Assembly (NCBI RefSeq): GCF_000715505.1
Contig: NZ_JHEH01000007.1
Span: 62,001-126,000 of the forward strand
Direction: 5' to 3'
From: Thioclava dalianensis
GTDB lineage: Bacteria; Pseudomonadota; Alphaproteobacteria; Rhodobacterales; Rhodobacteraceae
Length of the DNA stretch: 64,000 nucleotides
Part shown: one piece after another, positions 1 through 64,000 of the stretch
How the letters are laid out: every line of letters starts with the position of its first letter
Numbering within the stretch: the first letter of the stretch is position 1
Position numbers and translations under genes: made by a program
Notes under the pieces: model-generated
What the model saw: the letters and a program-made list of their open reading frames with translations, nothing else
Told to the model about the DNA's origin: nothing
The model's database searches: none

Positions 1-87
1 GCCCGGATAGGGGGCAAAGGCTCCCTCGCCCTGCACGCTCTCGCGCGGCAGCATGTCGATCAGGGCTTCTCCACAGCTCAGGATCAT
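1..87 (-). CDS. Fructokinase, PfkB family (N-terminal fragment)
   Basis: The gene runs off the left edge. The 29 visible codons begin MILSCGEALIDMLP and continue to GAFAPYPG, the typical N-terminus of bacterial PfkB-family fructokinases and related sugar kinases, where this segment forms the first beta strand and part of the sugar site. A GGGAGG ribosome-binding site lies about 6 bases before the ATG. The substrate, presumably fructose, is inferred from the family only, because the catalytic GAGD motif lies outside the window. Confidence 0.72.
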   Translation of the reverse strand, partial: MILSCGEALIDMLPRESVQGEGAFAPYPG

Positions 88-152
88 CTCGGACCTCCCG
101 TTGATTGCGCTAACATCGCTACACCGCCCAGCCACATCCGACAATCCCTTGG

Positions 153-223
153 CTTTCGACTTCGTGCAAATATCCCGGGGGTGAATTTTGCCCCAAGGGC
201 AAAAGAGGGGGCAGCGCCCCCTC
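153..223 (-). repeat. Hairpin + GGATATTT repeat, intergenic copy downstream of gcvP
   Basis: Read on the minus strand, this starts with a GC hairpin (GAGGGGGC-GCT-GCCCCCTC), continues through about 30 bases, and ends CCCCCGGGATATTTGCACG followed by AAGTCGAAAG. The order and spacing match the 78-bp repeats inside xdhA (33351-33428) and xdhB (35413-35490): palindrome, variable middle, C-tract, GATATTT, then CAAG/GAAG-rich end. It lies just past the gcvP stop in the gcvP direction, and its hairpin doubles as the gcvP terminator. Confidence 0.6.
201..223 (-). terminator. Rho-independent terminator of gcvP
   Basis: A perfect 8-bp GC stem (216-223 with 205-212) with a 3-base loop is followed on the minus strand by TTTT. 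It starts 13 bases after the gcvP stop codon, which suits the end of the gcv operon. It is also the palindromic head of the repeat at 153-223. Confidence 0.8.
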
Positions 224-235
224 CCCCGTGCTCAG

Positions 236-3070
236 TCATTCCGCCGCATAGGCCTCGACGGGCGGACAGGTGCAGATCAGGTTGCGATCGCCAAAGACGT
301 TGTCAACGCGGCCCACGGGCGGCCAGTATTTATCGACCCGGAAGGCACCTGCGGGGAAGCAGCCTGCCTCGCGCGAATAGGCGCGGTCCCAATCGGCCAC
401 AAGATCCTCGACGGTGTGGGGCGCATGGCGCAGCGGGCTGTCCTCGGGCGTGATCTCGCCGCGCTCGACGGCGGAGATTTCGTCGCGGATCGCAAGAAGC
501 GCTGCGATAAAGCGGTCGATCTCGGCCTTGGTCTCGCTCTCCGTGGGCTCGATCATCAGCGTCCCCGAGACCGGAAAGCTCATGGTCGGGGCATGGAAGC
601 CGTTGTCGATCAGCCGTTTGGCAATGTCATCCACGGTGATGCCCACTTCGGTGAAGCCGCGCGTGTCGAGGATGCATTCATGCGCCACCCGACCGCGATT
701 GCCCATGAACAAGATCGGATAGGCCGCCTTGAGGCGTGCTGCGATGTAATTGGCATTCAGGATCGCCACCCGTGTCGCCTGCGTCAGCCCCTCGCCGCCC
801 ATCATCAGGCAATAGGCCCATGAAATCAGCAGGATCGAGGCCGAGCCATAGGGGGCCGCACTCACCGCGCCCTCGCCGTCCTGGGTTTGCGAATGCCCCG
901 GAAGGAAAGGCGCCAGATGCGCGCCCACACCAATCGGCCCCATGCCCGGACCACCGCCGCCATGCGGGATCGCGAAGGTCTTGTGCAGGTTGAGGTGGCT
1001 CACATCGCCGCCGATCTCGCCGGGTTTCACAAGCCCGACCATCGCGTTCATATTGGCCCCGTCGATATAGACCTGCCCGCCATGGGTATGGGTGATCTCG
1101 CAGACCTGCCGAACGGTTTCCTCGAACACGCCATGGGTCGAAGGATAGGTAATCATGCAGGCGGCCAGCTTGTCGCCTGCCGCTTTCGCCTTGGCTTCGA
1201 AATCCTCGATATCGACATCGCCATTGGGCGCGGATTTCACGACCACGACCTTCATCCCCGCCATCTGCGCAGAGGCCGGGTTGGTGCCATGCGCCGACAT
1301 CGGGATCAGGCAGATATCGCGCTGATCATCGCCGCGCGAACGGTGGTAGGCCGCAATCGTCAGCAACCCCGCATATTCGCCCTGCGCGCCCGAATTGGGC
1401 TGCATCGAGAAGGCGTCATAGCCGGTGATCTCGCACAGCTTCTCGGTCAGATCGGCAATCGCCTCGTGATAGCCCTCGGCCTGATCGGCGGGCACAAACG
1501 GATGGAGCGAGCCAAATTCCGGCCATGTAAGCGGCATCATTTCGGCGGCCGCATTGAGCTTCATCGTGCAGGAGCCCAGAGGAATCATCGCCCGATCCAG
1601 CGCCAGATCGCGATCCGACAGGCGGCGCATATAGCGCATCATCTCGGATTCCGCGCGGTTCATGTGAAAGACCGGATGGGTCAGATACGCGCTCTCGCGC
1701 AGCATCGCCTCGGGCACGCCCAGCCGTCCCGGCTGCGGCCCACCCATCTCGATCCCGAACGCGTCGAGCAGACGCCGGACGATCCCCTCATCGGTGGTCT
1801 CGTCAATCGAGATCCCGACCCGGTCGCGCCCGACCTTGCGCAGGTTGATCCCGCGATGGCGTGCGGCGGCCATGATGCCTTGCTGACCCACCCCTACGCG
1901 CACGGTGAGCGTGTCGAAAAACGCCTCTGGCTCAACCTCGGCACCCGCCGCCCGCAGCGCATCGGCCACCTGCGTGGTGATGAAATGCACCCGCTCGGCG
2001 ATGGCACGCAGACCCATGGGCCCGTGAAACACCGCATAGAAGCTCGCCATTACCGCCAGCAGCGCCTGCGCGGTGCAGACGTTCGAGGTGGCCTTCTCGC
2101 GGCGGATATGCTGCTCGCGGGTTTGCAGGCTCAGCCGGTAGGCGCGATTGCCGCGCTTATCGACAGAGACACCCACGATCCGACCCGGCATCGCGCGCTT
2201 CATGCTGTCTTGGCAGGACATGAACCCGGCATGCGGGCCGCCATAGCCCATCGGCACTCCGAAGCGCTGCGCCGAGCCCACCGCGATATCCGCGCCCATC
2301 GCGCCCGGCTCCTTGAGCAGGCAGAGCGCCAGCAGATCCGTCGCGACAATCGCCACGGCCTTTGCCTCATGCAACGCGCTGCAGGCATCGGTGAAATCGC
2401 GCACATCGCCATAGGTGCCGGGATATTGGAAGATCGCCCCAAAGACCGCCTCGGCCTGCAGATCCTCCGGCGCGCCCACGATCACCTCGATGCCCAAAGG
2501 TGCTGCGCGGGTACGGATCACGTCGATGGTCTGCGGGTGGCAATCGCGATCCACGAAGAACGCGGTCGCCTTGGATTTCGACACGCGCTGCGCCATCGCC
2601 ATGGCTTCAGCCGCCGCCGTCGCCTCATCGAGCAGCGAGGCATTGGCGACCGGCAGCCCGGTCAGATCCGACACCATCGTCTGGAAGTTCAAAAGCGCCT
2701 CAAGCCGCCCCTGCGCGATCTCGGGTTGGTAGGGCGTATAGGCGGTATACCAAGCGGGGTTTTCCAAGATATTGCGCTGGATCGCGGGCGGCGTGACCGT
2801 GCCGTAATAGCCCTGCCCGATAAGGCTTACCATCACCCGGTTCTTCTTGCCGACCTCTTGCATCTTTTGCAGCAAGCCATATTCAGTCAGCGGCGCCCAG
2901 CTCAGCGGGCTGTCCTGCCGGATCGATTTCGGCACCGTCTCATCGATCAGCGCATCGAGGTCACGCGCCCCCACCGCCTTGAGCATCTCGGCCATCTCAC
3001 CGGGCGCAGGCCCGATATGGCGGCGATTGGCGAAGTCATAGGTGTCGTAGGTCGTGGGGGTAAAGCTCAT
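236..3070 (-). CDS. gcvP: Glycine dehydrogenase (decarboxylating), P protein
   Basis: This is the P protein of the glycine cleavage system. It decarboxylates glycine with pyridoxal phosphate and passes the aminomethyl group to the lipoyl arm of GcvH. At 944 residues it is the single-chain form, close to the usual 950-960. The PLP lysine is K697 in the motif HLNLHKTF, followed by the glycine-rich loop [11 protein letters not shown]. The N-terminal half carries the duplicated aminotransferase-like domain, including TNVCTAQ-type and MPGRIVGVS segments. It is the last gene of gcvT-gcvH-VOC-gcvP, starts 7 bases after the VOC gene and ends at a strong terminator. Control is probably by the glycine riboswitch upstream of gcvT. 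Confidence 0.97.
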
Positions 3071-3077
3071 GGCGTCC

Positions 3078-3428
3078 TCAATTGTGGCAGACGATATTGA
3101 TCAGCGTTCCGGTCGGATCGCGCAGATAGAAGCGGCGCACGCCCCAAGGCTCCGAGACCGGGCCATAGGGGATCTCGGCGCCAAGGGCACGGGCCTTGGC
3201 CAGCACCGGCTCCAGCGCGTCGACCGCGACCGAGATCTGGGGCAGCTCGGTTCCCGAACCGCCCTGAGAGGCCACGCTCAGCTGGACCGGGGCGCTCTCG
3301 CCCGTGCCCAGCGTCGCGATAAAGCCGTGATCCATCAGCAGATCGAGCCCTAGCAAGTCGCGATAAAACGCAGCGAGCGCCGCCGGGTCATCACTGTGCA
3401 GATTGGCTACGATCCGTTGGACCGTCAT
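3078..3428 (-). CDS. VOC (glyoxalase/bleomycin-resistance) superfamily protein in the gcv operon
   Basis: A 116-residue single VOC protein: an N-terminal beta-alpha-beta unit ([19 protein letters not shown]) and a C-terminal half ending [17 protein letters not shown], the usual VOC strand with the DPTG turn. These modules dimerise and often bind a metal, but the substrate is unknown here. The ATG overlaps the gcvH stop by 4 bases (ATGA), and gcvP follows after 7 bases, so it is co-translated with the glycine cleavage genes. A link to glycine or one-carbon metabolism is inferred from position only. Confidence 0.8.
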
Positions 3429-3784
3429 CCGATGAAGTCCTTGTAGGCGGCCTCATCCATGAAGTCGTCCAGCGCAGAGCTGTCGGCGAGCTTCATCTTG
3501 AAGAACCACGCCTTGCCGGTCGGGTCCTCATTCACGAGGCCGGGATTGTCGGCCAGATCCTCGTTGATCTCGACGATCTCACCATCAAGCGGCGCCATGA
3601 TGTCAGAGGCGGCCTTGACGCTTTCGATCACGCAGATCTCGTCGCCCTTGGACACTTCTGCGCCGGGCTCAGGCAGCTCGACAAAAACGACATCGCCCAG
3701 TTGCTCGGAGGCATGGGCGGTAATGCCGACGATCACCAGATCGCCCTCGGGCTTGAGCCATTCGTGGTCTTGAGTGAATTTCAT
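3425..3784 (-). CDS. gcvH: Glycine cleavage system H protein
   Basis: A 119-residue lipoyl carrier that shuttles the aminomethyl intermediate between GcvP, GcvT and dihydrolipoamide dehydrogenase. The lipoylation site is K57 in [12 protein letters not shown], and the N-terminus [14 protein letters not shown] is typical. Length matches the family (about 120-130). It lies 23 bases after gcvT and overlaps the VOC gene by 4 bases. Confidence 0.97.
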
Positions 3785-3807
3785 GTGGGGTCTCCCTGTC
3801 GCAGGTC

Positions 3808-4911
3808 TTAGCGTTTGTAGGTTGTGGGTTGGAACGGCATAGGCGCAATCGTGGCAGGCAGGCGCTTGCCGCGCACCTCGCCATAAACGGTCGTGCCCTC
3901 GGTCAGATCGGACGGCAGATAGGCCATCGCCAGCGGCCCACCGATCGAGGGGCCAAAGCCGCCAGAGGTAATTTTGCCGATGGCTGTGCCGCCCTCGGAT
4001 AGCGCGAAAATCTCGACGCCTTCGCGCATCGGGGCGCGGCCCTCGGGGCGCAGACCGACGCGCTTGCGCGCGGTCCCGTCCTCAAGCTGGGCGAGGATGG
4101 TATCGGCACCCGGAAATCCGCCCGCCCGCGCCCCGCCCGTGCGGCGCGCCTTCTGGATCGCCCAAGCGAGATTGGCCTCAATCGGCGTGGTGGTGGTGTC
4201 GATATCATGGCCATAGAGGCACAGCCCCGCCTCAAGACGGAGGCTGTCGCGCGCGCCCAGACCGATGGGCGCGACCGCCTCATTCGCGAGCAAGGCACGG
4301 GCAAACGCCTCGGCCTCCGGCGCGGGCACCGAGATTTCATAGCCGTCCTCGCCCGTATAACCCGAGCGAGAGATCCACAGCTCAGAGCCCTGCCAGTCGA
4401 ACGTGGCCACATCCATGAAGCGCATCGCGGCCACGCCGGGCACGAGGGCGTCGAGCGCGCCTTCCGCCGCAGGTCCTTGCAGCGCCAGAAGCGCCCGATC
4501 GGTGATCTCCTGCACGCCCTCGATATGGGCGCACATATGCGCCAGATCGGCTTGCTTGCAGGCCGCATTGACCACGACAAACAGGTGATCGCCGCGATTG
4601 GCGACCATCAGGTCATCGAGAATACCGCCCTGCGCATCGGTGAACATCGCATAGCGCTGGCGACCTTCGGCCAAGGCGACCAGGCTCACAGGGACCAGCG
4701 CCTCGAGGGCCTCAGCCGCACCCGCACCGGGCACGATCACCTGCCCCATATGGCTGACATCGAACAGTCCGGCCTGCGCGCGGGTGTGCAGATGCTCGCC
4801 CATCACGCCCATCGGATATTGCACCGGCATCGCATAGCCCGCAAACGGCACCATCTTGGCGCCCAGTTCGAGATGCAGATCGTAAAGTGGTGTCTTTTCG
4901 AGATCGCTCAT
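3808..4911 (-). CDS. gcvT: Glycine cleavage system T protein (aminomethyltransferase)
   Basis: GcvT transfers the one-carbon unit from the aminomethyl-lipoyl arm of GcvH to tetrahydrofolate, releasing ammonia. The protein has 367 residues, with N-terminus [20 protein letters not shown], the folate-site segment FDVSHMGQ and [12 protein letters not shown], all family hallmarks. I chose the ATG at 4911, reading MSDLEKTPL, because GGGAAGAGG stands just before it and the upstream codons (to 5013) run into the riboswitch leader and do not resemble GcvT. It is the first gene of the gcv operon. Confidence 0.95.
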
Positions 4912-4993
4912 TCCGGCCTCTTCCCCTTGCGCCGGATCGCCCGGCATCGACAAATGGGCCAAACGACCCGTGCGATGCCCCCTCTGTCCGTGC

Positions 4994-5158
4994 CGCCCCC
5001 TTGTCCGGGGCAAGCGCCTGAGATCGTTATCCCTTCGGCGGGCGCGTGCAGCGCCACTCTCCAGAGTCCTTGGCTGGATGCGGTCCTTTTGCCTGAGAGT
5101 TTACCGGGGCGGTTGCTCCTTCGGCACCGCGATTTGCATCGCAGCTTCTCCCGTATCC
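4994..5158 (-). promoter_or_regulatory. Tandem glycine riboswitch upstream of gcvT
   Basis: On the minus strand two glycine-aptamer cores follow each other. The first, at about 5158-5082, contains GGTGCCGAAGGAGCAACC and then AACTCTCAGGCAAAAGGAC. The second, at about 5072-4994, contains GACTCTGGAGAGTG, CGCCGAAGGGATAACG, ATCTCAGGCGC and GGACAAGGGGGC. The order and conserved boxes match the tandem glycine riboswitch known to control gcv operons. It ends about 80 bases before the gcvT start. In most such operons glycine turns expression on. Exact outer borders are approximate. Confidence 0.93.
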
Positions 5159-5270
5159 AACGAGACTCCGAATAGCGGAGCGAAGCCGGTCCTGACAAGC
5201 CCGATTCGCCAAATGCGGCGCTTGCGCGCCAAAACCGACCAAAGCGGGAGCGCAAATGCCCAAGCAACAG

Positions 5271-5308
5271 GCAGGTTCAGACCTCGGAGGCAGGTTCAAA
5301 CCTCGGAG
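5271..5308. repeat. 19-bp tandem duplication at the end of pfkB
   Basis: Two adjacent 19-bp copies (5271-5289 and 5290-5308), of form GCAGGTTCARACCTCGGAG, differ at one base. The copy at 5290-5308 holds the pfkB stop codon. The other lies just beyond it, so the duplication copied the last codons and stop into the non-coding flank. Confidence 0.8.
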
Positions 5309-6243
5309 ACGGGGCATTGCGCGCGCAATCGGCGCATATCAGAGGCCCGACACAGATCGGTGGCGGGCGACATCACCGCAGCCGAAGCCGCGGCCGCCCC
5401 ATCTTGCAACGCCTCGGGGAGCGACTTGCCGCGCGACAGCGCCAGAGTGAAGGCCGCAACGAAACTGTCGCCCGCCCCCACTTTCGAGACCACCGGCACG
5501 CGGGCTGCCTGAGCAAACCAGCGCGCCTCGCGCGTGGCCAGCACGTTGCCCTCGCCACCACGCGCGACCAGCACCACCTCGGCCACCCCGCGCTGCACGA
5601 GATCTTGCGCGAAATCGGCACTGTCGGCGCGTTCGGGCAAGGGACGCCCCGCCAGCTCTTCGGCCTCAAGCGCATCCATCCGCAGCAGCCCGGCGGGCGG
5701 CGCGGTCGCGCTCAGCAGATGGTGCAGCGGGGGGCCGGATGTGTCGAGAAACAGCCGCGCCTGCGTGCGGGAGATCCGCGCGGCAAGCTGTGCGGGGAAA
5801 TCCGGCGGCACGCCGGGGGGCTGGCTGCCCGAAAGCACGACGATCCCGCCCTCGGGGGCCGCGCGCGCAATCCGCGACAGCGCCCGGCTGACATCGCGCG
5901 CGCTCCATTCCGGCCCCGGCATCACGAAGCGATATTGCGCGCCGGTGCTCTGATCCGTGGCCGTGAGGCTCAGGCGGGTCTCCCCCGGCGCGGGAAAGGC
6001 GCAAACCCCGATCCCCGCCGCCGCGAGAAGACGCATCACCTGATCCCCGTTCGGCCCGCCAAGCGCCGCAAAGGCCGTCGAATTGCCGCCCAAAGCCGCA
6101 ATCGCACGACTCACATTGAGCCCGCCACCGCCCGGATCGCTTAAAGGATGGGAGCAGCGCAGCTTGCGCTCGGGCTGCACAGCCTCGGTCGTCACTGCGA
6201 GATCCACGGTCGGATTGAGCGTGATTGTGAGGATCGCTGTCAT
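5296..6243 (-). CDS. pfkB: PfkB-family hexose-phosphate kinase (6-phosphofructokinase II type)
   Basis: A 315-residue ribokinase-fold kinase. It resembles E. coli PfkB: KLRCSHPLSDPGGGGLNVSR, GAQYRFVMPGPEW, and the anion-hole/catalytic motif VGAGDS with D259 as probable catalytic base. E. coli PfkB uses ATP to phosphorylate fructose 6-phosphate; the related LacC/FruK enzymes use tagatose 6-phosphate or fructose 1-phosphate, and sequence alone does not exclude these. The ATG at 6243 follows GGGAGCATGAG. A nearer ATG four bases after the GGGAG is out of frame and stops at once. It is probably separate from the gcv operon, because the riboswitch lies between them. Confidence 0.85.
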   Translation of the reverse strand: MTAILTITLNPTVDLAVTTEAVQPERKLRCSHPLSDPGGGGLNVSRAIAALGGNSTAFAALGGPNGDQVMRLLAAAGIGVCAFPAPGETRLSLTATDQSTGAQYRFVMPGPEWSARDVSRALSRIARAAPEGGIVVLSGSQPPGVPPDFPAQLAARISRTQARLFLDTSGPPLHHLLSATAPPAGLLRMDALEAEELAGRPLPERADSADFAQDLVQRGVAEVVLVARGGEGNVLATREARWFAQAARVPVVSKVGAGDSFVAAFTLALSRGKSLPEALQDGAAAASAAVMSPATDLCRASDMRRLRAQCPVSEV

Positions 6244-6363
6244 CTCATGCTCCCTTTTCACCCGAAAGCACGGGACCGCCACCGCCCGCGCTAGCCCCAC
6301 CACAAGAGCGCGGCTGCACGCGGAATGCAATCGCGCGCAGCCCGGCCACCGGCTCACCCCGTT

Positions 6364-6397
6364 CAAAGAAAAGGGACCGCCACGATGTGGCGGCCCC
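6364..6397 (-). terminator. Rho-independent terminator after the MBL-fold gene
   Basis: On the minus strand an 11-bp stem (GGGGCCGCCAC / GTGGCGGTCCC, one G-U pair) with a 3-base ATC loop is followed by TTTTCTTTG. It lies about 30 bases past the stop of the gene at 6429-7361 and about 120 bases before pfkB, separating the two units. Confidence 0.85.
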
Positions 6398-6428
6398 GGA
6401 AAGGTGGCGTCTGGCCTGCGCGCAGGGC

Positions 6429-7361
6429 TCAGACGTTGAGCTGATAGGCCATCGACACGAAGCGGAAGCCGGGGCCCGAGGGCTCCAGATAGCCCACACC
6501 GGGAAACGGCATGTGATAGCCCACAAAGGCCACCCGATCCGCGGCGATCATGCCCAGAAGGGATTTGCGCGTGGCGGCGGCCGCTTCTTTGTCCATGTCA
6601 AAACGCACTTCCCATTCGGGGCGGCGCAGCGACCAGACGAAGTGATTGGCGGTATCGGCGGCCAGAACGAGGCTCTGATCCCCGCTCTCGACCCGGTAGG
6701 CCATATGACCCGGCGTATGACCGAAGGCCTCGACCGCCGTGATGCCAGAGACCACCGAATCGCCGCCCTTGAGGAAGGTGAACTGATCGGCCAGCGGGCG
6801 CACCTTGCTTTCGAAGGTATCATTGCCTGCCTGCGACCAATGATCGAACTCGGCTTGGCCGGTAACGTATTTCGCATTGGCAAAGGTCGTCCCCGCCTCG
6901 CCGCGCAAGCCACCGATGTGATCGCCATGCATATGGGTAATCACGACCGTGGTGATGTCTTCGGGCGTATGCCCGGCGGCCATCAGCGCGGCGGTCATCC
7001 CTTCCGGGTTAAGGCCGGTGTCGAACAGGATCTTCTCGGACCCGGTCTCAATCAGGGTCGGCGTGAAGAAGTTCAAAGAGGTATCGGTCGGAATGAACGC
7101 CTCTTTCGAAAGGGCTGCGAAATCTTCGGGGCTGGCATTGGTGCCGAACGTGCCCTGCGGCTCGCTCAGAGGGCGGGTGCCCGCAAGCAGCGTGGTCACC
7201 GTCATGTCGCCCACCGTCATCCGGCGATAGGGCGGGATATCGGGCTTCGCCTCGGGTTCGGTCTGCGCAAAGGCGGCCTGCGCACCGATCAAGGCGGGGG
7301 CTGCGGGCAGCACGGCTGCCGCCTTGAGCGCGGTTCTTCGTGTCATGAACGTCCTCGTCAT
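6429..7361 (-). CDS. Exported metallo-beta-lactamase-fold hydrolase
   Basis: A 310-residue protein with the metal-binding motif THMHGDHIGG (H143, H145, D147, H148), further motif residues in FGHTPGHMAYRV and a late histidine in VGYHMPFPG. This is the class B-like MBL hydrolase core found in lactonases, arylsulfatases and glyoxalase II relatives; the substrate is not evident. The N-terminus MTRTFMTRRTALKAAAVLP ending AFAQ is a Tat-type signal peptide, so it probably acts in the periplasm after folding with metal. The start at 7361 has GGGAGACAG before it. It ends at a strong terminator. Confidence 0.85.
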   Translation of the reverse strand: MTRTFMTRRTALKAAAVLPAAPALIGAQAAFAQTEPEAKPDIPPYRRMTVGDMTVTTLLAGTRPLSEPQGTFGTNASPEDFAALSKEAFIPTDTSLNFFTPTLIETGSEKILFDTGLNPEGMTAALMAAGHTPEDITTVVITHMHGDHIGGLRGEAGTTFANAKYVTGQAEFDHWSQAGNDTFESKVRPLADQFTFLKGGDSVVSGITAVEAFGHTPGHMAYRVESGDQSLVLAADTANHFVWSLRRPEWEVRFDMDKEAAAATRKSLLGMIAADRVAFVGYHMPFPGVGYLEPSGPGFRFVSMAYQLNV

Positions 7362-7459
7362 CTCTGTCTCCCTGTGGCTGATTAACGATACTCCCAAGCC
7401 AGCCGGGCACCCGTGGCGCCAGCTGACAGATATTAAAACGCGCAAACGCCAAGATCGGT

Positions 7460-7873
7460 TCAATCCCACCAGCGATCAATTTCGGCGATCTGCGCATCCG
7501 ACCATCCTAGATGATGCGCGAGCTCGTGCACATAGACATGGCTCACCAGCGCATCGAGCGTGATATCGCCCCGCGCGATCCACTCATCGAGGATGGCGCG
7601 GCGAAACAGCCAGATCACATCGGCATGGCCGCCCGGATCCATCACCGATTTCGCCGTCAGCGGCACGCCCTCATAAAGCCCGGTGAGCGCGAAGGGATCG
7701 TCCATACCGAGATCGCGCAGCAGATCGTCGGGGGCCAGATCCTCGACCCGGATCGCGACATCGCGCGCAGCGGCGGCAAATTCCGCAGGCAGGGCGGAGC
7801 GCGCGGCCTCTGCAAGCGCTGCAAAATCATCGAGATCCGGGGCGGTGACGCCCGCCCAGTCGCTTTGTGCCAT
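7460..7873 (-). CDS. Small metallopeptidase-like protein (zincin family)
   Basis: A 137-residue protein ending SHVYVHELAHHLGWSDAQI, with the zinc motif HELAH at residues 116-120. This matches the short minimal-zincin family (Pfam Zincin_1) common in alphaproteobacteria and actinobacteria. The fold predicts a single zinc site, but proteolytic activity is not established for these proteins. The ATG at 7873 has AAGGAG six bases upstream; the longer upstream reading has no homology. It lies divergent to gltX. Confidence 0.85.
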   Translation of the reverse strand: MAQSDWAGVTAPDLDDFAALAEAARSALPAEFAAAARDVAIRVEDLAPDDLLRDLGMDDPFALTGLYEGVPLTAKSVMDPGGHADVIWLFRRAILDEWIARGDITLDALVSHVYVHELAHHLGWSDAQIAEIDRWWD

Positions 7874-7973
7874 CGTCGTCTCCTTACTGCACGGCGGCTG
7901 CATCCGCTGGCCCTCGATATGGACAATCGATGCGCTCTGTGAAAGAGCAGGCAGCAACTAGGAGTATCCGCCG

Positions 7974-9302
7974 ATGACCACCGTGACCCGCTTTGCCCCT
8001 TCGCCCACCGGATATATCCATGTGGGCAATCTGCGCACCGCGCTGATGAATTACCTGATCGCCCGTAAGACCGGGGGCCAGTTCATCCTGCGCCTCGACG
8101 ATACCGATCAGGAACGCTCGAAGCAGGAATATATCGACGCGCTGAAAGCGGATCTGGAATGGCTGGGCCTCGAATGGGACCGCGAAGAGCGCCAATCGCT
8201 GCGCCTTGAGCGCTATGCGGAGGTCGCCGAGACGTTGAAAGCCGACGGGAAGCTCTACGAGTGCTTTGAAAGCCCGACCGAGCTGGATCTCAAGCGCAAG
8301 AAGCAGCTCAATATGGGCCGCCCCCCGGTCTATGATCGCGCCTCCCTGCATCTGAGCGAGGCCGAGAAAGAGGCCGCGCGCGCCGAGGGCAAGGAAGGCT
8401 ACTGGCGCTTCAAGCTGGAACTTGAGCGGATCGAATGGGCTGACGGGATCTTGGGCGACCTGTCGATTGACGCGGCCAGCGTGTCCGATCCGGTGCTAAT
8501 CAAGGCCTCGGGTCAGGTGCTTTATACCTTCGCCTCGCCTGTGGATGATGCCGATATGGGCATCACCCATATCGTGCGCGGTGGCGATCACGTGACCAAT
8601 ACCGCGACCCAGATCCAGATCATCGAAGCGATCGGCGGCAAGGTTCCGAGCTTTGCCCACCACTCGCTGCTGACCGGCCCGCAGGGCGAAGAGCTGTCCA
8701 AGCGCCTCGGCGCGCTCTCGATCCGCGATCTGCGCGCCCAAGGCATCGCCCCCGAGGCGCTGTTGTCGATGATGGCGCGGCTTGGCTCCAGCCAGCCGAT
8801 TGAGCTGAAAATGTCGCTCGACGAGTTGGCCGAGGGTTTTGAGTTGAGCCAGTTCGGCTCGGCCCCCACCAAGTTCGACGCAGAAGACCTGATCCCGCTG
8901 ACCCGCATGCGCAACCAGCATCTGCCCTTCGCATCCGTGCGCGAACAGATTGCAGAGCTTGGCATTCCCGACGCACAGGCCGAGCAGTTCTGGGCCGTGG
9001 CCTCGCAAAATATCGACAAGCTCAGCGATCTCGATCACTGGGCCGATCTGTGCCTGAATGGCGCAGAGCCGGTGATTGCCGAGGAAGATCGCGCGTTCAT
9101 CGCCACGGCCATGACGCTGCTGCCCGAGGCGCCCTATACCGAGACCACGTGGAAAGACTGGACCACAGCGGTCAAAGAGGCGACTGGGCGCAAGGGTAAG
9201 GGGCTGTTCATGCCGCTGCGCCTTGCGGTGACCGGCCAGCCGCACGGCCCCGACATGGCCAGCCTGATGCCGCTGCTGCACAAAGTGCGCGCGCGCGGAT
9301 AA
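7974..9302 (+). CDS. gltX: Glutamyl-tRNA synthetase
   Basis: A class I aminoacyl-tRNA synthetase that charges tRNA-Glu and, in bacteria lacking GlnRS, often also tRNA-Gln for transamidation. The HIGH-type signature is HVGN (residues 16-19) in FAPSPTGYIHVGNLRTAL, and the KMSKS equivalent is LSKR in GEELSKRLGALS. At 442 residues it is at the short end of the family. Alphaproteobacteria often carry two gltX copies, so it may be either the discriminating or non-discriminating one. AGGAG lies before the ATG. Confidence 0.95.
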   Translation: MTTVTRFAPSPTGYIHVGNLRTALMNYLIARKTGGQFILRLDDTDQERSKQEYIDALKADLEWLGLEWDREERQSLRLERYAEVAETLKADGKLYECFESPTELDLKRKKQLNMGRPPVYDRASLHLSEAEKEAARAEGKEGYWRFKLELERIEWADGILGDLSIDAASVSDPVLIKASGQVLYTFASPVDDADMGITHIVRGGDHVTNTATQIQIIEAIGGKVPSFAHHSLLTGPQGEELSKRLGALSIRDLRAQGIAPEALLSMMARLGSSQPIELKMSLDELAEGFELSQFGSAPTKFDAEDLIPLTRMRNQHLPFASVREQIAELGIPDAQAEQFWAVASQNIDKLSDLDHWADLCLNGAEPVIAEEDRAFIATAMTLLPEAPYTETTWKDWTTAVKEATGRKGKGLFMPLRLAVTGQPHGPDMASLMPLLHKVRARG

Positions 9303-9325
9303 ACCCGCGCGGCGCCGGGCGCGGT

Positions 9326-9784
9326 CTAAAAGCTGAAGATGTCGCCGATGTTCTCGATGATCGAGACCAGAAGGACCATGCCCGCCACAAGCAGCGCAAG
9401 CCACCAGACGAAATGAAAGACGATCGCGGCGGCGCCAAAGCCCGCGCCGTAGATCGCATAGCGCCAGTTCTCGCGCAGGACGCCCGACACCATCGACAAC
9501 ACGATGGCGATCACGCCCATGATCGGGGCGGCGAGAGCGACATAGGCCCAACCAGATACCGGGGCGGGGACCTGCTCCGGCCTTGGCAGCCCCAGCAGCG
9601 AGCGCCATGCGGCGCGTTTCATCTCGCCCGCCATCTCACCGATTTGCGTTGCAGCCGAGGGCTTGGCCTCAAAACTTGGTCCAACGATCTGCACAAAGAC
9701 CAGCACCAGCGCGAGGGCGCCGGTCAAAACCGCCCACATCCCCCAGCTTCGTGCCAGAACCCCGATATCGCGCTCCTGAGCCAT
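9326..9784 (-). CDS. Small membrane protein of unknown function
   Basis: A 152-residue protein with one N-terminal transmembrane segment (WAVLTGALALVLVFVQIV), a roughly 45-residue mostly soluble stretch, then three hydrophobic segments from about residue 78 to the C-terminus. I recognise no domain. It converges on gltX from the other strand, with 23 bases between stops, and follows nadE on the same strand at 62 bases, so it may be read from the nadE unit. Confidence 0.65.
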   Translation of the reverse strand: MAQERDIGVLARSWGMWAVLTGALALVLVFVQIVGPSFEAKPSAATQIGEMAGEMKRAAWRSLLGLPRPEQVPAPVSGWAYVALAAPIMGVIAIVLSMVSGVLRENWRYAIYGAGFGAAAIVFHFVWWLALLVAGMVLLVSIIENIGDIFSF

Positions 9785-9846
9785 CCGTGATCTCCTTTGG
9801 CATAGGAAACCACGGCATCAGGGCAGAAATATGTCCGCCCCGACGC

Positions 9847-11544
9847 TCAGCTTTCGGGGGTGCGCGCCTCCGGGCGCGGACGGCCCTGCCCGGCATCGCG
9901 CCAGCGATTGACCATCGGATAGCGGCGATCCAGCCAAAACCCTTTGCGCGAAATCCGCGGCCCCGGCGCCGACTGGAAGCGCTTCCACTCCGCGATATAG
10001 AGCAGATGCTCGACCTTCTTGATCGTCTCGCGCTCATAGCCGCGCGCGATCAGATCGACGACCGAGGCGTCATCCTCGACCAGCCCCTCAAGGATCCCGT
10101 CGAGGATCTCATAGGGCGGCAGGCTGTCATCGTCGCGCTGATCGGGACGCAGCTCGGCCGAGGGCGGCTTGTCGATGATCGCGGGCGGGATCACCTCGCC
10201 CTCCGGCCCCGCCATCCAGTCGCGATGGTTGGCATTGCGCCAGCGGCAGGTCTCGAAAACGCGGGTCTTGTAGAGATCCTTGATCGGGTTGTAGCCGCCA
10301 TTCATATCGCCGTAGATCGTCGCGTAGCCCACCGCCATTTCCGACTTGTTGCCGGTGGTCAAAAGCATGCCGCCGAACTTGTTCGAGAGCGCCATCAACA
10401 TCACGCCGCGCAGCCGCGACTGGATGTTTTCCTCTGTCACGTCGGGCTCGGTGCCCTCCATCAGATGCGCAAGCGCCCCGTTCACCGCGTCGCGCGCGCC
10501 ATCAATGCGCACCGTATCGAGCCGCAAGCCCTGACGCCGCGCCAGATCCTCGGCATCATCGAGCGAGCCCTGCGAGGTGTATTCCGAGGGCAGCATCACG
10601 CAATGGACGTTCTCGGGCCCCAGCGCATCGGCGGCAATCGTCGCCACCAGCGCGGAATCGATCCCGCCCGACAGGCCCAGCACGACTTTCGAGAAGCCCG
10701 ACTTGCCAAGATAATCGGCGGTGCTCATCACCATGGCGCGATAATCCTGCTCCCATTCGTCGGGCTGGCGATCATCGCGGCCCGCCACACAGGTCCAGCC
10801 CAGATCGCCGCGCTCGAAATCCACGTGATCGACGATCTCGTCGAACGCCGCGAATTGCGCGGCCAGCTTGGCCTGCGGGTTGAGCACGAAGCTCGCGCCA
10901 TCAAACACCTGATCGTCCTGCCCGCCCACGCAGTTGAGATAGACCAGCGGCAGCTCGGTCTCGATCACCCGCGCCACCATGTGGTTCATCCGGGTCTCCA
11001 GCTTGCCGCGATAATAGGGCGAGCCATTGGGCACGACGAGGATCTCGGCGCCGGTCTCGGCGAGGGTCTCGGACACATCGGGATGCCAGCTATCCTCGCA
11101 GATCGGCGTGCCGATACGCACCCCGTTGATCTGATAGGGCCCCGAAATCGGGCCGCGATCAAACAGCCGGTACTCGTCGAAAATCCCCTTATGGGGCAGC
11201 TCATGCTTGAGCATCCGCGCGACCAGCTTGCCGTCCTGCCAGACCCAATAGGCGTTGTAATGGCCGCTGTCGTCCCAGAACGGCCCGCCGATCCCCAGCG
11301 CCGGGCCATCGGTGATCCGCGCACCCAAGGCCTCCATCACCGCCGTTGCATCGCGCACGAAGGCGCGCTTGGCGACCAGATCCTGCGTCTGGTAGCCCGT
11401 CAGGAACATCTCGGGCAGCACCACCATGTCGGCCCCGGCGGCGCGTCCGGCCTCCCATGCGGCAAAAGCCTTGTCGGCATTGGCCTTGAGCGCCCCTACG
11501 GTCGGGTTGAGCTGGGCCAGGGTCAGGCGGAAACGATCGGGCAT
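9847..11544 (-). CDS. nadE: Glutamine-dependent NAD+ synthetase
   Basis: This enzyme makes NAD+ from deamido-NAD+, ATP and glutamine. The N-terminal nitrilase-type glutaminase domain has the triad E45 (VVLPEMFLTGY), K113 (LKHELPHKG) and C149 (TPICEDSWHPD). The C-terminal synthetase domain has the PP-loop LGLSGGIDSALVAT, beginning at S292. The 565-residue length is right for the two-domain form, so it should use glutamine rather than free ammonia. It is divergent from the MORN gene across a 186-base gap. Confidence 0.96.
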   Translation of the reverse strand: MPDRFRLTLAQLNPTVGALKANADKAFAAWEAGRAAGADMVVLPEMFLTGYQTQDLVAKRAFVRDATAVMEALGARITDGPALGIGGPFWDDSGHYNAYWVWQDGKLVARMLKHELPHKGIFDEYRLFDRGPISGPYQINGVRIGTPICEDSWHPDVSETLAETGAEILVVPNGSPYYRGKLETRMNHMVARVIETELPLVYLNCVGGQDDQVFDGASFVLNPQAKLAAQFAAFDEIVDHVDFERGDLGWTCVAGRDDRQPDEWEQDYRAMVMSTADYLGKSGFSKVVLGLSGGIDSALVATIAADALGPENVHCVMLPSEYTSQGSLDDAEDLARRQGLRLDTVRIDGARDAVNGALAHLMEGTEPDVTEENIQSRLRGVMLMALSNKFGGMLLTTGNKSEMAVGYATIYGDMNGGYNPIKDLYKTRVFETCRWRNANHRDWMAGPEGEVIPPAIIDKPPSAELRPDQRDDDSLPPYEILDGILEGLVEDDASVVDLIARGYERETIKKVEHLLYIAEWKRFQSAPGPRISRKGFWLDRRYPMVNRWRDAGQGRPRPEARTPES

Positions 11545-11679
11545 GGCATCCTCGGTCTGTCAATCTGCCCCTGATGTAGCAGACTGAGCCGGACAGGGAA
11601 GTGCGCGATCCCGAAAACCGCCCCGGCCTGAGAGCGGCTTGTCACCCCCTGCCCCTGCGCTTACTCTGGCTCGCAATCA

Positions 11680-11699
11680 GGACGGGGCGAATCCCGTCC
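11680..11699 (+). other. Hairpin in the leader of the MORN gene
   Basis: A perfect 7-bp inverted repeat (GGACGGG, 6-base loop, CCCGTCC) ends 31 bases before the MORN ATG. No T-run follows. It could be a 5'-leader stem. The rest of the 186-base divergent gap to nadE shows nothing else I can support. Confidence 0.4.
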
Positions 11700-11730
11700 C
11701 GGACATGGGCAAAATCGAGCGGGGGCAGGC

Positions 11731-13314
11731 ATGGCACGGGCGCGGCTTCGCATCATGACATCGGCAATTCTGGCAGGCAGCCTGCTTGCCGCGCATGCGG
11801 TGCAAGCGCAGACGCAGGATGTCGTCACCAAGCAATATGACGATGGCGGGCTCTATGAGGGCACCTTCACCGATGGCAAGCAGGACGGCTACGGCACCTA
11901 CAAGCTGCCCTCGGGCTACGAATATGACGGCCAATGGGTGATGGGCGAGATCAAGGGCAAGGGCCGCGCGCGCTTCCCCAACGGCTCGGTCTATGAGGGC
12001 CAGTTCGACCGCGGCAAACCCAACGGCAAGGGCAAGATCACCTTTGCCGATGGCGGCACCTATGAGGGCGACTGGATCAACGGCGAGATCACCGGCACCG
12101 GCACGGCGCATTATGCCAACGGCTCGACCTATTCGGGCCAGTTCAAGAACGCGATGCATAACGGCAAGGGCACGCTCGAGAGCGCGAATGGCTATCGCTA
12201 TGTCGGCACTTGGATCAACGGCGTCAAACAGGGCGAGGGCGAGATCACCTATCCCGATGGCTCGACCTATTCCGGCCAGATGGAGAACGGGCAGCGCTCG
12301 GGCAATGGCACGCTCAAGATGGCTGACGGGCTGATCTATAAGGGCGCATGGAAAGACGGCCAGATGAACGGCATGGGCACGCTCACCCAGCCCAATGGCG
12401 ATGTCTATGAAGGCCAGATGGTGAATGGCAAGCGGCACGGCAAGGGCCGCGTCACCTATGCCAATGGCGATGTCTACGAGGGCGATTTCCTGCTCGACAA
12501 ACGCCATGGCACCGGCACTTTCACCGGCACGGATGGCTATGTCTATGAGGGCGACTGGAAAGAGGGTCGGATCGAGGGCACGGGAAAGGTGACCTATCCC
12601 GATGGCTCGGTCTATGAAGGCCATTTCAAGAATGACCAGCCCGATGGCAAAGGCAAGATCACCTATCCCGATGGCTCCAGTTATGAAGGCGATTGGGTTG
12701 CGGGCGTCATTGATGGCACCGGCACCGCGCGCTACGCCAACGGGCTTGTCTATGAGGGCCAGTTCAAGAACGCGCGCAACAGCGGCACCGGCAAGATGAC
12801 CTATCCCGACGGCTACAGCTATGACGGCGAGTGGGTTGACGGGCAGCGGCAGGGCAAGGGCATCGCGCGCTATTCCGACGGCACGGTCTATGAGGGCAAC
12901 TTCAAAGCCGGTCAGCGCGACGGGATGGGTAAGCTCACGATGCCCGACGGTTTTGTCTATGAGGGCGAGTGGCGCAATGGTGCGATCGATGGCAAAGGGA
13001 CCGCGACCTATGCCAATGGCGACACCTATACGGGGATGTTCCAGAACGGCAAACGCGAGGGGCAAGGCACGATGACCTATGCCTCGGGTCAGGTGGCCTC
13101 GGGCAAATGGCAAGACGGCGCGCTGAATAACGCAGCCCCCGATGCGGCGCAGGGCGAGACACCCGCCCCCGCCCAGACCGAGACCCCGCCCACGGAGGCC
13201 GCGCCCACGGAGGCCGCGCCCGAAGCTGCGGTCCCAAGCGATCAGGGGGCTGCCACGCCGGACAGCGCGACCGAAGGCACGCCAGCGGACGGGACTGCAC
13301 AGCCCGCCAACTAG
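11731..13314 (+). CDS. Secreted MORN-repeat protein
   Basis: A 527-residue protein. Residues 1-26 are a signal peptide (cleavage likely after VQA). Residues 40-453 are 18 consecutive 23-residue MORN repeats of form xYxGxF/W...GxGxxxxxxG, followed by one degenerate unit. The last 55-60 residues are a disordered Ala/Pro/Thr/Glu tail. The aromatic after the YEG box alternates Phe/Met and Trp between neighbouring repeats, with one slip between repeats 9 and 10. MORN arrays form elongated beta-sheet rods used in lipid or protein contact; a periplasmic or surface scaffold is plausible but not shown. The start at 11731 has only a weak GGGGGCAGG ahead of it; the ATG at 11755 would still leave a signal peptide. 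Confidence 0.9.
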   Translation: MARARLRIMTSAILAGSLLAAHAVQAQTQDVVTKQYDDGGLYEGTFTDGKQDGYGTYKLPSGYEYDGQWVMGEIKGKGRARFPNGSVYEGQFDRGKPNGKGKITFADGGTYEGDWINGEITGTGTAHYANGSTYSGQFKNAMHNGKGTLESANGYRYVGTWINGVKQGEGEITYPDGSTYSGQMENGQRSGNGTLKMADGLIYKGAWKDGQMNGMGTLTQPNGDVYEGQMVNGKRHGKGRVTYANGDVYEGDFLLDKRHGTGTFTGTDGYVYEGDWKEGRIEGTGKVTYPDGSVYEGHFKNDQPDGKGKITYPDGSSYEGDWVAGVIDGTGTARYANGLVYEGQFKNARNSGTGKMTYPDGYSYDGEWVDGQRQGKGIARYSDGTVYEGNFKAGQRDGMGKLTMPDGFVYEGEWRNGAIDGKGTATYANGDTYTGMFQNGKREGQGTMTYASGQVASGKWQDGALNNAAPDAAQGETPAPAQTETPPTEAAPTEAAPEAAVPSDQGAATPDSATEGTPADGTAQPAN

Positions 13315-13323
13315 ACCGACCCG

Positions 13324-14850
13324 CTAGATCCGGTCTCCCGCATCGAGCCTCTCAAGAAGGGCGCGCGCGCTTGCCAGCTTGTCGTCGCGCGCCTGCGCGT
13401 CCTGGCGGTCCCAGTTGCGATAAATCAGCGCCATCCGAGGATTGCTCTCGAAGCGCGCCCGGTGGCGCTCCAGAAACTGCCAATAGAGGCTGTTGAACGG
13501 GCAGGCCCCCTCCCCCGATTTCGCACGCACATCATAGGCGCAACCGGAGCAGTAATCCGACATCCTGTCGATATAGGCGCCCGACGAGATATAGGGTTTC
13601 GAGCCCACGATGCCGCCATCGGCGAATTGGCTCATGCCTGCCGTGTTGGGCGCCTCGACCCATTCGAACGCATCGATATAGACGGCCAGATACCACTCTT
13701 GCACCTGCGCCGGATCGACCCCCGCCAGAAGCGCGAAATTGCCCGTCACCATCAGCCGCTGAATGTGATGGGCATAGGCCAGATCACGAGTCTGGGTGAT
13801 GGCGGCCCTCATACAGGCCATATCGGTCTCGCCCGTCCAGTAGAACCACGGCAGATCGCGCGCATGGCGCAGCGCGTTGCGCGCGGTGTAATCAGGGCCT
13901 TCGAGGAAATAGATGCCACGCATATATTCCCTCCAGCCAAGGATCTGGCGGATGAAGCCCTCTGCCGACTGTATCGGCACATCGCCCGCGTCATAGGCCG
14001 CCTGCACCGCCTCGCAGACCTCGCGCGGCGAGAGTAGACCGATATTGAGCGCAGCCGACAGCTTCGCGTGATAGAGCACCGGATCGTCGTGCAGCATCGC
14101 ATCCTGATAGGGGCCGAAATCCCGCAGGTTGTGCTCGACGAAATGGGCAAGCGCGCGCTCGGCCTGCGCCCGGCTCACCGGCCAGTTGAACGTCTCAAGC
14201 GTGCCGAAATTGTCGGGGAACTCCGCCGCGACCATCTCAAGCACCTCTTGCACCAGCGCGTCCTTGCGAAACGTCGGGGCGGGTTCGCGAAACAGATCGG
14301 CCTGCGCGGGCTTGCGGTTTTGCTTGTCAAAGTTCCACGCCCCGCCCGCAGGCGCATCGCCTTCCATCAAAAGACCGGTCTCGCGCCGCATCTCGCGGTA
14401 GAACCACTCCATCCGAAACTCCTTGCGGCCCTCGGCCCATCGGCCAAACCGGGCCTCCGAGCAAAAGAAGCGGTCGTCAGGCAATTGCCGGATCTTGAGC
14501 GGACTTTGCTCGAACGCGGTGCGCAACCGCCATTCGCCCGGCGCGATCACCAAAATCTCGCTTGCACCCGTCTCATCGGATCGGCGCGCGATTTCAGCAG
14601 GCAGCGAGCCTGCATTCTCTGCGTCGGACAACCGGGTGTAGCGCAGATCCCAGCCGTCGCGCTCCAGCTCATCGGCAAACCGGCGCATCGCGGCGAAGAT
14701 CAGGGCGAGTTTCTGTTTGTGATGCCCGACATAGCTGGCCTCGGAACGCACCTCGGCCATCATCACCACATCCGAGGCCTTGTCAGCGGCGCGCAGGGCC
14801 GCCCCGTCATGGCTGAGCTGATCACCAAGGACCACGATCAGCCTAGTCAT
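13324..14850 (-). CDS. cryB: Iron-sulfur cryptochrome/photolyase (CryB/PhrB, FeS-BCP type)
   Basis: A 508-residue flavoprotein of the bacterial (6-4) photolyase/cryptochrome group that carries a [4Fe-4S] cluster and usually a lumazine antenna. Four cysteines, C346, C434, C437 and C450, have exactly the spacing I recall for the Agrobacterium PhrB cluster ligands, offset by four residues. The N-terminus MTRLIVVLGDQLSHDG and the FAD-domain segment AYAHHIQRLMVTGNFALL are typical. In Rhodobacter sphaeroides CryB affects photosynthesis-gene expression and light repair. It is the last gene of an overlapping operon: its ATG lies inside the final 8 bases of the SDR gene upstream. Confidence 0.93.
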   Translation of the reverse strand: MTRLIVVLGDQLSHDGAALRAADKASDVVMMAEVRSEASYVGHHKQKLALIFAAMRRFADELERDGWDLRYTRLSDAENAGSLPAEIARRSDETGASEILVIAPGEWRLRTAFEQSPLKIRQLPDDRFFCSEARFGRWAEGRKEFRMEWFYREMRRETGLLMEGDAPAGGAWNFDKQNRKPAQADLFREPAPTFRKDALVQEVLEMVAAEFPDNFGTLETFNWPVSRAQAERALAHFVEHNLRDFGPYQDAMLHDDPVLYHAKLSAALNIGLLSPREVCEAVQAAYDAGDVPIQSAEGFIRQILGWREYMRGIYFLEGPDYTARNALRHARDLPWFYWTGETDMACMRAAITQTRDLAYAHHIQRLMVTGNFALLAGVDPAQVQEWYLAVYIDAFEWVEAPNTAGMSQFADGGIVGSKPYISSGAYIDRMSDYCSGCAYDVRAKSGEGACPFNSLYWQFLERHRARFESNPRMALIYRNWDRQDAQARDDKLASARALLERLDAGDRI

Positions 14851-15559
14851 AGATCATCTTTCGCGTCATCCCGCCATCGACCACCAGCACCTGCCCCGTC
14901 ACGAACCGCGCGCTGGCAAGGTAGCGTACAGCCTGCACGATATCTTCGGGCTCGCCCACGCGCCCTGCGGGGTGCTGCGCATGATCGGCCTGCGACAGCT
15001 CTGTCTCGCCGGTATTGATCCAGCCCGGCGCGATGGCATTCACGCGCAGATCCGGCCCAAGCCCCACCGCCATCGCATGAGTGAGCGCCACCACGCCCCC
15101 CTTCGCTGCCGCATAGCCATAGGTGTCAGGTTCAGATTGCAGCGCGCGGGTCGAGGCGATGTTGACGACCGCCCCTTTCGCGGCGCGCAGCGCGGGCAGA
15201 CATTCGCGCGTCGTGAGGAACGTGCCCGTCAGATGCGGCCCGATCCAGCTATTCCAATCCTTGAGGCTCATCGTCTCCAGCGGGCCGCTCGCCGGATTGG
15301 CAGGCCCGCCATTATTCACCAATAGATCAATATGGCTCAGCCCGGCCTCTGCGACCGCTGCCTCGATATCGCGCTCTCGCGAGAGATCGCAGGCAATGGC
15401 GTGAATGCCGCGCGCGCCCTCAAGTCTCTCCAGCGCTGCCGTATCCACATCGAACACCGCCACATGCCAGCCCGACGCCGCCAGATCGCGCGCAATGGCG
15501 CGGCCGATTCCATGGGCACCGCCGGTGACCACGGCACTGCGAAACGCGCGCTCTACCAT
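14843..15559 (-). CDS. Short-chain dehydrogenase/reductase
   Basis: A 238-residue classical SDR with cofactor motif TGGAHGIG at residues 12-19, NNGGPANP in place of NNAG, and the catalytic YGYAAAK (YxxxK). The C-terminal RVGEPEDIVQAVRYLAS and VVDGGMT match the family. The substrate is unknown. The ATG at 15559 has AAGGAGG four bases before it and overlaps the end of the upstream SDR by 7 bases; the longer reading upstream is just another frame of that gene. Confidence 0.92.
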   Translation of the reverse strand: MVERAFRSAVVTGGAHGIGRAIARDLAASGWHVAVFDVDTAALERLEGARGIHAIACDLSRERDIEAAVAEAGLSHIDLLVNNGGPANPASGPLETMSLKDWNSWIGPHLTGTFLTTRECLPALRAAKGAVVNIASTRALQSEPDTYGYAAAKGGVVALTHAMAVGLGPDLRVNAIAPGWINTGETELSQADHAQHPAGRVGEPEDIVQAVRYLASARFVTGQVLVVDGGMTRKMIYD

Positions 15560-16203
15560 GCGACCTCCTTGCCAGCGTAGTCGTAAAACCCGCCCGATTT
15601 GTCTGGCGAGATCCCCGTCAGCACGTCGATCAGGCGCTGTGCCGCATCCGGCGGGGCGAGCTTCTCGCGCGGATAATCCGCGGTGAAAGCCGTGTCGACG
15701 GTGCCCGGATGCAGGCAGGCCACGGTCAGCTTGGGATGGCTGCGCGCCAGCTCGATGGCCGCGCCATGCAAAAGCTGATTGAGCGCCGCCTTGGCGCTGC
15801 GATAGCTGTACCAGCCGCCCAGCCGATTGTCCCCGATCGAGCCCACCCGGGCCGAGAGCGCGCCAAACCATGCGGGCCGGTCGCGCGCCAGCAGCCCCCG
15901 CGCGTGCTTGAGCACAAGCGCAGGCCCTACCGCATTGACCTGAAACTGCGAGACCAACTCTTGCGCATTCAGCCGGTCGAGCGATTTCTCGGGCGTGCCC
16001 AGCTGCCCCGTCGCCACGAAGATCAGATCGAAAGGCCCCTCCAGAGCCTCCAGCGCGGCGCTGATCGACGCCTCATCGGTGATATCGAGCCCGTCGCGGC
16101 TGCGCGACAGGCCGCGCACGGACCAGTCGCGGGTGATCAGCTCGTCGCGGATCGCAGCCCCGATCCCGCCCGTATCGCCAATCACAAGTGCTTGAAGCGT
16201 CAC
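15553..16203 (-). CDS. Short-chain dehydrogenase/reductase, C-factor (CsgA)-like
   Basis: A 216-residue SDR starting at GTG. The cofactor motif is GDTGGIGAAI near the N-terminus and the active site is WYSYRSAKAALNQL (YxxxK). The short length and the pattern HPGTVDTAFTADYP recall the CsgA/C-factor SDR subgroup. It is the first gene of the SDR-SDR-cryB operon, and GGGAG stands before its start. The association with a photolyase suggests a role in light or oxidative stress, which is inference. Confidence 0.88.
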   Translation of the reverse strand: MTLQALVIGDTGGIGAAIRDELITRDWSVRGLSRSRDGLDITDEASISAALEALEGPFDLIFVATGQLGTPEKSLDRLNAQELVSQFQVNAVGPALVLKHARGLLARDRPAWFGALSARVGSIGDNRLGGWYSYRSAKAALNQLLHGAAIELARSHPKLTVACLHPGTVDTAFTADYPREKLAPPDAAQRLIDVLTGISPDKSGGFYDYAGKEVAW

Positions 16204-16282
16204 GTTGAAATCTCCCTCGCCCGCTGTCTATGCGGGCTAAAAACCCTACGCAGCCACCGCGCAAACGGTTCCGTTTTTTTGC

Positions 16283-16310
16283 TTTTCTTTTACGTCTTGA
16301 TCCGTATAGT
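16283..16310 (+). promoter_or_regulatory. Possible promoter of the leuL-leuA unit
   Basis: TATAGT at 16305-16310 is a good -10 box. The -35 region (TTTTCT at 16283-16288, spacer 16) is weak. A start site 7-8 bases downstream of this -10 falls at about 16317-16318, at the ATG of the leader peptide. The rest of the 16204-16317 interval also holds the leader of the divergent SDR gene. Confidence 0.45.
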
Positions 16311-16317
16311 CCGAGCC

Positions 16318-16410
16318 ATGACACGGGACCAACATATCCATTTTGACGCAGCCGGGGCTTTGGCCCAAGGCGCGCTGACCCGTGGTCTCCTTCTTCTTAG
16401 CAGCCTCTGA
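16318..16410 (+). CDS. leuL: Leucine leader peptide of leuA
   Basis: A 30-codon open frame that starts ATG ACA CGG and ends GGT CTC CTT CTT CTT AGC AGC CTC TGA, giving a peptide ending GLLLLSSL. Four consecutive leucine codons plus a fifth just before the stop, 124 bases upstream of leuA, are what a leucine-sensing attenuator leader looks like. No Shine-Dalgarno stands ahead of the ATG. With the -10 at 16305-16310 the transcript could begin at or next to this ATG, as described for the leaderless trpL of Sinorhizobium. Confidence 0.82.
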   Translation: MTRDQHIHFDAAGALAQGALTRGLLLLSSL

Positions 16411-16494
16411 GCGTGCCCTGCCCGGGCGCGACCGCTCAGGGGTAGCCAGCGCCCGGACCAACCCGACAGCCACCGCGCAATGCTGGCCATCGGG
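16407..16494 (+). promoter_or_regulatory. Alternative hairpins between leuL and leuA (attenuator)
   Basis: Hairpin A pairs CTGAGCG (16407-16413, over the leader stop codon) with CGCTCAG (16433-16439). Hairpin B pairs CCGGGCGC (16422-16429) with GCGCCCGG (16449-16456). They cross and cannot form together. A third stem pairs CCCGA (16462-16466) with TCGGG (16490-16494), with an inner GCCA/TGGC. No U-run follows, so ordinary Rho-independent termination is not evident. The leader's CTC-CTT-C stretch (16385-16393) could pair 8 of 9 bases with GAAAGAGAC (16520-16528), the leuA ribosome-binding region. Confidence 0.5.
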
Positions 16495-16533
16495 ACTTAG
16501 GAACGCTACACCCTGCTTTGAAAGAGACAACAG

Positions 16534-18105
16534 ATGGCCCAGACCATGACCGACCAATCACAAGTTCTGATTTTCGACACCACGCTGCGCGACGGCGAGC
16601 AATCGCCGGGCGCCACCATGACCCATGACGAGAAGCTCGAGATCGCGAGCCTGCTCGACGAAATGGGCGTCGACATCATCGAAGCAGGCTTCCCGATTGC
16701 CTCTATCGGCGATTTCGAGGCGGTGAGCGAGATCGCGAAACGCTCGAAGAATTCGGTGATCTGCGGGCTGGCGCGCGCCAAGATGCCCGATATCGACCGC
16801 GCCTGGGAGGCGGTGAAACACGCAGGCAAGCCGCGCATCCACACCTTCATCGGCACCTCGCCGCTGCACCGCGCGATCCCGAATCTCGACATGGATGAGA
16901 TGGCGCAGGTGATCCACGACACCGTCACCCATGCGCGCAACCTGTGTGACGATGTGCAATGGTCGCCGATGGACGCCACCCGGACCGAGCATGACTATCT
17001 GTGCCGCGTGGTCGAGATCGCGATCAAGGCGGGTGCCACCACGATCAACATCCCCGATACGGTCGGCTACACCGCACCGGTGGAATCCGCTGATCTGATC
17101 CGTATGCTGATCGAGACCGTGCCCGGCGCCGACGAGATCATCTTCTCGACCCATTGCCACAACGATCTGGGGATGGCGACGGCCAACTCACTGGCAGCTG
17201 TCGCAGGCGGTGCGCGCCAGATCGAATGCACGATCAACGGGCTGGGCGAGCGCGCCGGCAATACCGCGCTTGAAGAGGTGGTGATGGCGATGCGCGTGCG
17301 CCGCGACATCATGCCCTACTCCACGCGGGTCGACACGACCAAGATCATGAACCTGTCGCGGCGTGTAGCGCAGGTCTCGGGCTTCCCGGTTCAGTTCAAC
17401 AAGGCCATCGTCGGCAAGAACGCCTTCTTGCATGAAAGCGGCATCCATCAGGATGGCGTGCTCAAGAATGTCGAGACCTTCGAAATCATGAAGCCCGCGG
17501 ATATCGGCCTTAACGAGGCCAATATCGCCATGGGCAAACATTCGGGCCGGGCCGCGCTGCGCGCCAAGCTGCGCGATCTGGGCTATGAGATGGGCGACAA
17601 CCAGCTCAAGGATGTGTTCGTGCGCTTCAAGGCGCTGGCCGACCGCAAGAAGGAAATCTACGACGACGACCTGATCGCGCTGATGACCGATAGTGCCGCC
17701 AACACCGCCGAGGACTTCCTGCAGGTGAAGTCGCTGCGCGTGGTCTGCGGCAGCGATGGTCAGGAAGCCGATCTGACGATGAGTGTGGACGGGGTCGAGA
17801 AATCCTCGAAATGCGAGGGTGACGGTCCGGTCGATGCGGTCTTCAACTGCGTCAAGGCGATCTACCCGACCGAGGCACGGCTCAAGCTCTATCAGGTCAG
17901 CGCCGTGACCGAGGGCACCGATGCGCAGGCGACCGTTAGCGTCCGGTTGGAGGAAGACGGACGGATCGTGACCGGGGCTGCTGCCGATACCGACACCATT
18001 CTGGCCAGCGTCAAAGCCTATGTCGGCGCGCTCAACCGTCTGCGGGTGCGCAGCCAGAAAACCGCCCCCGATGCGGATGTGAAAACGGTCAGCTACAAGG
18101 TCTGA
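16534..18105 (+). CDS. leuA: 2-isopropylmalate synthase
   Basis: First committed enzyme of leucine synthesis: acetyl-CoA plus 2-oxoisovalerate gives 2-isopropylmalate. The 523-residue protein begins its TIM barrel with [15 protein letters not shown], where R and D bind substrate and metal, and has the metal motif [11 protein letters not shown] and the [12 protein letters not shown] segment. The last 120 or so residues form the regulatory domain that binds leucine in this family. Length fits the long LeuA type. It follows the leuL leader, so both attenuation and feedback inhibition are expected. Confidence 0.96.
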
Positions 18106-18124
18106 GCCCAACTTGGAGGCACCC

Positions 18125-18154
18125 GGTCGGGGCGGCAGATCTGCGGCCCCGACC
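18125..18154 (+). terminator. Strong hairpin after leuA (possible terminator)
   Basis: A 9-bp stem GGTCGGGGC / GCCCCGACC encloses the palindrome GCAGATCTGC with one G-G mismatch. It begins 20 bases past the leuA stop. No T-run follows (CAAATC), so it may be a weak terminator or a 3'-end stabiliser. Confidence 0.5.
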
Positions 18155-19462
<1,308 letters not shown>

Positions 19463-19505
19463 TCCGGCGCCCCGGCCCGGGAAGCCGCGCTGACCGGAGA
19501 CGAAT

Positions 19506-20474
19506 TTGGCCAGAAATCGCGACAACGAGGACTATGTTGGCCCGCTGCGCCGCCTTGGCGTGACGGTACTGGCGATCTTGCTGATCGCCTGCTTCATGGT
19601 CTGGCGGATCGACAGCCCCCGCATGGAGCGCGTCCGCTCGGCATTAATCGACCGCTTCGTGCCGAGCTTCACTTGGCTCATGGCACCGGCAAGCAAGCTC
19701 ACCGATATGGTCGAAGGCTTTCAGTCCTATGCCCGGATCTACGAGCAGAACCAGGAATTGCGGCGCGAGCTGCAGCAGATGAAAAGCTGGAAGGAAGCCG
19801 CCGTCCAGCTTGAGCAGCAAAACGCCAAGCTGCTTGCGCAAAACAAGGTCCGCCTCGATCCCAAGCTGACAAGCGTCTCTGGTCGCGTGCTGGCCGATAG
19901 CGGCTCGCCGTTCCGCAAATCGGTGCTGATCAATGTTGGCAAGCGCGACGGGATCGTCGATGGCTGGGCCACGATGGATGGGCTTGGGCTTGTGGGGCGT
20001 ATCGCGGGGGTCGGCAACTCTACGAGCCGCGTGTTGCTGCTCACCGATGCGTCAAGCCGGATCCCGATCTCGATCCCGGCCTCGGGGCAGAACGCGGTGC
20101 TGGCGGGCGACAACTCCCCCTACCCTGTCCTTGATTTTCTCGAACATCCCGAGCGCGTGCGCCCCGGAGATCGCGTCGTCTCCTCGGGTGATGGCGGCGT
20201 ATTTCCCGCGGGTCTCCTCGTCGGGCAGATTTTCCAAGGCCGCGACAAGCGCCTGCGGGTGCGCCTCGCCGCCGATTATGAGCGGCTCGATTTCCTGCGC
20301 GTGCTGCGCTCGCACCCGGCTGAGCGGATCGATGATGCCGGTGGCCTGATTGCGCCCGATCCCAAGGTCGTCGAACACGAGGCCGCCGAGAAAGCCCGCG
20401 CCGAAGCCAGCGAGGGCGAACTGCAACCCGGAGATGGCACCGGCGACGGCTCTGACGGGACATCGGGCCAATGA
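19506..20474 (+). CDS. mreC: Rod-shape-determining protein MreC
   Basis: A 322-residue bitopic protein: a short basic cytoplasmic tail, one membrane segment (VTVLAILLIACFMVWRI), a coiled coil (QELRRELQQMKSWKEAAVQ) and the periplasmic double-barrel with GLVGRI and TDASSRIPI. It links MreB to PBP2/RodA. The start codon is TTG, with GGAG seven bases upstream; the next ATG codons fall inside or after the membrane segment and would remove it. The C-terminal tail is acidic and Gly/Ser-rich. Overlaps mreD by 4 bases. Confidence 0.95.
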   Translation: MARNRDNEDYVGPLRRLGVTVLAILLIACFMVWRIDSPRMERVRSALIDRFVPSFTWLMAPASKLTDMVEGFQSYARIYEQNQELRRELQQMKSWKEAAVQLEQQNAKLLAQNKVRLDPKLTSVSGRVLADSGSPFRKSVLINVGKRDGIVDGWATMDGLGLVGRIAGVGNSTSRVLLLTDASSRIPISIPASGQNAVLAGDNSPYPVLDFLEHPERVRPGDRVVSSGDGGVFPAGLLVGQIFQGRDKRLRVRLAADYERLDFLRVLRSHPAERIDDAGGLIAPDPKVVEHEAAEKARAEASEGELQPGDGTGDGSDGTSGQ

Positions 20475-21010
20475 TCGACCCGCTCACCCGCCGCAGGCTC
20501 AGCTACCGCACGCTTTATGTCTGCATCGCACTTGTCTTGATCTTCATCCGGCTGATGCCGATCAACCACGTGCCCGGAGGTCTGCCGGGACCGGATCTGA
20601 CCCTTGCCCTGACATTGGCTTGGGTGTTGCGACGCCCGGAATATGTGCCCGCTCTCCTGATCGTGGCAGTGTTTTTACTCGAAGATATGCTATTCTGGCG
20701 TCCCATCGGATTGTGGGCGGTCATCGTGCTGGGCGCAACAGAGTTCACCCGGGCGCGCGAGCAGGCGCTGCGCGACCTGCCCTTTGCGCTGGAATGGGCG
20801 CTGGTTGCGGTTCTGCTGGTCGCGATGATGTTGGTGAAACGGTTGGTGCTGCTGGTGGTTCTGGTCGAACAGCCCGCGCTGGGGCTTGAATTGTTCCAGA
20901 TGCTGATGACACTGGCAGCCTATCCGGTGGTGGTTTTGGTATCGCGTGTGGCCTTCGGGCTGCGGCGCGCGGCACCCGGTGAAGTCGACGCCTTCGGGCA
21001 TAGAATGTAG
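20471..21010 (+). CDS. mreD: Rod-shape-determining protein MreD
   Basis: A 179-residue polytopic membrane protein with five to six hydrophobic segments, for example YVCIALVLIFIRLMPI, PALLIVAVFLLEDMLFW and LVAVLLVAMMLVKRLVLL. Sequence conservation in MreD is low; the assignment rests on size, topology and position between mreC and mrdA. The ATG overlaps the mreC stop (ATGA). Confidence 0.92.
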   Translation: MIDPLTRRRLSYRTLYVCIALVLIFIRLMPINHVPGGLPGPDLTLALTLAWVLRRPEYVPALLIVAVFLLEDMLFWRPIGLWAVIVLGATEFTRAREQALRDLPFALEWALVAVLLVAMMLVKRLVLLVVLVEQPALGLELFQMLMTLAAYPVVVLVSRVAFGLRRAAPGEVDAFGHRM

Positions 21011-21022
21011 AAAGGGGCCGCG

Positions 21023-22972
21023 ATGAGACGTTCCCCGAAAGAATCACAACAAAGCACCCGCTCAATCACGCGGCGTGGCCTGCTGCTGGGCGGGGCGCAG
21101 ATGGCGGTCGTCGCTGTGCTGGCCGCCCGCATGCGCAAAATGCAGCTTGAGGATTCCGCGCAATACCGGCTTCTGGCCGAGGGCAACTCGGTCAAGATCC
21201 GGTTGATCCCGCCCGCGCGCGGGTTGATCTATGACCGAAACGGCGTGTTGCTGGCCGGAAATGAGCAGAATTACCGCGTCACCATCACCCGCGAAGACAC
21301 TGACAATGTCGCGGCGACGCTGGCCGATCTGCGCAAGCTGGTCCCGATTACCGACAGCGATGCCGCCGATATTTTGCATGACATTCGCCGCCGTCCCCCG
21401 ACCACGCCGGTGACCGTGGCGGACCGGCTGAGCTGGGATGAGTTCTCGCGCGTCGCGGTCAACACCCCCTCGCTGCCGGGCGTGAGCCCCGATGTCGGCC
21501 TCTCGCGCGCCTATCCGCGCCGTGAGGATTTCGCCCATGTCATAGGCTATGTCGGTCCGGTCTCTGACTACGATCTGAGCAAGATGGAAGATCCCGATCC
21601 ACTTCTGATGATCCCGAAATTCCAGCTGGGCAAGACCGGAATCGAGGCCAAGGAAGAGGACGTTTTGCGCGGGGAAGCGGGGCAGCGTCGTGTCGAGGTG
21701 AACTCTGCCGGGCGCGAGATGCGCGAGCTGTCGCGCGAGCCCGGAAAGCCGGGCGAGAACCTGCAGCTGACCATCGACTACCGGCTGCAAAACTACGCCC
21801 TCAAACGGCTTGAGAACGAATCCGCCGCCTGCGTCGTGATCGATGTGACCAATGGCGACGTGCTGGCCTGCACCTCTGCGCCCTCTTTCGATCCCAACAT
21901 GTTCGTACGCGGGATCTCGGTCGCGCAATATCAAGAGCTGACCCAGAACGATCACCGGCCGCTGGCCGATAAGTCGGTTCAGGGCCTCTACCCGCCGGGC
22001 TCGACCTATAAAATGGTGACGGCCCTGGCGGCCCTTGAGGCCGGTCTGACCACGCCGAACGAGACTGTCTGGTGCCCGGGCTATGTCGAGATTGCGGGGC
22101 GGCGGTTTCACTGCTGGAAGCGCGCGGGCCACGGTCATGTCGATATGACCAAAAGCATGCAGCAAAGCTGTGATGTCTATTACTACGAGATGTCGCAACG
22201 TGTCGGCATCGACAAGATGAGCGCTATGGCAGAGCGGCTGGGCTTCGGGGCACGGCCCGACCTGCCGATGTCTGCGGTCAAGGAAGGGGTCGCGCCGACC
22301 AAGACCTGGAAACGTGAGCGCTACGGCAAGGACTGGCTGATCGGCGACACGGCCAACGCAGCGATCGGTCAGGGCTATGTGCTGGCCTCACCGATGCATC
22401 TGGCGATCATGGCGGCGCGGATTGCCAGCGGCAAAAAGGTCGAGCCCCGGCTGATCCGCACCCGCGACGGCATCGAGCAGCCGATCCGCGTCAGTGACGA
22501 TCTGGATATCGACCCGGACCATCTGATTGATGTGCGCCGCGGCATGAATGCAGTTGTTAACTCGGCCCGCGGCACGGCCCGCGGCGCGCGCATTGAGCGC
22601 GACGAATGGAAAATGGCGGGAAAGACCGGCTCCGCGCAGGTGCGCAACATTTCCAAGGCCGAGCGGGCGCGTGGCGTGATCCGCAACGACCAGCTTCCCT
22701 GGGATCAGCGCGACCATGCACTGTTTGTGGCCTTCGCCCCGGTCGACAATCCACGTTATGCCGTCTCAGTCGTGGTCGAGCACGGCTCTGGTGGCTCGAC
22801 CACGGCAGCGCCCATCGCGCGTGACGTATTGCTGTTTGCGCAGGCCGGGGGCTTACCCCCTGATGATGCCTACCCGGCCTTCGCACGCAAGGCCGCGCAA
22901 GAGCTCAACGCCTCGCTCGATCTCGTCGACCCGGAAACCGTCCAGAAACCGCAGGCAAAGTCGCGCGCATGA
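21023..22972 (+). CDS. mrdA: Penicillin-binding protein 2 (elongation transpeptidase)
   Basis: The class B PBP that crosslinks peptidoglycan in the elongasome with RodA. A 649-residue protein: N-terminal membrane anchor (about residues 17-32), dimerisation/pedestal domain with IPPARGLIYDRNG, then the transpeptidase with S327-T-Y-K, SCDVYYYE (SxD-type second motif) and K534-T-G in MAGKTGSAQ. All catalytic motifs are intact. It overlaps rodA by 4 bases, so the two partners are made together. Confidence 0.96.
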   Translation: MRRSPKESQQSTRSITRRGLLLGGAQMAVVAVLAARMRKMQLEDSAQYRLLAEGNSVKIRLIPPARGLIYDRNGVLLAGNEQNYRVTITREDTDNVAATLADLRKLVPITDSDAADILHDIRRRPPTTPVTVADRLSWDEFSRVAVNTPSLPGVSPDVGLSRAYPRREDFAHVIGYVGPVSDYDLSKMEDPDPLLMIPKFQLGKTGIEAKEEDVLRGEAGQRRVEVNSAGREMRELSREPGKPGENLQLTIDYRLQNYALKRLENESAACVVIDVTNGDVLACTSAPSFDPNMFVRGISVAQYQELTQNDHRPLADKSVQGLYPPGSTYKMVTALAALEAGLTTPNETVWCPGYVEIAGRRFHCWKRAGHGHVDMTKSMQQSCDVYYYEMSQRVGIDKMSAMAERLGFGARPDLPMSAVKEGVAPTKTWKRERYGKDWLIGDTANAAIGQGYVLASPMHLAIMAARIASGKKVEPRLIRTRDGIEQPIRVSDDLDIDPDHLIDVRRGMNAVVNSARGTARGARIERDEWKMAGKTGSAQVRNISKAERARGVIRNDQLPWDQRDHALFVAFAPVDNPRYAVSVVVEHGSGGSTTAAPIARDVLLFAQAGGLPPDDAYPAFARKAAQELNASLDLVDPETVQKPQAKSRA

Positions 22973-24114
22973 GCTATCTCGAATCCAATCTCAAGACTGT
23001 CCCTACAGGCTGGCGCAAACTGTTCTATATGAACTGGCCTTTGATCATCCTGCTCACGGCCGTGGCCTCCGCCGGATTTTTGATGCTCTACTCGGTGGCG
23101 GGCGGCAACTTGCAGACATGGGCCGAGCCCCAGATGAAGCGTTTCGCACTCGGCCTTGTCGCGATGTTTGTGGTGGCGTTCGTGCCGATCTGGTTTTGGC
23201 GAAATGTCTCGGCACTGGCCTATTTTATAGCGCTTCTATTGCTGATCGCGGTGGAGTTCTTCGGCGCGATCGGCATGGGCGCACAGCGCTGGCTTGAGAT
23301 CGGGCCGGTGCGCATTCAGCCTTCAGAGTTGATGAAAGTCACCCTCGTGATGCTGCTGGCGGCCTATTACGACTGGCTGCCGGTCCATAAGGTCTCGCGC
23401 CCGCAATGGGTGCTTGTTCCGGCACTCATCATCCTTCTACCGACCTTCCTCGTGCTGGCCCAGCCCGATCTGGGCACGGCGGTGATGCTGGTACTGGGCG
23501 GGGCCTTCGTGATGTTCGCAGCCGGGGTGAGCTTTTGGTATTTCGGCACCGTGATTGCGCTGGTGGCAGGCCTTATCTTCGGCGTGATGGAAAGCCGCGG
23601 TACGCCCTACCAGCTTTTGCACGACTATCAGTACAAGCGGATCGATACCTTCCTTGATCCCGGCTCCGATCCGCTCGGGGCGGGCTATAACATCATGCAG
23701 GCGCAGATCGCACTTGGCTCGGGCGGCTGGTCGGGACGCGGCTTCATGCAAGGGACGCAGTCGCGGCTCAACTTCCTGCCCGAGAAACACACCGACTTCA
23801 TCTTCACCACCTTGGCCGAGGAGTTTGGCTTTGTCGGTGCCTTCTCCCTGCTGATGCTCTATGCCGGGATCATCGCATTCGCGCTTTACTCCGCGCTCTC
23901 AACCCGAGACCGATATGCATCCCTGCTGAGCTTTGGCGTGGCGGGGACGTTCTTCTTCTTCTTCGCGATCAACATGGCGATGGTGATGGGGTTGATGCCC
24001 GTCGTGGGGGTCCCCCTCCCCCTTGTGAGCTATGGGGGGACGGCGATGCTGATCCTGCTGGCGGCGTTCGGGCTGGTGCAAAGCGCGCATATTCACCGAC
24101 CGAGGCAAGGATGA
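22969..24114 (+). CDS. rodA: Rod-shape peptidoglycan glycosyltransferase RodA
   Basis: A SEDS-family lipid II polymerase of the elongasome. A 381-residue protein with ten or so membrane segments. The SEDS signature regions are present: GAQRWLEIGPVRIQPSE, QPDLGTA, the loop HTDFIFTTLAEEFGFVG and the end PVVGVPLPLVSYGGTAML. Its start overlaps the mrdA stop and its stop overlaps the next dehydrogenase gene (both ATGA). Confidence 0.96.
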   Translation: MSYLESNLKTVPTGWRKLFYMNWPLIILLTAVASAGFLMLYSVAGGNLQTWAEPQMKRFALGLVAMFVVAFVPIWFWRNVSALAYFIALLLLIAVEFFGAIGMGAQRWLEIGPVRIQPSELMKVTLVMLLAAYYDWLPVHKVSRPQWVLVPALIILLPTFLVLAQPDLGTAVMLVLGGAFVMFAAGVSFWYFGTVIALVAGLIFGVMESRGTPYQLLHDYQYKRIDTFLDPGSDPLGAGYNIMQAQIALGSGGWSGRGFMQGTQSRLNFLPEKHTDFIFTTLAEEFGFVGAFSLLMLYAGIIAFALYSALSTRDRYASLLSFGVAGTFFFFFAINMAMVMGLMPVVGVPLPLVSYGGTAMLILLAAFGLVQSAHIHRPRQG

Positions 24115-25052
24115 TCCAAGCTCTTTTCGCTGACCGAGCAGAGAACTGGGCGCGCTATGACGGCCCGCTGCAAAAAGCACTCGCAGATGCCGGGCTGTCG
24201 GTTGAAATCCACCAGCCCGGCGAGATAGCGCCCGAGCGCATCGATTACATCATCTATTCACCGCAGGGGCCGGTGCAGGATTTCACGGCCTATACGCGCA
24301 CCAAGGCCGTGCTCAATCTCTGGGCCGGGGTCGAGCGGGTCGTGGGCAATGCGACCCTGACCCAGCCGCTGTGCCGAATGGTCGATGCGGGGCTTGAACG
24401 CGGCATGGTCGAATATGTGACCGGCCATGTAATGCGCTATCATCTGGGGCTCGATGCACTTCTTGCCGCGCAGGACGGGATCTGGCGCCACGATAGTGCG
24501 ACCCCGCCGCTCGCACGCAACCGCTCGGTCGTCATGCTGGGGCTGGGGGCGTTGGGGGCGGCCTGCGCCGACGCGTTGCGCCAGCTTGGCTTTGCGGTGA
24601 CCGGCTGGAGCCGGACCCAGAAAGAGATCGCCGGGATCACCTGTCTGAGCGGCGCAGACGGGCTGGAGGCTGCGTTGCGACGCGCCGAGATCCTCGTCTC
24701 GATCCTGCCCGACACGCCCGAGACCACCGATCTTCTCAACGCCCGCACTCTGGCGCTGTTGCCGCGCGGCGCGCAGCTGATCAATCCCGGGCGCGGTACG
24801 TTGATCGACGACGACGCCTTGCTGGCGGCGCTGGAGACAGGCCAGGTCGGGCACGCCACGCTTGATGTGTTCCGGACCGAGCCGCTACCGCCCGCGCACC
24901 CCTATTGGGCGCATCCCCAGGTCACCGTCACCCCCCATATCGCCGCCGAAAGCCGGGCTGAGACCGCCTCGGAGGTCGTGGCCGAAAACATCCGGCGCGG
25001 CGAGGCGGGAGAGCCGTTTCTCTACGAGGTCGACCGGGCACGGGGCTACTAG
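24111..25052 (+). CDS. Glyoxylate/hydroxypyruvate reductase A-like dehydrogenase
   Basis: A 313-residue NAD(P)-dependent 2-hydroxyacid dehydrogenase resembling E. coli GhrA. The dinucleotide motif is VVMLGLGALGAACAD. The active-site Arg is in NPGRGTLIDDDAL, Glu in DVFRTEPLP and His in TPHIAAES. GhrA reduces glyoxylate and hydroxypyruvate. The gene is joined to rodA by an ATGA overlap, so it is co-expressed with the rod-shape genes although no structural link is known. The exact substrate is inferred from family. Confidence 0.88.
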   Translation: MIQALFADRAENWARYDGPLQKALADAGLSVEIHQPGEIAPERIDYIIYSPQGPVQDFTAYTRTKAVLNLWAGVERVVGNATLTQPLCRMVDAGLERGMVEYVTGHVMRYHLGLDALLAAQDGIWRHDSATPPLARNRSVVMLGLGALGAACADALRQLGFAVTGWSRTQKEIAGITCLSGADGLEAALRRAEILVSILPDTPETTDLLNARTLALLPRGAQLINPGRGTLIDDDALLAALETGQVGHATLDVFRTEPLPPAHPYWAHPQVTVTPHIAAESRAETASEVVAENIRRGEAGEPFLYEVDRARGY

Positions 25053-25106
25053 CCGCTGAGCCCCGGCAAGAGGCCCGCGTTCTGACCTTTCAGATCGGCG
25101 GGAGGC

Positions 25107-25808
25107 TCAGAGCTCCGGCAGATCGACCCCGAGCTGGCGCGCAAACTGGCTCATCGCCGCCTCGTGTCCGCCCCAGATCGGCGCGCGCGATGCAAAAAGC
25201 GTCGCTTGGCTTTGGTGGATCACTGCATCGGACAGGATCTTGAGGTGGTTGGCCCGCAGGGTTTCACCGCTCGAGGTGATATCGGCGATGGCCTCGGCGG
25301 TGTGATTGGCAATCGTGCCCTCCGTCGCGCCCTGACTGTCGACAAGCTGCCAGTCGGCCACGCCCTCGCGGGTCAGAAACTCGCGCACGAGCCGGTGGTA
25401 TTTCGTGGCGATCCGCAGCCGGAAACCATGCGTGCCCCGAAACCGGTGCGCGCAGGCATCCAGATCTTCAAGGCTGTCCACATCGGCCCAGCAATCGGGC
25501 ACGGCAAGGATCAAATCGGCATGGCCAAAGCCCATCGGCGCGAGGCTCGCCACCTGACTGTCCCAGTCAGCGAGCTTCTCGCGCACCAGATCCGAGCCCG
25601 TGACGCCAAGATGGATCCGCCCCGCCGCCAATTCGCGCGGAATTTCCCCCGCCGAGAGCAGCACGAGGGCCACACCCTCGGCCCCTTCGACCGCGCCCGC
25701 ATATTCGCGCTCTGACCCGGTGCGCTTGAGCGTGATGTCGCGCGCGCCGAACCACTCGAAGGTCTTCTCCATAAGACGGCCCTTGGAGGGCACCCCGAGC
25801 TTGATCAT
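25107..25808 (-). CDS. hisG: ATP phosphoribosyltransferase, short form
   Basis: First enzyme of histidine synthesis, condensing ATP with PRPP. At 233 residues it is the short HisG that lacks the C-terminal regulatory domain and works as a complex with HisZ. Typical segments are LGVPSKGRLMEKT at the start and the PRPP loop VDSQGATEGTIANHT. The start overlaps hisZ by 4 bases, matching the obligatory partnership. Confidence 0.95.
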   Translation of the reverse strand: MIKLGVPSKGRLMEKTFEWFGARDITLKRTGSEREYAGAVEGAEGVALVLLSAGEIPRELAAGRIHLGVTGSDLVREKLADWDSQVASLAPMGFGHADLILAVPDCWADVDSLEDLDACAHRFRGTHGFRLRIATKYHRLVREFLTREGVADWQLVDSQGATEGTIANHTAEAIADITSSGETLRANHLKILSDAVIHQSQATLFASRAPIWGGHEAAMSQFARQLGVDLPEL

Positions 25809-26875
25809 GCCGCGCCCTCCAGATCTGCCAAAAGCCCGGCCCGGATCACACCGCCCACTGCCGGGATTTCATCGCCCTGCCCCAATTGCCGGGTCAGCGC
25901 GTCATAGCGCCCGCCCGTGGCGACAGGTGGCAGCGAGGGATCCGCCGCCGAGAAGGTGAAAACGAACCCGTCGTAATACTCCATAGAGGACCGGCCGTGG
26001 CTGGCATCGAATTGCAGCCCGGCGGGATCAATCGCACGCGCCTCAAGCGCGGCCAACCGCCGCTCCAGCCGCGCGATGGCGGGTTCCAGCGTCGGGATGT
26101 CCAAGGCGCGCAGCGCGGCAGGGGCGGCATCTGCCGGACAGCGCAGCTCGGCCAGCGCGCCGATGGCAGAGACCGCATTGGCGCTGAGTGGCGGGGCCTC
26201 GGCATCGGCTGCCAGATCCGCGATCCGCGCTTCCATCTCGTCGCGGCTGCGCAGCCCGATCCAGGGCGCGCCAGAGCGCTGCCCGGTGAGCAGATCCGCC
26301 CGCGCGGCGGGCGTCGCGATCTGGCCCGAATAGCGCGACAGGAGGTGCTGAAACCGCTTGGGGCGCCAGATATGACGCGCCAATGCCGCCTTGCGCGCGG
26401 GCAGCGTGTCGAGCCCGTCCACGGCGGCGCGCAACAGCCCCATATCCCCGATGGTCGCCTTCAGGTTCAACCCGGATAGCAGGCCGGAAAACAGCGCGAA
26501 GACCTCGGCATCGGCAGCTTCGGGATCGGCGCGGTCAAAGATCTCAAACCCGGCTTGGAAATACTCATTGGCCCGCGCCGGACCGCGATGATCCTGACGG
26601 CGAAACACCTCGCCCGCATAGGCGTAGCGCGCAGGCTCTGCCCCATGCGCCATATGCGCCTGCACCACGGGCAGCGTGAAGTCGGGCCGCAGCATCATCT
26701 CGCCACGCAGCGGATCGGTGGTGACATAGGCCCGCGCGCGGATATCCTCGCCGTAAAGGTCCAAAAGCGCCTCGGCGGGTTGCAAGATGTCGGGCGTGAC
26801 CTCGACGGCACCGGCCGCGAGAAACGCCTCCAGCAGGCGGGCGGCAGAGGCCCGGTATAGCGCCTTGTCCGACAT
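25805..26875 (-). CDS. hisZ: ATP phosphoribosyltransferase regulatory subunit
   Basis: A 356-residue paralogue of histidyl-tRNA synthetase that activates short HisG and carries histidine feedback. It shows class II motif 2 (YAYAGEVFRRQDHRGPARAN) and a motif 3-like GGRYDALTRQLG. It sits between hisS and hisG: 3 bases after the hisS stop and overlapping hisG by 4 bases. Confidence 0.93.
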   Translation of the reverse strand: MSDKALYRASAARLLEAFLAAGAVEVTPDILQPAEALLDLYGEDIRARAYVTTDPLRGEMMLRPDFTLPVVQAHMAHGAEPARYAYAGEVFRRQDHRGPARANEYFQAGFEIFDRADPEAADAEVFALFSGLLSGLNLKATIGDMGLLRAAVDGLDTLPARKAALARHIWRPKRFQHLLSRYSGQIATPAARADLLTGQRSGAPWIGLRSRDEMEARIADLAADAEAPPLSANAVSAIGALAELRCPADAAPAALRALDIPTLEPAIARLERRLAALEARAIDPAGLQFDASHGRSSMEYYDGFVFTFSAADPSLPPVATGGRYDALTRQLGQGDEIPAVGGVIRAGLLADLEGAA

Positions 26876-26878
26876 GGC

Positions 26879-28378
26879 TCAGCCCTTGTAGCGCGCAAGG
26901 ATCTCTTGCACTTTTTCTACCATTTCCGCCACCGGAACCTCGAATTGCGCCGGTTGCGACTTCCATTCTTCAACCGTCGCGTCCTGCGCGATCTTGGCAC
27001 CCAGAATGAGATCCTTGATCTGCACGACGCCGCGTTCAGCCTCATCCGAGCCTTGGATCACGGCCACCGGGCTTTGCCGTTTATCGGCATATTTGAGCTG
27101 GTTTCCGAAGTTCTTCGGATTGCCCAGATAGACCTCGGCGCGGATGCCTTGCGCGCGCAGCTCAGCGGCCATCGCCATATAAGAAGCCATCCGGTCGCGA
27201 TCCATCACGGTGACGACGACCGGGCCTTGCGCCTCGGCATCGAGCCGCCCCTTGGCATGCAGCGCGGCCAGCAGGCGGTCCACCCCGATGGAGACGCCGG
27301 TCGCAGGCACCGCTTGGCCGGTGAAGCGCTTGACCAGATCGTCATAGCGCCCGCCCCCCGCAACCGAGCCGAAGCTCCGCTTGCGACCCTTCTCGTCGAG
27401 AATTTCAAAGGTCAATTCGGCCTCGAAAACCGGGCCGGTGTAATAGCCCAAACCGCGCACGACCGAGGGGTCGATCACGATGCGATCAGAGCCGTAGCCC
27501 TGCGCGTCGAGCAGGGTGGCGATCTGTTCCAGCTCGTCCACGCCTTCGGCCCCAAGCGCCGATCCGGTGACCAGCTCGCGCAGACGCGCGCAGGTGGCGG
27601 CATTGTCGTCCCGCCGGGCCTCCATGAAACCCATGACGGTATCGGCCTGCGCATCCGACAGCCCCGCGCCCTTGGTGAAGTCGCCCGACTCGTCCATCCG
27701 GCCCGCACCGATCAGCGCGCGCACGCCCGTCTCGCCGAACTTGTCGAACTTGTCGATGGCTCGCAGGACAGTGCCGCGCTCGGCCTCAAACTTGGCGGGA
27801 TCGGAGGGGTCGAGCACGCCCGCCACTTCCATGACGCCATTGAGCACCTTGCGATTGTTCACCCGCACCACGTAATCGCCGCGCGGAATTCCCACGGCTT
27901 CCAACGCATCGGCCAGCATGCCGCAGATCTCGGCATCGGCTGCCACCGAAGGCGCGCCCACCGTATCGGCATCGCATTGATAGAACTGGCGGAAGCGACC
28001 GGGCCCGGGCTTTTCGTTGCGCCAGACCGGACCCATCGTGTAGCGGCGATAGGGGCTGGGCAGGTCGTTGCGATATTGCGCCGCGACCCGAGCCAAGGGA
28101 GCCGTCATGTCATAGCGCAGCGCCAGCCATTTGCCGTCATCTTCTTCCTGCCACGCGAACACACCCTCATTGGGGCGGTCCACATCGGGCAGGAACTTCC
28201 CCAGCGCCTCAACCGTCTCGACAGCCGAGGTCTCAAGCGCCTCAAAGCCGTGATGGCGATACACTTCCGCGATCTTGCCCAGCATCGCGGCCCTCTCGGT
28301 CACCTCGGCGCCGAAGTAATCGCGAAACCCCTTGGGCGCTTCGGCCTTGGGACGGGGCTGTTTTTTCTCTTTGGCCAT
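26879..28378 (-). CDS. hisS: Histidyl-tRNA synthetase
   Basis: Class II synthetase charging tRNA-His. The 499-residue protein has motif 2 ([20 protein letters not shown]), the histidine-binding loop [11 protein letters not shown] and motif 3 ([12 protein letters not shown]), and a C-terminal anticodon-binding domain. I start at the ATG at 28378, reading [21 protein letters not shown]; the extension upstream to 28840 overlaps slyX on the other strand and lacks homology. Together hisS-hisZ-hisG form one unit. Confidence 0.95.
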
Positions 28379-28453
28379 TGGCTTGCACCTGATCAGTTCT
28401 CGCGCGAGGGTGTAGCCCAAGGGGCAGGCCCCGGCAAGCGATAGGGACATCAC

Positions 28454-28660
28454 ATGCAAGATCGGTTTGAGCGGGCGGAAGAAGAGATCGCCCATCTGAC
28501 GCGAACGGTCGAAGATCTTTCGGACGTGGTGGTCGAGCAGACCCGCCGGATCGAGCGGCTCGAGCGTCAACTTGGGCTGCTGATGGAGCGCGAGGCTGAG
28601 CGCGAAGTCGAGGGCGGCGGGACGATCCCGCTGGCCGATCAGAAACCGCCGCATTGGTGA
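28454..28660 (+). CDS. slyX: SlyX family protein
   Basis: A 68-residue protein that is almost all coiled coil ([20 protein letters not shown] then a heptad-like IERLERQL) and ends KPPHW, the characteristic SlyX C-terminus (PPHY/W). Its molecular function is unknown. It is divergent from hisS (75 bases) and overlaps the next gene in a TGATG junction. Confidence 0.88.
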
Positions 28661-29085
28661 TGATGCGCGGCTTGTGGATCTTTGCGGCGACGCTGGTCGG
28701 GCTGCAGATGCTGGTCTATCTCGCGCTGCTGATCTGGCCCGGATCAACCGATCTGCGCGGCGCGATGCTGCGTTTCGAGGCATGGCAGGCGACCGGCGCG
28801 ATGGTGGTGCAAATCTTCTTGCTGATCCCGATCCTCGCATGGCTGGGCTGGAAGCTCACCGGTCAGCGACAGGCGCGCTGGCTGATTACGCTGACGCTGG
28901 TGCTGAGCCTTGCCCTTGCCGCCAGCGGTTGGATCGAGCTGTGGCTGATCGAGGCCGCGCTGATCGAGCCCACCGATGCGCAGGACCGCGCCATGCAGCT
29001 GGCGGCGCTGCGCTGGGGAGAGGCGGGTCTGGCCTTGGCCGCCGCGATCTCGCTGCGGCTTTCCTCGATCTCGGAGCGGCTTTAG
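28660..29085 (+). CDS. Small membrane protein, unknown
   Basis: A 141-residue protein with about four hydrophobic segments: the N-terminal [55 protein letters not shown] and a last one near [12 protein letters not shown]. No domain recognised. The ATG at 28660 shares a base with the slyX stop. Its TAG stop overlaps the TAA stop of dnaE on the opposite strand (29082-29085). Confidence 0.65.
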
Positions 29086-32000
29086 ACCTCTTCGACCTCG
29101 GCCACCCCGCGCAGGCTTCGCAGCGCGCCTTTGACCTGCGGATTGACCGGAAAGTCGCGCCCTGCTGCAATCGTGTAGCGGCAGTTGCGGTCGGGATCAT
29201 AGACCATGAAGCGCACCGGGCCGCGCGAGCGGATCTTGCCCTCCTGCTCGATCCGGCCCAGCAGCGAGGCGATTGAGCCCAGCGCGCCAGCATCATCGAC
29301 ATGGATCAGCAATCCAGAGGAGCCCGCATCCGCCGTGGCTTTCTCGACCGGCTGGGCCGAGGAGGCGACCATCCGCACCGACTCGCCATCGACCTCCACC
29401 TTGACGGTCAACACCAGCAGATTGCCGGTCTCAAGCACATCGCGGCAGGCCTCCAGCGCTTCGGACCAGAAGGCCACCTCATAGGGGCCCGAGGCATCGG
29501 ACAGCGCCACGAAGGCAAAACGATTGCCCTTGGCCGATTTCTTCTCGCGCACCGAAGCGACCTCGCCCGCGATCTTGGTGACGAAGGGACCGCCCACCGC
29601 CTTGCGCTGCACGTCCTCCCAGCTCAGCACGTTCTTGCGCTTGAGCGCGGGGAGGTAATCCTCAATCGGGTGGCCCGAGAGGTAAAAGCCGATGGCCTTG
29701 TGCTCTTCGGACAGCCGCTCGCCCGGCAACCAGTCATCGGTATCGGCCAGACGCGGCGGCGGCAGATCGTCGCCCGCCTCACCAAAGAGCGACACCTGCG
29801 CAGAATCGCGCGCCTCGATCACGGCCCCCGACCACGCCATCAGCGATTCGAGCGACTCAAAGACCCGTTTGCGGTTCGGATCGAGCAGATCGAACGCCCC
29901 GGCCCGCGCCAGCATCTCAAGCGGGCGCTTGCCCACACGTTTCATATCGACCCGGCGCGCGAAATCGAACAGATCGGCAAACGCGCCGCCTGCCTCGCGC
30001 GCATCCACGATCATCTGCATCGCATCCGAGCCCACATTCTTGAGCGCGCCCAGCGCGTAGACCAGTTTTTGATCGACGACATCGAAGCTTGCGAGCGAGC
30101 GGTTGACGCAGGGCGGGATAATCTCGATCCCGAGCTTTTTCTGCACCTCATCGGCATAGACGGCCAGCTTTTCAGTCAGGTGAATATCGCAATTCATCAC
30201 CCCGCCCATGAACTCGACGGCATGGTTGGCCTTCAGCCACCCGGTGTAATAGCTGACCACGGCATAGGCAGCCGCGTGGGATTTGTTGAAGCCGTAATTG
30301 GCGAATTTCTCCAGAAGGTCGAAGACCTCCGAGGCTTTCTTCTTCTCGACGCCGTTCTTGGCCGCACCCGCCTCGAATTTCGGGCGTTCGGCATCCATGG
30401 CTTCCTTGATCTTCTTACCCATCGCGCGGCGCAGCAGATCCGCGCCGCCGAGCGAGTAGCCCGCCATGACCTGCGCGATCTGCATCACCTGTTCCTGATA
30501 AACGATGATGCCTTGGGTTTCCTCAAGGATATGGTCGATGGTGGGATGGACCGAGGTGATCTTCTTGATCCCGTTCTTGACCTCGCAATAGGTCGGGATG
30601 TTCTCCATCGGGCCGGGACGATACAGCGCCACCAGCGCCACGATATCCTCGATACAGGTGGGCTTCATCTGGCGCAGCGCCGATTTCATGCCCTCCGATT
30701 CCACCTGGAACACCGCGACGGTCTTGGCGGCGGCATAGAGCTCGTAGGTCTTCTTGTCATCGAGCGGGATCAGGTTGATCTGGTTCTCAGCGCCCTCGGC
30801 GGGCTGATACAGCTGGTTGCCCTGCGCATCGACATGCAGCGGGCGGCCCGATTTGAAGATCAGATTCATCGCCGATTGCACGACGGTCAGCGTCTTGAGG
30901 CCAAGAAAGTCGAACTTCACAAGCCCCGCCTGCTCGACCCATTTCATGTTGAACTGGGTGGCGGGCATATCCGAGCGCGGATCTTGATAGAGCGGCACCA
31001 GCTCGTCGATGGGCCGGTCGCCGATCACGACACCGGCGGCGTGGGTCGAGGCGTTGCGCAACAGCCCCTCGATCGCCTTTGCGTAATCGAGCAGCCGCGC
31101 GACCACCTCTTCATTGCGCGCAGCCTCACGCAGACGCGGCTCATCGGCCAGCGCCTTTTCGATCGAGACCGGCTTGACCCCTTCAACCGGGATCATCTTG
31201 GAGAGCTTGTCGACCTGTCCATAGCTCATCTGCAAGACCCGGCCCACATCCCGCACCGCCGCCTTGGACAACAGCGCGCCGAAGGTGATGATCTGGCCCA
31301 CCTTGTCGCGACCGTATTTATCTTGCACGTAGCGGATCACCTCTTCGCGGCGATCCATGCAGAAGTCGATGTCGAAGTCGGGCATCGAGACACGTTCGGG
31401 GTTCAGGAACCGCTCGAAAAGCAGCGAGTAGCGCAGCGGATCAAGGTCGGTGATGGTCAGCGCATAGGCCACAAGGCTACCCGCCCCCGAGCCCCGACCC
31501 GGACCGACCGGAATGTCGTGCTCCTTGGCCCATTTGATGAAATCGGCCACGATCAGGAAATAACCCGGAAAGCCCATCTGCTCGATGATTCCCAGCTCGA
31601 ATTGCAGCCGCGCCTCATATTCGGCGACCGGCACCGCATGCTCGATCACCGCAAGCCGGTCGCGCAGTCCTTCATTGGCCTGACGACGCAGTTCCTCGAT
31701 CTCGTCATCGGCGAATTTCGGCAAGATCGGATCGCGGCGATAGGTGGCAAAAGCACAGCGCCGCGCGATCTCGACCGAATTCTCAATCGCCTCGGGCAGA
31801 TCGGCGAACAACGCCACCATCTCGCCCTCGGATTTAAAGTAATGCTGAGGTGTCAGGCGGCGGCGCGGCTGTGCCTGATCGACATAGGCCCCCTCGGCGA
31901 TGCAGATCATCGCATCATGCGCCTCGTAGATCGACGCTTTGGGGAAATAGACATCATTGGTCGCAACCAGCGGCAACCCGATCTCATAGGCCCATTCGAC

Positions 32001-32585
32001 GAAAGGCCGCTCGGTCACGGCCTCCGCCTCGGGCAGCGCGCCGCCCTCGCCCGGATGGCGCTGCAATTCGACGTAAAGCCGTGTCGGATAGATCGCCGCG
32101 AGCCGCTCCAGAAGGGCGCGCGCGGAGTCCGTCTTGCCGTCGCGGATCAACCGCCCGACCGGGCCGTCCGACCCGCCGCTGAGACAGATCAGCCCCTCGC
32201 TATAGCGCTCCAGCTCCTCGATTGTGACCTGCACCTGCGCCCCGTGCTTGTCGAGATAGAGGCACGAGTTGAGCTTCATCAGGTTCTCATAGCCCCGCTC
32301 GCTCTGCGCGAGCAGCACAACAGGCGCGGGCGCGCGCGGGCGCTCCCCGGGCTGCACGGGGTCATATTCGACCGAGACCTGACAGCCAATGATCGGCTGC
32401 AACCCCGCCCCCTGCGCGGTCACGGAAAATTCCAGCGCAGCGAACATGTTATTGGTATCGGTGACGGCGACGGCAGGCATTTTCGCCGCCTCGCACATCT
32501 TCACGAGCTTCTTGGCGGGCACCGCACCCTCGAGCAAAGAGTACTCGGTATGGACGCGCAGATGAATGAATCGGGGGCTGGTCAT
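29082..32585 (-). CDS. dnaE: DNA polymerase III alpha subunit
   Basis: The replicative polymerase. The 1167-residue chain starts [20 protein letters not shown], the PHP domain. The palm aspartates are D403 and D405 in [13 protein letters not shown], with [16 protein letters not shown] just before. A finger/tau-contact region, helix-hairpin-helix and an OB fold ([20 protein letters not shown]) follow. The start at 32585 is the family's conserved one; the longer reading upstream is antisense to xdhA. No other replication gene is nearby. Confidence 0.97.
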
Positions 32586-32867
32586 GGCGCCAAGATAGGG
32601 GGGCGGCGCTGCGACGAAAAGCACCAATCCGCACCTCAGCGCCTGTGCGCCGCGCTGACCGGGCGGCAGCGCGCCCAGTGCCGCGCCGGAACACGCAGCC
32701 AACGCCCAAAAAGTAACCCAATGCTGACGCTGCGGGCACAATCGGCCACTCGCCCCTTGCCAAGCGCGCCCCGCATCGGCTTTGCTGGCCAACGGGTCGC
32801 CTGCTCTACGCCGCATCGAGCGGGCGTGCCCGGATTGGGACACAGGGTAACGCGGCGGATTAAGTCC
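32586..32867. other. Divergent intergenic region dnaE / xdhA
   Basis: This 282-base stretch should carry the promoters of dnaE (minus) and of the xdh operon (plus). No sigma-70-like pair, dyad or small ORF stands out clearly enough to annotate. The xdhA start at 32868 has only a GGCGGATTAAGTCC leader, a weak ribosome site. Confidence 0.3.
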
Positions 32868-34274
32868 ATGGAGATTTCGTTTCTTCTCAACGGAGAAACC
32901 CGGCGCGTCGTGATCAGCGATCCGACCCAGAGCGTGCTTGACTGGCTGCGTGCCGAAGGCCTCACCGGAACCAAGGAAGGCTGCAACGAGGGCGATTGCG
33001 GCGCCTGCTCGGTGATCGTCACCGATCACGACGGCGCACACCCCCTCAATGCCTGCCTGATGATGATGCCCCATCTGCAGGGCCGCGCCCTGCGTACGAT
33101 TGAAGGGATCACGGGCCCTGCGGGCGCGCTGCACCCGGTCCAGCAGGCGATGATCGACCATCACGGCTCGCAATGCGGCTTTTGCACGCCGGGCATCGTG
33201 GTGAGCTTGGCTGCGGCCCATCTCAATGGCCAAAGCGATTACGACGATCAGCTTGCAGGCAACCTGTGCCGCTGCACCGGCTACGCCCCGATCATCCGCG
33301 CCGCCGAGACGGCCAAAACCGCGCCTGTCCCGGACTGGATGCACGATACTCCTTTCACCTTGGATCAAGTATCTTCGGGGGGAACGGTCGCGGCGCCAGC
33401 CGAGGCCGTGGGGGGCAGACAGCCCCCCTTCCTGCCCGCCGATGCGGATGCGCTGGCCCGCTGGTATCGCGCCCATCCCGATGCCACGCTGATTGCAGGC
33501 GCGACCGATGTCGGGCTTTGGGTGACCAAGCAATTGCGGACGCTGGAGCCGGTGGCCTTTCTGGGCCAATGCCGGGATCTGCAGCAGATCGACGAGACGC
33601 CTGAGAGCTATGTGATCGGGGCCGGGGTGACGATTGCGGCGCTGCGCGCGGCGATGGAGGGCCCCTATCCCGCGCTGGCGGGACTGCTTCGCCGTTTCGC
33701 CTCCGAGCAAATTCGTCAGGCCGCGACAATCGGCGGCAATATCGCCAATGGCTCGCCCATTGGCGATGGCGCGCCTGCGCTCATCGCATTGGGGGCGCGG
33801 CTCACGCTGCGCCTTGGCGATACGCGCCGTGATCTGCCGCTTGAAGACTTCTTCCTTGAATACGGCAAACAAGACCGCCAGCCCGGCGAATTCGTCGAGA
33901 GCATCACCCTGCCCAAGGGCGTCACGGGGCTCGCCTGCTACAAGCTCTCGAAACGGTTCGATCAGGATATCTCTGCCGTCTGCGGCTGCTTCAATCTTGA
34001 GATCACCGAAGGTCAGATCCGCGCCGCGCGCATCGCCTTTGGCGGCATGGCGGGGATCCCCAAACGCGCCGCAGCTCTGGAGGCCGCCCTGACCGGGCAG
34101 CCCTTCACCGAAGCGGCGCTCACCGCCGCCCTGCCCGCCCTTGCACAGGATTTCGAGCCGCTCTCGGATATGCGCGCCTCGGATCACTACCGGATGGCTG
34201 CCGCGCGCGGGATGGTGCTGCGCTATCTGCATGAGGCGCAGGGCGCGCCCTCGATCCTTGAGGTGCAGCCATGA
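32868..34274 (+). CDS. xdhA: Xanthine dehydrogenase small subunit (Fe-S/FAD)
   Basis: XdhA carries two [2Fe-2S] clusters and FAD and passes electrons from the molybdenum site on XdhB to NAD+. Cluster cysteines are C39, C44, C47, C63 and C103, C106, C134, C136, nearly the numbering of R. capsulatus XdhA. The FAD domain has [14 protein letters not shown] and [13 protein letters not shown]. Length is 468. Residues 161-187, between the Fe-S and FAD domains, are encoded by an in-frame 78-bp repeat (33351-33428) whose Gly/Ala/Pro composition differs from its surroundings. It overlaps xdhB by 4 bases. Confidence 0.96.
33351..33428 (-). repeat. 78-bp hairpin repeat inserted in frame in xdhA
   Basis: On the minus strand: GGGGGGC-TGTCT-GCCCCCC, a variable middle, then CCCCCCGAAGATACTTG and ATCCAAGGTGAAAGG. 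It aligns without gaps to the xdhB copy (35413-35490), about 57 of 78 positions identical, with both ends best conserved. It encodes XdhA residues 162-187 in the linker between domains and keeps the frame (26 codons). Confidence 0.75.
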
Positions 34275-36625
34275 GCGTCGGTTCCACCCGCCCCCACGAG
34301 TCCGCCCGCCTCCATGTCACCGGCGCGGCCCGCTATGTCGATGACATCCCGACGCCTGCGGGCACGTTGCATCTGGCCTTCGGCCTGTCAGACAAACCGC
34401 ATGCCGATCTGACCGCTCTCGATCTCGACGCGGTGCGCACAGCGCCCGGCGTCGTGGCGGTGCTGACCGCCGCCGATATGCCCTTTGCCAACAACGCCTC
34501 GCCCGCACCCGATCCCGAACCGGTACTGGCCGAGGGCACGGTGCATTACGTGGGCCAACCGATCTTTCTGGTCGCGGCCACCAGCCATATTGCCGCGCGC
34601 AAGGCGGCGCGGCTGGCCAAGATCACCTATGCCCCGCGCCCCGCGATCCTGACGGTCGAAGAGGCGCTCGCGGCCGACAGCCATTTCGAGGGCGCGCCGG
34701 TGATCTGGGCGCGCGGCGATGTGCAAGCCGCGTTTGGCCGTGCCGTGCATCAGGTCGAGGGCCGCCTCGATATCGGCGGGCAGGAGCATTTCTACCTTGA
34801 GGGTCAGGCCGCACTCGCGCTGCCCGACGATCCGGGCATGGTGATCCGCTGCTCAAGCCAACACCCGACCGAGATCCAGCATAAGGTGGCCGACGCCTTG
34901 GGCTGTGCGATGCATGACGTGCGCGTCGAGATGCGCCGGATGGGCGGCGGCTTTGGCGGCAAGGAGAGCCAAGGCAATGCGCTCGCGGTGGCCTGCGCGG
35001 TGGCAGCACGCCTGACCGGACGGCCCTGCAAGATGCGCTATGACCGCGACGACGATATGACGATCACCGGAAAGCGGCACGATTTTCAGGTGCGCTACCG
35101 GCTCGGCGCCGATGCGCAGGGCCGGATCGTGGCCGCCGAGTTCACCCATCTCGCGCGCTGCGGCTGGTCGCCCGATCTCAGCCTGCCGGTCTGCGACCGC
35201 GCGATGCTGCATGCCGACAGTTCGTATTTCCTGCCCAATATCCGCGTCGAGAGCCACCGGCTGCGCACCAACACCCAATCCGCCACCGCCTTTCGGGGCT
35301 TTGGCGGGCCGCAGGGGATGCTCGCGACCGAGGCAGCGCTTGATCACCTCGCCCATGTGATGGGGCGCGATCCGCTCGAAATCCGGCGGCTCAATTACTA
35401 CACCGAGCGGTCGGGGGGCCGTCTGCCCCCCGCGGACAAGGCCGATGCCTTGCCCGCCCCCCCCGAAGATATTTCGACCAAGGCGAAGATGCAGACCACG
35501 CCCTATGGCCAGCCGGTCGAGGATTTCATTCTGCACGGCCTGACGCAGGATCTGCTGGCGCGTTCGGATTACGCGGCGCGGCGCACGGCAGTGGATCACT
35601 GGAATGCGCGCAATCCGATCTTGAAGAAGGGTATCGCCTTCTCGCCGGTGAAATTCGGGATCTCCTTCACGCTCACCCATCTCAATCAGGCGGGCGCGCT
35701 GGTCCATGTTTATTCCGACGGCTCGATCCAGCTCAATCACGGCGGGACCGAGATGGGACAAGGGCTGCATCAAAAGATCTGTCAGATCGCAGCGAGCGTC
35801 TTTGGCGTGGACGATAGCGGCGTGCGGATCACGGCGACCGCCACCGACAAAGTGCCCAACACCTCGGCCACGGCGGCCTCGTCGGGGGCCGATCTCAACG
35901 GGATGGCGATCAAGGCTGCCTGCGAGACGATCCGGGGGCGGCTTGCGGAGGTCTTTGCCGGTGAGGTCGGTTGTGAGGTCGCAGCGGTCGATTTCGCCGA
36001 TGGGATGCTGCGCGCGGGGGCCCAAGAGCTGCCTTTCAAGCAGGTCGTCAAGCGGGCCTATGAAACGCGCGTTTCGCTGTCCTCGACGGGTTTCTACGCG
36101 ACGCCAAAGCTCAGCTGGGACCGGCTCAAGGGGCAAGGTCGACCGTTTTTCTATTTCGCCTATGGCGCGGCGGTGAGCGAGGTGGTGATCGACACGTTGA
36201 CCGGCGAGAACCGGATCCTGCGCTGCGATATCTTGCATGATGCAGGGAGCTCTCTGAACCCCGCGATTGATATCGGGCAGATCGAGGGCGGCTATGTGCA
36301 GGGCGCGGGCTGGCTCACCACCGAAGAGCTGGTCTGGGACGATGCAGGACGGCTGCGCACCCATGCGCCCTCGACCTACAAGATCCCGGCCTGTTCGGAT
36401 CGGCCGGGGGTTTTCAACGTGGCGCTTTGGGATGAGCCGAACCGCGAGGAGACGGTGTTTCGCTCCAAGGCGACGGGCGAGCCGCCCTTCATGCTGGCGA
36501 TCTCGGCGTGGCTGGCGCTCAGCGATGCCTGCCGGGCTTGCGGCCCCGAATGGCCCGATCTGCAAACGCCCGCCACGCCCGAGGCGGTGCTGGCGGCTGT
36601 GCAGCGTGCGCGGGGTACGCCATGA
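34271..36625 (+). CDS. xdhB: Xanthine dehydrogenase large subunit (molybdopterin)
   Basis: The 784-residue molybdenum subunit oxidises hypoxanthine and xanthine to urate. Molybdopterin-contact and active-site motifs are visible: [35 protein letters not shown] and the catalytic base E737 in [11 protein letters not shown] (E730 in R. capsulatus). Residues 381-407, after LNYYTER, come from an in-frame repeat (35413-35490) and read as a Pro/Ala/Lys-rich loop. Overlaps xdhA and xdhC by 4 bases each. Confidence 0.96.
35413..35490 (+). repeat. 78-bp hairpin repeat inserted in frame in xdhB
   Basis: On the plus strand: GGGGGGC-CGTCT-GCCCCCC (7-bp stem, 5-base loop), a 30-base variable middle, then CCCCCCCCGAAGATATTTCG and ACCAAGGCGAAG. 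It is the same element as in xdhA but in the opposite orientation relative to the gene. It spans XdhB residues 381-407 and does not break the frame. Confidence 0.75.
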
Positions 36626-37572
36626 GCCTCGATCCCGCCTATCTCACCCGGATGATCTCGGCGCACGGGCCCTTCACCCGCGTCGTGGTGGCGCGCGCAC
36701 AGGGTTCGACCCCGCGAGAGGAAGGCGCCGCGATGCTGGTCTGGCCCGACCGGATCGTGGGCACGATCGGTGGCGGCGCGCTGGAACTGGCCGCGATCAC
36801 TGCCGCCCGCGCGGGACGCTCGGGCTTTGAGGCCGTGCCGCTTGGCCCTGCGATGGGGCAATGCTGCGGAGGCGCAGTCACGCTGGGCTACGAGGCATGG
36901 GACAGCGCGCGCATCGCGCAGGTCCAAGGCGACTGGCATGCCCGCGCATTGGGCCGCACACTGGGCCGCACGGAGGCGATGCCGCTGGCGGTCACCCGTG
37001 CGCTGGCGCGGGCGCGCGACAGGGGTGCCGTGCCGCCGATGATGATCGAGGGCTGGCTGATCGAGCGCGTGGCCCCGCCGCCGCTGCCGCTTTGGATCTG
37101 GGGGGCGGGTCATGTCGGTCGGGCGCTTGTGAACGTGATGCAGCCGCTGCCTGATCTCGCGATTCATTGGGCCGACAGCCATGCAGAGCGGTTTCCCGAC
37201 ACGATCCCCGAGGGCATCACGCCGCTGATCGCGGAGAACCCGGCGACGCTGGCATCTTTGGCGCCGCGCCACGCGCATCACCTTGTGCTGACCTATTCGC
37301 ATGCGCTGGATCTCGATCTGTGCCATCGGTTGCTGAGCCATGGCTTCGGCGCCCTAGGGCTGATCGGATCGGCGACGAAATGGGCACGGTTTCGCAAACG
37401 TCTTGCGGCACTTGGCCATACGGATGCACAAATTTTGCGCATTGCCTGCCCGATAGGCGATCCTTCCCTTGGGAAGCACCCTCAGGCCATTGCCTTGAGC
37501 GTTGCGAGCGCGCTAGTGAGAGAGCAGAATGCAGTGCAGACTGCCAGTGAAAGAGGGATGCGCGCCGGGTGA
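36622..37572 (+). CDS. xdhC: Xanthine dehydrogenase accessory protein XdhC
   Basis: XdhC binds molybdenum cofactor, promotes its sulfuration and delivers it to XdhB. The 316-residue protein shows the N-terminal domain (VVVARAQGSTPREEGAAM, IGGGALE, and the Cys pair in MGQCCGGAV) and a C-terminal NAD-like Rossmann fold with LWIWGAGHVGRALV. The ATG at 36622 overlaps the xdhB stop. Its own stop overlaps the GTG start of the ABC ATPase. Confidence 0.95.
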   Translation: MSLDPAYLTRMISAHGPFTRVVVARAQGSTPREEGAAMLVWPDRIVGTIGGGALELAAITAARAGRSGFEAVPLGPAMGQCCGGAVTLGYEAWDSARIAQVQGDWHARALGRTLGRTEAMPLAVTRALARARDRGAVPPMMIEGWLIERVAPPPLPLWIWGAGHVGRALVNVMQPLPDLAIHWADSHAERFPDTIPEGITPLIAENPATLASLAPRHAHHLVLTYSHALDLDLCHRLLSHGFGALGLIGSATKWARFRKRLAALGHTDAQILRIACPIGDPSLGKHPQAIALSVASALVREQNAVQTASERGMRAG

Positions 37573-39083
37573 GCGAGCTGTTGCAGATCGAGGGGCTGAC
37601 CAAGGCCTATCCCGGTGTCGTGGCCAATGACGACGTGGCGCTCGCTGTGGGCGAAGGCGAGGTGCATGCGCTTCTGGGCGAAAACGGCGCGGGCAAATCG
37701 ACCCTCGTCAAGATGCTCTACGGCTTGGTCAAACCCGACCGCGGCACGATGCGGTTTCGCGGTCAGGCCTTCACCCCCGCCGATCCGCGTGCGGCCCGCG
37801 CCGCCGGTGTCGCGATGGTGTTTCAGCATTTCTCTCTGTTTGAGGCGCTAAACGTCGCCGAGAATGTGGCGCTGGGGATGGAGACGCCACCGCCGATGCG
37901 TCAGCTGGCGGCGAAAATTCGTGAGATTTCGAATGATTACGGGTTGCCTCTGGATCCGGCGCGCCTTGTCGGGGATCTCTCTGCGGGCGAGCGTCAGCGC
38001 GTCGAGATTGTGCGCTGCCTGCTGCAAGATCCCAAGCTTCTGATCATGGATGAGCCGACCAGCGTGCTCACGCCGCAAGAGGTCGAGATCCTGTTCAAGA
38101 CCTTGCGCAAACTGTCCCAAGAGGGCACGGCGATCCTCTATATCTCTCATAAACTCGAAGAAATCCGGACCTTGTGCGATGGCGCGACCATCCTGCGTGG
38201 CGGCAAGGTCGTGGCCCATTGCAACCCGCGTGAGAAGACCGCGCGCGAGCTCGCCGAGCTGATGGTCGGGGGGGCGTTCAACGTCACTGACAGGGCCAAT
38301 CGGGAACTGGGCGATGTCGTGCTTGAGGCGCGCGGGCTGTCGCTGCCGCCGATGTCGCAATTCGGCCCCTCGCTCAAGGAGATCGGCTTTGAGTTGCGCG
38401 CGGGCGAGGTGCTGGGGATTGGCGGGGTGGCTGGGAACGGCCAGGAGGAATTGCTGGCCACGCTCTCGGGCGAGCGGGTGTCAGCGGCGGGCACGCTTTG
38501 GCTGCGCGGCCAAGATATCTCGGGACTGGGGCCGAACCCGCGCCGGGCGCGCGGCGTTCTGGCAGCCCCGGAGGAACGTCTGGGCCATGCCGCCGTGCCC
38601 GCGATGAGCCTCACCGAAAACGCCATTCTCACCGGCACCCTGCGCAAGAAACTGACGCGCAACGGCTTTGTCGATCAGGCCGCAGCCGAGCGCTTTGCGC
38701 AAGACGTCATCACCGGGTTCGACGTGCGCACGCCGGGCCCCCACGTGGCCGCGCGGGCGCTTTCGGGCGGCAATTTGCAGAAATTCGTCATCGGGCGCGA
38801 GGTTTTGCAGGCCCCTGAAGTGCTGATCGTGAACCAGCCGACCTGGGGCGTCGATGCCGCCGCCGCCGCCGCGATCCGGCAGGCGCTGCTGGATCTGGCC
38901 GCGAAAGGGGCTGCGGTGATCGTGATCAGTCAGGATCTCGACGAGTTGATGGAGGTCGCAGACCGGTTTGCCGCGCTCAATGAAGGCCGCCTAAGCGAAC
39001 CGCGTGCCACCAAGGGGCTGACGATCGAAGAGGTCGGCCTGATGCTTGGCGGGGCACACGGCATGCAGGAGGCACAGCTATGA
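37569..39083 (+). CDS. Nucleoside-type ABC importer, double ATPase
   Basis: A 504-residue protein with two ABC domains, like RbsA and the NupO/YufO purine-nucleoside ATPases. Domain 1 is complete: Walker A GENGAGKST, signature LSAGERQRVEI, Walker B LLIMDEPTS. Domain 2 has a degenerate Walker A (GVAGNGQEE), signature LSGGNLQKFVIGRE, and Walker B ending NQPTWGVD. The start is GTG, overlapping the xdhC stop. Being coupled to xdhABC, the transporter likely brings in purine nucleosides or bases for oxidation. Confidence 0.92.
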   Translation: MSELLQIEGLTKAYPGVVANDDVALAVGEGEVHALLGENGAGKSTLVKMLYGLVKPDRGTMRFRGQAFTPADPRAARAAGVAMVFQHFSLFEALNVAENVALGMETPPPMRQLAAKIREISNDYGLPLDPARLVGDLSAGERQRVEIVRCLLQDPKLLIMDEPTSVLTPQEVEILFKTLRKLSQEGTAILYISHKLEEIRTLCDGATILRGGKVVAHCNPREKTARELAELMVGGAFNVTDRANRELGDVVLEARGLSLPPMSQFGPSLKEIGFELRAGEVLGIGGVAGNGQEELLATLSGERVSAAGTLWLRGQDISGLGPNPRRARGVLAAPEERLGHAAVPAMSLTENAILTGTLRKKLTRNGFVDQAAAERFAQDVITGFDVRTPGPHVAARALSGGNLQKFVIGREVLQAPEVLIVNQPTWGVDAAAAAAIRQALLDLAAKGAAVIVISQDLDELMEVADRFAALNEGRLSEPRATKGLTIEEVGLMLGGAHGMQEAQL

Positions 39084-40162
39084 TCACCCTGATCCGCCGC
39101 CCCAACCCCTCGCGCTTTTGGAGCTATGCCACGCCGGTGGCCGCCGTGATCGCTACGATGATCGCGGGCGGGCTGCTGTTTGCACTGCTGGGAAAGCACC
39201 CGGTCGAGGCGATCCGTGTGATCTTTTACGAGCCGCTATTTGGCGAGAACGCCGCCTATTTCCGGGGCCAGCTTCTGGTCAAGGCAGGGCCGCTGGTGCT
39301 GATCGCCTGCGGGCTCGCGGTCGGGTTTCGCGCGGGCATCTGGAATATCGGGGCAGAGGGTCAGTATATCATGGGCGCGCTCGCCTCGGCATGGCTTGCG
39401 CTGCACATGTACCCGGCGGAAAGCCATTGGTTGTTTCCGGCCATGATCGTGCTGGGCGCCATTGGCGGGCTGTTATGGGCGATGATCCCGGCGCTGTTGA
39501 AGGTCTGGTTCGGCACCTCCGAAATCCTCGTATCGCTGATGTTGGTCTATGTGGCGGAAAACCTGCTGGCCTATATGGCCTTTGGCCCGCTCAAGAACCC
39601 CGAGGGTTATGGCTTTCCCGGTTCGCGCAATCTGCAAGACTACCCTTCGGCCCATAATGCCGAGCTGATCGCGGGCACGGGGTTGCATTGGGGCGTGGTG
39701 GCCGCATTGGTGGCCGTGATCTTCACCTATATCCTGATGCATCGCCATATCATGGGCTTTCGCATCCGCGTCGCGGGCGAGGCCCCGCGCGCGGCGCGCT
39801 TCGCAGGTGTGGTGCCTGCGCGGCTGGTGATGATCTCGCTGGGTTTTGCGGGTGCGCTGGCCGGGCTTGCGGGCATGTTCGAGGTGTCGGGACCGGCGGG
39901 CCAGATCACCGACAGTTTCAACGTGGGCTACGGCTTTACCGCGATTATCGTGGCCTTCCTCGGACGGCTGCATCCGGTGGGCATCCTGCTGGCGGGGCTG
40001 CTGATGGCGCTGACCTATATTGGCGGCGACATGGCGCAGCTGACGCTTGGCCTTCCCTCGGCGGCGATCCAGGTGTTTCAGGGGATGCTCCTGTTCTTCC
40101 TACTGGGCTTTGACGTGCTGACCAATTTCCGCGTGCGTCTGGGACGGAGGGCCGTGGCATGA
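39080..40162 (+). CDS. Nucleoside-type ABC importer permease 1
   Basis: A 360-residue BPD_transp_2-family permease with about nine membrane segments. Segments such as ACGLAVGFRAGIWNIGAEGQ and GFTAIIVAFLGRLHPVGI are typical of the larger of two permeases in BMP-dependent nucleoside importers (YufP/NupP type). Overlaps the ATPase gene by 4 bases and the following small membrane gene by 4 bases. Confidence 0.92.
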   Translation: MITLIRRPNPSRFWSYATPVAAVIATMIAGGLLFALLGKHPVEAIRVIFYEPLFGENAAYFRGQLLVKAGPLVLIACGLAVGFRAGIWNIGAEGQYIMGALASAWLALHMYPAESHWLFPAMIVLGAIGGLLWAMIPALLKVWFGTSEILVSLMLVYVAENLLAYMAFGPLKNPEGYGFPGSRNLQDYPSAHNAELIAGTGLHWGVVAALVAVIFTYILMHRHIMGFRIRVAGEAPRAARFAGVVPARLVMISLGFAGALAGLAGMFEVSGPAGQITDSFNVGYGFTAIIVAFLGRLHPVGILLAGLLMALTYIGGDMAQLTLGLPSAAIQVFQGMLLFFLLGFDVLTNFRVRLGRRAVA

Positions 40163-40488
40163 AGCTGCCCTCTCTCCATCTTCCGGTCATCGCATTGGCG
40201 GGCCTGCTGGCCGGGCTCGGCCTGTGGTATCTGGTGACGCTGCTCAGCGTGTTGTGGATGCTGGTCTTGATCGGCGTTGTGCTCCTTGTGGTGCTCGAAA
40301 GCGTGGGGCGGCTCTCGCAGGCGCTGTTCGCCCGGCTCGGCGGGCGCGGCGATGAGCCCACAACCCGCATGCCTCACATGCGCCGCCGCGAATGGTATCT
40401 GGCATTGGGCGGTCTGGTCGCGGGGCTGATCTGGGGCTACGGGCTGTGGGGCTCGGTGCTGACCCTTGGACAAGGAGCGGGCGCATGA
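40159..40488 (+). CDS. Small membrane protein between the two permeases, unknown
   Basis: A 109-residue protein: two adjacent hydrophobic segments near the N-terminus (VIALAGLLAGLGLWYLV and VLWMLVLIGVVLLVVLE), an Arg-rich cytoplasmic-looking loop with RMPHMRRREWY, and a third segment (ALGGLVAGLIWGYGLW). No domain recognised. It is translationally coupled on both sides (ATGA overlaps), so it is made in step with the importer permeases and could be an accessory subunit. BMP importers I know of lack such a piece. Confidence 0.7.
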   Translation: MKLPSLHLPVIALAGLLAGLGLWYLVTLLSVLWMLVLIGVVLLVVLESVGRLSQALFARLGGRGDEPTTRMPHMRRREWYLALGGLVAGLIWGYGLWGSVLTLGQGAGA

Positions 40489-41417
40489 TCATTGGCGGGA
40501 TCGATATCATCGGCCTCATCGCAATCCTGATGAGCGCCTCTACCCCGGTGCTTCTGGCGGCCACGGGCGAGTTGGTCGCGGAGAAATCGGGCGTGCTCAA
40601 CCTCGGGGTCGAAGGGATGATGATCATGGGGGCGGTCGCGGGCTTTGCCGCAGCCGTCGCCACCGGCAACCCGGTTCTGGGCTTTCTGGGCGGCGCAATT
40701 GCCGGGGCGCTGATGGCCACGCTTTTCGCCGTGATCACCCAGATCTTCCTGTCCAATCAGGTGGCCAGCGGCCTTGCGCTGACGCTGTTCGGGCTGGGCC
40801 TGTCGGCGCTGATCGGCAAGGGCTATGAGGGCGTGCGCCCGCCGCCCACGGCCAAGATCGACTTCGGTCCGCTCTCTGACATCCCGGTGCTGGGCCGGAT
40901 CGTGTTTTCGCATGACTGGATGGTCTATCTCTCGCTTTTGCTGGTCGTCGTGGTCTGGATCGTGCTGCGCTATACCCGTGTGGGGCTGGTCCTGCGTGCG
41001 GTCGGCGAGAGCCATGACGCAGCCCATGCACTTGGCTACCGCGTCGTCGCGGTGCGCTTTGCAGCGCTGGCTTTTGGCGGGGCGCTGGCCGGTCTGGGCG
41101 GCGCCTATCTGAGCCTCGTGCGCGTGCCGCAATGGACCGAGGGCATGACCGCAGGCGCGGGCTGGATCGCTCTTGCCATCGTGGTCTTTGCAAGCTGGCG
41201 CCCGTGGCGGGTGCTGCTGGGCGCGTATATGTTCGGCGGCATCACGGCATTGCAATTGCAGTTGCAGGCGGCGGGCTACGCGATCCCCGTCCATATCCTG
41301 TCCATGGCGCCTTACGTGATCACCATCGTCGTTCTGGTGATCTTGTCGGCCATCCATCGCCACGGCGTGCAGGCCGCCCCTGCCAGCCTTGGCAAATCCT
41401 TTCACGCCTCGAGCTGA
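40485..41417 (+). CDS. Nucleoside-type ABC importer permease 2
   Basis: A 310-residue BPD_transp_2 permease (YufQ/NupQ type) with eight or so membrane segments and the conserved LVAEKSGVLNLGVEGMMIMG near the N-terminus, followed by GEKxxAAxxLGY-like GESHDAAHALGYRV. I start at the ATG at 40485, which overlaps the stop of the small membrane gene; the upstream extension is that gene in another frame. Confidence 0.93.
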   Translation: MIIGGIDIIGLIAILMSASTPVLLAATGELVAEKSGVLNLGVEGMMIMGAVAGFAAAVATGNPVLGFLGGAIAGALMATLFAVITQIFLSNQVASGLALTLFGLGLSALIGKGYEGVRPPPTAKIDFGPLSDIPVLGRIVFSHDWMVYLSLLLVVVVWIVLRYTRVGLVLRAVGESHDAAHALGYRVVAVRFAALAFGGALAGLGGAYLSLVRVPQWTEGMTAGAGWIALAIVVFASWRPWRVLLGAYMFGGITALQLQLQAAGYAIPVHILSMAPYVITIVVLVILSAIHRHGVQAAPASLGKSFHASS

Positions 41418-41470
41418 GGCATCTATCCATAGGCCCGAAAGCGGCCGAAATTGTAGCTGGGAGAATACAA

Positions 41471-42556
41471 ATGAACCGCAGATCCTTTCTGAAAACCACC
41501 GCCGCCACGGCCGTTGTCGCAGGCGCGGGTGTCCCCGCGCTGGCGCAAGACGGGCCGCTGAAGGTCGGTTTCATCTATGTCGGTCCGGTGGGCGATATGG
41601 GCTGGTCCTACCAGCACGATCAGGCCCGCAAGGCGCTTGAGAAGGCGTTTGGCGACAAGATCGAGACCTCTTATATCGAGAACGTGCCGGAAGGCCCCGA
41701 TGCCGAGCGCGCGCTGACCCAGCTTGCGCTTGCGGGCAACAAGCTGATCTTCGCGACTTCCTTTGGCTTCATGGATGCCACCGTGAACGTCGCCAAGAAA
41801 TTCCCCAATGTGATGTTCGAGCATGCGACGGGCTACAAGCTGGCCAAGAACCTCGCGACCTATGACGCCAAATTCTTCCAGGGCCGTGCGATTCAGGGCA
41901 CGATCGGCGGGCGGATGACCAAGACCAACAAGATCGGCTATATCGGCTCCTTCCCGATCCCCGAGGTCTATCAGGGCATCAACGCCGCCTATCTCGCTGC
42001 CAAAAAGGTCAACCCGGATGTCGAAATGAAGGTCGTGTGGGCCTATACATGGTTCGACCCGGCGAAAGAGGCCGATGCCGCCTCGGCGCTGATCTCGGAT
42101 GGGGTCGACGTTCTGCTCCAGCACACCGATTCCACCGCACCGCAAGCCAAGGCGCAGGAGGCGGGCAACGTCATCACCTTCGGTCAGGCCTCGGATATGT
42201 CGAGCTTTGCGCCCAAGCCGCGCGTCTCCTCGACGATTGACAACTGGACCCCCTACTACACCAAGCGCGTCCAGGACATGCTGGATGGCACGTGGAAATC
42301 CGAAGCCACATGGGGCGGGATCGACAGCGGCATGGTCGAGATCGGCGAGATCTCCGACGCGGTGCCTGCAGAGGTCAAAGCCGAAGCGCTCAAGCTCAAG
42401 GACGACATCGCCTCGGGCGCGGTTCATCCCTTCACCGGCCCGCTCAACAAGCAAGACGGCTCGGTCTTCCTTGCCGATGGCGAAATGGCGACCGATGACC
42501 AGCTGCATTCCATGACCTTCTATGTCGAAGGCATGACCGCAGAAGCGCCGAAATAA
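41471..42556 (+). CDS. BMP-family substrate-binding protein of the importer
   Basis: A 361-residue periplasmic binding protein of the BmpA/Med family, which binds purine nucleosides in characterised members. The N-terminus MNRRSFLKTTAATAVV ending PALAQ is a Tat signal peptide with no lipobox, so it is a free periplasmic protein. Family segments are KVGFIYVGPVGDMGWSYQHD, DVLLQHTDSTAPQ and PVLN-like GPLNKQDGS. It lies 53 bases after permease 2 with its own GGGAG site, and is followed by a hairpin at 42568-42600. Confidence 0.94.
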   Translation: MNRRSFLKTTAATAVVAGAGVPALAQDGPLKVGFIYVGPVGDMGWSYQHDQARKALEKAFGDKIETSYIENVPEGPDAERALTQLALAGNKLIFATSFGFMDATVNVAKKFPNVMFEHATGYKLAKNLATYDAKFFQGRAIQGTIGGRMTKTNKIGYIGSFPIPEVYQGINAAYLAAKKVNPDVEMKVVWAYTWFDPAKEADAASALISDGVDVLLQHTDSTAPQAKAQEAGNVITFGQASDMSSFAPKPRVSSTIDNWTPYYTKRVQDMLDGTWKSEATWGGIDSGMVEIGEISDAVPAEVKAEALKLKDDIASGAVHPFTGPLNKQDGSVFLADGEMATDDQLHSMTFYVEGMTAEAPK

Positions 42557-42567
42557 GGCCACCCTTT

Positions 42568-42600
42568 GCATTGGGCCCGCGCAGAGTGTGGGCCCAATGC
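42568..42600 (+). terminator. Hairpin ending the xdh-importer operon
   Basis: A perfect 11-bp stem, GCATTGGGCCC with GGGCCCAATGC, and an 11-base loop, 12 bases after the BMP stop codon. There is no T-run afterwards, so it may end transcription only partly or protect the abundant binding-protein mRNA. Confidence 0.65.
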
Positions 42601-42673
42601 GCGACACTGTCCCACGCTCGCCCCGCCCGGAACTCGTCCGGGCAGAGAGGTCAACGCCGTTGAGGATGTCATC

Positions 42674-43471
42674 ATGATCCCGCAGGTCATTCACGCGCTT
42701 TGGAATACCGGTTGGGACAGTGCCCCGGCCTTAGTCACGCAGACCCGCGCCTCATGGCAGCGCCATGCCCCGAATTTCACCGTCAACGCGCTGGAGGCCG
42801 ACGGTCTGGCGCATCATCTGGCCGAGCTGGGGCTTGGTGATCGCAAGATCCCGGTTCAGGCCGCCTCGGACATCCTACGCACCAAGCTGTTATATGAGCA
42901 AGGCGGCCTTTGGCTCGACGCCACCTGCCTTTTGGTGGCGCCCTTGGAAGACTGGTTGCCTCAGAAGGTCGCGCCATCGGGCTTTTTTGCCTTCGCCCAT
43001 CCCGGTGCGGACCGGCTGATTTCCAGCTGGTGCCTCGCCGCCGAGCCGCGCTCGGAAATTCTCGGGCTTTTGCTCAAGACGCTCTGTGCCTATTGGTCGC
43101 GCGATCGCGAGATTTTCAACGGGTTCAGCGGGATTGCGCGCTGGAACATCCCCGCGCGCAAGGCGCGCGCCCACGCGCTGCGCGACCCGCTCTGGGCGGT
43201 CTCGCAAGCGGGCTATGCCAAAACCCGTTTCGCGCCGTATTTCTTCTTTCACTACCTCTTTGAGGCGCAGATCCAGCAAGACCCTGCCAGTGCCGAGACA
43301 TGGCGCAAAACGCCAAGAGTCTCAGCGGTGCCCGCGCATGTTCTGGGGCAGATCGCGCAATTCGGGGGCATCCACGAGCTGTCCGAAAGCGAGTTTGGGC
43401 AGATCCGGGCAATCAGCCCGCTTCACAAGCTCAACTGGCGCCTCGACTTCCCCGATCAGATCTTTGCCTAA
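42674..43471 (+). CDS. DXD glycosyltransferase, capsule-synthesis/GT32-like
   Basis: A 265-residue protein starting MIPQVIHALWNTGWDSAP. The core AASDILRTKLLYEQGGLWLD has the DxxR...GGxWxD pattern of DXD sugar transferases related to capsular polysaccharide synthesis proteins. No membrane segment or signal is seen, so it is probably cytoplasmic. Donor and acceptor are unknown. The start at 42674 has GAGGATG upstream. It stands alone after the importer operon; the 193 bases to the next gene show no clear terminator. Confidence 0.8.
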   Translation: MIPQVIHALWNTGWDSAPALVTQTRASWQRHAPNFTVNALEADGLAHHLAELGLGDRKIPVQAASDILRTKLLYEQGGLWLDATCLLVAPLEDWLPQKVAPSGFFAFAHPGADRLISSWCLAAEPRSEILGLLLKTLCAYWSRDREIFNGFSGIARWNIPARKARAHALRDPLWAVSQAGYAKTRFAPYFFFHYLFEAQIQQDPASAETWRKTPRVSAVPAHVLGQIAQFGGIHELSESEFGQIRAISPLHKLNWRLDFPDQIFA

Positions 43472-43664
43472 AGAGCAAAAGCCACAGCGCGCACGGCGTT
43501 TGTCCCCCTCTCAGCTTGCGATCAAAGGGCTCGGGAATGCCTGAAGTTCCTTCATGCGGGGTGAGCAGTTCTTCGCGCATGCCCCACGCAATCCGGAACA
43601 GCGGATGATCACACAACGTTGAACCCCGGAAACGCGGCTGATTGCCGTGCTGAAGGGAGACATC

Positions 43665-45677
43665 ATGAAGACGCTCAAGACCACGACCGCCCTCGTTGCA
43701 GGGCTGACCGCTTTGATGCCTGCCACGATCCCCGTGGCGAGTTTTGCGCAAACCGATGCGACCGCTCAGACAGCCTGCATCGCCAAGGCGATTGCCGATG
43801 GTAAGTCCGACGCAGATGCAAAAAAGGCCTGCGCCGACGATGCAGCCAAGGAAGGAGACGCCGCGCAGGCTCAGCCGGAAGAGGCGCAACCTGCACCCGA
43901 GGCAGACCCCGCGCCCAAGGCCGAGGCTGACGCTGCCCCGTCGCAGGACAAAACGAAACCTGCGCCCGAAGCTGACGCCGCACCGGCCCCTGAAGCGGAC
44001 AGCTCTGCGACGGCCGAGCCCGAGGCGACACCCGCACCGGCCCCCAAGGCAGACGGCTCAGCCAAGGCAGAGACAGATGCGGCACCGAAAGCCCAAGCTG
44101 GCGCTCAGGCAGATGTGAAAGCCGATGCGGAGACGCAAGCGCAGGACGACACCGCGCCGACGCCCGAAGCTGAAGCCAGAACTAACGCGGATACCGCCAC
44201 GACCGACGCCGCGCCGATGACGCAGGACAATGCCGACGCTGCTGCCAAGGCCGCGATCGAAGGGCAAAAGCCTGAGGGCACGAAGGCTGGCACCGAGGCC
44301 GAGACCACCACCGAGGCCCCCAAGCCCGAAAACAAACCCGCGCCGAAAGCGGCGGAGACAGAACAGCCCAAGGCTGACGACACGGCCTCCGGCGATGCCA
44401 CCGCCAAGACGGATGCCGAGGCACAGGCCAAACCGGCGCCCACCAGTGATGGCACCGCGACAACAGATGCTCAGACCGAGGCCACGGCATCGGGCGATGC
44501 CACAGCCGAGGGCGATCAGGCCGCGACCGATACGGAGGCCAAGGATGCCCCCGCCGCCGCGCAGGTGCTTGAGAAAGCGCTTGCCGACAACAAGCAGGCC
44601 GCCGACGGGGCCCCGGTCGAGAACGAGGCGCTCTCGTCTTCCGCCGATGATCCCGGCGCGGATGAGGTGACGGCGCGCGAAGAGACGATCACAAAGGAAA
44701 ATGCGCGCTCCTCGGATGAGGATTTTGCAACCGGCGTCTCTGGCAAGTCCACGACCGAGACCCAAACAGCCGAACCTGCCAAGAAGAAAGAGCGCGGGCT
44801 GAACCTTTTGGAGTCCACCGCCGTGGCGGGGCTTGGCGCACTGGCCGTGGGCGCGTTGCTCAACAATGGCTCGAAGGTTGCCGTCAATTCGGGCGACCGC
44901 GTGGTCGTGCAAAATCAGGACGGCTCCTATGCGCTGGTCAAGGATGACAACGCGCTGCTGCGTCAGCCCGGCGCACGGATCCGCACGCAGGACTTTGCCG
45001 ATGGCTCCTCGCGTACCATCGTGACCAAAGAGGATGGATCACAGATCGTCACCGTCTATGACGGTCAGCGCCGGATGCTCAAACGCACGCTGATCCAGCC
45101 CAATGGCGAACGCTACCTGCTGATCGACGATGCCACGGGCACCCAGCCTGTCGATGTCTCGAACCTGCCCAAAGCCGCGCCGACCGTCTCGGTCAGCTCA
45201 AGCGATGAAGCCGCGCTGCGCAAAGCCCTTGATCGGCAGGCGCGCGTCGACCGGACCTTCACGCTGGCACAGGTGCGCGATATCCGTCAGGTCCGCGATC
45301 TGGCCCCAGCCGTGGCGGTGGACAATATCACCTTCCCCACCGGCTCGGCCGCGATCCAGCCCGATCAGGCACGCGCGCTCGCAGCCCTCGGACAGACCCT
45401 GCAAGCCCGGATCGCCGACAACCCGCGGGAGATCTTCCTGATCGAAGGTCACACCGATGCGGTCGGCAGCGCGGCCAGCAACCTCGCGCTCTCTGACCGG
45501 CGGGCCGAATCCGTGGCGCTGGCGCTGAGCGAGTATTTCGGGGTGCCTTCTGAGAACCTCGTCGTGCAGGGCTATGGCGAGCAGGACCTGAAGGTGCAGA
45601 CCGATGGCCCCTCCGAGGCCAACCGCCGTGCCGCCGTGCGCCGGATCACCGATCTGCTGCGCGTCGCGCAGAACTGA
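43665..45677 (+). CDS. OmpA-family protein with long acidic region
   Basis: A 670-residue protein. Residues 1 to about 28 are a signal peptide (LVAGLTALMPATIPVASFAQ). To about residue 370 it is low-complexity, rich in Ala, Glu, Asp, Pro, Thr and Lys, with many PAPEAD-like units. Then comes a glycine/leucine-rich hydrophobic stretch (STAVAGLGALAVGALLNNG), a middle region with repeated Asp-Gly turns, and a C-terminal OmpA domain of about 115 residues (ITFPTGSAAIQPDQ, IEGHTDAVGS, NLALSDRRAESV) that binds peptidoglycan in this family. It probably spans the periplasm between wall and envelope. AAGGGAGA precedes the ATG. Confidence 0.88.
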   Translation: MKTLKTTTALVAGLTALMPATIPVASFAQTDATAQTACIAKAIADGKSDADAKKACADDAAKEGDAAQAQPEEAQPAPEADPAPKAEADAAPSQDKTKPAPEADAAPAPEADSSATAEPEATPAPAPKADGSAKAETDAAPKAQAGAQADVKADAETQAQDDTAPTPEAEARTNADTATTDAAPMTQDNADAAAKAAIEGQKPEGTKAGTEAETTTEAPKPENKPAPKAAETEQPKADDTASGDATAKTDAEAQAKPAPTSDGTATTDAQTEATASGDATAEGDQAATDTEAKDAPAAAQVLEKALADNKQAADGAPVENEALSSSADDPGADEVTAREETITKENARSSDEDFATGVSGKSTTETQTAEPAKKKERGLNLLESTAVAGLGALAVGALLNNGSKVAVNSGDRVVVQNQDGSYALVKDDNALLRQPGARIRTQDFADGSSRTIVTKEDGSQIVTVYDGQRRMLKRTLIQPNGERYLLIDDATGTQPVDVSNLPKAAPTVSVSSSDEAALRKALDRQARVDRTFTLAQVRDIRQVRDLAPAVAVDNITFPTGSAAIQPDQARALAALGQTLQARIADNPREIFLIEGHTDAVGSAASNLALSDRRAESVALALSEYFGVPSENLVVQGYGEQDLKVQTDGPSEANRRAAVRRITDLLRVAQN

Positions 45678-45699
45678 CGGATCGCCACGCGATTGGGAC

Positions 45700-45728
45700 C
45701 GGGGGCGCCAGATCGGCGCCCCCGTTTT
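45700..45728 (+). terminator. Rho-independent terminator of the OmpA-family gene
   Basis: A 10-bp stem CGGGGGCGCC / GGCGCCCCCG with a 5-base loop followed by TTTT, 22 bases past the stop codon. It also separates this gene from the convergent histidine kinase. Confidence 0.9.
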
Positions 45729-45747
45729 CATGCGCCGCACTCTCGGC

Positions 45748-47097
45748 TCAGTGTTTGCGACACGGATAGGGAGGGAGTGCTGGCATAGGCGCGGGCGGGA
45801 CCTCTTCGCGGGCGATCATCGGCAGCAGGATCGAAACCTCGGTGCCAGCCTCCGAGCTTGCGATCTGCACGAACCCGCCGGACTGGCGAGCAAAACCCAG
45901 CACCATTGGCAGCCCCAGCCCCGCGCCTGCCCCGACCGGCTTGGTGCTGAAAAACGGCTCGGCCACATGATCGATCAGCTCTTCGGGAATGCCCGGGCCG
46001 GTATCGCGTACGCTGACCTTCGCATAAAGCCCCGGCGCGATCTCGGCCCCGTCGAGCGCGCGCGTCAATCGAGTGATCTCGATCACATCACATGTCAGCC
46101 AGATACGTCCGGTCCCATGGACCGCATCGCGCGCATTGATCACGAGGTTCAAAAGCGCGGTGATCATCTGGTTCTGGTCGATCCGCACCGGCAGAGAGGG
46201 CGCCCCGATCTCATGTCCCAGCACAACGCCCGAGGACAAAAGCGGACGCGCCATCTGCACGCAATCACGCACGATATCGGATAGATCTCTGGGCTCAGGC
46301 ACCAGCTTGGCCTTGCGCGAATAGCTCAGCAATTGCGCGACCGTCCCGCGTGCCCGCTCAGCCGCCTCGCGCGCCGCTGCGATCATCTCACGGCGTTCAC
46401 GCGGATCCTGCGAGATCTCGTGCAGCTCCAGATTGCCGAGAATCACCGTCAAGATATTGTTGAAATCATGCGCCACACCGCCTGCAAGCTGGCCGATCGC
46501 CTCCATTTTTTGACGCTGGACTGAGGCCTCGGCGGCGCGTTGAGAACGCAGACGATGCGCCCGGGTCGCCAAAAGCGCCTGCGCGAAATAGACGAAGACG
46601 CCCGCAAAGCAAAAACACAGCACCACTTTGACGACGAACTCATCAGCATGCGAGGTGATCAGATAGATTGTTGCCACAAAGGCCAACCCGATGACGACGA
46701 TCTGCCCGCCGACCATCAAAGGCGGCCCATCGGCGCGGCGCAGCAGGAACATCATATATCCGACCAGCGCCACGGTGCCCGGAACCCGCAGCGCGATATC
46801 TTCGTAGCCGATCAGGTAGACCGGCATCGATAGGAAGACGGCGCTCAGGGATAGATAGAGCGCGATACAGATGATCAGCCGCACCTCCGAAGGGCGCGCG
46901 ATGCTGCGTTTGAGAAACAGATAATAGGGCAGATGCCCCCCGATATAGAGAGCGATCCAGACGAGCGTCGATATCCAGCCGGTATAGAAATAAAGAACGG
47001 CGACCGTGCCAATGCTGAGCCCGAACCGAAACACCACTTCGATCCAGTTGCTATACTCGACCTCTAAGAGCCGGTCGATCTCGCCTTTCGCATCCAT
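45748..47097 (-). CDS. Membrane sensor histidine kinase (orphan)
   Basis: A 449-residue protein. Residues 20-175 hold about six hydrophobic segments with short loops, so sensing is probably in the membrane. A short coiled linker leads to the phosphoacceptor H210 in GQLAGGVAHDFNNIL (HDFNN subtype). The ATPase has the N box NLVINARDAV, G1 box DTGPGIP and a G2 glycine box GAGAGLGLPMV. No receiver domain is fused and no response regulator gene lies nearby, so the partner is unknown. Confidence 0.9.
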   Translation of the reverse strand: MDAKGEIDRLLEVEYSNWIEVVFRFGLSIGTVAVLYFYTGWISTLVWIALYIGGHLPYYLFLKRSIARPSEVRLIICIALYLSLSAVFLSMPVYLIGYEDIALRVPGTVALVGYMMFLLRRADGPPLMVGGQIVVIGLAFVATIYLITSHADEFVVKVVLCFCFAGVFVYFAQALLATRAHRLRSQRAAEASVQRQKMEAIGQLAGGVAHDFNNILTVILGNLELHEISQDPRERREMIAAAREAAERARGTVAQLLSYSRKAKLVPEPRDLSDIVRDCVQMARPLLSSGVVLGHEIGAPSLPVRIDQNQMITALLNLVINARDAVHGTGRIWLTCDVIEITRLTRALDGAEIAPGLYAKVSVRDTGPGIPEELIDHVAEPFFSTKPVGAGAGLGLPMVLGFARQSGGFVQIASSEAGTEVSILLPMIAREEVPPAPMPALPPYPCRKH

Positions 47098-47235
47098 AGA
47101 GCAGCCTGCCAGTTTTCCGGAAGCTTACAGAAAAATTCGCGTCTTACATGGCAATTCGGGTCCCGCACGGCGCTTTTCCACGCGAAGCGGGTCTTCTGTG
47201 CAATCCGCTCTGCGCCGAGCATGCGATGCGAATAT

Positions 47236-47260
47236 GAAAAATGCGCCCAGTGGGCGCATT
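47236..47260 (-). terminator. Terminator of the tRNA-Met gene
   Basis: On the minus strand a 9-bp perfect stem AATGCGCCC-ACT-GGGCGCATT runs into TTTTC. It lies 21 bases downstream of the tRNA 3' end in the direction of transcription. Confidence 0.88.
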
Positions 47261-47280
47261 ATTTCACTCAGGAAGTGAAG

Positions 47281-47357
47281 TGGTGGCGAGGGGGGGATTT
47301 GAACCCCCGACCCCACGATTATGAGTCGTGTGCTCTAACCAACTGAGCTACCTAGCC
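47281..47357 (-). tRNA. tRNA-Met (CAT), elongator
   Basis: The minus strand folds as a 77-base tRNA with encoded CCA: acceptor GGCTAGG / CCTCGCC, D arm AGCTCAGTTGGTTAGAGC, anticodon stem CACGA / TCGTG with loop CTCATAA (anticodon CAT), and T arm GGGGG-TTCAAAT-CCCCC. The body matches elongator tRNA-Met (GTAGCTCAGTTGGTTAGAGC, ACTCATAAT) rather than initiator or the Ile-CAT type. Pair 4-69 of the acceptor stem reads U-C, a mismatch. A terminator follows. Confidence 0.93.
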
Positions 47358-47497
47358 ACTGCGTGCGCTAACTAGGCAAAGCCGTCCCGCCCGTCAAGGG
47401 CGTTTTGCGCGAAAACCGCATGGCTTGTCTCTTGCGCCATTTCGCGATTGGCGCGCGGGTGGTCAACGGCTAGGCAGGAGAGACCATAGGAGAGACC

Positions 47498-49687
47498 ATG
47501 ACGCCCGCAGCCCCCTTGCCCCTCACCCGCGACCTTGTCCTGATCGGGGGCGGCCACACCCATGCGCTCGTCTTGCGGATGTGGGGCATGCGCCCGCTGC
47601 CCGGTGTCCGATTGACCGTGATCAACCCCGGCCCGACGGCGGCCTATTCGGGCATGCTGCCCGGCCATATCGCTGGGCATTACCCGCGCGAGGCGCTGGC
47701 GCTCGATCTGGTGAAACTCGCGCGCCATGCCGGTGCGCGGCTGGTGCTGGGGGAAGTCCGCGGGATCGACCGGGCCAGCCGACAGATCCACGTGCCGGGT
47801 CGCGCGCCGATTGCCTATGACGTGGCCTCGCTCGATATTGGTATCACCTCCGAGATGCCCGATCTGCCGGGATTCGCCGCCCATGTCACACCTGCCAAGC
47901 CGCTCGAGCGCTTTGCCGATGCGTGGGAGCGCTTTCTCGCACGCGCGCCCAGCACCCCGCGGATCGCGATTGCGGGCGGCGGGGTGGCCGGGATCGAGCT
48001 CGCGATGGCCTGCGCGCATCGCCTGCCCGATGCGCAGATCACGGTCTATGAGGCTGGGACAGAGGTGCTGCGCGCGCTTGGACCGGGCGCACGGGGGCGG
48101 CTGCTGGCGCATTGCGCGCGGCTCGGTGTTGCGATCCAGACCAATGCCGCTCTGGCAGGTGCCAGCGAGGGCGAGATACATCTGGCGGATGGGCGGCCCG
48201 AAACGGCGGATTTCATCATCGCCACGGGTGCCGCCCGTCCCGCGCCGTGGCTCCCAGAGACCGGGCTTGCGCTGCATGAGGGCTATGTTTCGGTGGGGCC
48301 AAGCCTGCAAAGCTCTGATCCAGCCATCTTCGCTGCGGGCGACATCGCACATCTGAGCCACGCCCCCCGCCCCAAGGCCGGCGTCTACGCGGTGCGCGCG
48401 GCCAAGCCGCTCTATCACAACCTGCGCGCCGCGCTGTCGGGCGGCGCGATGCGCGGCTATCGGCCCCAGCGCGACTACCTCAAGCTGATCTCGACCGGGG
48501 GAAAGGGGGCGGTTGCGGATAAATGGGGCCTGCCGCTCGATGGCGCATGGCTCTGGCGCTGGAAGGACCGGATCGACCAGCGCTTCATGGCGCGGCTCAG
48601 GGAGCTGCCCGCGATGCCCGGCCCCCCCCTGCCGCGCGCACGTGCACAGGGCATGGAGGCGGTGCTGGGCGACAAGCCGCTTTGCGGCGGCTGCGGAGCA
48701 AAGCTGGGCGGGGAGGCCTTGCGCCGCGCGCTCTCTGGCCTGCCTGCGCCCGCGCGCGCCGATGTGCTCTCGGGGCCGGGCGATGATGCCGCGATCCTTG
48801 CGCATGGGTCGGGCGCGCAGGTCTTCACCACCGATCACGTGCGCGCCTTTACTGAAGATCCGTGGCTGCTGGGCCGGATCACAGCCCTTCACGCCATGAG
48901 CGATGCCTGGGCGATGGGGGCCGCCCCGCAGGCCGCGCTGGCGCAGGTCACCCTGCCGCGCCAATCCGAGGAGATGGGCGCACGCGCGCTGGCCGAAATG
49001 CTGGGTGCCGCGTCAGAGGCGTTTCGCGAAGCGGGCGCGGATCTCGTGGGCGGGCATACCTCGATGGGTGCCGAGTTGGAGCTGGGCTTCAGCGTGACCG
49101 GGCTGTGCGCACAGCCCATCGGGCAGAGCGGCGCGCGTCCGGGCGACCGTCTGATCCTGACCAAGCCGCTTGGCACAGGCGTGGTGCTGGCCGCCGAAAT
49201 GGCACGCGCCGCGCCGGGTGCGGTGGTGGCGCGTGCCTTGGCGCAGATGGCGCAAAGCTCTGCGCGCGCCAGCGACATCCTCGCGCCTCATGCCCATGCG
49301 ATGACCGATGTGACGGGGTTCGGGCTGGCCGGGCATCTGCTGGGCCTGTGCATGGCCTCGGATGTGTCCGCGCGCCTGTCGTTGGATGCAATTCCGCTGA
49401 TCGAGGGGGCGGAGGCGCTGGCCGAGGCCGGGCAGCACTCAACCTTGCTTCCGCAGAATATCGCGGGTTGCGCCGGACGGGTGACCGGCCCGCCGGGTCC
49501 GCGCATGGAGTTGCTCTACGACCCGCAAACCTCGGGCGGGTTGCTGGCAGCCGTGCCTGCCGCCGATGTGGCCGCTCTTCTGGAAGCGCTGCACGCAGCG
49601 GGCTACGCGGCGGCAGAGATCGGTGAGATCACCCCTGGCCCGGCGATGCTGCGGGTTCACGGATCGCGCGTTCAGACTGCGCGATAA
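47498..49687 (+). CDS. selD: Oxidoreductase-selenophosphate synthetase (SelD) fusion
   Basis: A 729-residue two-part protein. Residues 1 to about 380 are a type II NADH dehydrogenase-like flavoprotein: FAD motif LVLIGGGHTHAL, NAD motif IAIAGGGVAGIELA and FAADGDIAHL-type end (IFAAGDIAHLSH). From about 390 on it is SelD: catalytic C399 and K402 in LCGGCGAKLGG (Cys form, not selenocysteine), SGPGDDAAILA, AMSDAWAMG, GGHTSMGAEL, MTDVTGFGLAGHL and DPQTSGGLL. SelD makes selenophosphate from selenide and ATP. The N-terminal domain may reduce selenium species for it, which is inference. Its end overlaps mnmH on the other strand by 59 bases. Confidence 0.93.
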   Translation: MTPAAPLPLTRDLVLIGGGHTHALVLRMWGMRPLPGVRLTVINPGPTAAYSGMLPGHIAGHYPREALALDLVKLARHAGARLVLGEVRGIDRASRQIHVPGRAPIAYDVASLDIGITSEMPDLPGFAAHVTPAKPLERFADAWERFLARAPSTPRIAIAGGGVAGIELAMACAHRLPDAQITVYEAGTEVLRALGPGARGRLLAHCARLGVAIQTNAALAGASEGEIHLADGRPETADFIIATGAARPAPWLPETGLALHEGYVSVGPSLQSSDPAIFAAGDIAHLSHAPRPKAGVYAVRAAKPLYHNLRAALSGGAMRGYRPQRDYLKLISTGGKGAVADKWGLPLDGAWLWRWKDRIDQRFMARLRELPAMPGPPLPRARAQGMEAVLGDKPLCGGCGAKLGGEALRRALSGLPAPARADVLSGPGDDAAILAHGSGAQVFTTDHVRAFTEDPWLLGRITALHAMSDAWAMGAAPQAALAQVTLPRQSEEMGARALAEMLGAASEAFREAGADLVGGHTSMGAELELGFSVTGLCAQPIGQSGARPGDRLILTKPLGTGVVLAAEMARAAPGAVVARALAQMAQSSARASDILAPHAHAMTDVTGFGLAGHLLGLCMASDVSARLSLDAIPLIEGAEALAEAGQHSTLLPQNIAGCAGRVTGPPGPRMELLYDPQTSGGLLAAVPAADVAALLEALHAAGYAAAEIGEITPGPAMLRVHGSRVQTAR

Positions 49688-50702
49688 CCTGAGCGGCAAG
49701 CGCCTCTATCGCCTCGGGCGCGAGGCTGGGCGCATCGATCACCTGCTCGTCGAACGCGTGCCGCCTGCGATGCTTTTCATACCGCTGATCGTAGTGATCG
49801 CGCATCAATTCGCCTGCCAGCGTGGTAAAATCGCCCGCCTGCGCCTGAGCCAGCCAGCGCTCGATCCGCTCGGCGGGCTGGAACGGGCGCAGCTTGTCGA
49901 TGACCGCAGTCAGCCGCGCAGGATCGGTGGTGATATCTCCATAGGCCCGCGCCAGATAGGCGGCGCGTTCAGAGAGCGGCGCGCGCAGGCGAATGCGCGG
50001 CGCAGAGCGCACCGCAGCCCAGATCCCGCTGGGCAATTGCAGATCCCCGATCTTCGAGCTTTCCGCCTCCAACAGCACAGGCCGCGCCGGATCAAGCGCC
50101 GCAATCGCGCGCACCAGCCGCGATTCGAAATCCTTTTGGCTCGATTGCCCCCCCGCCATCGCGCCAAACAGCGAGCCGCGATGATTGGCGAGCCCTTCAA
50201 GGTCGATCACCTGCGCGCCCTGTGCCGCGGCTGCCTTGAGAATATCGGTCTTGGCCGTGCCAGTGTTGCCATCCAGCACGACGACCGGGCCGGGCATCGG
50301 CGCGCCACAAGCCTCGACCACCAGCTTGCGCCATGTTTTGTAGCCACCCTCGACCAGCTCTGCGCGCCAGCCAACCTGTCGCAGAATCGTCGCGAATGAG
50401 CCTGAGCGCTGCCCGCCCCGCCAGCAATAGACCAGCGGTCGCCAGCCTCCCGGCTTGTCGGCCAGCGCCTCGGTCAGATGGCGCGCCGAGTTCTGCGCCA
50501 CCAGCGCCGCCCCGATTTTGCGCGCATCAAACGAGGAGACCTGCTTGTAGATCGTGCCGACACGCGCGCGCTGATCATCATCGAGCACGGGAAGATTGAT
50601 CGCCCCGGGAATATGATCCTCGGCGAATTCGGACGGGCTGCGCACATCGATGATGGTGTCGAAATCGAGACCGGCGACCTGCGCGACAGAGGTAAATTGC
50701 AT
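49629..50702 (-). CDS. mnmH: tRNA 2-selenouridine synthase
   Basis: MnmH (SelU/YbbB) replaces sulfur by selenium in 2-thiouridine at the tRNA wobble base, using selenophosphate. The 357-residue protein has an N-terminal rhodanese domain with catalytic C93 in VYCWRGGQRSG and a P-loop GNTGTAKT at 145-152. It is the likely consumer of the SelD product made by the facing gene; no selA, selB or selenoprotein gene is in the window. I use the ATG at 50702, which shares one base with the stop of the transpeptidase gene (TGATG). Confidence 0.95.
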   Translation of the reverse strand: MQFTSVAQVAGLDFDTIIDVRSPSEFAEDHIPGAINLPVLDDDQRARVGTIYKQVSSFDARKIGAALVAQNSARHLTEALADKPGGWRPLVYCWRGGQRSGSFATILRQVGWRAELVEGGYKTWRKLVVEACGAPMPGPVVVLDGNTGTAKTDILKAAAAQGAQVIDLEGLANHRGSLFGAMAGGQSSQKDFESRLVRAIAALDPARPVLLEAESSKIGDLQLPSGIWAAVRSAPRIRLRAPLSERAAYLARAYGDITTDPARLTAVIDKLRPFQPAERIERWLAQAQAGDFTTLAGELMRDHYDQRYEKHRRRHAFDEQVIDAPSLAPEAIEALAAQVIAQSERAIREPAASPGQG

Positions 50703-51280
50703 CAATAGACCGTAACGGGCGTGCCGATCGGCACCTGATCGAACAGTGCGATGACATGATCATTGACCATGCGCAAGCAGCCGTTCGATACTGCATGCCC
50801 AATCGAGCTGGGCTCGGTCGTGCCGTGGATGCGGATCGCAGTGTCACGGCCGTCCTGATACAGATAGAGCGCGCGGGCCCCCAGTGGATTGGTCGGGCCG
50901 CCCGGCATACCGTCCTTGTATTTGGCGTAATGCTCGGGGCTGCGCTCGATCATCTCGGGCGTCGGGGTCCAGCTCGGCCATTTGACCTTGCGCGCGACCA
51001 CGGCCTTGCCGCGAAACACCAACTCCGACTTGCCAATAGCCACCCCGTAGCGCATCGCGACGCCCGGCGCGATCACATGATAGAGGAAGAACTTGTCAGA
51101 CACGACAATGATCGAACCCACCGCCAGATCCGGCTTCACCCGGACTTGGCGCGGATAATATTGCGACCCAATTGGCCAAGACTTCGCCGGCGCGGTCTCA
51201 ACGGGGGAGGTCTGCGCAAAGGACGGCAGGGCCGCAAAGGGGGTCGCTGCGAGCGACAAAAGAAAGGCGCGGCGATCCAT
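50702..51280 (-). CDS. L,D-transpeptidase (YkuD), exported
   Basis: A 192-residue enzyme that makes 3-3 peptidoglycan crosslinks or anchors proteins to the wall. N-terminal MDRRAFLLSLAATPFAALP ending SFAQ is a signal peptide with a twin-arginine pair. The YkuD catalytic motif is IHGTTEPSSIGHAVSNGCLR, with C168 as nucleophile. The ATG at 51280 has a full AGGAGG upstream. The stop overlaps the start of mnmH by one base, so the two are co-translated without an obvious functional reason. Confidence 0.93.
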   Translation of the reverse strand: MDRRAFLLSLAATPFAALPSFAQTSPVETAPAKSWPIGSQYYPRQVRVKPDLAVGSIIVVSDKFFLYHVIAPGVAMRYGVAIGKSELVFRGKAVVARKVKWPSWTPTPEMIERSPEHYAKYKDGMPGGPTNPLGARALYLYQDGRDTAIRIHGTTEPSSIGHAVSNGCLRMVNDHVIALFDQVPIGTPVTVY

Positions 51281-51444
51281 CGGGATCCTCCTGAGGTTTC
51301 GCAAAGCGATGCGATGCGGTTCGAAATCAACCTGAAGGCTATCAAAGCCGCACCAAGCTCTCAAGTTTTCAAGCCTTTGAGCTGCAATAAGACCGCAAGC
51401 GTGGCGCAATCGCCCCTGCCCCACTTGCGACGCCGTGGCGCGCC

Positions 51445-51475
51445 TTGACCCGCGCTGCGCCGCGACCCAATTAAG
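51445..51475 (+). promoter_or_regulatory. Possible copA promoter with long spacer
   Basis: TTGACC at 51445-51450 and ATTAAG at 51470-51475 are 19 bases apart, the long spacing that MerR/CueR-type activators act on. The spacer (CGCGCTGCGCCGCG core) is GC-rich but not a clear CueR dyad. AAGGGGAAGGAG, the ribosome site of copA, follows. Elsewhere in the 51281-51492 gap I see nothing distinct. Confidence 0.35.
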
Positions 51476-51492
51476 GGGAAGGAGCGCTCGGC

Positions 51493-53928
51493 ATGCAAAA
51501 AACGACCTTCACCATCGACGCAATGCATTGCGGTGCCTGCACGGGCCGGGTGGAGCGTGCGCTTCTGGCCCAGCCGGGTGTGAGTTCGGCCAGCGCCAAT
51601 CTGATGGCGCGCACCGCGAGCGTGGAATATGAGGCCCCCGCCGATCCCGCGAATCTGAGCGCGGCGCTCAGCGAGGCGGGCTATCCGCCCTCAGACAGCT
51701 CGATCCAGCTCGATATCGACGGGATGACCTGCGCGAGCTGCGCAGGCCGGGTCGAGCGCGCGCTGACCGCCCTGCCCGGCGTCAGCGGAGCCCACGTCAA
51801 TCTTGCCACGAACAGCGCAAGGGTCGATTTCGCCCAAGGCGTGCTTGACCCTGAGGATCTCACCCGCGCGGTCGCGGAGGCGGGCTACAGGGCCACGCCG
51901 CGCCGCGAGGATGCAAGCGCGCCCTCTGCCGCCGAGCGTCAGGCCCAAGAGGGCCAAGCGCTCAAGCGGAATTTCCTGACCGCCTTGATCCTGACCCTGC
52001 CGGTCTTTGTGCTGGCGATGGGCAGCCATATGATCCCCGGCATGCATCACCTGATCGCCGCGACGATTGGAGAGCGCACAAGCTGGGTCATTCAGGGCGC
52101 GTTGACCGCGCTGGTGCTGGCCTTCCCGGGCCGGATCTTCCTGCGCATCGGCATCCCGGCGCTGCTCCGGGGCGCGCCCGAGATGAACTCGCTCGTGGCT
52201 CTGGGCTCGCTTGCGGCATTCGCCTTCTCGACCGTCGTGACGCTTGCGCCATCTCTGATCCCGGCCTCGGCCCGCGGGGTCTATTTCGAGGCCGCCGCCA
52301 CAATCGTCACGCTGATCTTGCTGGGCCGCTGGCTTGAGGCGCGTGCCAAGGGCCGCGCGGGCGAGGCGATCTCGCGGCTGATCGGCCTGCAACCCGACAC
52401 CGCGCGGGTCCAGACCGAAACCGGCATCGAGGAGCGCCCAATCGCAGAGCTGCGCGCAGGCGATGTGCTGCTGCTCAGCCCCGGCGAGCGAGTGGCACTG
52501 GACGGGGTGGTCTGCGAGGGCCAAGGCCATGTCGATGAGAGCATGCTGACGGGCGAGCCGGTCCCGGTCGAGAAAACCGAGGGCAGCCCGATCACCGGCG
52601 GCACTGTCAATGGCAGCTCCGCGCTGAGCTACCGGGTCACTGCAACCGGCGGCGATACCGTGCTGGCCCGGATCATCTCGATGGTCGAGGACGCACAGGG
52701 CGCGAAACTGCCCGTGCAGGGGCTTGTCGACAAGGTGACGCGCGTGTTCGTACCCATCGTGATGGCTCTGTCTGTGGTGACCTTCGCCATCTGGATGCTT
52801 GCAGGCGAGGGCTTCACGCCAGCCTTTGTGGCGGCGGTCTCGGTGATGATCATCGCCTGCCCCTGCGCAATGGGGCTGGCCACGCCGGTCTCGATCCTCG
52901 TGGGGACCGGGCGCGGCGCCGAGCTGGGCTTGCTGTTCCGGCGCGGCGATGCGTTGCAGCGGCTGGCCGAAGTCAAGGTGATCGGTTTTGACAAGACCGG
53001 CACGCTGACCCAAGGCACCCCCGCGCTGACCGATCTCTACCCGTTATCGGATCTCTCCGAGAACGAGATTCTGGCGCTGGCGGCAGGTGCCGAGGCGCGA
53101 TCGGAGCACCCGCTGGCCCGCGCGATCCTGAGCGAAGCTGAGGCCCGGGACATCGCCCATGCGCCGGTCAAGCGGGTCAAGGCGCTCTCGGGGCGCGGGC
53201 TGCGCGCGCAATCCGAACAGGGGCTGCTCTGGCTGGGCAATGCCCGTGCCATGCAAGAGGCTGGCGTCGATATCTCGGCCCATAGCGCGCGCGCGGCCGC
53301 GCTGGCCGAACAGGGGCGCACCCCGGTCTGGATGGCGCTGGATGACCGGCCCGTGGCGCTGATGGCGCTGTCCGATCCGATCAAGCCCGAGGCACGCGCC
53401 GCGATCCGCGCCTTGCACGCAGCCGGGGTCGAGGTCGCAATGATCACTGGCGACACAAAAGCCACCGCGCAGGCGGTCGCGCGCGCGCTGGGGATCGATC
53501 ACGTTCAGGCCGAGGTTCTGCCCGATGGCAAGCGCGACGCGGTCGAGACACTGCGCGCGAAGGGCCCGGTCGGGTTCGTGGGCGACGGGATCAATGACGC
53601 ACCCGCCCTTGCCGCAGCCGATGTCGGTCTGGCGATCGGCTCGGGCACCGACGTGGCCATTGAGGCCGCCGAGGTCGTGCTGATGGGCGGCGATCCGACA
53701 GGCGTTGTGCGCGCGCTGCAGCTGTCGCGCGCGGTGATGCGCAATATCCGGGAAAACCTGTTCTGGGCCTTTGCCTATAACGTGGTGCTGATCCCGGTGG
53801 CGATGGGGCTGCTCGTGCCGTTTGGCGGGCCGGGGCTGTCACCGATGCTGGCCGCCGCTGCGATGGCGTTCTCCTCGGTCTTCGTGGTGAGCAATGCGCT
53901 GCGCCTGCGCCGGGCGGCGCGCGGATAG
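51493..53928 (+). CDS. copA: Copper-exporting P1B-type ATPase
   Basis: An 811-residue Cu+ export pump. Two N-terminal metal-binding domains carry MHCGAC and MTCASC. Eight membrane segments follow with the transport motif C456-P-C458 in IIACPCAMGLATP. The phosphorylated aspartate is D500 in GFDKTGTLTQG, with TGE as LTGEPVPVEK and GDGINDAPALAAADVG as hinge. The CPC motif with MALR-like later helices fits the Cu+ (CopA) group rather than Zn/Cd pumps. AAGGAG precedes the ATG. No copper chaperone or regulator gene is adjacent. Confidence 0.95.
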   Translation: MQKTTFTIDAMHCGACTGRVERALLAQPGVSSASANLMARTASVEYEAPADPANLSAALSEAGYPPSDSSIQLDIDGMTCASCAGRVERALTALPGVSGAHVNLATNSARVDFAQGVLDPEDLTRAVAEAGYRATPRREDASAPSAAERQAQEGQALKRNFLTALILTLPVFVLAMGSHMIPGMHHLIAATIGERTSWVIQGALTALVLAFPGRIFLRIGIPALLRGAPEMNSLVALGSLAAFAFSTVVTLAPSLIPASARGVYFEAAATIVTLILLGRWLEARAKGRAGEAISRLIGLQPDTARVQTETGIEERPIAELRAGDVLLLSPGERVALDGVVCEGQGHVDESMLTGEPVPVEKTEGSPITGGTVNGSSALSYRVTATGGDTVLARIISMVEDAQGAKLPVQGLVDKVTRVFVPIVMALSVVTFAIWMLAGEGFTPAFVAAVSVMIIACPCAMGLATPVSILVGTGRGAELGLLFRRGDALQRLAEVKVIGFDKTGTLTQGTPALTDLYPLSDLSENEILALAAGAEARSEHPLARAILSEAEARDIAHAPVKRVKALSGRGLRAQSEQGLLWLGNARAMQEAGVDISAHSARAAALAEQGRTPVWMALDDRPVALMALSDPIKPEARAAIRALHAAGVEVAMITGDTKATAQAVARALGIDHVQAEVLPDGKRDAVETLRAKGPVGFVGDGINDAPALAAADVGLAIGSGTDVAIEAAEVVLMGGDPTGVVRALQLSRAVMRNIRENLFWAFAYNVVLIPVAMGLLVPFGGPGLSPMLAAAAMAFSSVFVVSNALRLRRAARG

Positions 53929-54015
53929 GCGGCGCTCTGCCGATGGCCGATCACGCCTCTTCCCCTTTCGATAGAACTCGGGCTTTGGTGGGAAAGTTCA
54001 CCCGGAGCCCTGCCT

Positions 54016-54477
54016 ATGATGCATCGCCGCCTGTTCCTGTTGTCCTGTGCCAGCCTGGCGGCTTGCGGTGGCACGCCCCACCCGCAGCTCAAGCCGGATT
54101 ACAATCCGCCACTGCATCGCAATGAGACGCCGAAGATCCGCGCGCTGATCAACCACTATTCCGATCACTACAAAGTCCCGCGCACCCTCACGCATCGCGT
54201 CATCCAGCGCGAGAGCCACTACCGCGCCAATGCCCGCAACGGCCCCTATTACGGGCTGATGCAGATCCTGCCGCAGACCGCGCGCGGCATGGGGTTTCGT
54301 GGCAAGCCGGGCGATTTGCTCGATCCCGAAACCAACCTGAAATACGCAATCAAATATCTGCGCGGCGCGTGGCTGGTTTCGGACGGCTCTCAGGACCGCG
54401 CGGTCTCATGGTATGCGCGCGGCTATTACTACGAGGCCAAGCGGCGCGGCCTGCTCAAGACAATCCGCCAGCCCTGA
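54016..54477 (+). CDS. Lytic transglycosylase lipoprotein (SLT domain)
   Basis: A 153-residue peptidoglycan lyase. Lipoprotein signal MMHRRLFLLSCASLAACGG with lipidated C17. The SLT domain has catalytic E66 in QRESHYRANARNG, the GLMQILPQTARGMG motif and NLKYAIKYLRG. No LolA-avoidance Asp at +2, so outer-membrane attachment is likely. It is convergent with ybbP, with 25 bases between stops. Confidence 0.92.
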   Translation: MMHRRLFLLSCASLAACGGTPHPQLKPDYNPPLHRNETPKIRALINHYSDHYKVPRTLTHRVIQRESHYRANARNGPYYGLMQILPQTARGMGFRGKPGDLLDPETNLKYAIKYLRGAWLVSDGSQDRAVSWYARGYYYEAKRRGLLKTIRQP

Positions 54478-54502
54478 GGCTCACACCACGCGGCTGCGCG
54501 CC

Positions 54503-57022
54503 TTATTCAGAGCCGCGCAATTCCCCCGCCGGACGCCGCGAGAGCGGGCGCCATGCAAAGATCAGCCCCGCGCCAAGCGTGGCGATCACGCCGCCCGCCA
54601 CGATGAGGAAGGCAGGCCACGGCGCGAAGTGGAAAGGCGCGCCCATCACCAGATCGACCACCGCCCAGCCCGCAAGCCCGCCAAACAGCACCGCCACCAG
54701 ACCTGCCGCCGCCCCCATCAACGCGGAGCGCAGCGCAAAGCTCAGCAAAATGGTGCCGCGCGTGGCGCCCAGCGTCTTGAGCATCGCCGCCTCCCAGGCC
54801 CGCGCGCGCTCGCCTGCCGCCGCAGCGCCGATCAGCACGACGAAGCCCGTCAGCAAGGTGACCGAGGCCGCAAGCGAGGTCGCCCGTGCAATTGCTCCCA
54901 GCGCATCGGTCACCCGCTCAATCGCGTCGCGCACCCGGATCGCTGTGATATTGGGAAAGGCCTTGGCCAGATCGCGCATCACCGCCGCCTCGGCCTTGGG
55001 CGGGGCGTAGATCGTGGCGAGCCATGTATGCGGCGCGCCTTGCAGGGCTGCCGGATCGAGGGTCAGGACAAAGCCGATCCCGCCGGTCGAGAAATCGACA
55101 TCGCGGAACGAGGTGACCTTGGCCGTGATATCGCGCCCAAGGATGTTGACGGTGATATTATCGCCCAGCTTGAGCCCGATCTCCTCCGCCTCCTTGGCCG
55201 AGAAGCTCGCAAGCGGCGGACCGTCATAATTCTTTGGCCACCACTTGCCCGCTGTCAGCTTCTCGCGCGGCACATCGCTATAGGTCACGCCGCGATCCCC
55301 GCGCAGCACCCAATGCTCGCCTGCGACCTTGCGTGCGTTTTGACCGTTGATCTGCGTGATCACGCCGCGCAGCATCGGCACGGCCTCGACCTTGGTGACT
55401 TCGGGCATCTTGGCCAGAAGTGCTTTGAACGGGTCGATCTGGTCGGGCTGGATGTCGATCACGAAATAGGCCGGTGCGCGCTTGGGAAGATCCTGATCGA
55501 TGGCACTGCGCAGACCGGAATCGACCTGACCGACGGCTGCCAGAACCGACAGACCAAGCCCCAGCGACAAGATCACCGAGCGCGCCTCGGACCGCGGCCC
55601 GCCGATGGCGGCCAGCGCTGCGCGCAAGGCAGGTCTGCCGCGTGCCAGATGCTGGCCCGCACGCGCCGCGCGCCGAATGCCCCACGCCGCCGCACTCAGG
55701 ATCAACAGCGCAAGCGCGATGCCCCCGAGACTTGCAAGCGTCAGGCCCCAAAGCCCCGAAAACCATGCCGAGACCACGACCAGCACCACCAGCAAGACGC
55801 CGGTGATCGCGACGGTGGGCCATGGCGGGAAGCGCCGCCCGTCGCCGATATCGCGATAGAGCGAGGCCGCGCGCATCGCCGCCATACGCGAGAGCGGCCA
55901 GAGCGCGAAAATTGCAGCGATCAGCGCGCCGTAAAGGGCCGCCTCGCCCAAAGGCCCGGGCGTGACCCGGATCGCGACGGGGATCGGGAGCGCGTTCTCG
56001 ATCAGGCTGGATGCGGCAAGGACCAGCCCCACCCCCAAGCCCAGCCCCGCGAGGATACCGATAGCCCCAAGCGCTATAAGCTGGATCAGGAAGGCCGCGC
56101 GGATCGTGGCGCCAGTTGCCCCCAGCGCGCGCAGCGTGGCGATGGTGCCCGCCTTGCGCTCGACCCAAGAGGCGACGGTGGCCGAGATGCCGACCCCGCC
56201 CACAGCCAGCCCTGCGAGCCCCACAAGCACCAGAAACGAGCCCAGCCGGTCCACGAAGCGCTGCGCCCCCGGAGCCGCGCGCCTGCGGTCCGACCAGCGC
56301 ATCCCCGCATCGGCAAAGCGGCTTTCGGCCTGACGGTGCAGCGTCGCCAGATCGGTGCCGGGCGGCAGGCTCACGCGGTATTCGGTCTCAAAAAGCGATC
56401 CCGGCGCCAGCAGCGACGTGCCCTGAATTGCCGAAAGCGCCACGATTGAGGGCGGCCCCAGCGCAAATCCCGTGCCGGTGCTGTCGGGCACACGCTTGAT
56501 CTCGGCCATCATCACAAAGCTCTGGCCGCCCAGTTCCACCCGGTCGCCCGGCTTGACGCCCAGCCGGTTGGCAAGGATCGGATCAAGGAAGATACCGGGC
56601 GTGCCGCCCTCCCCTTTGAGCGCGTCCACACCGACCGGGGGATCGAGCTGCAATTTCCCGGTCAACGGATAGGCCCCGTCCACCGCCTTGACCTGCGTGA
56701 GCGCGCGGTCGGCGGCATCCGTGCCCGTGCTCAGCATCGAGCGGAACTCGATCACCTCGGAGAGCGCGCTTGAATGGGATTTGATCCAGTCGAGCTCGCC
56801 CGGCGTGGCGCGGCGATAGGTGAATTCATATTGCGCATCGCCGCCCAGCAGCACCGCGCCCTGATCGCTGAGCGCAGAGGTGATCGCGCCGCGCACCAGC
56901 CCCACGGCAGCAATCGCCGCGACGCCCAGCATCAGACAAAGCAGCATGACCCAAAAGCCGCGCAAGCCGGCACGCAGCTCGCGCCGGGCAATGGTCAGGG
57001 CGAGCCCGATGGCGGGCCTCAT
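54503..57022 (-). CDS. ybbP: ABC exporter-type permease, YbbP/FtsX family
   Basis: An 839-residue permease with the layout of E. coli YbbP: an N-terminal membrane segment, a large periplasmic domain, a central group of helices, a second periplasmic domain and three final helices (FtsX repeats). It partners the ATPase encoded just upstream, whose stop overlaps its ATG (ATGA). The same trio with divergent tesA occurs in E. coli. The cargo is not established; these MacB-type systems often do mechanical work on lipids or lipoproteins. Confidence 0.88.
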   Translation of the reverse strand: MRPAIGLALTIARRELRAGLRGFWVMLLCLMLGVAAIAAVGLVRGAITSALSDQGAVLLGGDAQYEFTYRRATPGELDWIKSHSSALSEVIEFRSMLSTGTDAADRALTQVKAVDGAYPLTGKLQLDPPVGVDALKGEGGTPGIFLDPILANRLGVKPGDRVELGGQSFVMMAEIKRVPDSTGTGFALGPPSIVALSAIQGTSLLAPGSLFETEYRVSLPPGTDLATLHRQAESRFADAGMRWSDRRRAAPGAQRFVDRLGSFLVLVGLAGLAVGGVGISATVASWVERKAGTIATLRALGATGATIRAAFLIQLIALGAIGILAGLGLGVGLVLAASSLIENALPIPVAIRVTPGPLGEAALYGALIAAIFALWPLSRMAAMRAASLYRDIGDGRRFPPWPTVAITGVLLVVLVVVSAWFSGLWGLTLASLGGIALALLILSAAAWGIRRAARAGQHLARGRPALRAALAAIGGPRSEARSVILSLGLGLSVLAAVGQVDSGLRSAIDQDLPKRAPAYFVIDIQPDQIDPFKALLAKMPEVTKVEAVPMLRGVITQINGQNARKVAGEHWVLRGDRGVTYSDVPREKLTAGKWWPKNYDGPPLASFSAKEAEEIGLKLGDNITVNILGRDITAKVTSFRDVDFSTGGIGFVLTLDPAALQGAPHTWLATIYAPPKAEAAVMRDLAKAFPNITAIRVRDAIERVTDALGAIARATSLAASVTLLTGFVVLIGAAAAGERARAWEAAMLKTLGATRGTILLSFALRSALMGAAAGLVAVLFGGLAGWAVVDLVMGAPFHFAPWPAFLIVAGGVIATLGAGLIFAWRPLSRRPAGELRGSE

Positions 57023-57702
57023 GCGGAGACGCTCTCGAGCACACACCCGTCGCGCAGCTCAACGATCCGGTCGCAGCGCGCCGCCAGTTCCGGGGCGTGG
57101 GTCACCAGAACCAGCGTCGCCCCATGGCGCTCTTGCAGGCCAAACAGCATCTCGATGATGCCCGCCCCGGTCTTGGTATCGAGATTGCCCGTGGGTTCAT
57201 CGGCCAGAAGGATCGCCGGGCGTGGGGCGACCGCACGGGCCAGTGCCACGCGTTGCTGCTCGCCGCCCGACATCTGCGAGGGGTAATGCGTCCCGCGATG
57301 GCCCAGCCCGACCGCTGCAAGTTCCTCGGCGGCCCGGTCGAACGCATCGGGCACGCCCGCGATTTCAAGCGGCATCGCGACATTTTCCAGCGCGGTCATC
57401 GTCGGGATGAGGTGGAAGCTTTGGAACACCACCCCCATATTACCACGACGGAAGCGGGCCAGATCATCTTCGGACATTGCCGAGAGATCGTGTCCCAAAG
57501 CCGAAACCAACCCCGAGGTGGCGCGTTCAAGCCCGCCCATCAACATCAGGAGCGACGATTTGCCCGATCCCGACGGCCCCGTGAGCCCCACACTTTCGCC
57601 CCGCGCGACCTCGACAGTGATCCCGCGCAGGATCTCAACCGGCCCGGCATTGCCCGCCAAAGCGAGTTTGGCATCTTTGAGCGCGAGGATCGGGTCGGTC
57701 AT
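57019..57702 (-). CDS. ybbA: ABC transporter ATPase, YbbA type
   Basis: A 227-residue LolD/MacB-class ATPase: Walker A GLTGPSGSGKSSLL, Q-loop VFQSFHLIPTM, signature MSGGEQQRVALARA, Walker B ILLADEPTGNLD. It energises YbbP. The ATG at 57702-57700 overlaps, on the opposite strand, the ATG of tesA at 57701-57703 (both within CATG), and its ribosome site (AGGTG) lies inside the tesA coding sequence. Confidence 0.93.
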   Translation of the reverse strand: MTDPILALKDAKLALAGNAGPVEILRGITVEVARGESVGLTGPSGSGKSSLLMLMGGLERATSGLVSALGHDLSAMSEDDLARFRRGNMGVVFQSFHLIPTMTALENVAMPLEIAGVPDAFDRAAEELAAVGLGHRGTHYPSQMSGGEQQRVALARAVAPRPAILLADEPTGNLDTKTGAGIIEMLFGLQERHGATLVLVTHAPELAARCDRIVELRDGCVLESVSA

Positions 57703-58405
57703 GGGCACCTGTCTTTCTTTTGCTTCAAAGGGATATGGGCCGGATGGCGCGTGGCGCAAGCGTCTGGGGGCCGGAATTCTGATCTCTGCCCTTTTCGCGC
57801 TGCCGGTTGCAGCCCAAACCAAGATCCTCGCGCTGGGGGATTCGCTCACCCAAGGCTATGGGCTAGCCAACCCCGAAGACGGGCTTGTCCCGCAGCTTCA
57901 GGACTGGCTGCATGCGCATGGGGCGCGCGATGTCACAGTGGTGAATGGCGGGGTGTCGGGCGACACGACCGCAGGCGGCAAATCGCGGCTCGATTGGCTT
58001 TTGACGCCTGACACGGATGCGGTGATCGTGGCGCTCGGCGGCAATGATCTGCTGCGCGGCCTTTCCCCGTCCGAGGCGCGCGCCAATCTCGATGCGATCC
58101 TGTCAGATTTGCAGGCCAAGCATATTCCCGCGCTGCTAGCGGGCGTGCCTGCGCCGGGCAATTACGGGGCCGCGTATAAGCGCGATTTCGATGCGATCTA
58201 CCCCGATCTGGCCAAGAAATACGATGCGGTTCTGGTGCCCGATCTGCTCGCACCGCTGGCCGCCGAGACGCCCGAGGCGCGCGATGCGCAAAAGCTGATG
58301 CAAAGCGACAATCTGCATCCCGCGCCGGCGGGGGTGAAAAAGGTGGTCGCAGCGCTTGGGCCAAAGGTGCTTGAGTTGCTGGCGAAGGTGAAACCCGGCA
58401 GCTAG
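57701..58405 (+). CDS. tesA: Arylesterase / acyl-CoA thioesterase I (SGNH hydrolase)
   Basis: A 234-residue periplasmic lipase-like enzyme of the TesA family. SGNH blocks: ILALGDSLTQGYG (S48), GG in VNGGVSGDTT, GGNDLLRG (N) and SDNLHPAPAG (D, H). The N-terminus is a basic stretch WRKR plus hydrophobic GAGILISALFALPVAA, a signal peptide after an unusually long 22-residue n-region. I start at the only in-frame ATG upstream of that signal, 57701. It lacks a good ribosome site, so a rarer start codon nearer 57764 is possible. Confidence 0.88.
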   Translation: MGTCLSFASKGYGPDGAWRKRLGAGILISALFALPVAAQTKILALGDSLTQGYGLANPEDGLVPQLQDWLHAHGARDVTVVNGGVSGDTTAGGKSRLDWLLTPDTDAVIVALGGNDLLRGLSPSEARANLDAILSDLQAKHIPALLAGVPAPGNYGAAYKRDFDAIYPDLAKKYDAVLVPDLLAPLAAETPEARDAQKLMQSDNLHPAPAGVKKVVAALGPKVLELLAKVKPGS

Positions 58406-58423
58406 GGGCGCTTTTGGGCTGAC

Positions 58424-58464
58424 CGGGGGAGCCTCCGGCGGGGATATTTAGATCAAAAGAAAGA
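58424..58464 (+). repeat. Short intergenic copy of the GATATTT repeat
   Basis: GGGGGAGCCTCC followed by GGCGGGGATATTTAGATCAA and AAGAAAGAG sits between tesA and the convergent MFS gene. It keeps the GATATTT core and the ATCAA/GAA end of the xdhA/xdhB repeats but lacks the long middle, so it is a shortened or related form. Confidence 0.5.
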
Positions 58465-58467
58465 GGC

Positions 58468-59682
58468 TCAGATCCGTGCCGCGCGCCGGTCCATCACCCA
58501 AAGCGCGCCTGCGCCAATGACAGCGACGATGGCACCGCTGGCGGCGGCCAGTTCATAGCCCGCAAGCGCCGTGCCAAGCGCGAACATTGCCGCCGAAAAC
58601 GCATCCCCTGCGAGCTTTTGCAGCGCCATCAGCGAGGCCCCCGCACCCGGTCGGTTCGACAGAAGGTCTTGCAGGTAGGCCATCGGCTGGGTCAGCACGA
58701 CCGCCCCGCCCGCAGCCCCCGGCACGGTGAGCAGCCAGACATAGGGCGTGGGCGCCAGCAGCGGCAGAAATGCCAGATGGATGGCATAGAGCGCAGCCCC
58801 GATCCAGATCAGCGCCGTGCGCTCGACCCGCCCGATCAAGGCGGGCAGCGCCAGCATGAAGGGCACCTCCAGCCCCGCCATGATCCCGGCATAAAGCGCG
58901 GTATCGCCCGCGCCTCGGCCCGGGGTGGCCGCGAAGACCAGCCCCATCACCACCAGATAGAGCATGACCGCGCCGTTGATCGCACCCAGCGCCACGACCC
59001 GGCTCAGGATCGGCAGATTGGCCATCTCTTGCAGGGATCGGCGGAAGGTCAGCCCCGATTTGGGATCGGGCCAACGGGTCGCGCCGTCGCGCGGCCAGAA
59101 GACCAGCACGAGGGCGAAAATCGCGATGCCGAGGGTCAAGGTGACCGGGTAGATCACGGTAAGCCGCGCGCCGTGATCGAACACCACCGCCCAGATCGGC
59201 AGAACTGCGAGCCATGGCAGCGCAAAGAGCGCCCGCAGGGTCGAGAGGATCGCGGGGCGGTCGCGCTCGGGATGGATTGAAGCTGCGAGCCGCGCCAGCG
59301 CGAAAAGCTGGCCGAAGATCGACGCAGAGAGCGGCAGGATCAACGCATTCGCGATGATGAAGAAGGTGGCATTGTCGCCCGCCAGCACCAGCGCCGAGGC
59401 GAGGATCACCATCGCCGAGGTGCAGAGCGCAATGCCGCGCCGGTTCGCGCGTTGGTCGGCAAGGATCCCAAAGCCCACGGAGGCCGAGACCGAAATCACC
59501 GAAGCCGCCATCAGCACCAGCGAAAAGGTGCTGTCGGACAGGTCAAAGACCTTGATCGCGAGCGCCGAGACATAGGGGCCCATCGTGGCGGCATGGGCAC
59601 CAAACAGCACGAGAAGAACGGCTGCGAGCCGCAGCGCGGGATCTCTTAATATGGGTCTGAACGGCGCGAGCATGGGGCGCAT
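58468..59682 (-). CDS. MFS transporter
   Basis: A 404-residue protein with twelve predicted membrane segments and the loop 2-3 motif [14 protein letters not shown] (GxxxDxxxxRR type). The segment [20 protein letters not shown] around helix 5 resembles sugar-efflux (SetA-like) MFS proteins, but this is not enough to name a substrate. Two in-frame ATG codons (59682 and 59673) are possible starts, neither with a good ribosome site. Confidence 0.82.
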
Positions 59683-59712
59683 TTGCGCCTATTGCGCCGC
59701 AAGATCAAGGGG

Positions 59713-60666
59713 TCAACGCCAGTCGAAGAATCCCGTGGGCGCTTGGGACAGAAGCTGTTGCGCCAGATTGCGGCCCAGCTCTGCGCCGTCAGAAATCGGT
59801 GCGCGCCCCTCGCCCGAAATCGCCTCAGAGCCATCGGGGCGCAGGATCTCGCCGCGCAGCCACAACGTATCGCCCTCGATCCGCGCCAGACCCGCGATCG
59901 GCGTCTCGCACGACCCGTCAAGGGCTGCGAGATAGGCGCGCTCGCAGGCCAGCCGCTGGGCCGTGGGTACATCATGGATCGGCGCAAGCAGCGCCTCGGC
60001 GCGGGCATCATCGATCCGCCGCTCGATCCCGATTGCGCCTTGGGCCACCGCAGGCAGCATGTCTTCGGGCGCAATCGGCGCGGTGGCGACATCGGCCATG
60101 TTCATCCGGCGCAGCCCCGCCATCGCGAGGAAGGTCGCCTCGGCCACCCCGTCCTTGAGCTTGCGCAGACGGGTCTGGACGTTGCCGCGAAAGCCCACAA
60201 CCTGCAGATCAGGCCTGCGGTAGCGCAGCTGGGCTGCGCGGCGCAGGCTCGAGGTGCCCACCACGGCCCCTTGCGGCAACTCGCCGAGGCTTGCGTGATT
60301 GAGACAGACAAAAGCGTCACGCTCATCTTCGCGCGGCAGGTAGCAATTGAGGATCAGGCCGGGCGGTTGCTCGGTCGGCATGTCCTTCATCGAATGCACC
60401 GCCAGATCAATCCGACCGGCGCTCATCGCGTCTTCGATTTCCTTGGTGAACAGCCCCTTGTTGCCGACCTCCTTAAGCGCGGTGTCGGCGGCGATCATAC
60501 CCCGGTCATCGCCGGTGGTCTTGATCACGACGATCTCGAAAGCCTCTTCGGGCAAGCCATGGGCGGCCATCAGGCGCGCGCGCGTCTCATGGGCCTGCGC
60601 CAGCGCGAGCGGCGAGCCGCGCGTTCCGATCTTGAGCGGGGATTTTGCATCGGGCATCTGCATCAT
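59713..60666 (-). CDS. hemC: Hydroxymethylbilane synthase (porphobilinogen deaminase)
   Basis: Joins four porphobilinogen units into hydroxymethylbilane. The 317-residue protein has [13 protein letters not shown], the substrate-binding [12 protein letters not shown] and the dipyrromethane-cofactor cysteine C253 in [11 protein letters not shown]. It is divergent from hemE, a later enzyme of the same pathway, across a 96-base gap. Confidence 0.97.
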
Positions 60667-60762
60667 ACCCCTCGCATAGCCGCGTCAGATCGCCCACGCA
60701 AGCGCGCTACGCTTGACACTTTGTATAAGGTCGCCATGAAGGGGCAACACAAGGAGGCACGA

Positions 60763-61794
60763 ATGGCCGAGAAAACGATCCTGCGAGCCCTCAACGGCGA
60801 GGTTTTGCCCACGCCACCGATCTGGATGATGCGTCAGGCGGGGCGCTACCTGCCCGAATACCGCGCCACCCGTGCCAAGGCGGGCGACTTTCTGTCGCTG
60901 TGCTACAATCCCGAACTGGCCGCCGAAGTCACCCTGCAGCCGATCCGGCGCTACGGGTTTGATGCCGCGATCCTGTTTGCCGATATCCTGCTTTTGCCGC
61001 AGGCGCTAGGGGCGGACCTGTGGTTTGTCACCGGCGAAGGCCCGCGGCTGTCGACGGTCACGAGTGCTGCCGATTTCGCCAAGCTCAAGACGCGCGACGA
61101 CATCCATGAGACGCTCAACCCGATCTATGAGACGGTGGGCATTCTCAATCGCGAGCTGCCCAGCGATGTGACGCTGATCGGCTTTGCGGGCGCGCCTTGG
61201 ACGGTGGCAACCTATATGATCGCCGGGCGCGGCACGCCCGATCAGGGGCCAGCCCATGCGCTCAAGGACAGCGACCGCGAGACCTTCGTGAAGCTGATCG
61301 ACCTGCTCACCGTCTCGACGATCGAGTATCTCAGCAAGCAGGTCGAGGCCGGCGCCGAGGTGGTCAAGCTGTTCGATTCCTGGGCAGGCAGTCTCAAGGG
61401 CGCGGATTTCGAGGATTTCTGCGTCGAGCCGATCCGCCAGATCGTCTCCGAGCTGAAGGCGCGCTTCCCGCAGCTTCCCGTCATCGCCTTCCCGCGCGAA
61501 GCGGGCGATGGCTATATCGGTTTTCACGAAAAGACCGGCGTCGATTGCGTGGCGATCGACAACTCGGTCAGCCCCGAATGGGCGGCGCGCAATGTGCAGA
61601 TCGCGGGTTGTGTGCAGGGAAACCTTGCGTCGAAGCATATGGTGACCGGCGGGCAGGCTTTGATCGACGAGACCCGTCAGGTCGTCGAGGCCTTCCGCAA
61701 CGGGCCGCATATCTTCAATCTCGGGCATGGCATCACCCCCGATGCGGACCCTGAGAACGTGGCGCTGATGATCGAGACGATCCGGGGGGGCTGA
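60763..61794 (+). CDS. hemE: Uroporphyrinogen decarboxylase
   Basis: Removes four carboxyl groups from uroporphyrinogen III to give coproporphyrinogen III. The 343-residue protein has the N-terminal [17 protein letters not shown] (active-site arginines), [15 protein letters not shown] and [14 protein letters not shown]. Start at 60763 has AAGGAGG. Upstream DNA, which is antisense to hemC, is not part of it. Its stop lies inside an 18-bp palindrome shared with the convergent exporter gene. Confidence 0.97.
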
Positions 61795-61805
61795 GCGCTC
61801 AGCCC
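61788..61805. other. 18-bp perfect palindrome over two convergent stop codons
   Basis: GGGCTGAGCGCTCAGCCC covers the TGA of hemE (61792-61794) and, on the other strand, the TGA of the LysE-family gene (61799-61801). It could act as a bidirectional hairpin, but no T-run follows on either side. Confidence 0.6.
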
Positions 61806-62380
61806 TCGAGGAAGACCAGCCCGAGCGAGCTGATCAGCAGCAACGCCATCACGATATTGAAGGCGCGCAGCCGTGCCCCCGTGCCAAGCCAGCGGCTGAG
61901 CCCCTGCCCGAGCGCGGCCCAAACCGTGACGGCGACCAGATCGACCATCAGAAAGGTCGCGCCCATCACGGGCGCGCCCAGCAGACCGTAGAGCGTCACG
62001 GCACTCAAGGTCATCGCCCAAGCTTTCGGGTTCACCCATTGGAAGGCCGCGGCCTGCAGGAAGCTGAACGGGTGGGCCTTGCCGCTCTGGCCCGGCGCGC
62101 CGGACCTCGCGATCTTCCATGCCAGCCAGCACAGATAGAGGGCCGCGACAATTGTCAGCCAGCTGTGCAAGGTGGGAAAGCGGACAAACAGCTCTCCGAT
62201 CCCCAGCGCGATCAGCACCACCATCAGCGCATGGCCCAAGGCCACGCCCAGCATATGCGGCACGCTCGCCCGGAATCCAAAGGTCGCGCCCGAGTTCATC
62301 AGCATGATATTGTTCGGCCCCGGCGTGATCGCCGCGACAAAGGCAAAGCCCAGCAGGGATAGCAGCAATTGTAGGGTCAT
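61799..62380 (-). CDS. LysE/RhtB-family amino-acid exporter
   Basis: A 193-residue membrane protein with six hydrophobic segments and the family motif AAITPGPNNIMLMNSG near residue 20. The family exports lysine, homoserine, cysteine or related metabolites; the motif is nearest to RhtB/EamB-like members. It is followed by hemF upstream on the same strand (22 bases between them), so it may be transcribed with hemF. Confidence 0.9.
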   Translation of the reverse strand: MTLQLLLSLLGFAFVAAITPGPNNIMLMNSGATFGFRASVPHMLGVALGHALMVVLIALGIGELFVRFPTLHSWLTIVAALYLCWLAWKIARSGAPGQSGKAHPFSFLQAAAFQWVNPKAWAMTLSAVTLYGLLGAPVMGATFLMVDLVAVTVWAALGQGLSRWLGTGARLRAFNIVMALLLISSLGLVFLEG

Positions 62381-62402
62381 GCGGGGATCGCCCCGTGCAG
62401 GC

Positions 62403-63293
62403 TCAGTACCATTTGGCGACCGGCGGCAGGCTCATCAGGACGGCATCGGCATTGTGCCCGGTCTCAAGCCCGAACTTGGTGCCGCGATCATAGACGAGGT
62501 TATATTCGGCATAGAGACCGCGATGGCGCAGCTGTGCCTCGCGATCCGCCTCGGTCCACTCCTGCACCCGGCGCGCCTCGATCAGCGGCTGGAAGGCAGG
62601 CAGGAAGGCCGCGCCAACCGCCTGGGTAAAGGCGAAATCCGCCTCCCAATCGCCCGTGTTGAGATCGTCGTAGAAGATCCCGCCCACGCCCCGCGCCCGG
62701 CCCCTGTGGGGGATGAAGAAATACTCATCCGCCCAAGATTTGAAGCGCGCGTAATAGTCGCCATCATGGGCATCGCAGGCCGACTTCAGCGCGCCGTGGA
62801 AATGCGCGGTATCGTCGTCATATTCGAGGCACGGGTTGAGATCAGCGCCGCCGCCGAACCACCACGCGCCGGGTGTCCAAAACATCCGCGTGTTCATATG
62901 GACCGCCGGGCAATGCGGGTTTTGCATATGCGCCACCAGCGAGATCCCCGCCGCCCAAAAGCGCGGATCCTCGGCCATGCCCGGCACGCCGCGCGCCGTC
63001 ATCGAGGCCTGCGCGCGCGTGCCTAACTCGCCCCAGACCGTCGAGATATTCACCCCGACCTTCTCGAAAACGCGCCCCTCGCGCATCACGCTCATCTTGC
63101 CGCCGCCATGATCCTCGCCCGCAGGCCCCTCACGCCGCGTCGGGGTCACCTCGAAGCGGCCGGGCGCTGCATCGCTCAGCGGCCCCTCCGAATGGCTGTC
63201 CTCCAGCCCCTCGAAGGCACCCACGATCCGATCGCGCAAATCCGAAAACCACTGGCTTGCCTGCGCCTTGCGGGCGTCGAAATCATCGGTCAT
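62403..63293 (-). CDS. hemF: Oxygen-dependent coproporphyrinogen III oxidase
   Basis: Converts coproporphyrinogen III to protoporphyrinogen IX using O2. The 296-residue protein has the conserved NPHCPAVHMNTRMF, WWFGGGADLNP, YFFIPHRGRARGVGGIFYDD and C-terminal SLPPVAKW. With hemC and hemE this stretch holds three tetrapyrrole steps. The aerobic enzyme implies heme or pigment synthesis in air; an anaerobic hemN may exist elsewhere. Confidence 0.97.
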   Translation of the reverse strand: MTDDFDARKAQASQWFSDLRDRIVGAFEGLEDSHSEGPLSDAAPGRFEVTPTRREGPAGEDHGGGKMSVMREGRVFEKVGVNISTVWGELGTRAQASMTARGVPGMAEDPRFWAAGISLVAHMQNPHCPAVHMNTRMFWTPGAWWFGGGADLNPCLEYDDDTAHFHGALKSACDAHDGDYYARFKSWADEYFFIPHRGRARGVGGIFYDDLNTGDWEADFAFTQAVGAAFLPAFQPLIEARRVQEWTEADREAQLRHRGLYAEYNLVYDRGTKFGLETGHNADAVLMSLPPVAKWY

Positions 63294-63409
63294 CTGGAAA
63301 GGCCCTCGTATTGCTCGGCTCGTTTCATAGCAGGGTGGCCAACAGGCCGAAAGGCCGCGATTGATCGAAAGCCACGCGCGCCGTAAGCTGGCGCAACAGG
63401 AGACCCAAC

Positions 63410-63817
63410 ATGCGCCTTACCCTCATGATCCTAACGTTGATCGCGCTCACCGCCTGCGGCACACCGCAAGAGCGCTGCATCCGGCAATCCACCTCGGAGC
63501 TGCGCCGCATCGACACGCTACTGGGCGAGGTGCGGGCCAATCTCGCGCGCGGCTATGCGTGGGAGGAATACACGGTGACCGTGCCCAGTTGGGATGTCTG
63601 TGGCACCCGGACCTACACCAAGAATGGCAAGCAGTTCGAGCAGCCGCAAATGTGCATCGGCGACGAGACCGTCACGCGGCGCAGACCGGTGCCTATCGAC
63701 CCGGTCGTCGAGACGCGCAAACGCGACAATCTGTTGGCCAAGAAGGCCGAGCTGAGCAAGCTCGCGCGCAGCCAGATTGCGCAGTGCCGCGCGCTGTATC
63801 CCGAAGAGAAAAATTAA
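63410..63817 (+). CDS. Small lipoprotein of unknown function
   Basis: A 135-residue protein with lipoprotein signal MRLTLMILTLIALTACGTP (lipidated C16). The mature part has four further cysteines (ERCIRQ, WDVCGT, QMCIG, AQCRAL), enough for two disulfides, a central Tyr/Thr-rich stretch and a Lys/Ala-rich helical end. I recognise no domain. The start has AGGAGACCCAAC upstream. Confidence 0.72.
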   Translation: MRLTLMILTLIALTACGTPQERCIRQSTSELRRIDTLLGEVRANLARGYAWEEYTVTVPSWDVCGTRTYTKNGKQFEQPQMCIGDETVTRRRPVPIDPVVETRKRDNLLAKKAELSKLARSQIAQCRALYPEEKN

Positions 63818-63831
63818 GCCGCGCTGCGGCT
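63805..63831 (-). terminator. Terminator of the partial SDR gene
   Basis: On the minus strand a 6-bp stem AGCCGC-AGC-GCGGCT is followed by TAATTTTTC. It begins at the SDR stop codon and overlaps the last codons of the lipoprotein gene on the plus strand. Confidence 0.55.
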
Positions 63832-64000
63832 CAGAAGGCCGGGACCTGAACCCGGTCCAGAAGCGAGCGTCCGCCATCGATGGTGACGATCTGCCCGGTC
63901 ACGAAGCTGGAGCCGGACGAGGCGAGATATTGCACGGTCTCCGCCAGCTCGGAGGGCGGCGCGATCCGGCCCAAAGGCGTGCCTTCGCAGATCGCCTCGC
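63831..64000 (-). CDS. Short-chain dehydrogenase/reductase (C-terminal fragment)
   Basis: The gene enters from the right edge. The visible 56 or so residues, including PLGRIAPPSELAETVQYLAS and VTGQIVTIDGG, are the C-terminal end of a classical SDR (the VTGQ...VDGG strand that closes the fold). The catalytic YxxxK and cofactor motif lie outside the window, so no substrate can be named. Confidence 0.8.
   Translation of the reverse strand, partial: EAICEGTPLGRIAPPSELAETVQYLASSGSSFVTGQIVTIDGGRSLLDRVQVPAF

What the first reader, a model, noticed from the sequence alone, without database searches (positions are those of the whole stretch)
33351..35490. Same 78-bp hairpin repeat inserted in frame in both xdhA and xdhB
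33351-33428 (minus) and 35413-35490 (plus) align without gaps, about 57 of 78 bases identical by my count, with nearly identical palindromic heads (GGGGGGC-loop-GCCCCCC) and conserved CCGAAGATA/CCAAGG tails. Both have 26-codon length, keep the frame in opposite orientations, and fall at linker positions (XdhA 161-187 between Fe-S and FAD domains; XdhB 381-407 after LNYYTER). This resembles Rickettsia palindromic elements, which add peptide segments to proteins. I know of no report of this for Rhodobacteraceae.
Basis: partly seen in the sequence, partly recalled or inferred. Interest (0 to 1): 0.8.

Follow-up and report, generated by a model that had tools for sequence, protein, structure and literature searches.

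The report
RNA-matched repeats inside xanthine dehydrogenase genes
Two short DNA repeats inside both genes of a metabolic enzyme belong to a bacterial repeat family whose end sequence is carried, almost letter for letter, by a small hairpin RNA-like locus in the same genome, which points to an undescribed RNA-and-target system that has also left its mark in proteins.

Summary
In detail: 57 of 78 bases match; 0 of 10,000 shuffles reach that. The segments encode interdomain linkers of XdhA and XdhB and belong to a high-copy repeat (92 model hits at E<=10 in this Thioclava genome). Of 69 copies >=25 bits, 66 are intergenic, median 14 bp after a codirectional stop, none seen between divergent genes. 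The tail is GATATTT, three free bases and an ~11-nt 'module' that differs between genomes. The xdh copies sit at the same linkers in the same orientation across the family, as a set follow their genome's dialect, and one xdhB tail was exchanged in place.

Unexpectedly, a hairpin RNA-like locus without Rfam match carries the same module: 24 of 31 loci have a matching GATATTT-NNN-module site nearby, against 1 of 465 control windows. It occurs in several Rhodobacteraceae genera and on proteobacterial plasmids. In this genome one such module equals the xdhA tail 12/12. Base pairing is the likely link; transcription and effector are untested.

The parts
32868..34274 (+). xdhA (Fe-S/FAD subunit of xanthine dehydrogenase), host gene of the antisense copy
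   Evidence: Pfam Fer2, Fer2_2, FAD_binding_5, CO_deh_flav_C; best PDB match 2w3r_A, E 3.9e-216
34271..36625 (+). xdhB (molybdopterin subunit), host gene of the sense copy
   Evidence: Pfam Ald_Xan_dh_C, MoCoBD_1, MoCoBD_2; best PDB match 1jro_B
33351..33428 (-). repeat copy inside xdhA, antisense to the gene; encodes residues 162-187 ([26 protein letters not shown])
33410..33428 (-). hairpin 1 GGGGGGCTGTCTGCCCCCC
   Evidence: fold and alignment
33384..33409 (-). hairpin 2 (imperfect)
   Evidence: the helix covaries among 61 genomic copies in an alignment fitted to the model
33367..33373 (-). GATACTT, the conserved GATATTT box with one change
   Evidence: alignment; family consensus
33352..33363 (-). 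tail module CCAAGGTGAAAG, identical 12/12 to the module of the RNA-like locus at G000:C44 (L054)
35413..35490 (+). repeat copy inside xdhB, sense; spans residues 381-407 ([27 protein letters not shown])
35413..35431 (+). hairpin 1 GGGGGGCCGTCTGCCCCCC
35432..35457 (+). hairpin 2
35468..35474 (+). GATATTT box
35478..35488 (+). tail module CCAAGGCGAAG

Best explanation
Shown: the two segments are copies of a dispersed, 3'-end-associated hairpin repeat of Rhodobacteraceae that sits in the interdomain linkers of xdhA (antisense) and xdhB (sense) in many genera, and lies in open frame there. Shown: its tail (GATATTT, three free bases, an ~11-nt module) is matched by a small hairpin locus (GCGGNACAGGC-N6-GCCGATGNCCGC, then the same module, then, in the four loci folded, a long GC hairpin) whose module differs between genomes as the tails do. 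Inferred: the locus makes an RNA that recognises the tail by pairing with its complementary strand, because modules are identical at positions 1-4, 7 and 8 and the changes at positions 5-6 are mostly tail A to RNA G, which keeps a G.U(T) wobble. Through an unknown effector this acts at gene 3' ends, probably on transcript ends or read-through between neighbouring genes. The xdh copies keep their DNA form because they are converted along with other copies and/or are themselves targets; the xdhA mRNA would pair over 12 nt with the RNA predicted between cobO and cobQ of this genome.
For: Repeat family: 92 model hits at E<=10, only 150 of 725 candidates scored; hits in 30 of 37 same-family genomes and 1 of 24 others (E 0.007); one tail pattern counts 75 copies in this genome and 26-115 in 12 of 15 congeners (0 in the other three), with 0 for the reversed-pattern control in all 61 genomes. 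Position: 66 of 69 copies >=25 bits intergenic; 31 convergent, 20 tandem sense, 14 tandem antisense, 1 with one neighbour uncalled, 0 divergent; median 14 bp after the stop for the 51 with a codirectional upstream gene. Structure: helices covary in 61 genomic copies and in 48 hits of the named loci, 46 of them at xdh linkers; both alignments were fitted to the model. Same site and orientation: of 48 hits in 80 named loci, 31 sense at the xdhB linker, 15 antisense at the xdhA linker position, 2 elsewhere. Dialect: for 17 xdh tails from 12 genomes, distances to the own genome's tails sum to 33 against 60.4 permuted, 0 of 20,000. Tail exchanged in place: Thioclava atlantica xdhB keeps the head of three congeners (34-35 of 37) but carries GCATTTGGAAG, which ends 24 of the 100 tails listed for its genome. 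Partner: 24 of 31 loci have a GNTAYTT-NNN-module site within 1.25 kb at >=8/11, against 1 of 465 control windows; 26 curated pairs give 36 mismatches against 157.7 permuted, 0 of 20,000; positions 1-4, 7, 8 identical in 26 of 26; 19 of 22 changes at positions 5-6 are tail A to RNA G. Seven tail-to-tail pairs 125-179 bp apart in five genomes were fetched because of that spacing and all seven held the locus; nine other fetched sites did not. Scaffold stems pair in 99.4% of cells against 25-49% when slid, and the innermost pair takes four Watson-Crick types. Orthologous places with changed modules: cobO-cobQ in G000 and G064.
Against: No transcription data: that an RNA is made is inferred from structure. 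No effector is known. 20 of 66 intergenic copies lie between codirectional genes in sense, where no complementary transcript is expected, so pure RNA-RNA pairing cannot explain every site. 7 of 31 loci have no matching site by the automatic test; two of these (L336, L337) have one by eye. Three plasmid hits (L465, L468, L471) could not be parsed. The 26 curated pairs were chosen by resemblance and several are near-duplicates, so their permutation test overstates independence. The module is identical, not complementary, to the tail, and positions 9-11 match less well. In the dialect test only 4 of 17 xdh tails are strictly closest to their own genome, 6 tie and 7 are closer to another genome. 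xdhB of this genome matches its two RNA modules at 9 and 10 of 12. Some same-family genomes (7 of 37) show no repeat by the model. Gene contexts come from a home-made gene finder.
Confidence: 0.6

Rival explanations
1. A selfish miniature element (REP/MITE or Rickettsia-element like) that inserts after stop codons and sometimes in frame into linkers; dialects are subfamilies amplified in each genome, and the RNA-like locus is merely a derivative of the element.
For: High copy number, palindromes, tail-to-tail pairs (9 of 9 close pairs in G000), both orientations in tandem gene pairs (20 sense, 14 antisense), several subfamilies per genome.
Against: No Y1 transposase (PF01797) in this genome and in only 4 of 23 same-family genomes searched. 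The three bases after GATATTT vary among copies of one genome while both flanks are fixed (the search pattern favours fixed flanks but left these three free), which plain copying would not give. All 6 elements found in 200 kb of one Thioclava recur at the same places in a relative about 93% identical. The module match also occurs on plasmids with only a few such sites near the locus.
Confidence: 0.2
2. Bidirectional transcription terminators or mRNA 3'-end stabilisers, kept similar by selection; inside xdhB the hairpin is ignored because it is translated.
For: Location just after stop codons, many between convergent genes, none seen between divergent genes.
Against: No T-run after hairpin 1 (mean 1.4 T in 8 nt, 62 copies) and 4-6 T in the 8 nt from TATTT. 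14 of 34 tandem copies are antisense. A sense copy sits in mid-xdhB, and terminators do not explain genome-specific modules or the partner locus.
Confidence: 0.12
3. The module is a DNA or RNA site for a sequence-specific protein (like DNA-uptake dialects), and the RNA is a decoy for that protein; no base pairing is involved.
For: Genome-specific dialects with fixed and free positions look like uptake-sequence dialects (recalled); identity rather than complementarity of RNA and tail fits a shared binder.
Against: The directed tail A to RNA G changes at positions 5-6 (19 of 22) fit wobble pairing better than a protein site, and one protein would have to read unrelated modules (GCATTTGGAAG, CAAGGGTTAGG, CACCAACCTTG).
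Confidence: 0.08

Closest known systems
Rickettsia palindromic elements (RPE)
   Same: Dispersed palindromic repeat translated in frame inside unrelated proteins.
   Different: Here nearly all copies are intergenic 3'-end elements; only xdhA, xdhB and one C-terminal extension are coding among 69. RPEs are about 150 bp and were reported 44 times in unrelated genes of one species (PMC10969869, passages seen); the passages seen mention no RNA partner or tail dialects.
GTAG- and CGTC-tagged REP repeats with RAYT transposases
   Same: Short hairpin repeats, downstream of genes, tail-to-tail dimers, occasional intragenic copies (PMC3733652, passages and the first of four parts of the results seen).
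   Different: No GTAG/CGTC tag at the hairpin foot, a ~21-nt tail with a GATATTT box and free triplet, no Y1 transposase in this genome, and a module shared with an RNA-like locus.
RNA-guided systems (CRISPR crRNA, TnpB/IscB omega RNA, IS110 bridge RNA; recalled, not searched)
   Same: A scaffold hairpin next to a short address that is identical to one strand of a target carrying a constant flanking motif.
   Different: Address only about 11 nt, three free bases between motif and target, mostly G in the RNA where the tail has A at positions 5-6, dozens of chromosomal targets, no effector gene identified.
Terminator-type small regulatory RNAs (recalled)
   Same: 5' hairpin, module stretch, terminator-like hairpin (four loci folded).
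   Different: The module is identical, not complementary, to sense 3'-end sequence at many genes and differs between genomes as those do.
C4 antisense RNA of phages and plasmids (Rfam; recalled)
   Same: Small structured RNA on plasmids and phages with a nearby related sequence.
   Different: No Rfam family reaches E<=1 in six plasmid or viral loci, and only sub-threshold matches appear in nine chromosomal loci; a same-sense copy instead of an antisense target.

Membership tests
Rickettsia palindromic elements | in-frame insertion into protein-coding genes | tested here: met
   xdhA and xdhB copies in open frames across genera; not recognisable in many orthologues
Rickettsia palindromic elements | copies found in many unrelated genes | tested here: not met
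   66 of 69 copies >=25 bits intergenic; 3 overlap genes
REP/RAYT repeats | terminal GTAG or CGTC tag next to a short hairpin | tested here: not met
   copies listed end in GATATTT-NNN-module instead
REP/RAYT repeats | cognate tyrosine transposase (Y1_Tnp) in the genome | tested here: not met
   0 matches in this genome; 4 of 23 same-family genomes
MITE | terminal inverted repeats and target-site duplication, mobilised by a resident transposase | not tested
   no TIR noticed by eye; TSD and autonomous partners were not examined
intrinsic terminator | GC hairpin followed at once by a U-run | tested here: not met
   mean 1.4 T in 8 nt after hairpin 1 in 62 copies; transcription itself not testable here
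Rfam RNA families (for the partner locus and for the repeat) | covariance-model match above gathering score | tested here: not met
   none over gathering score; sub-threshold matches only in 90 and 98
RNA-guided nuclease or recombinase systems | effector gene using the RNA | not tested
RNA-guided nuclease or recombinase systems | address in the RNA matches a target beside a constant motif | tested here: met
   24 of 31 loci against 1 of 465 control windows

The most novel reading that the evidence does not exclude
A previously undescribed RNA-addressed chromosome system: a small hairpin RNA, present on proteobacterial plasmids and in Rhodobacteraceae chromosomes, carries an 11-nt address that directs an unknown effector to GATATTT-NNN-address sites at gene ends. 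The address can change, and the chromosomal sites change with it, possibly by RNA-templated rewriting of the tail (head kept, three free bases at the junction, module replaced, as at Thioclava atlantica xdhB). Sites trapped inside xdhA/xdhB turn the addresses into protein linkers.
Probability: 0.35. Interest if true: 0.95.

Novelty: categorically new. Interest (0 to 1): 0.85.

Why it matters
Repeats at gene ends are usually treated as debris or terminators. Here they are paired, genome by genome, with a hairpin locus carrying the same address, and the address differs in step at orthologous places. If an RNA from it acts on these sites, one small RNA would address dozens of loci at once in a large bacterial family, and related pairs exist on plasmids of other groups including Legionella. 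It is also a natural case of DNA-level constraint or conversion overriding protein sequence: a translated linker whose peptide changes with the repeat's module. The solved Rhodobacter capsulatus xanthine dehydrogenase appears to contain peptides of this origin.

Tried and rejected
Replication polarity: in one genome (G024) 38 of 43 listed copies follow the leading strand, but that genome has strong GC skew and its copies were found only at exactly 2 mismatches; in Thioclava G007 43 of 100 listed copies do, so polarity was dropped. RAYT/REP origin: rejected for lack of Y1 transposase and tag. Protein-coding reading of the partner locus (MTAxGE...): rejected because L334 and L338 have stop codons within five codons of the ATG (read by eye) and the module is not conserved as peptide. 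Protein-level conservation of the xdhB linker: rejected, since the peptide differs where the DNA module differs. Rfam families: none over threshold. Phage collection with the 31-nt scaffold: weak hits only, listed at E about 10, not used. Plasmid scan with the scaffold: 139 records, of which I looked at 12 more besides the 6; many of the weaker hits lie in genes and were not counted. Rows dropped: 23 of 92 model hits below 25 bits were left out of the context count; 15 further weak or pattern-only sites were looked at, several of which are plainly coding chance matches. In one search the genome tail lists were a hand-typed, de-duplicated part of the listed tails.
Full report
What is there. The two segments are real and related: 57 of 78 bases identical, 0 of 10,000 shuffles as good, the longest inverted repeat listed for the window. 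Each has a hairpin GGGGGGC-N5-GCCCCCC, a second imperfect hairpin, a C-run, GATATTT (GATACTT in xdhA), three bases, and a tail CCAAGGYGAA. They occupy codons 162-187 of xdhA (antisense) and span 381-407 of xdhB (sense), between Fer2_2 and FAD_binding_5 and between MoCoBD_1 and MoCoBD_2. AlphaFold models give low confidence there: residues 171-183 are the only XdhA segment under pLDDT 50, and 382-405 is the longest of five such segments in XdhB.

A genome-wide family. A model of three copies finds 92 matches at E<=10 in this genome, with 150 of 725 candidates scored. A refined model hits 30 of 37 genomes of the same family and 1 of 24 others (E 0.007); in nine genomes all 77 scored candidates match, so true counts are higher. 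A tail pattern counts 75 copies in this genome and 26-115 in 12 of 15 congeners (0 in G008, G011 and G012), with 0 for the reversed control in all 61 genomes; outside the family it finds 0-2 per genome. The genus is inferred: a congener's xdhB contig has the length of one titled Thioclava indica. Of 69 copies of at least 25 bits, 66 are intergenic: 31 between convergent genes, 20 tandem sense, 14 tandem antisense, 1 with one neighbour uncalled, none between divergent genes; the median distance after the stop is 14 bp for the 51 with a codirectional upstream gene (gene calls by my own finder). Three overlap genes: xdhA, xdhB and the C-terminus of a YkuD-domain protein. Both hairpins covary, in alignments fitted to the model. 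A second head, GCCTCCGGCGGG directly before GATATTT, also occurs.

The xdh copies are old and go with their genome. In 80 named loci the refined model gives 48 hits: 31 sense at the xdhB linker, 15 antisense at the xdhA linker position (L172's XdhA was not in the protein alignment), 2 elsewhere; 9 loci have both. In 41 loci of relatives (one of them this genome) it gives 11 in xdhB, 8 in xdhA and 3 elsewhere (sorted by eye). Orientation never differs among these hits. Several congeners lack one or both. Solved R. capsulatus chains carry SSGVRGQTAPAF and ERGGLSAPPSPPEPIATKK at these places, close to my own reading of the element DNA of L126 and L088; the R. capsulatus DNA itself was not seen. 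For 17 xdh tails from 12 genomes, distance to the own genome's tails sums to 33 against a permuted mean of 60.4, 0 of 20,000; singly, 4 are strictly closest to their own genome, 6 tie and 7 are closer to another (lists hand-typed and de-duplicated).

Tail anatomy. In Thioclava G007, in 100 listed of 104 copies, positions 3-9, 14, 16, 20 and 22 of the 23-base tail do not vary (the search pattern favours this), positions 10-12 are free, and the ends fall into nine groups of four or more. Other genera have their own ends. All 6 elements found in 200 kb of G007 recur at the same places in G014, about 93% identical where aligned.

The partner locus. Three tail-to-tail pairs 123-125 bp apart turned out to enclose a conserved sequence: GCGGNACAGGC-N6-GCCGATGNCCGC, then the module. 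In the four loci folded, a long GC hairpin follows, in three of them with a run of T. Seven further pairs 125-179 bp apart, in G015 (three), G062, G063, G064 and G035, were then fetched; all seven held it, with modules TCAAGGGGAAG, GCATTTGGAAG, GCATCTGGACG, AAAAGGTGAAA, GAAAGGTGAAG, GCAAGGTGAAA and CCAAGGAGAAG, 9 to 11 of 11 identical to the local tails; nine other small sites fetched with them, mostly closely spaced pairs, did not. The scaffold also lies on plasmids of Paracoccus, Phaeobacter, Pseudosulfitobacter, Thalassococcus, Cereibacter, Leisingera, Rhizobium, Mesorhizobium, Shinella, Azospirillum, Thiothrix and Legionella; in 6 of the 18 records looked at a replication-initiator gene is within the stretch shown. 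It is on three viral contigs by the strict pattern. An automatic test asked whether a GNTAYTT-NNN site within 1.25 kb matches the module at 8 of 11 or better: yes for 24 of 31 loci, and for 1 of 465 control windows from the same loci. L465, L468 and L471 could not be parsed. Of the seven misses, L336 and L337 have a site by eye with a slightly different box; L334, L335, L339, L462 and L470 have none. Over 26 curated pairs, positions 1-4, 7 and 8 are identical in all; 19 of 22 changes at positions 5-6 are tail A to RNA G; 36 mismatches against 157.7 permuted, 0 of 20,000 (these pairs were chosen by resemblance and some are near-duplicates). In 20 loci the scaffold stems pair in 99.4% of cells, 25-49% when slid, and the innermost pair takes four Watson-Crick forms; two of the 20 (L054, L332) came from a search that required the other stem pairs.

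Different modules at the same place. The locus lies between cobO and cobQ in this genome (CCAAGGTGAAA; local tail CCAAGATGAA) and in G064 (GCAAGGTGAAA; tails GCAAGATGAAA) (cobO of G064 read by eye). It lies beside a glutathione-transferase-like gene in G062 and G063 (weak, below-cut-off family matches) and by eye in G035, and near pheS in G007 and by eye in G015, each time with a module of its own genome's tails. The module between cobO and cobQ of this genome continues as CCAAGGTGAAAG, identical at 12 of 12 to the xdhA tail (window 33352-33363), so an RNA from it would pair with xdhA mRNA; the xdhB tail matches the two modules found in this genome at 9 and 10 of 12.

How it may work. The wobble-compatible differences point to pairing of the RNA with the strand complementary to the tail. 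That strand is in DNA everywhere, and in RNA where transcription runs through in the opposite sense. Since 20 of 66 intergenic copies are in tandem-sense places, RNA-RNA pairing alone is not enough, and DNA-level recognition or templated rewriting cannot be excluded. These are inferences; transcription, effector and effect are untested.

Relation to known things. Where it sits in proteins it works like a Rickettsia palindromic element, but by location it is not one; it is not a GTAG/CGTC REP and has no RAYT in this genome; it reaches no Rfam threshold. RNA-guided systems are the nearest analogy for address plus constant motif (recalled), but no effector was sought or identified. In ten library searches no listed title or abstract start described it; the library lacks most subscription journals.

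Noticed in passing
L021 1026-1595 (G000:C11 12713-12779): A third coding copy: an antisense element supplies the C-terminal tail (after the YkuD domain, residues 15-159) of an L,D-transpeptidase-like protein.
   Followed up: partly
G024:C3 (list; skew samples L252-L271): 38 of 43 listed copies in this genome point along the leading strand, unlike Thioclava G007; possibly a mutation-bias effect of strong GC skew.
   Followed up: partly
L300, L305, L307, L308, L314 (this genome); G007 and G014 stretches: Alternative short head GCCTCCGGCGGG directly before GATATTT, also at xdhB in several genera (e.g. L124, L138, L151, L152, L162).
   Followed up: no
plasmid loci L340, L463, L464, L466, L468, L470: Scaffold hits with a replication-initiator (RepA) gene in the stretch shown, in 6 of 18 records looked at; may hint at a role in replicon control.
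   Followed up: no
window 11914-13041: A tandem array of 69-bp repeats inside one ORF, looking by eye like MORN repeats (recalled name).
   Followed up: no
L190 xdhA linker: In this Phaeobacter MAG the xdhA linker carries several GGGCAGAGCCCCC-like units, as if partial hairpin units had been duplicated in frame.
   Followed up: no
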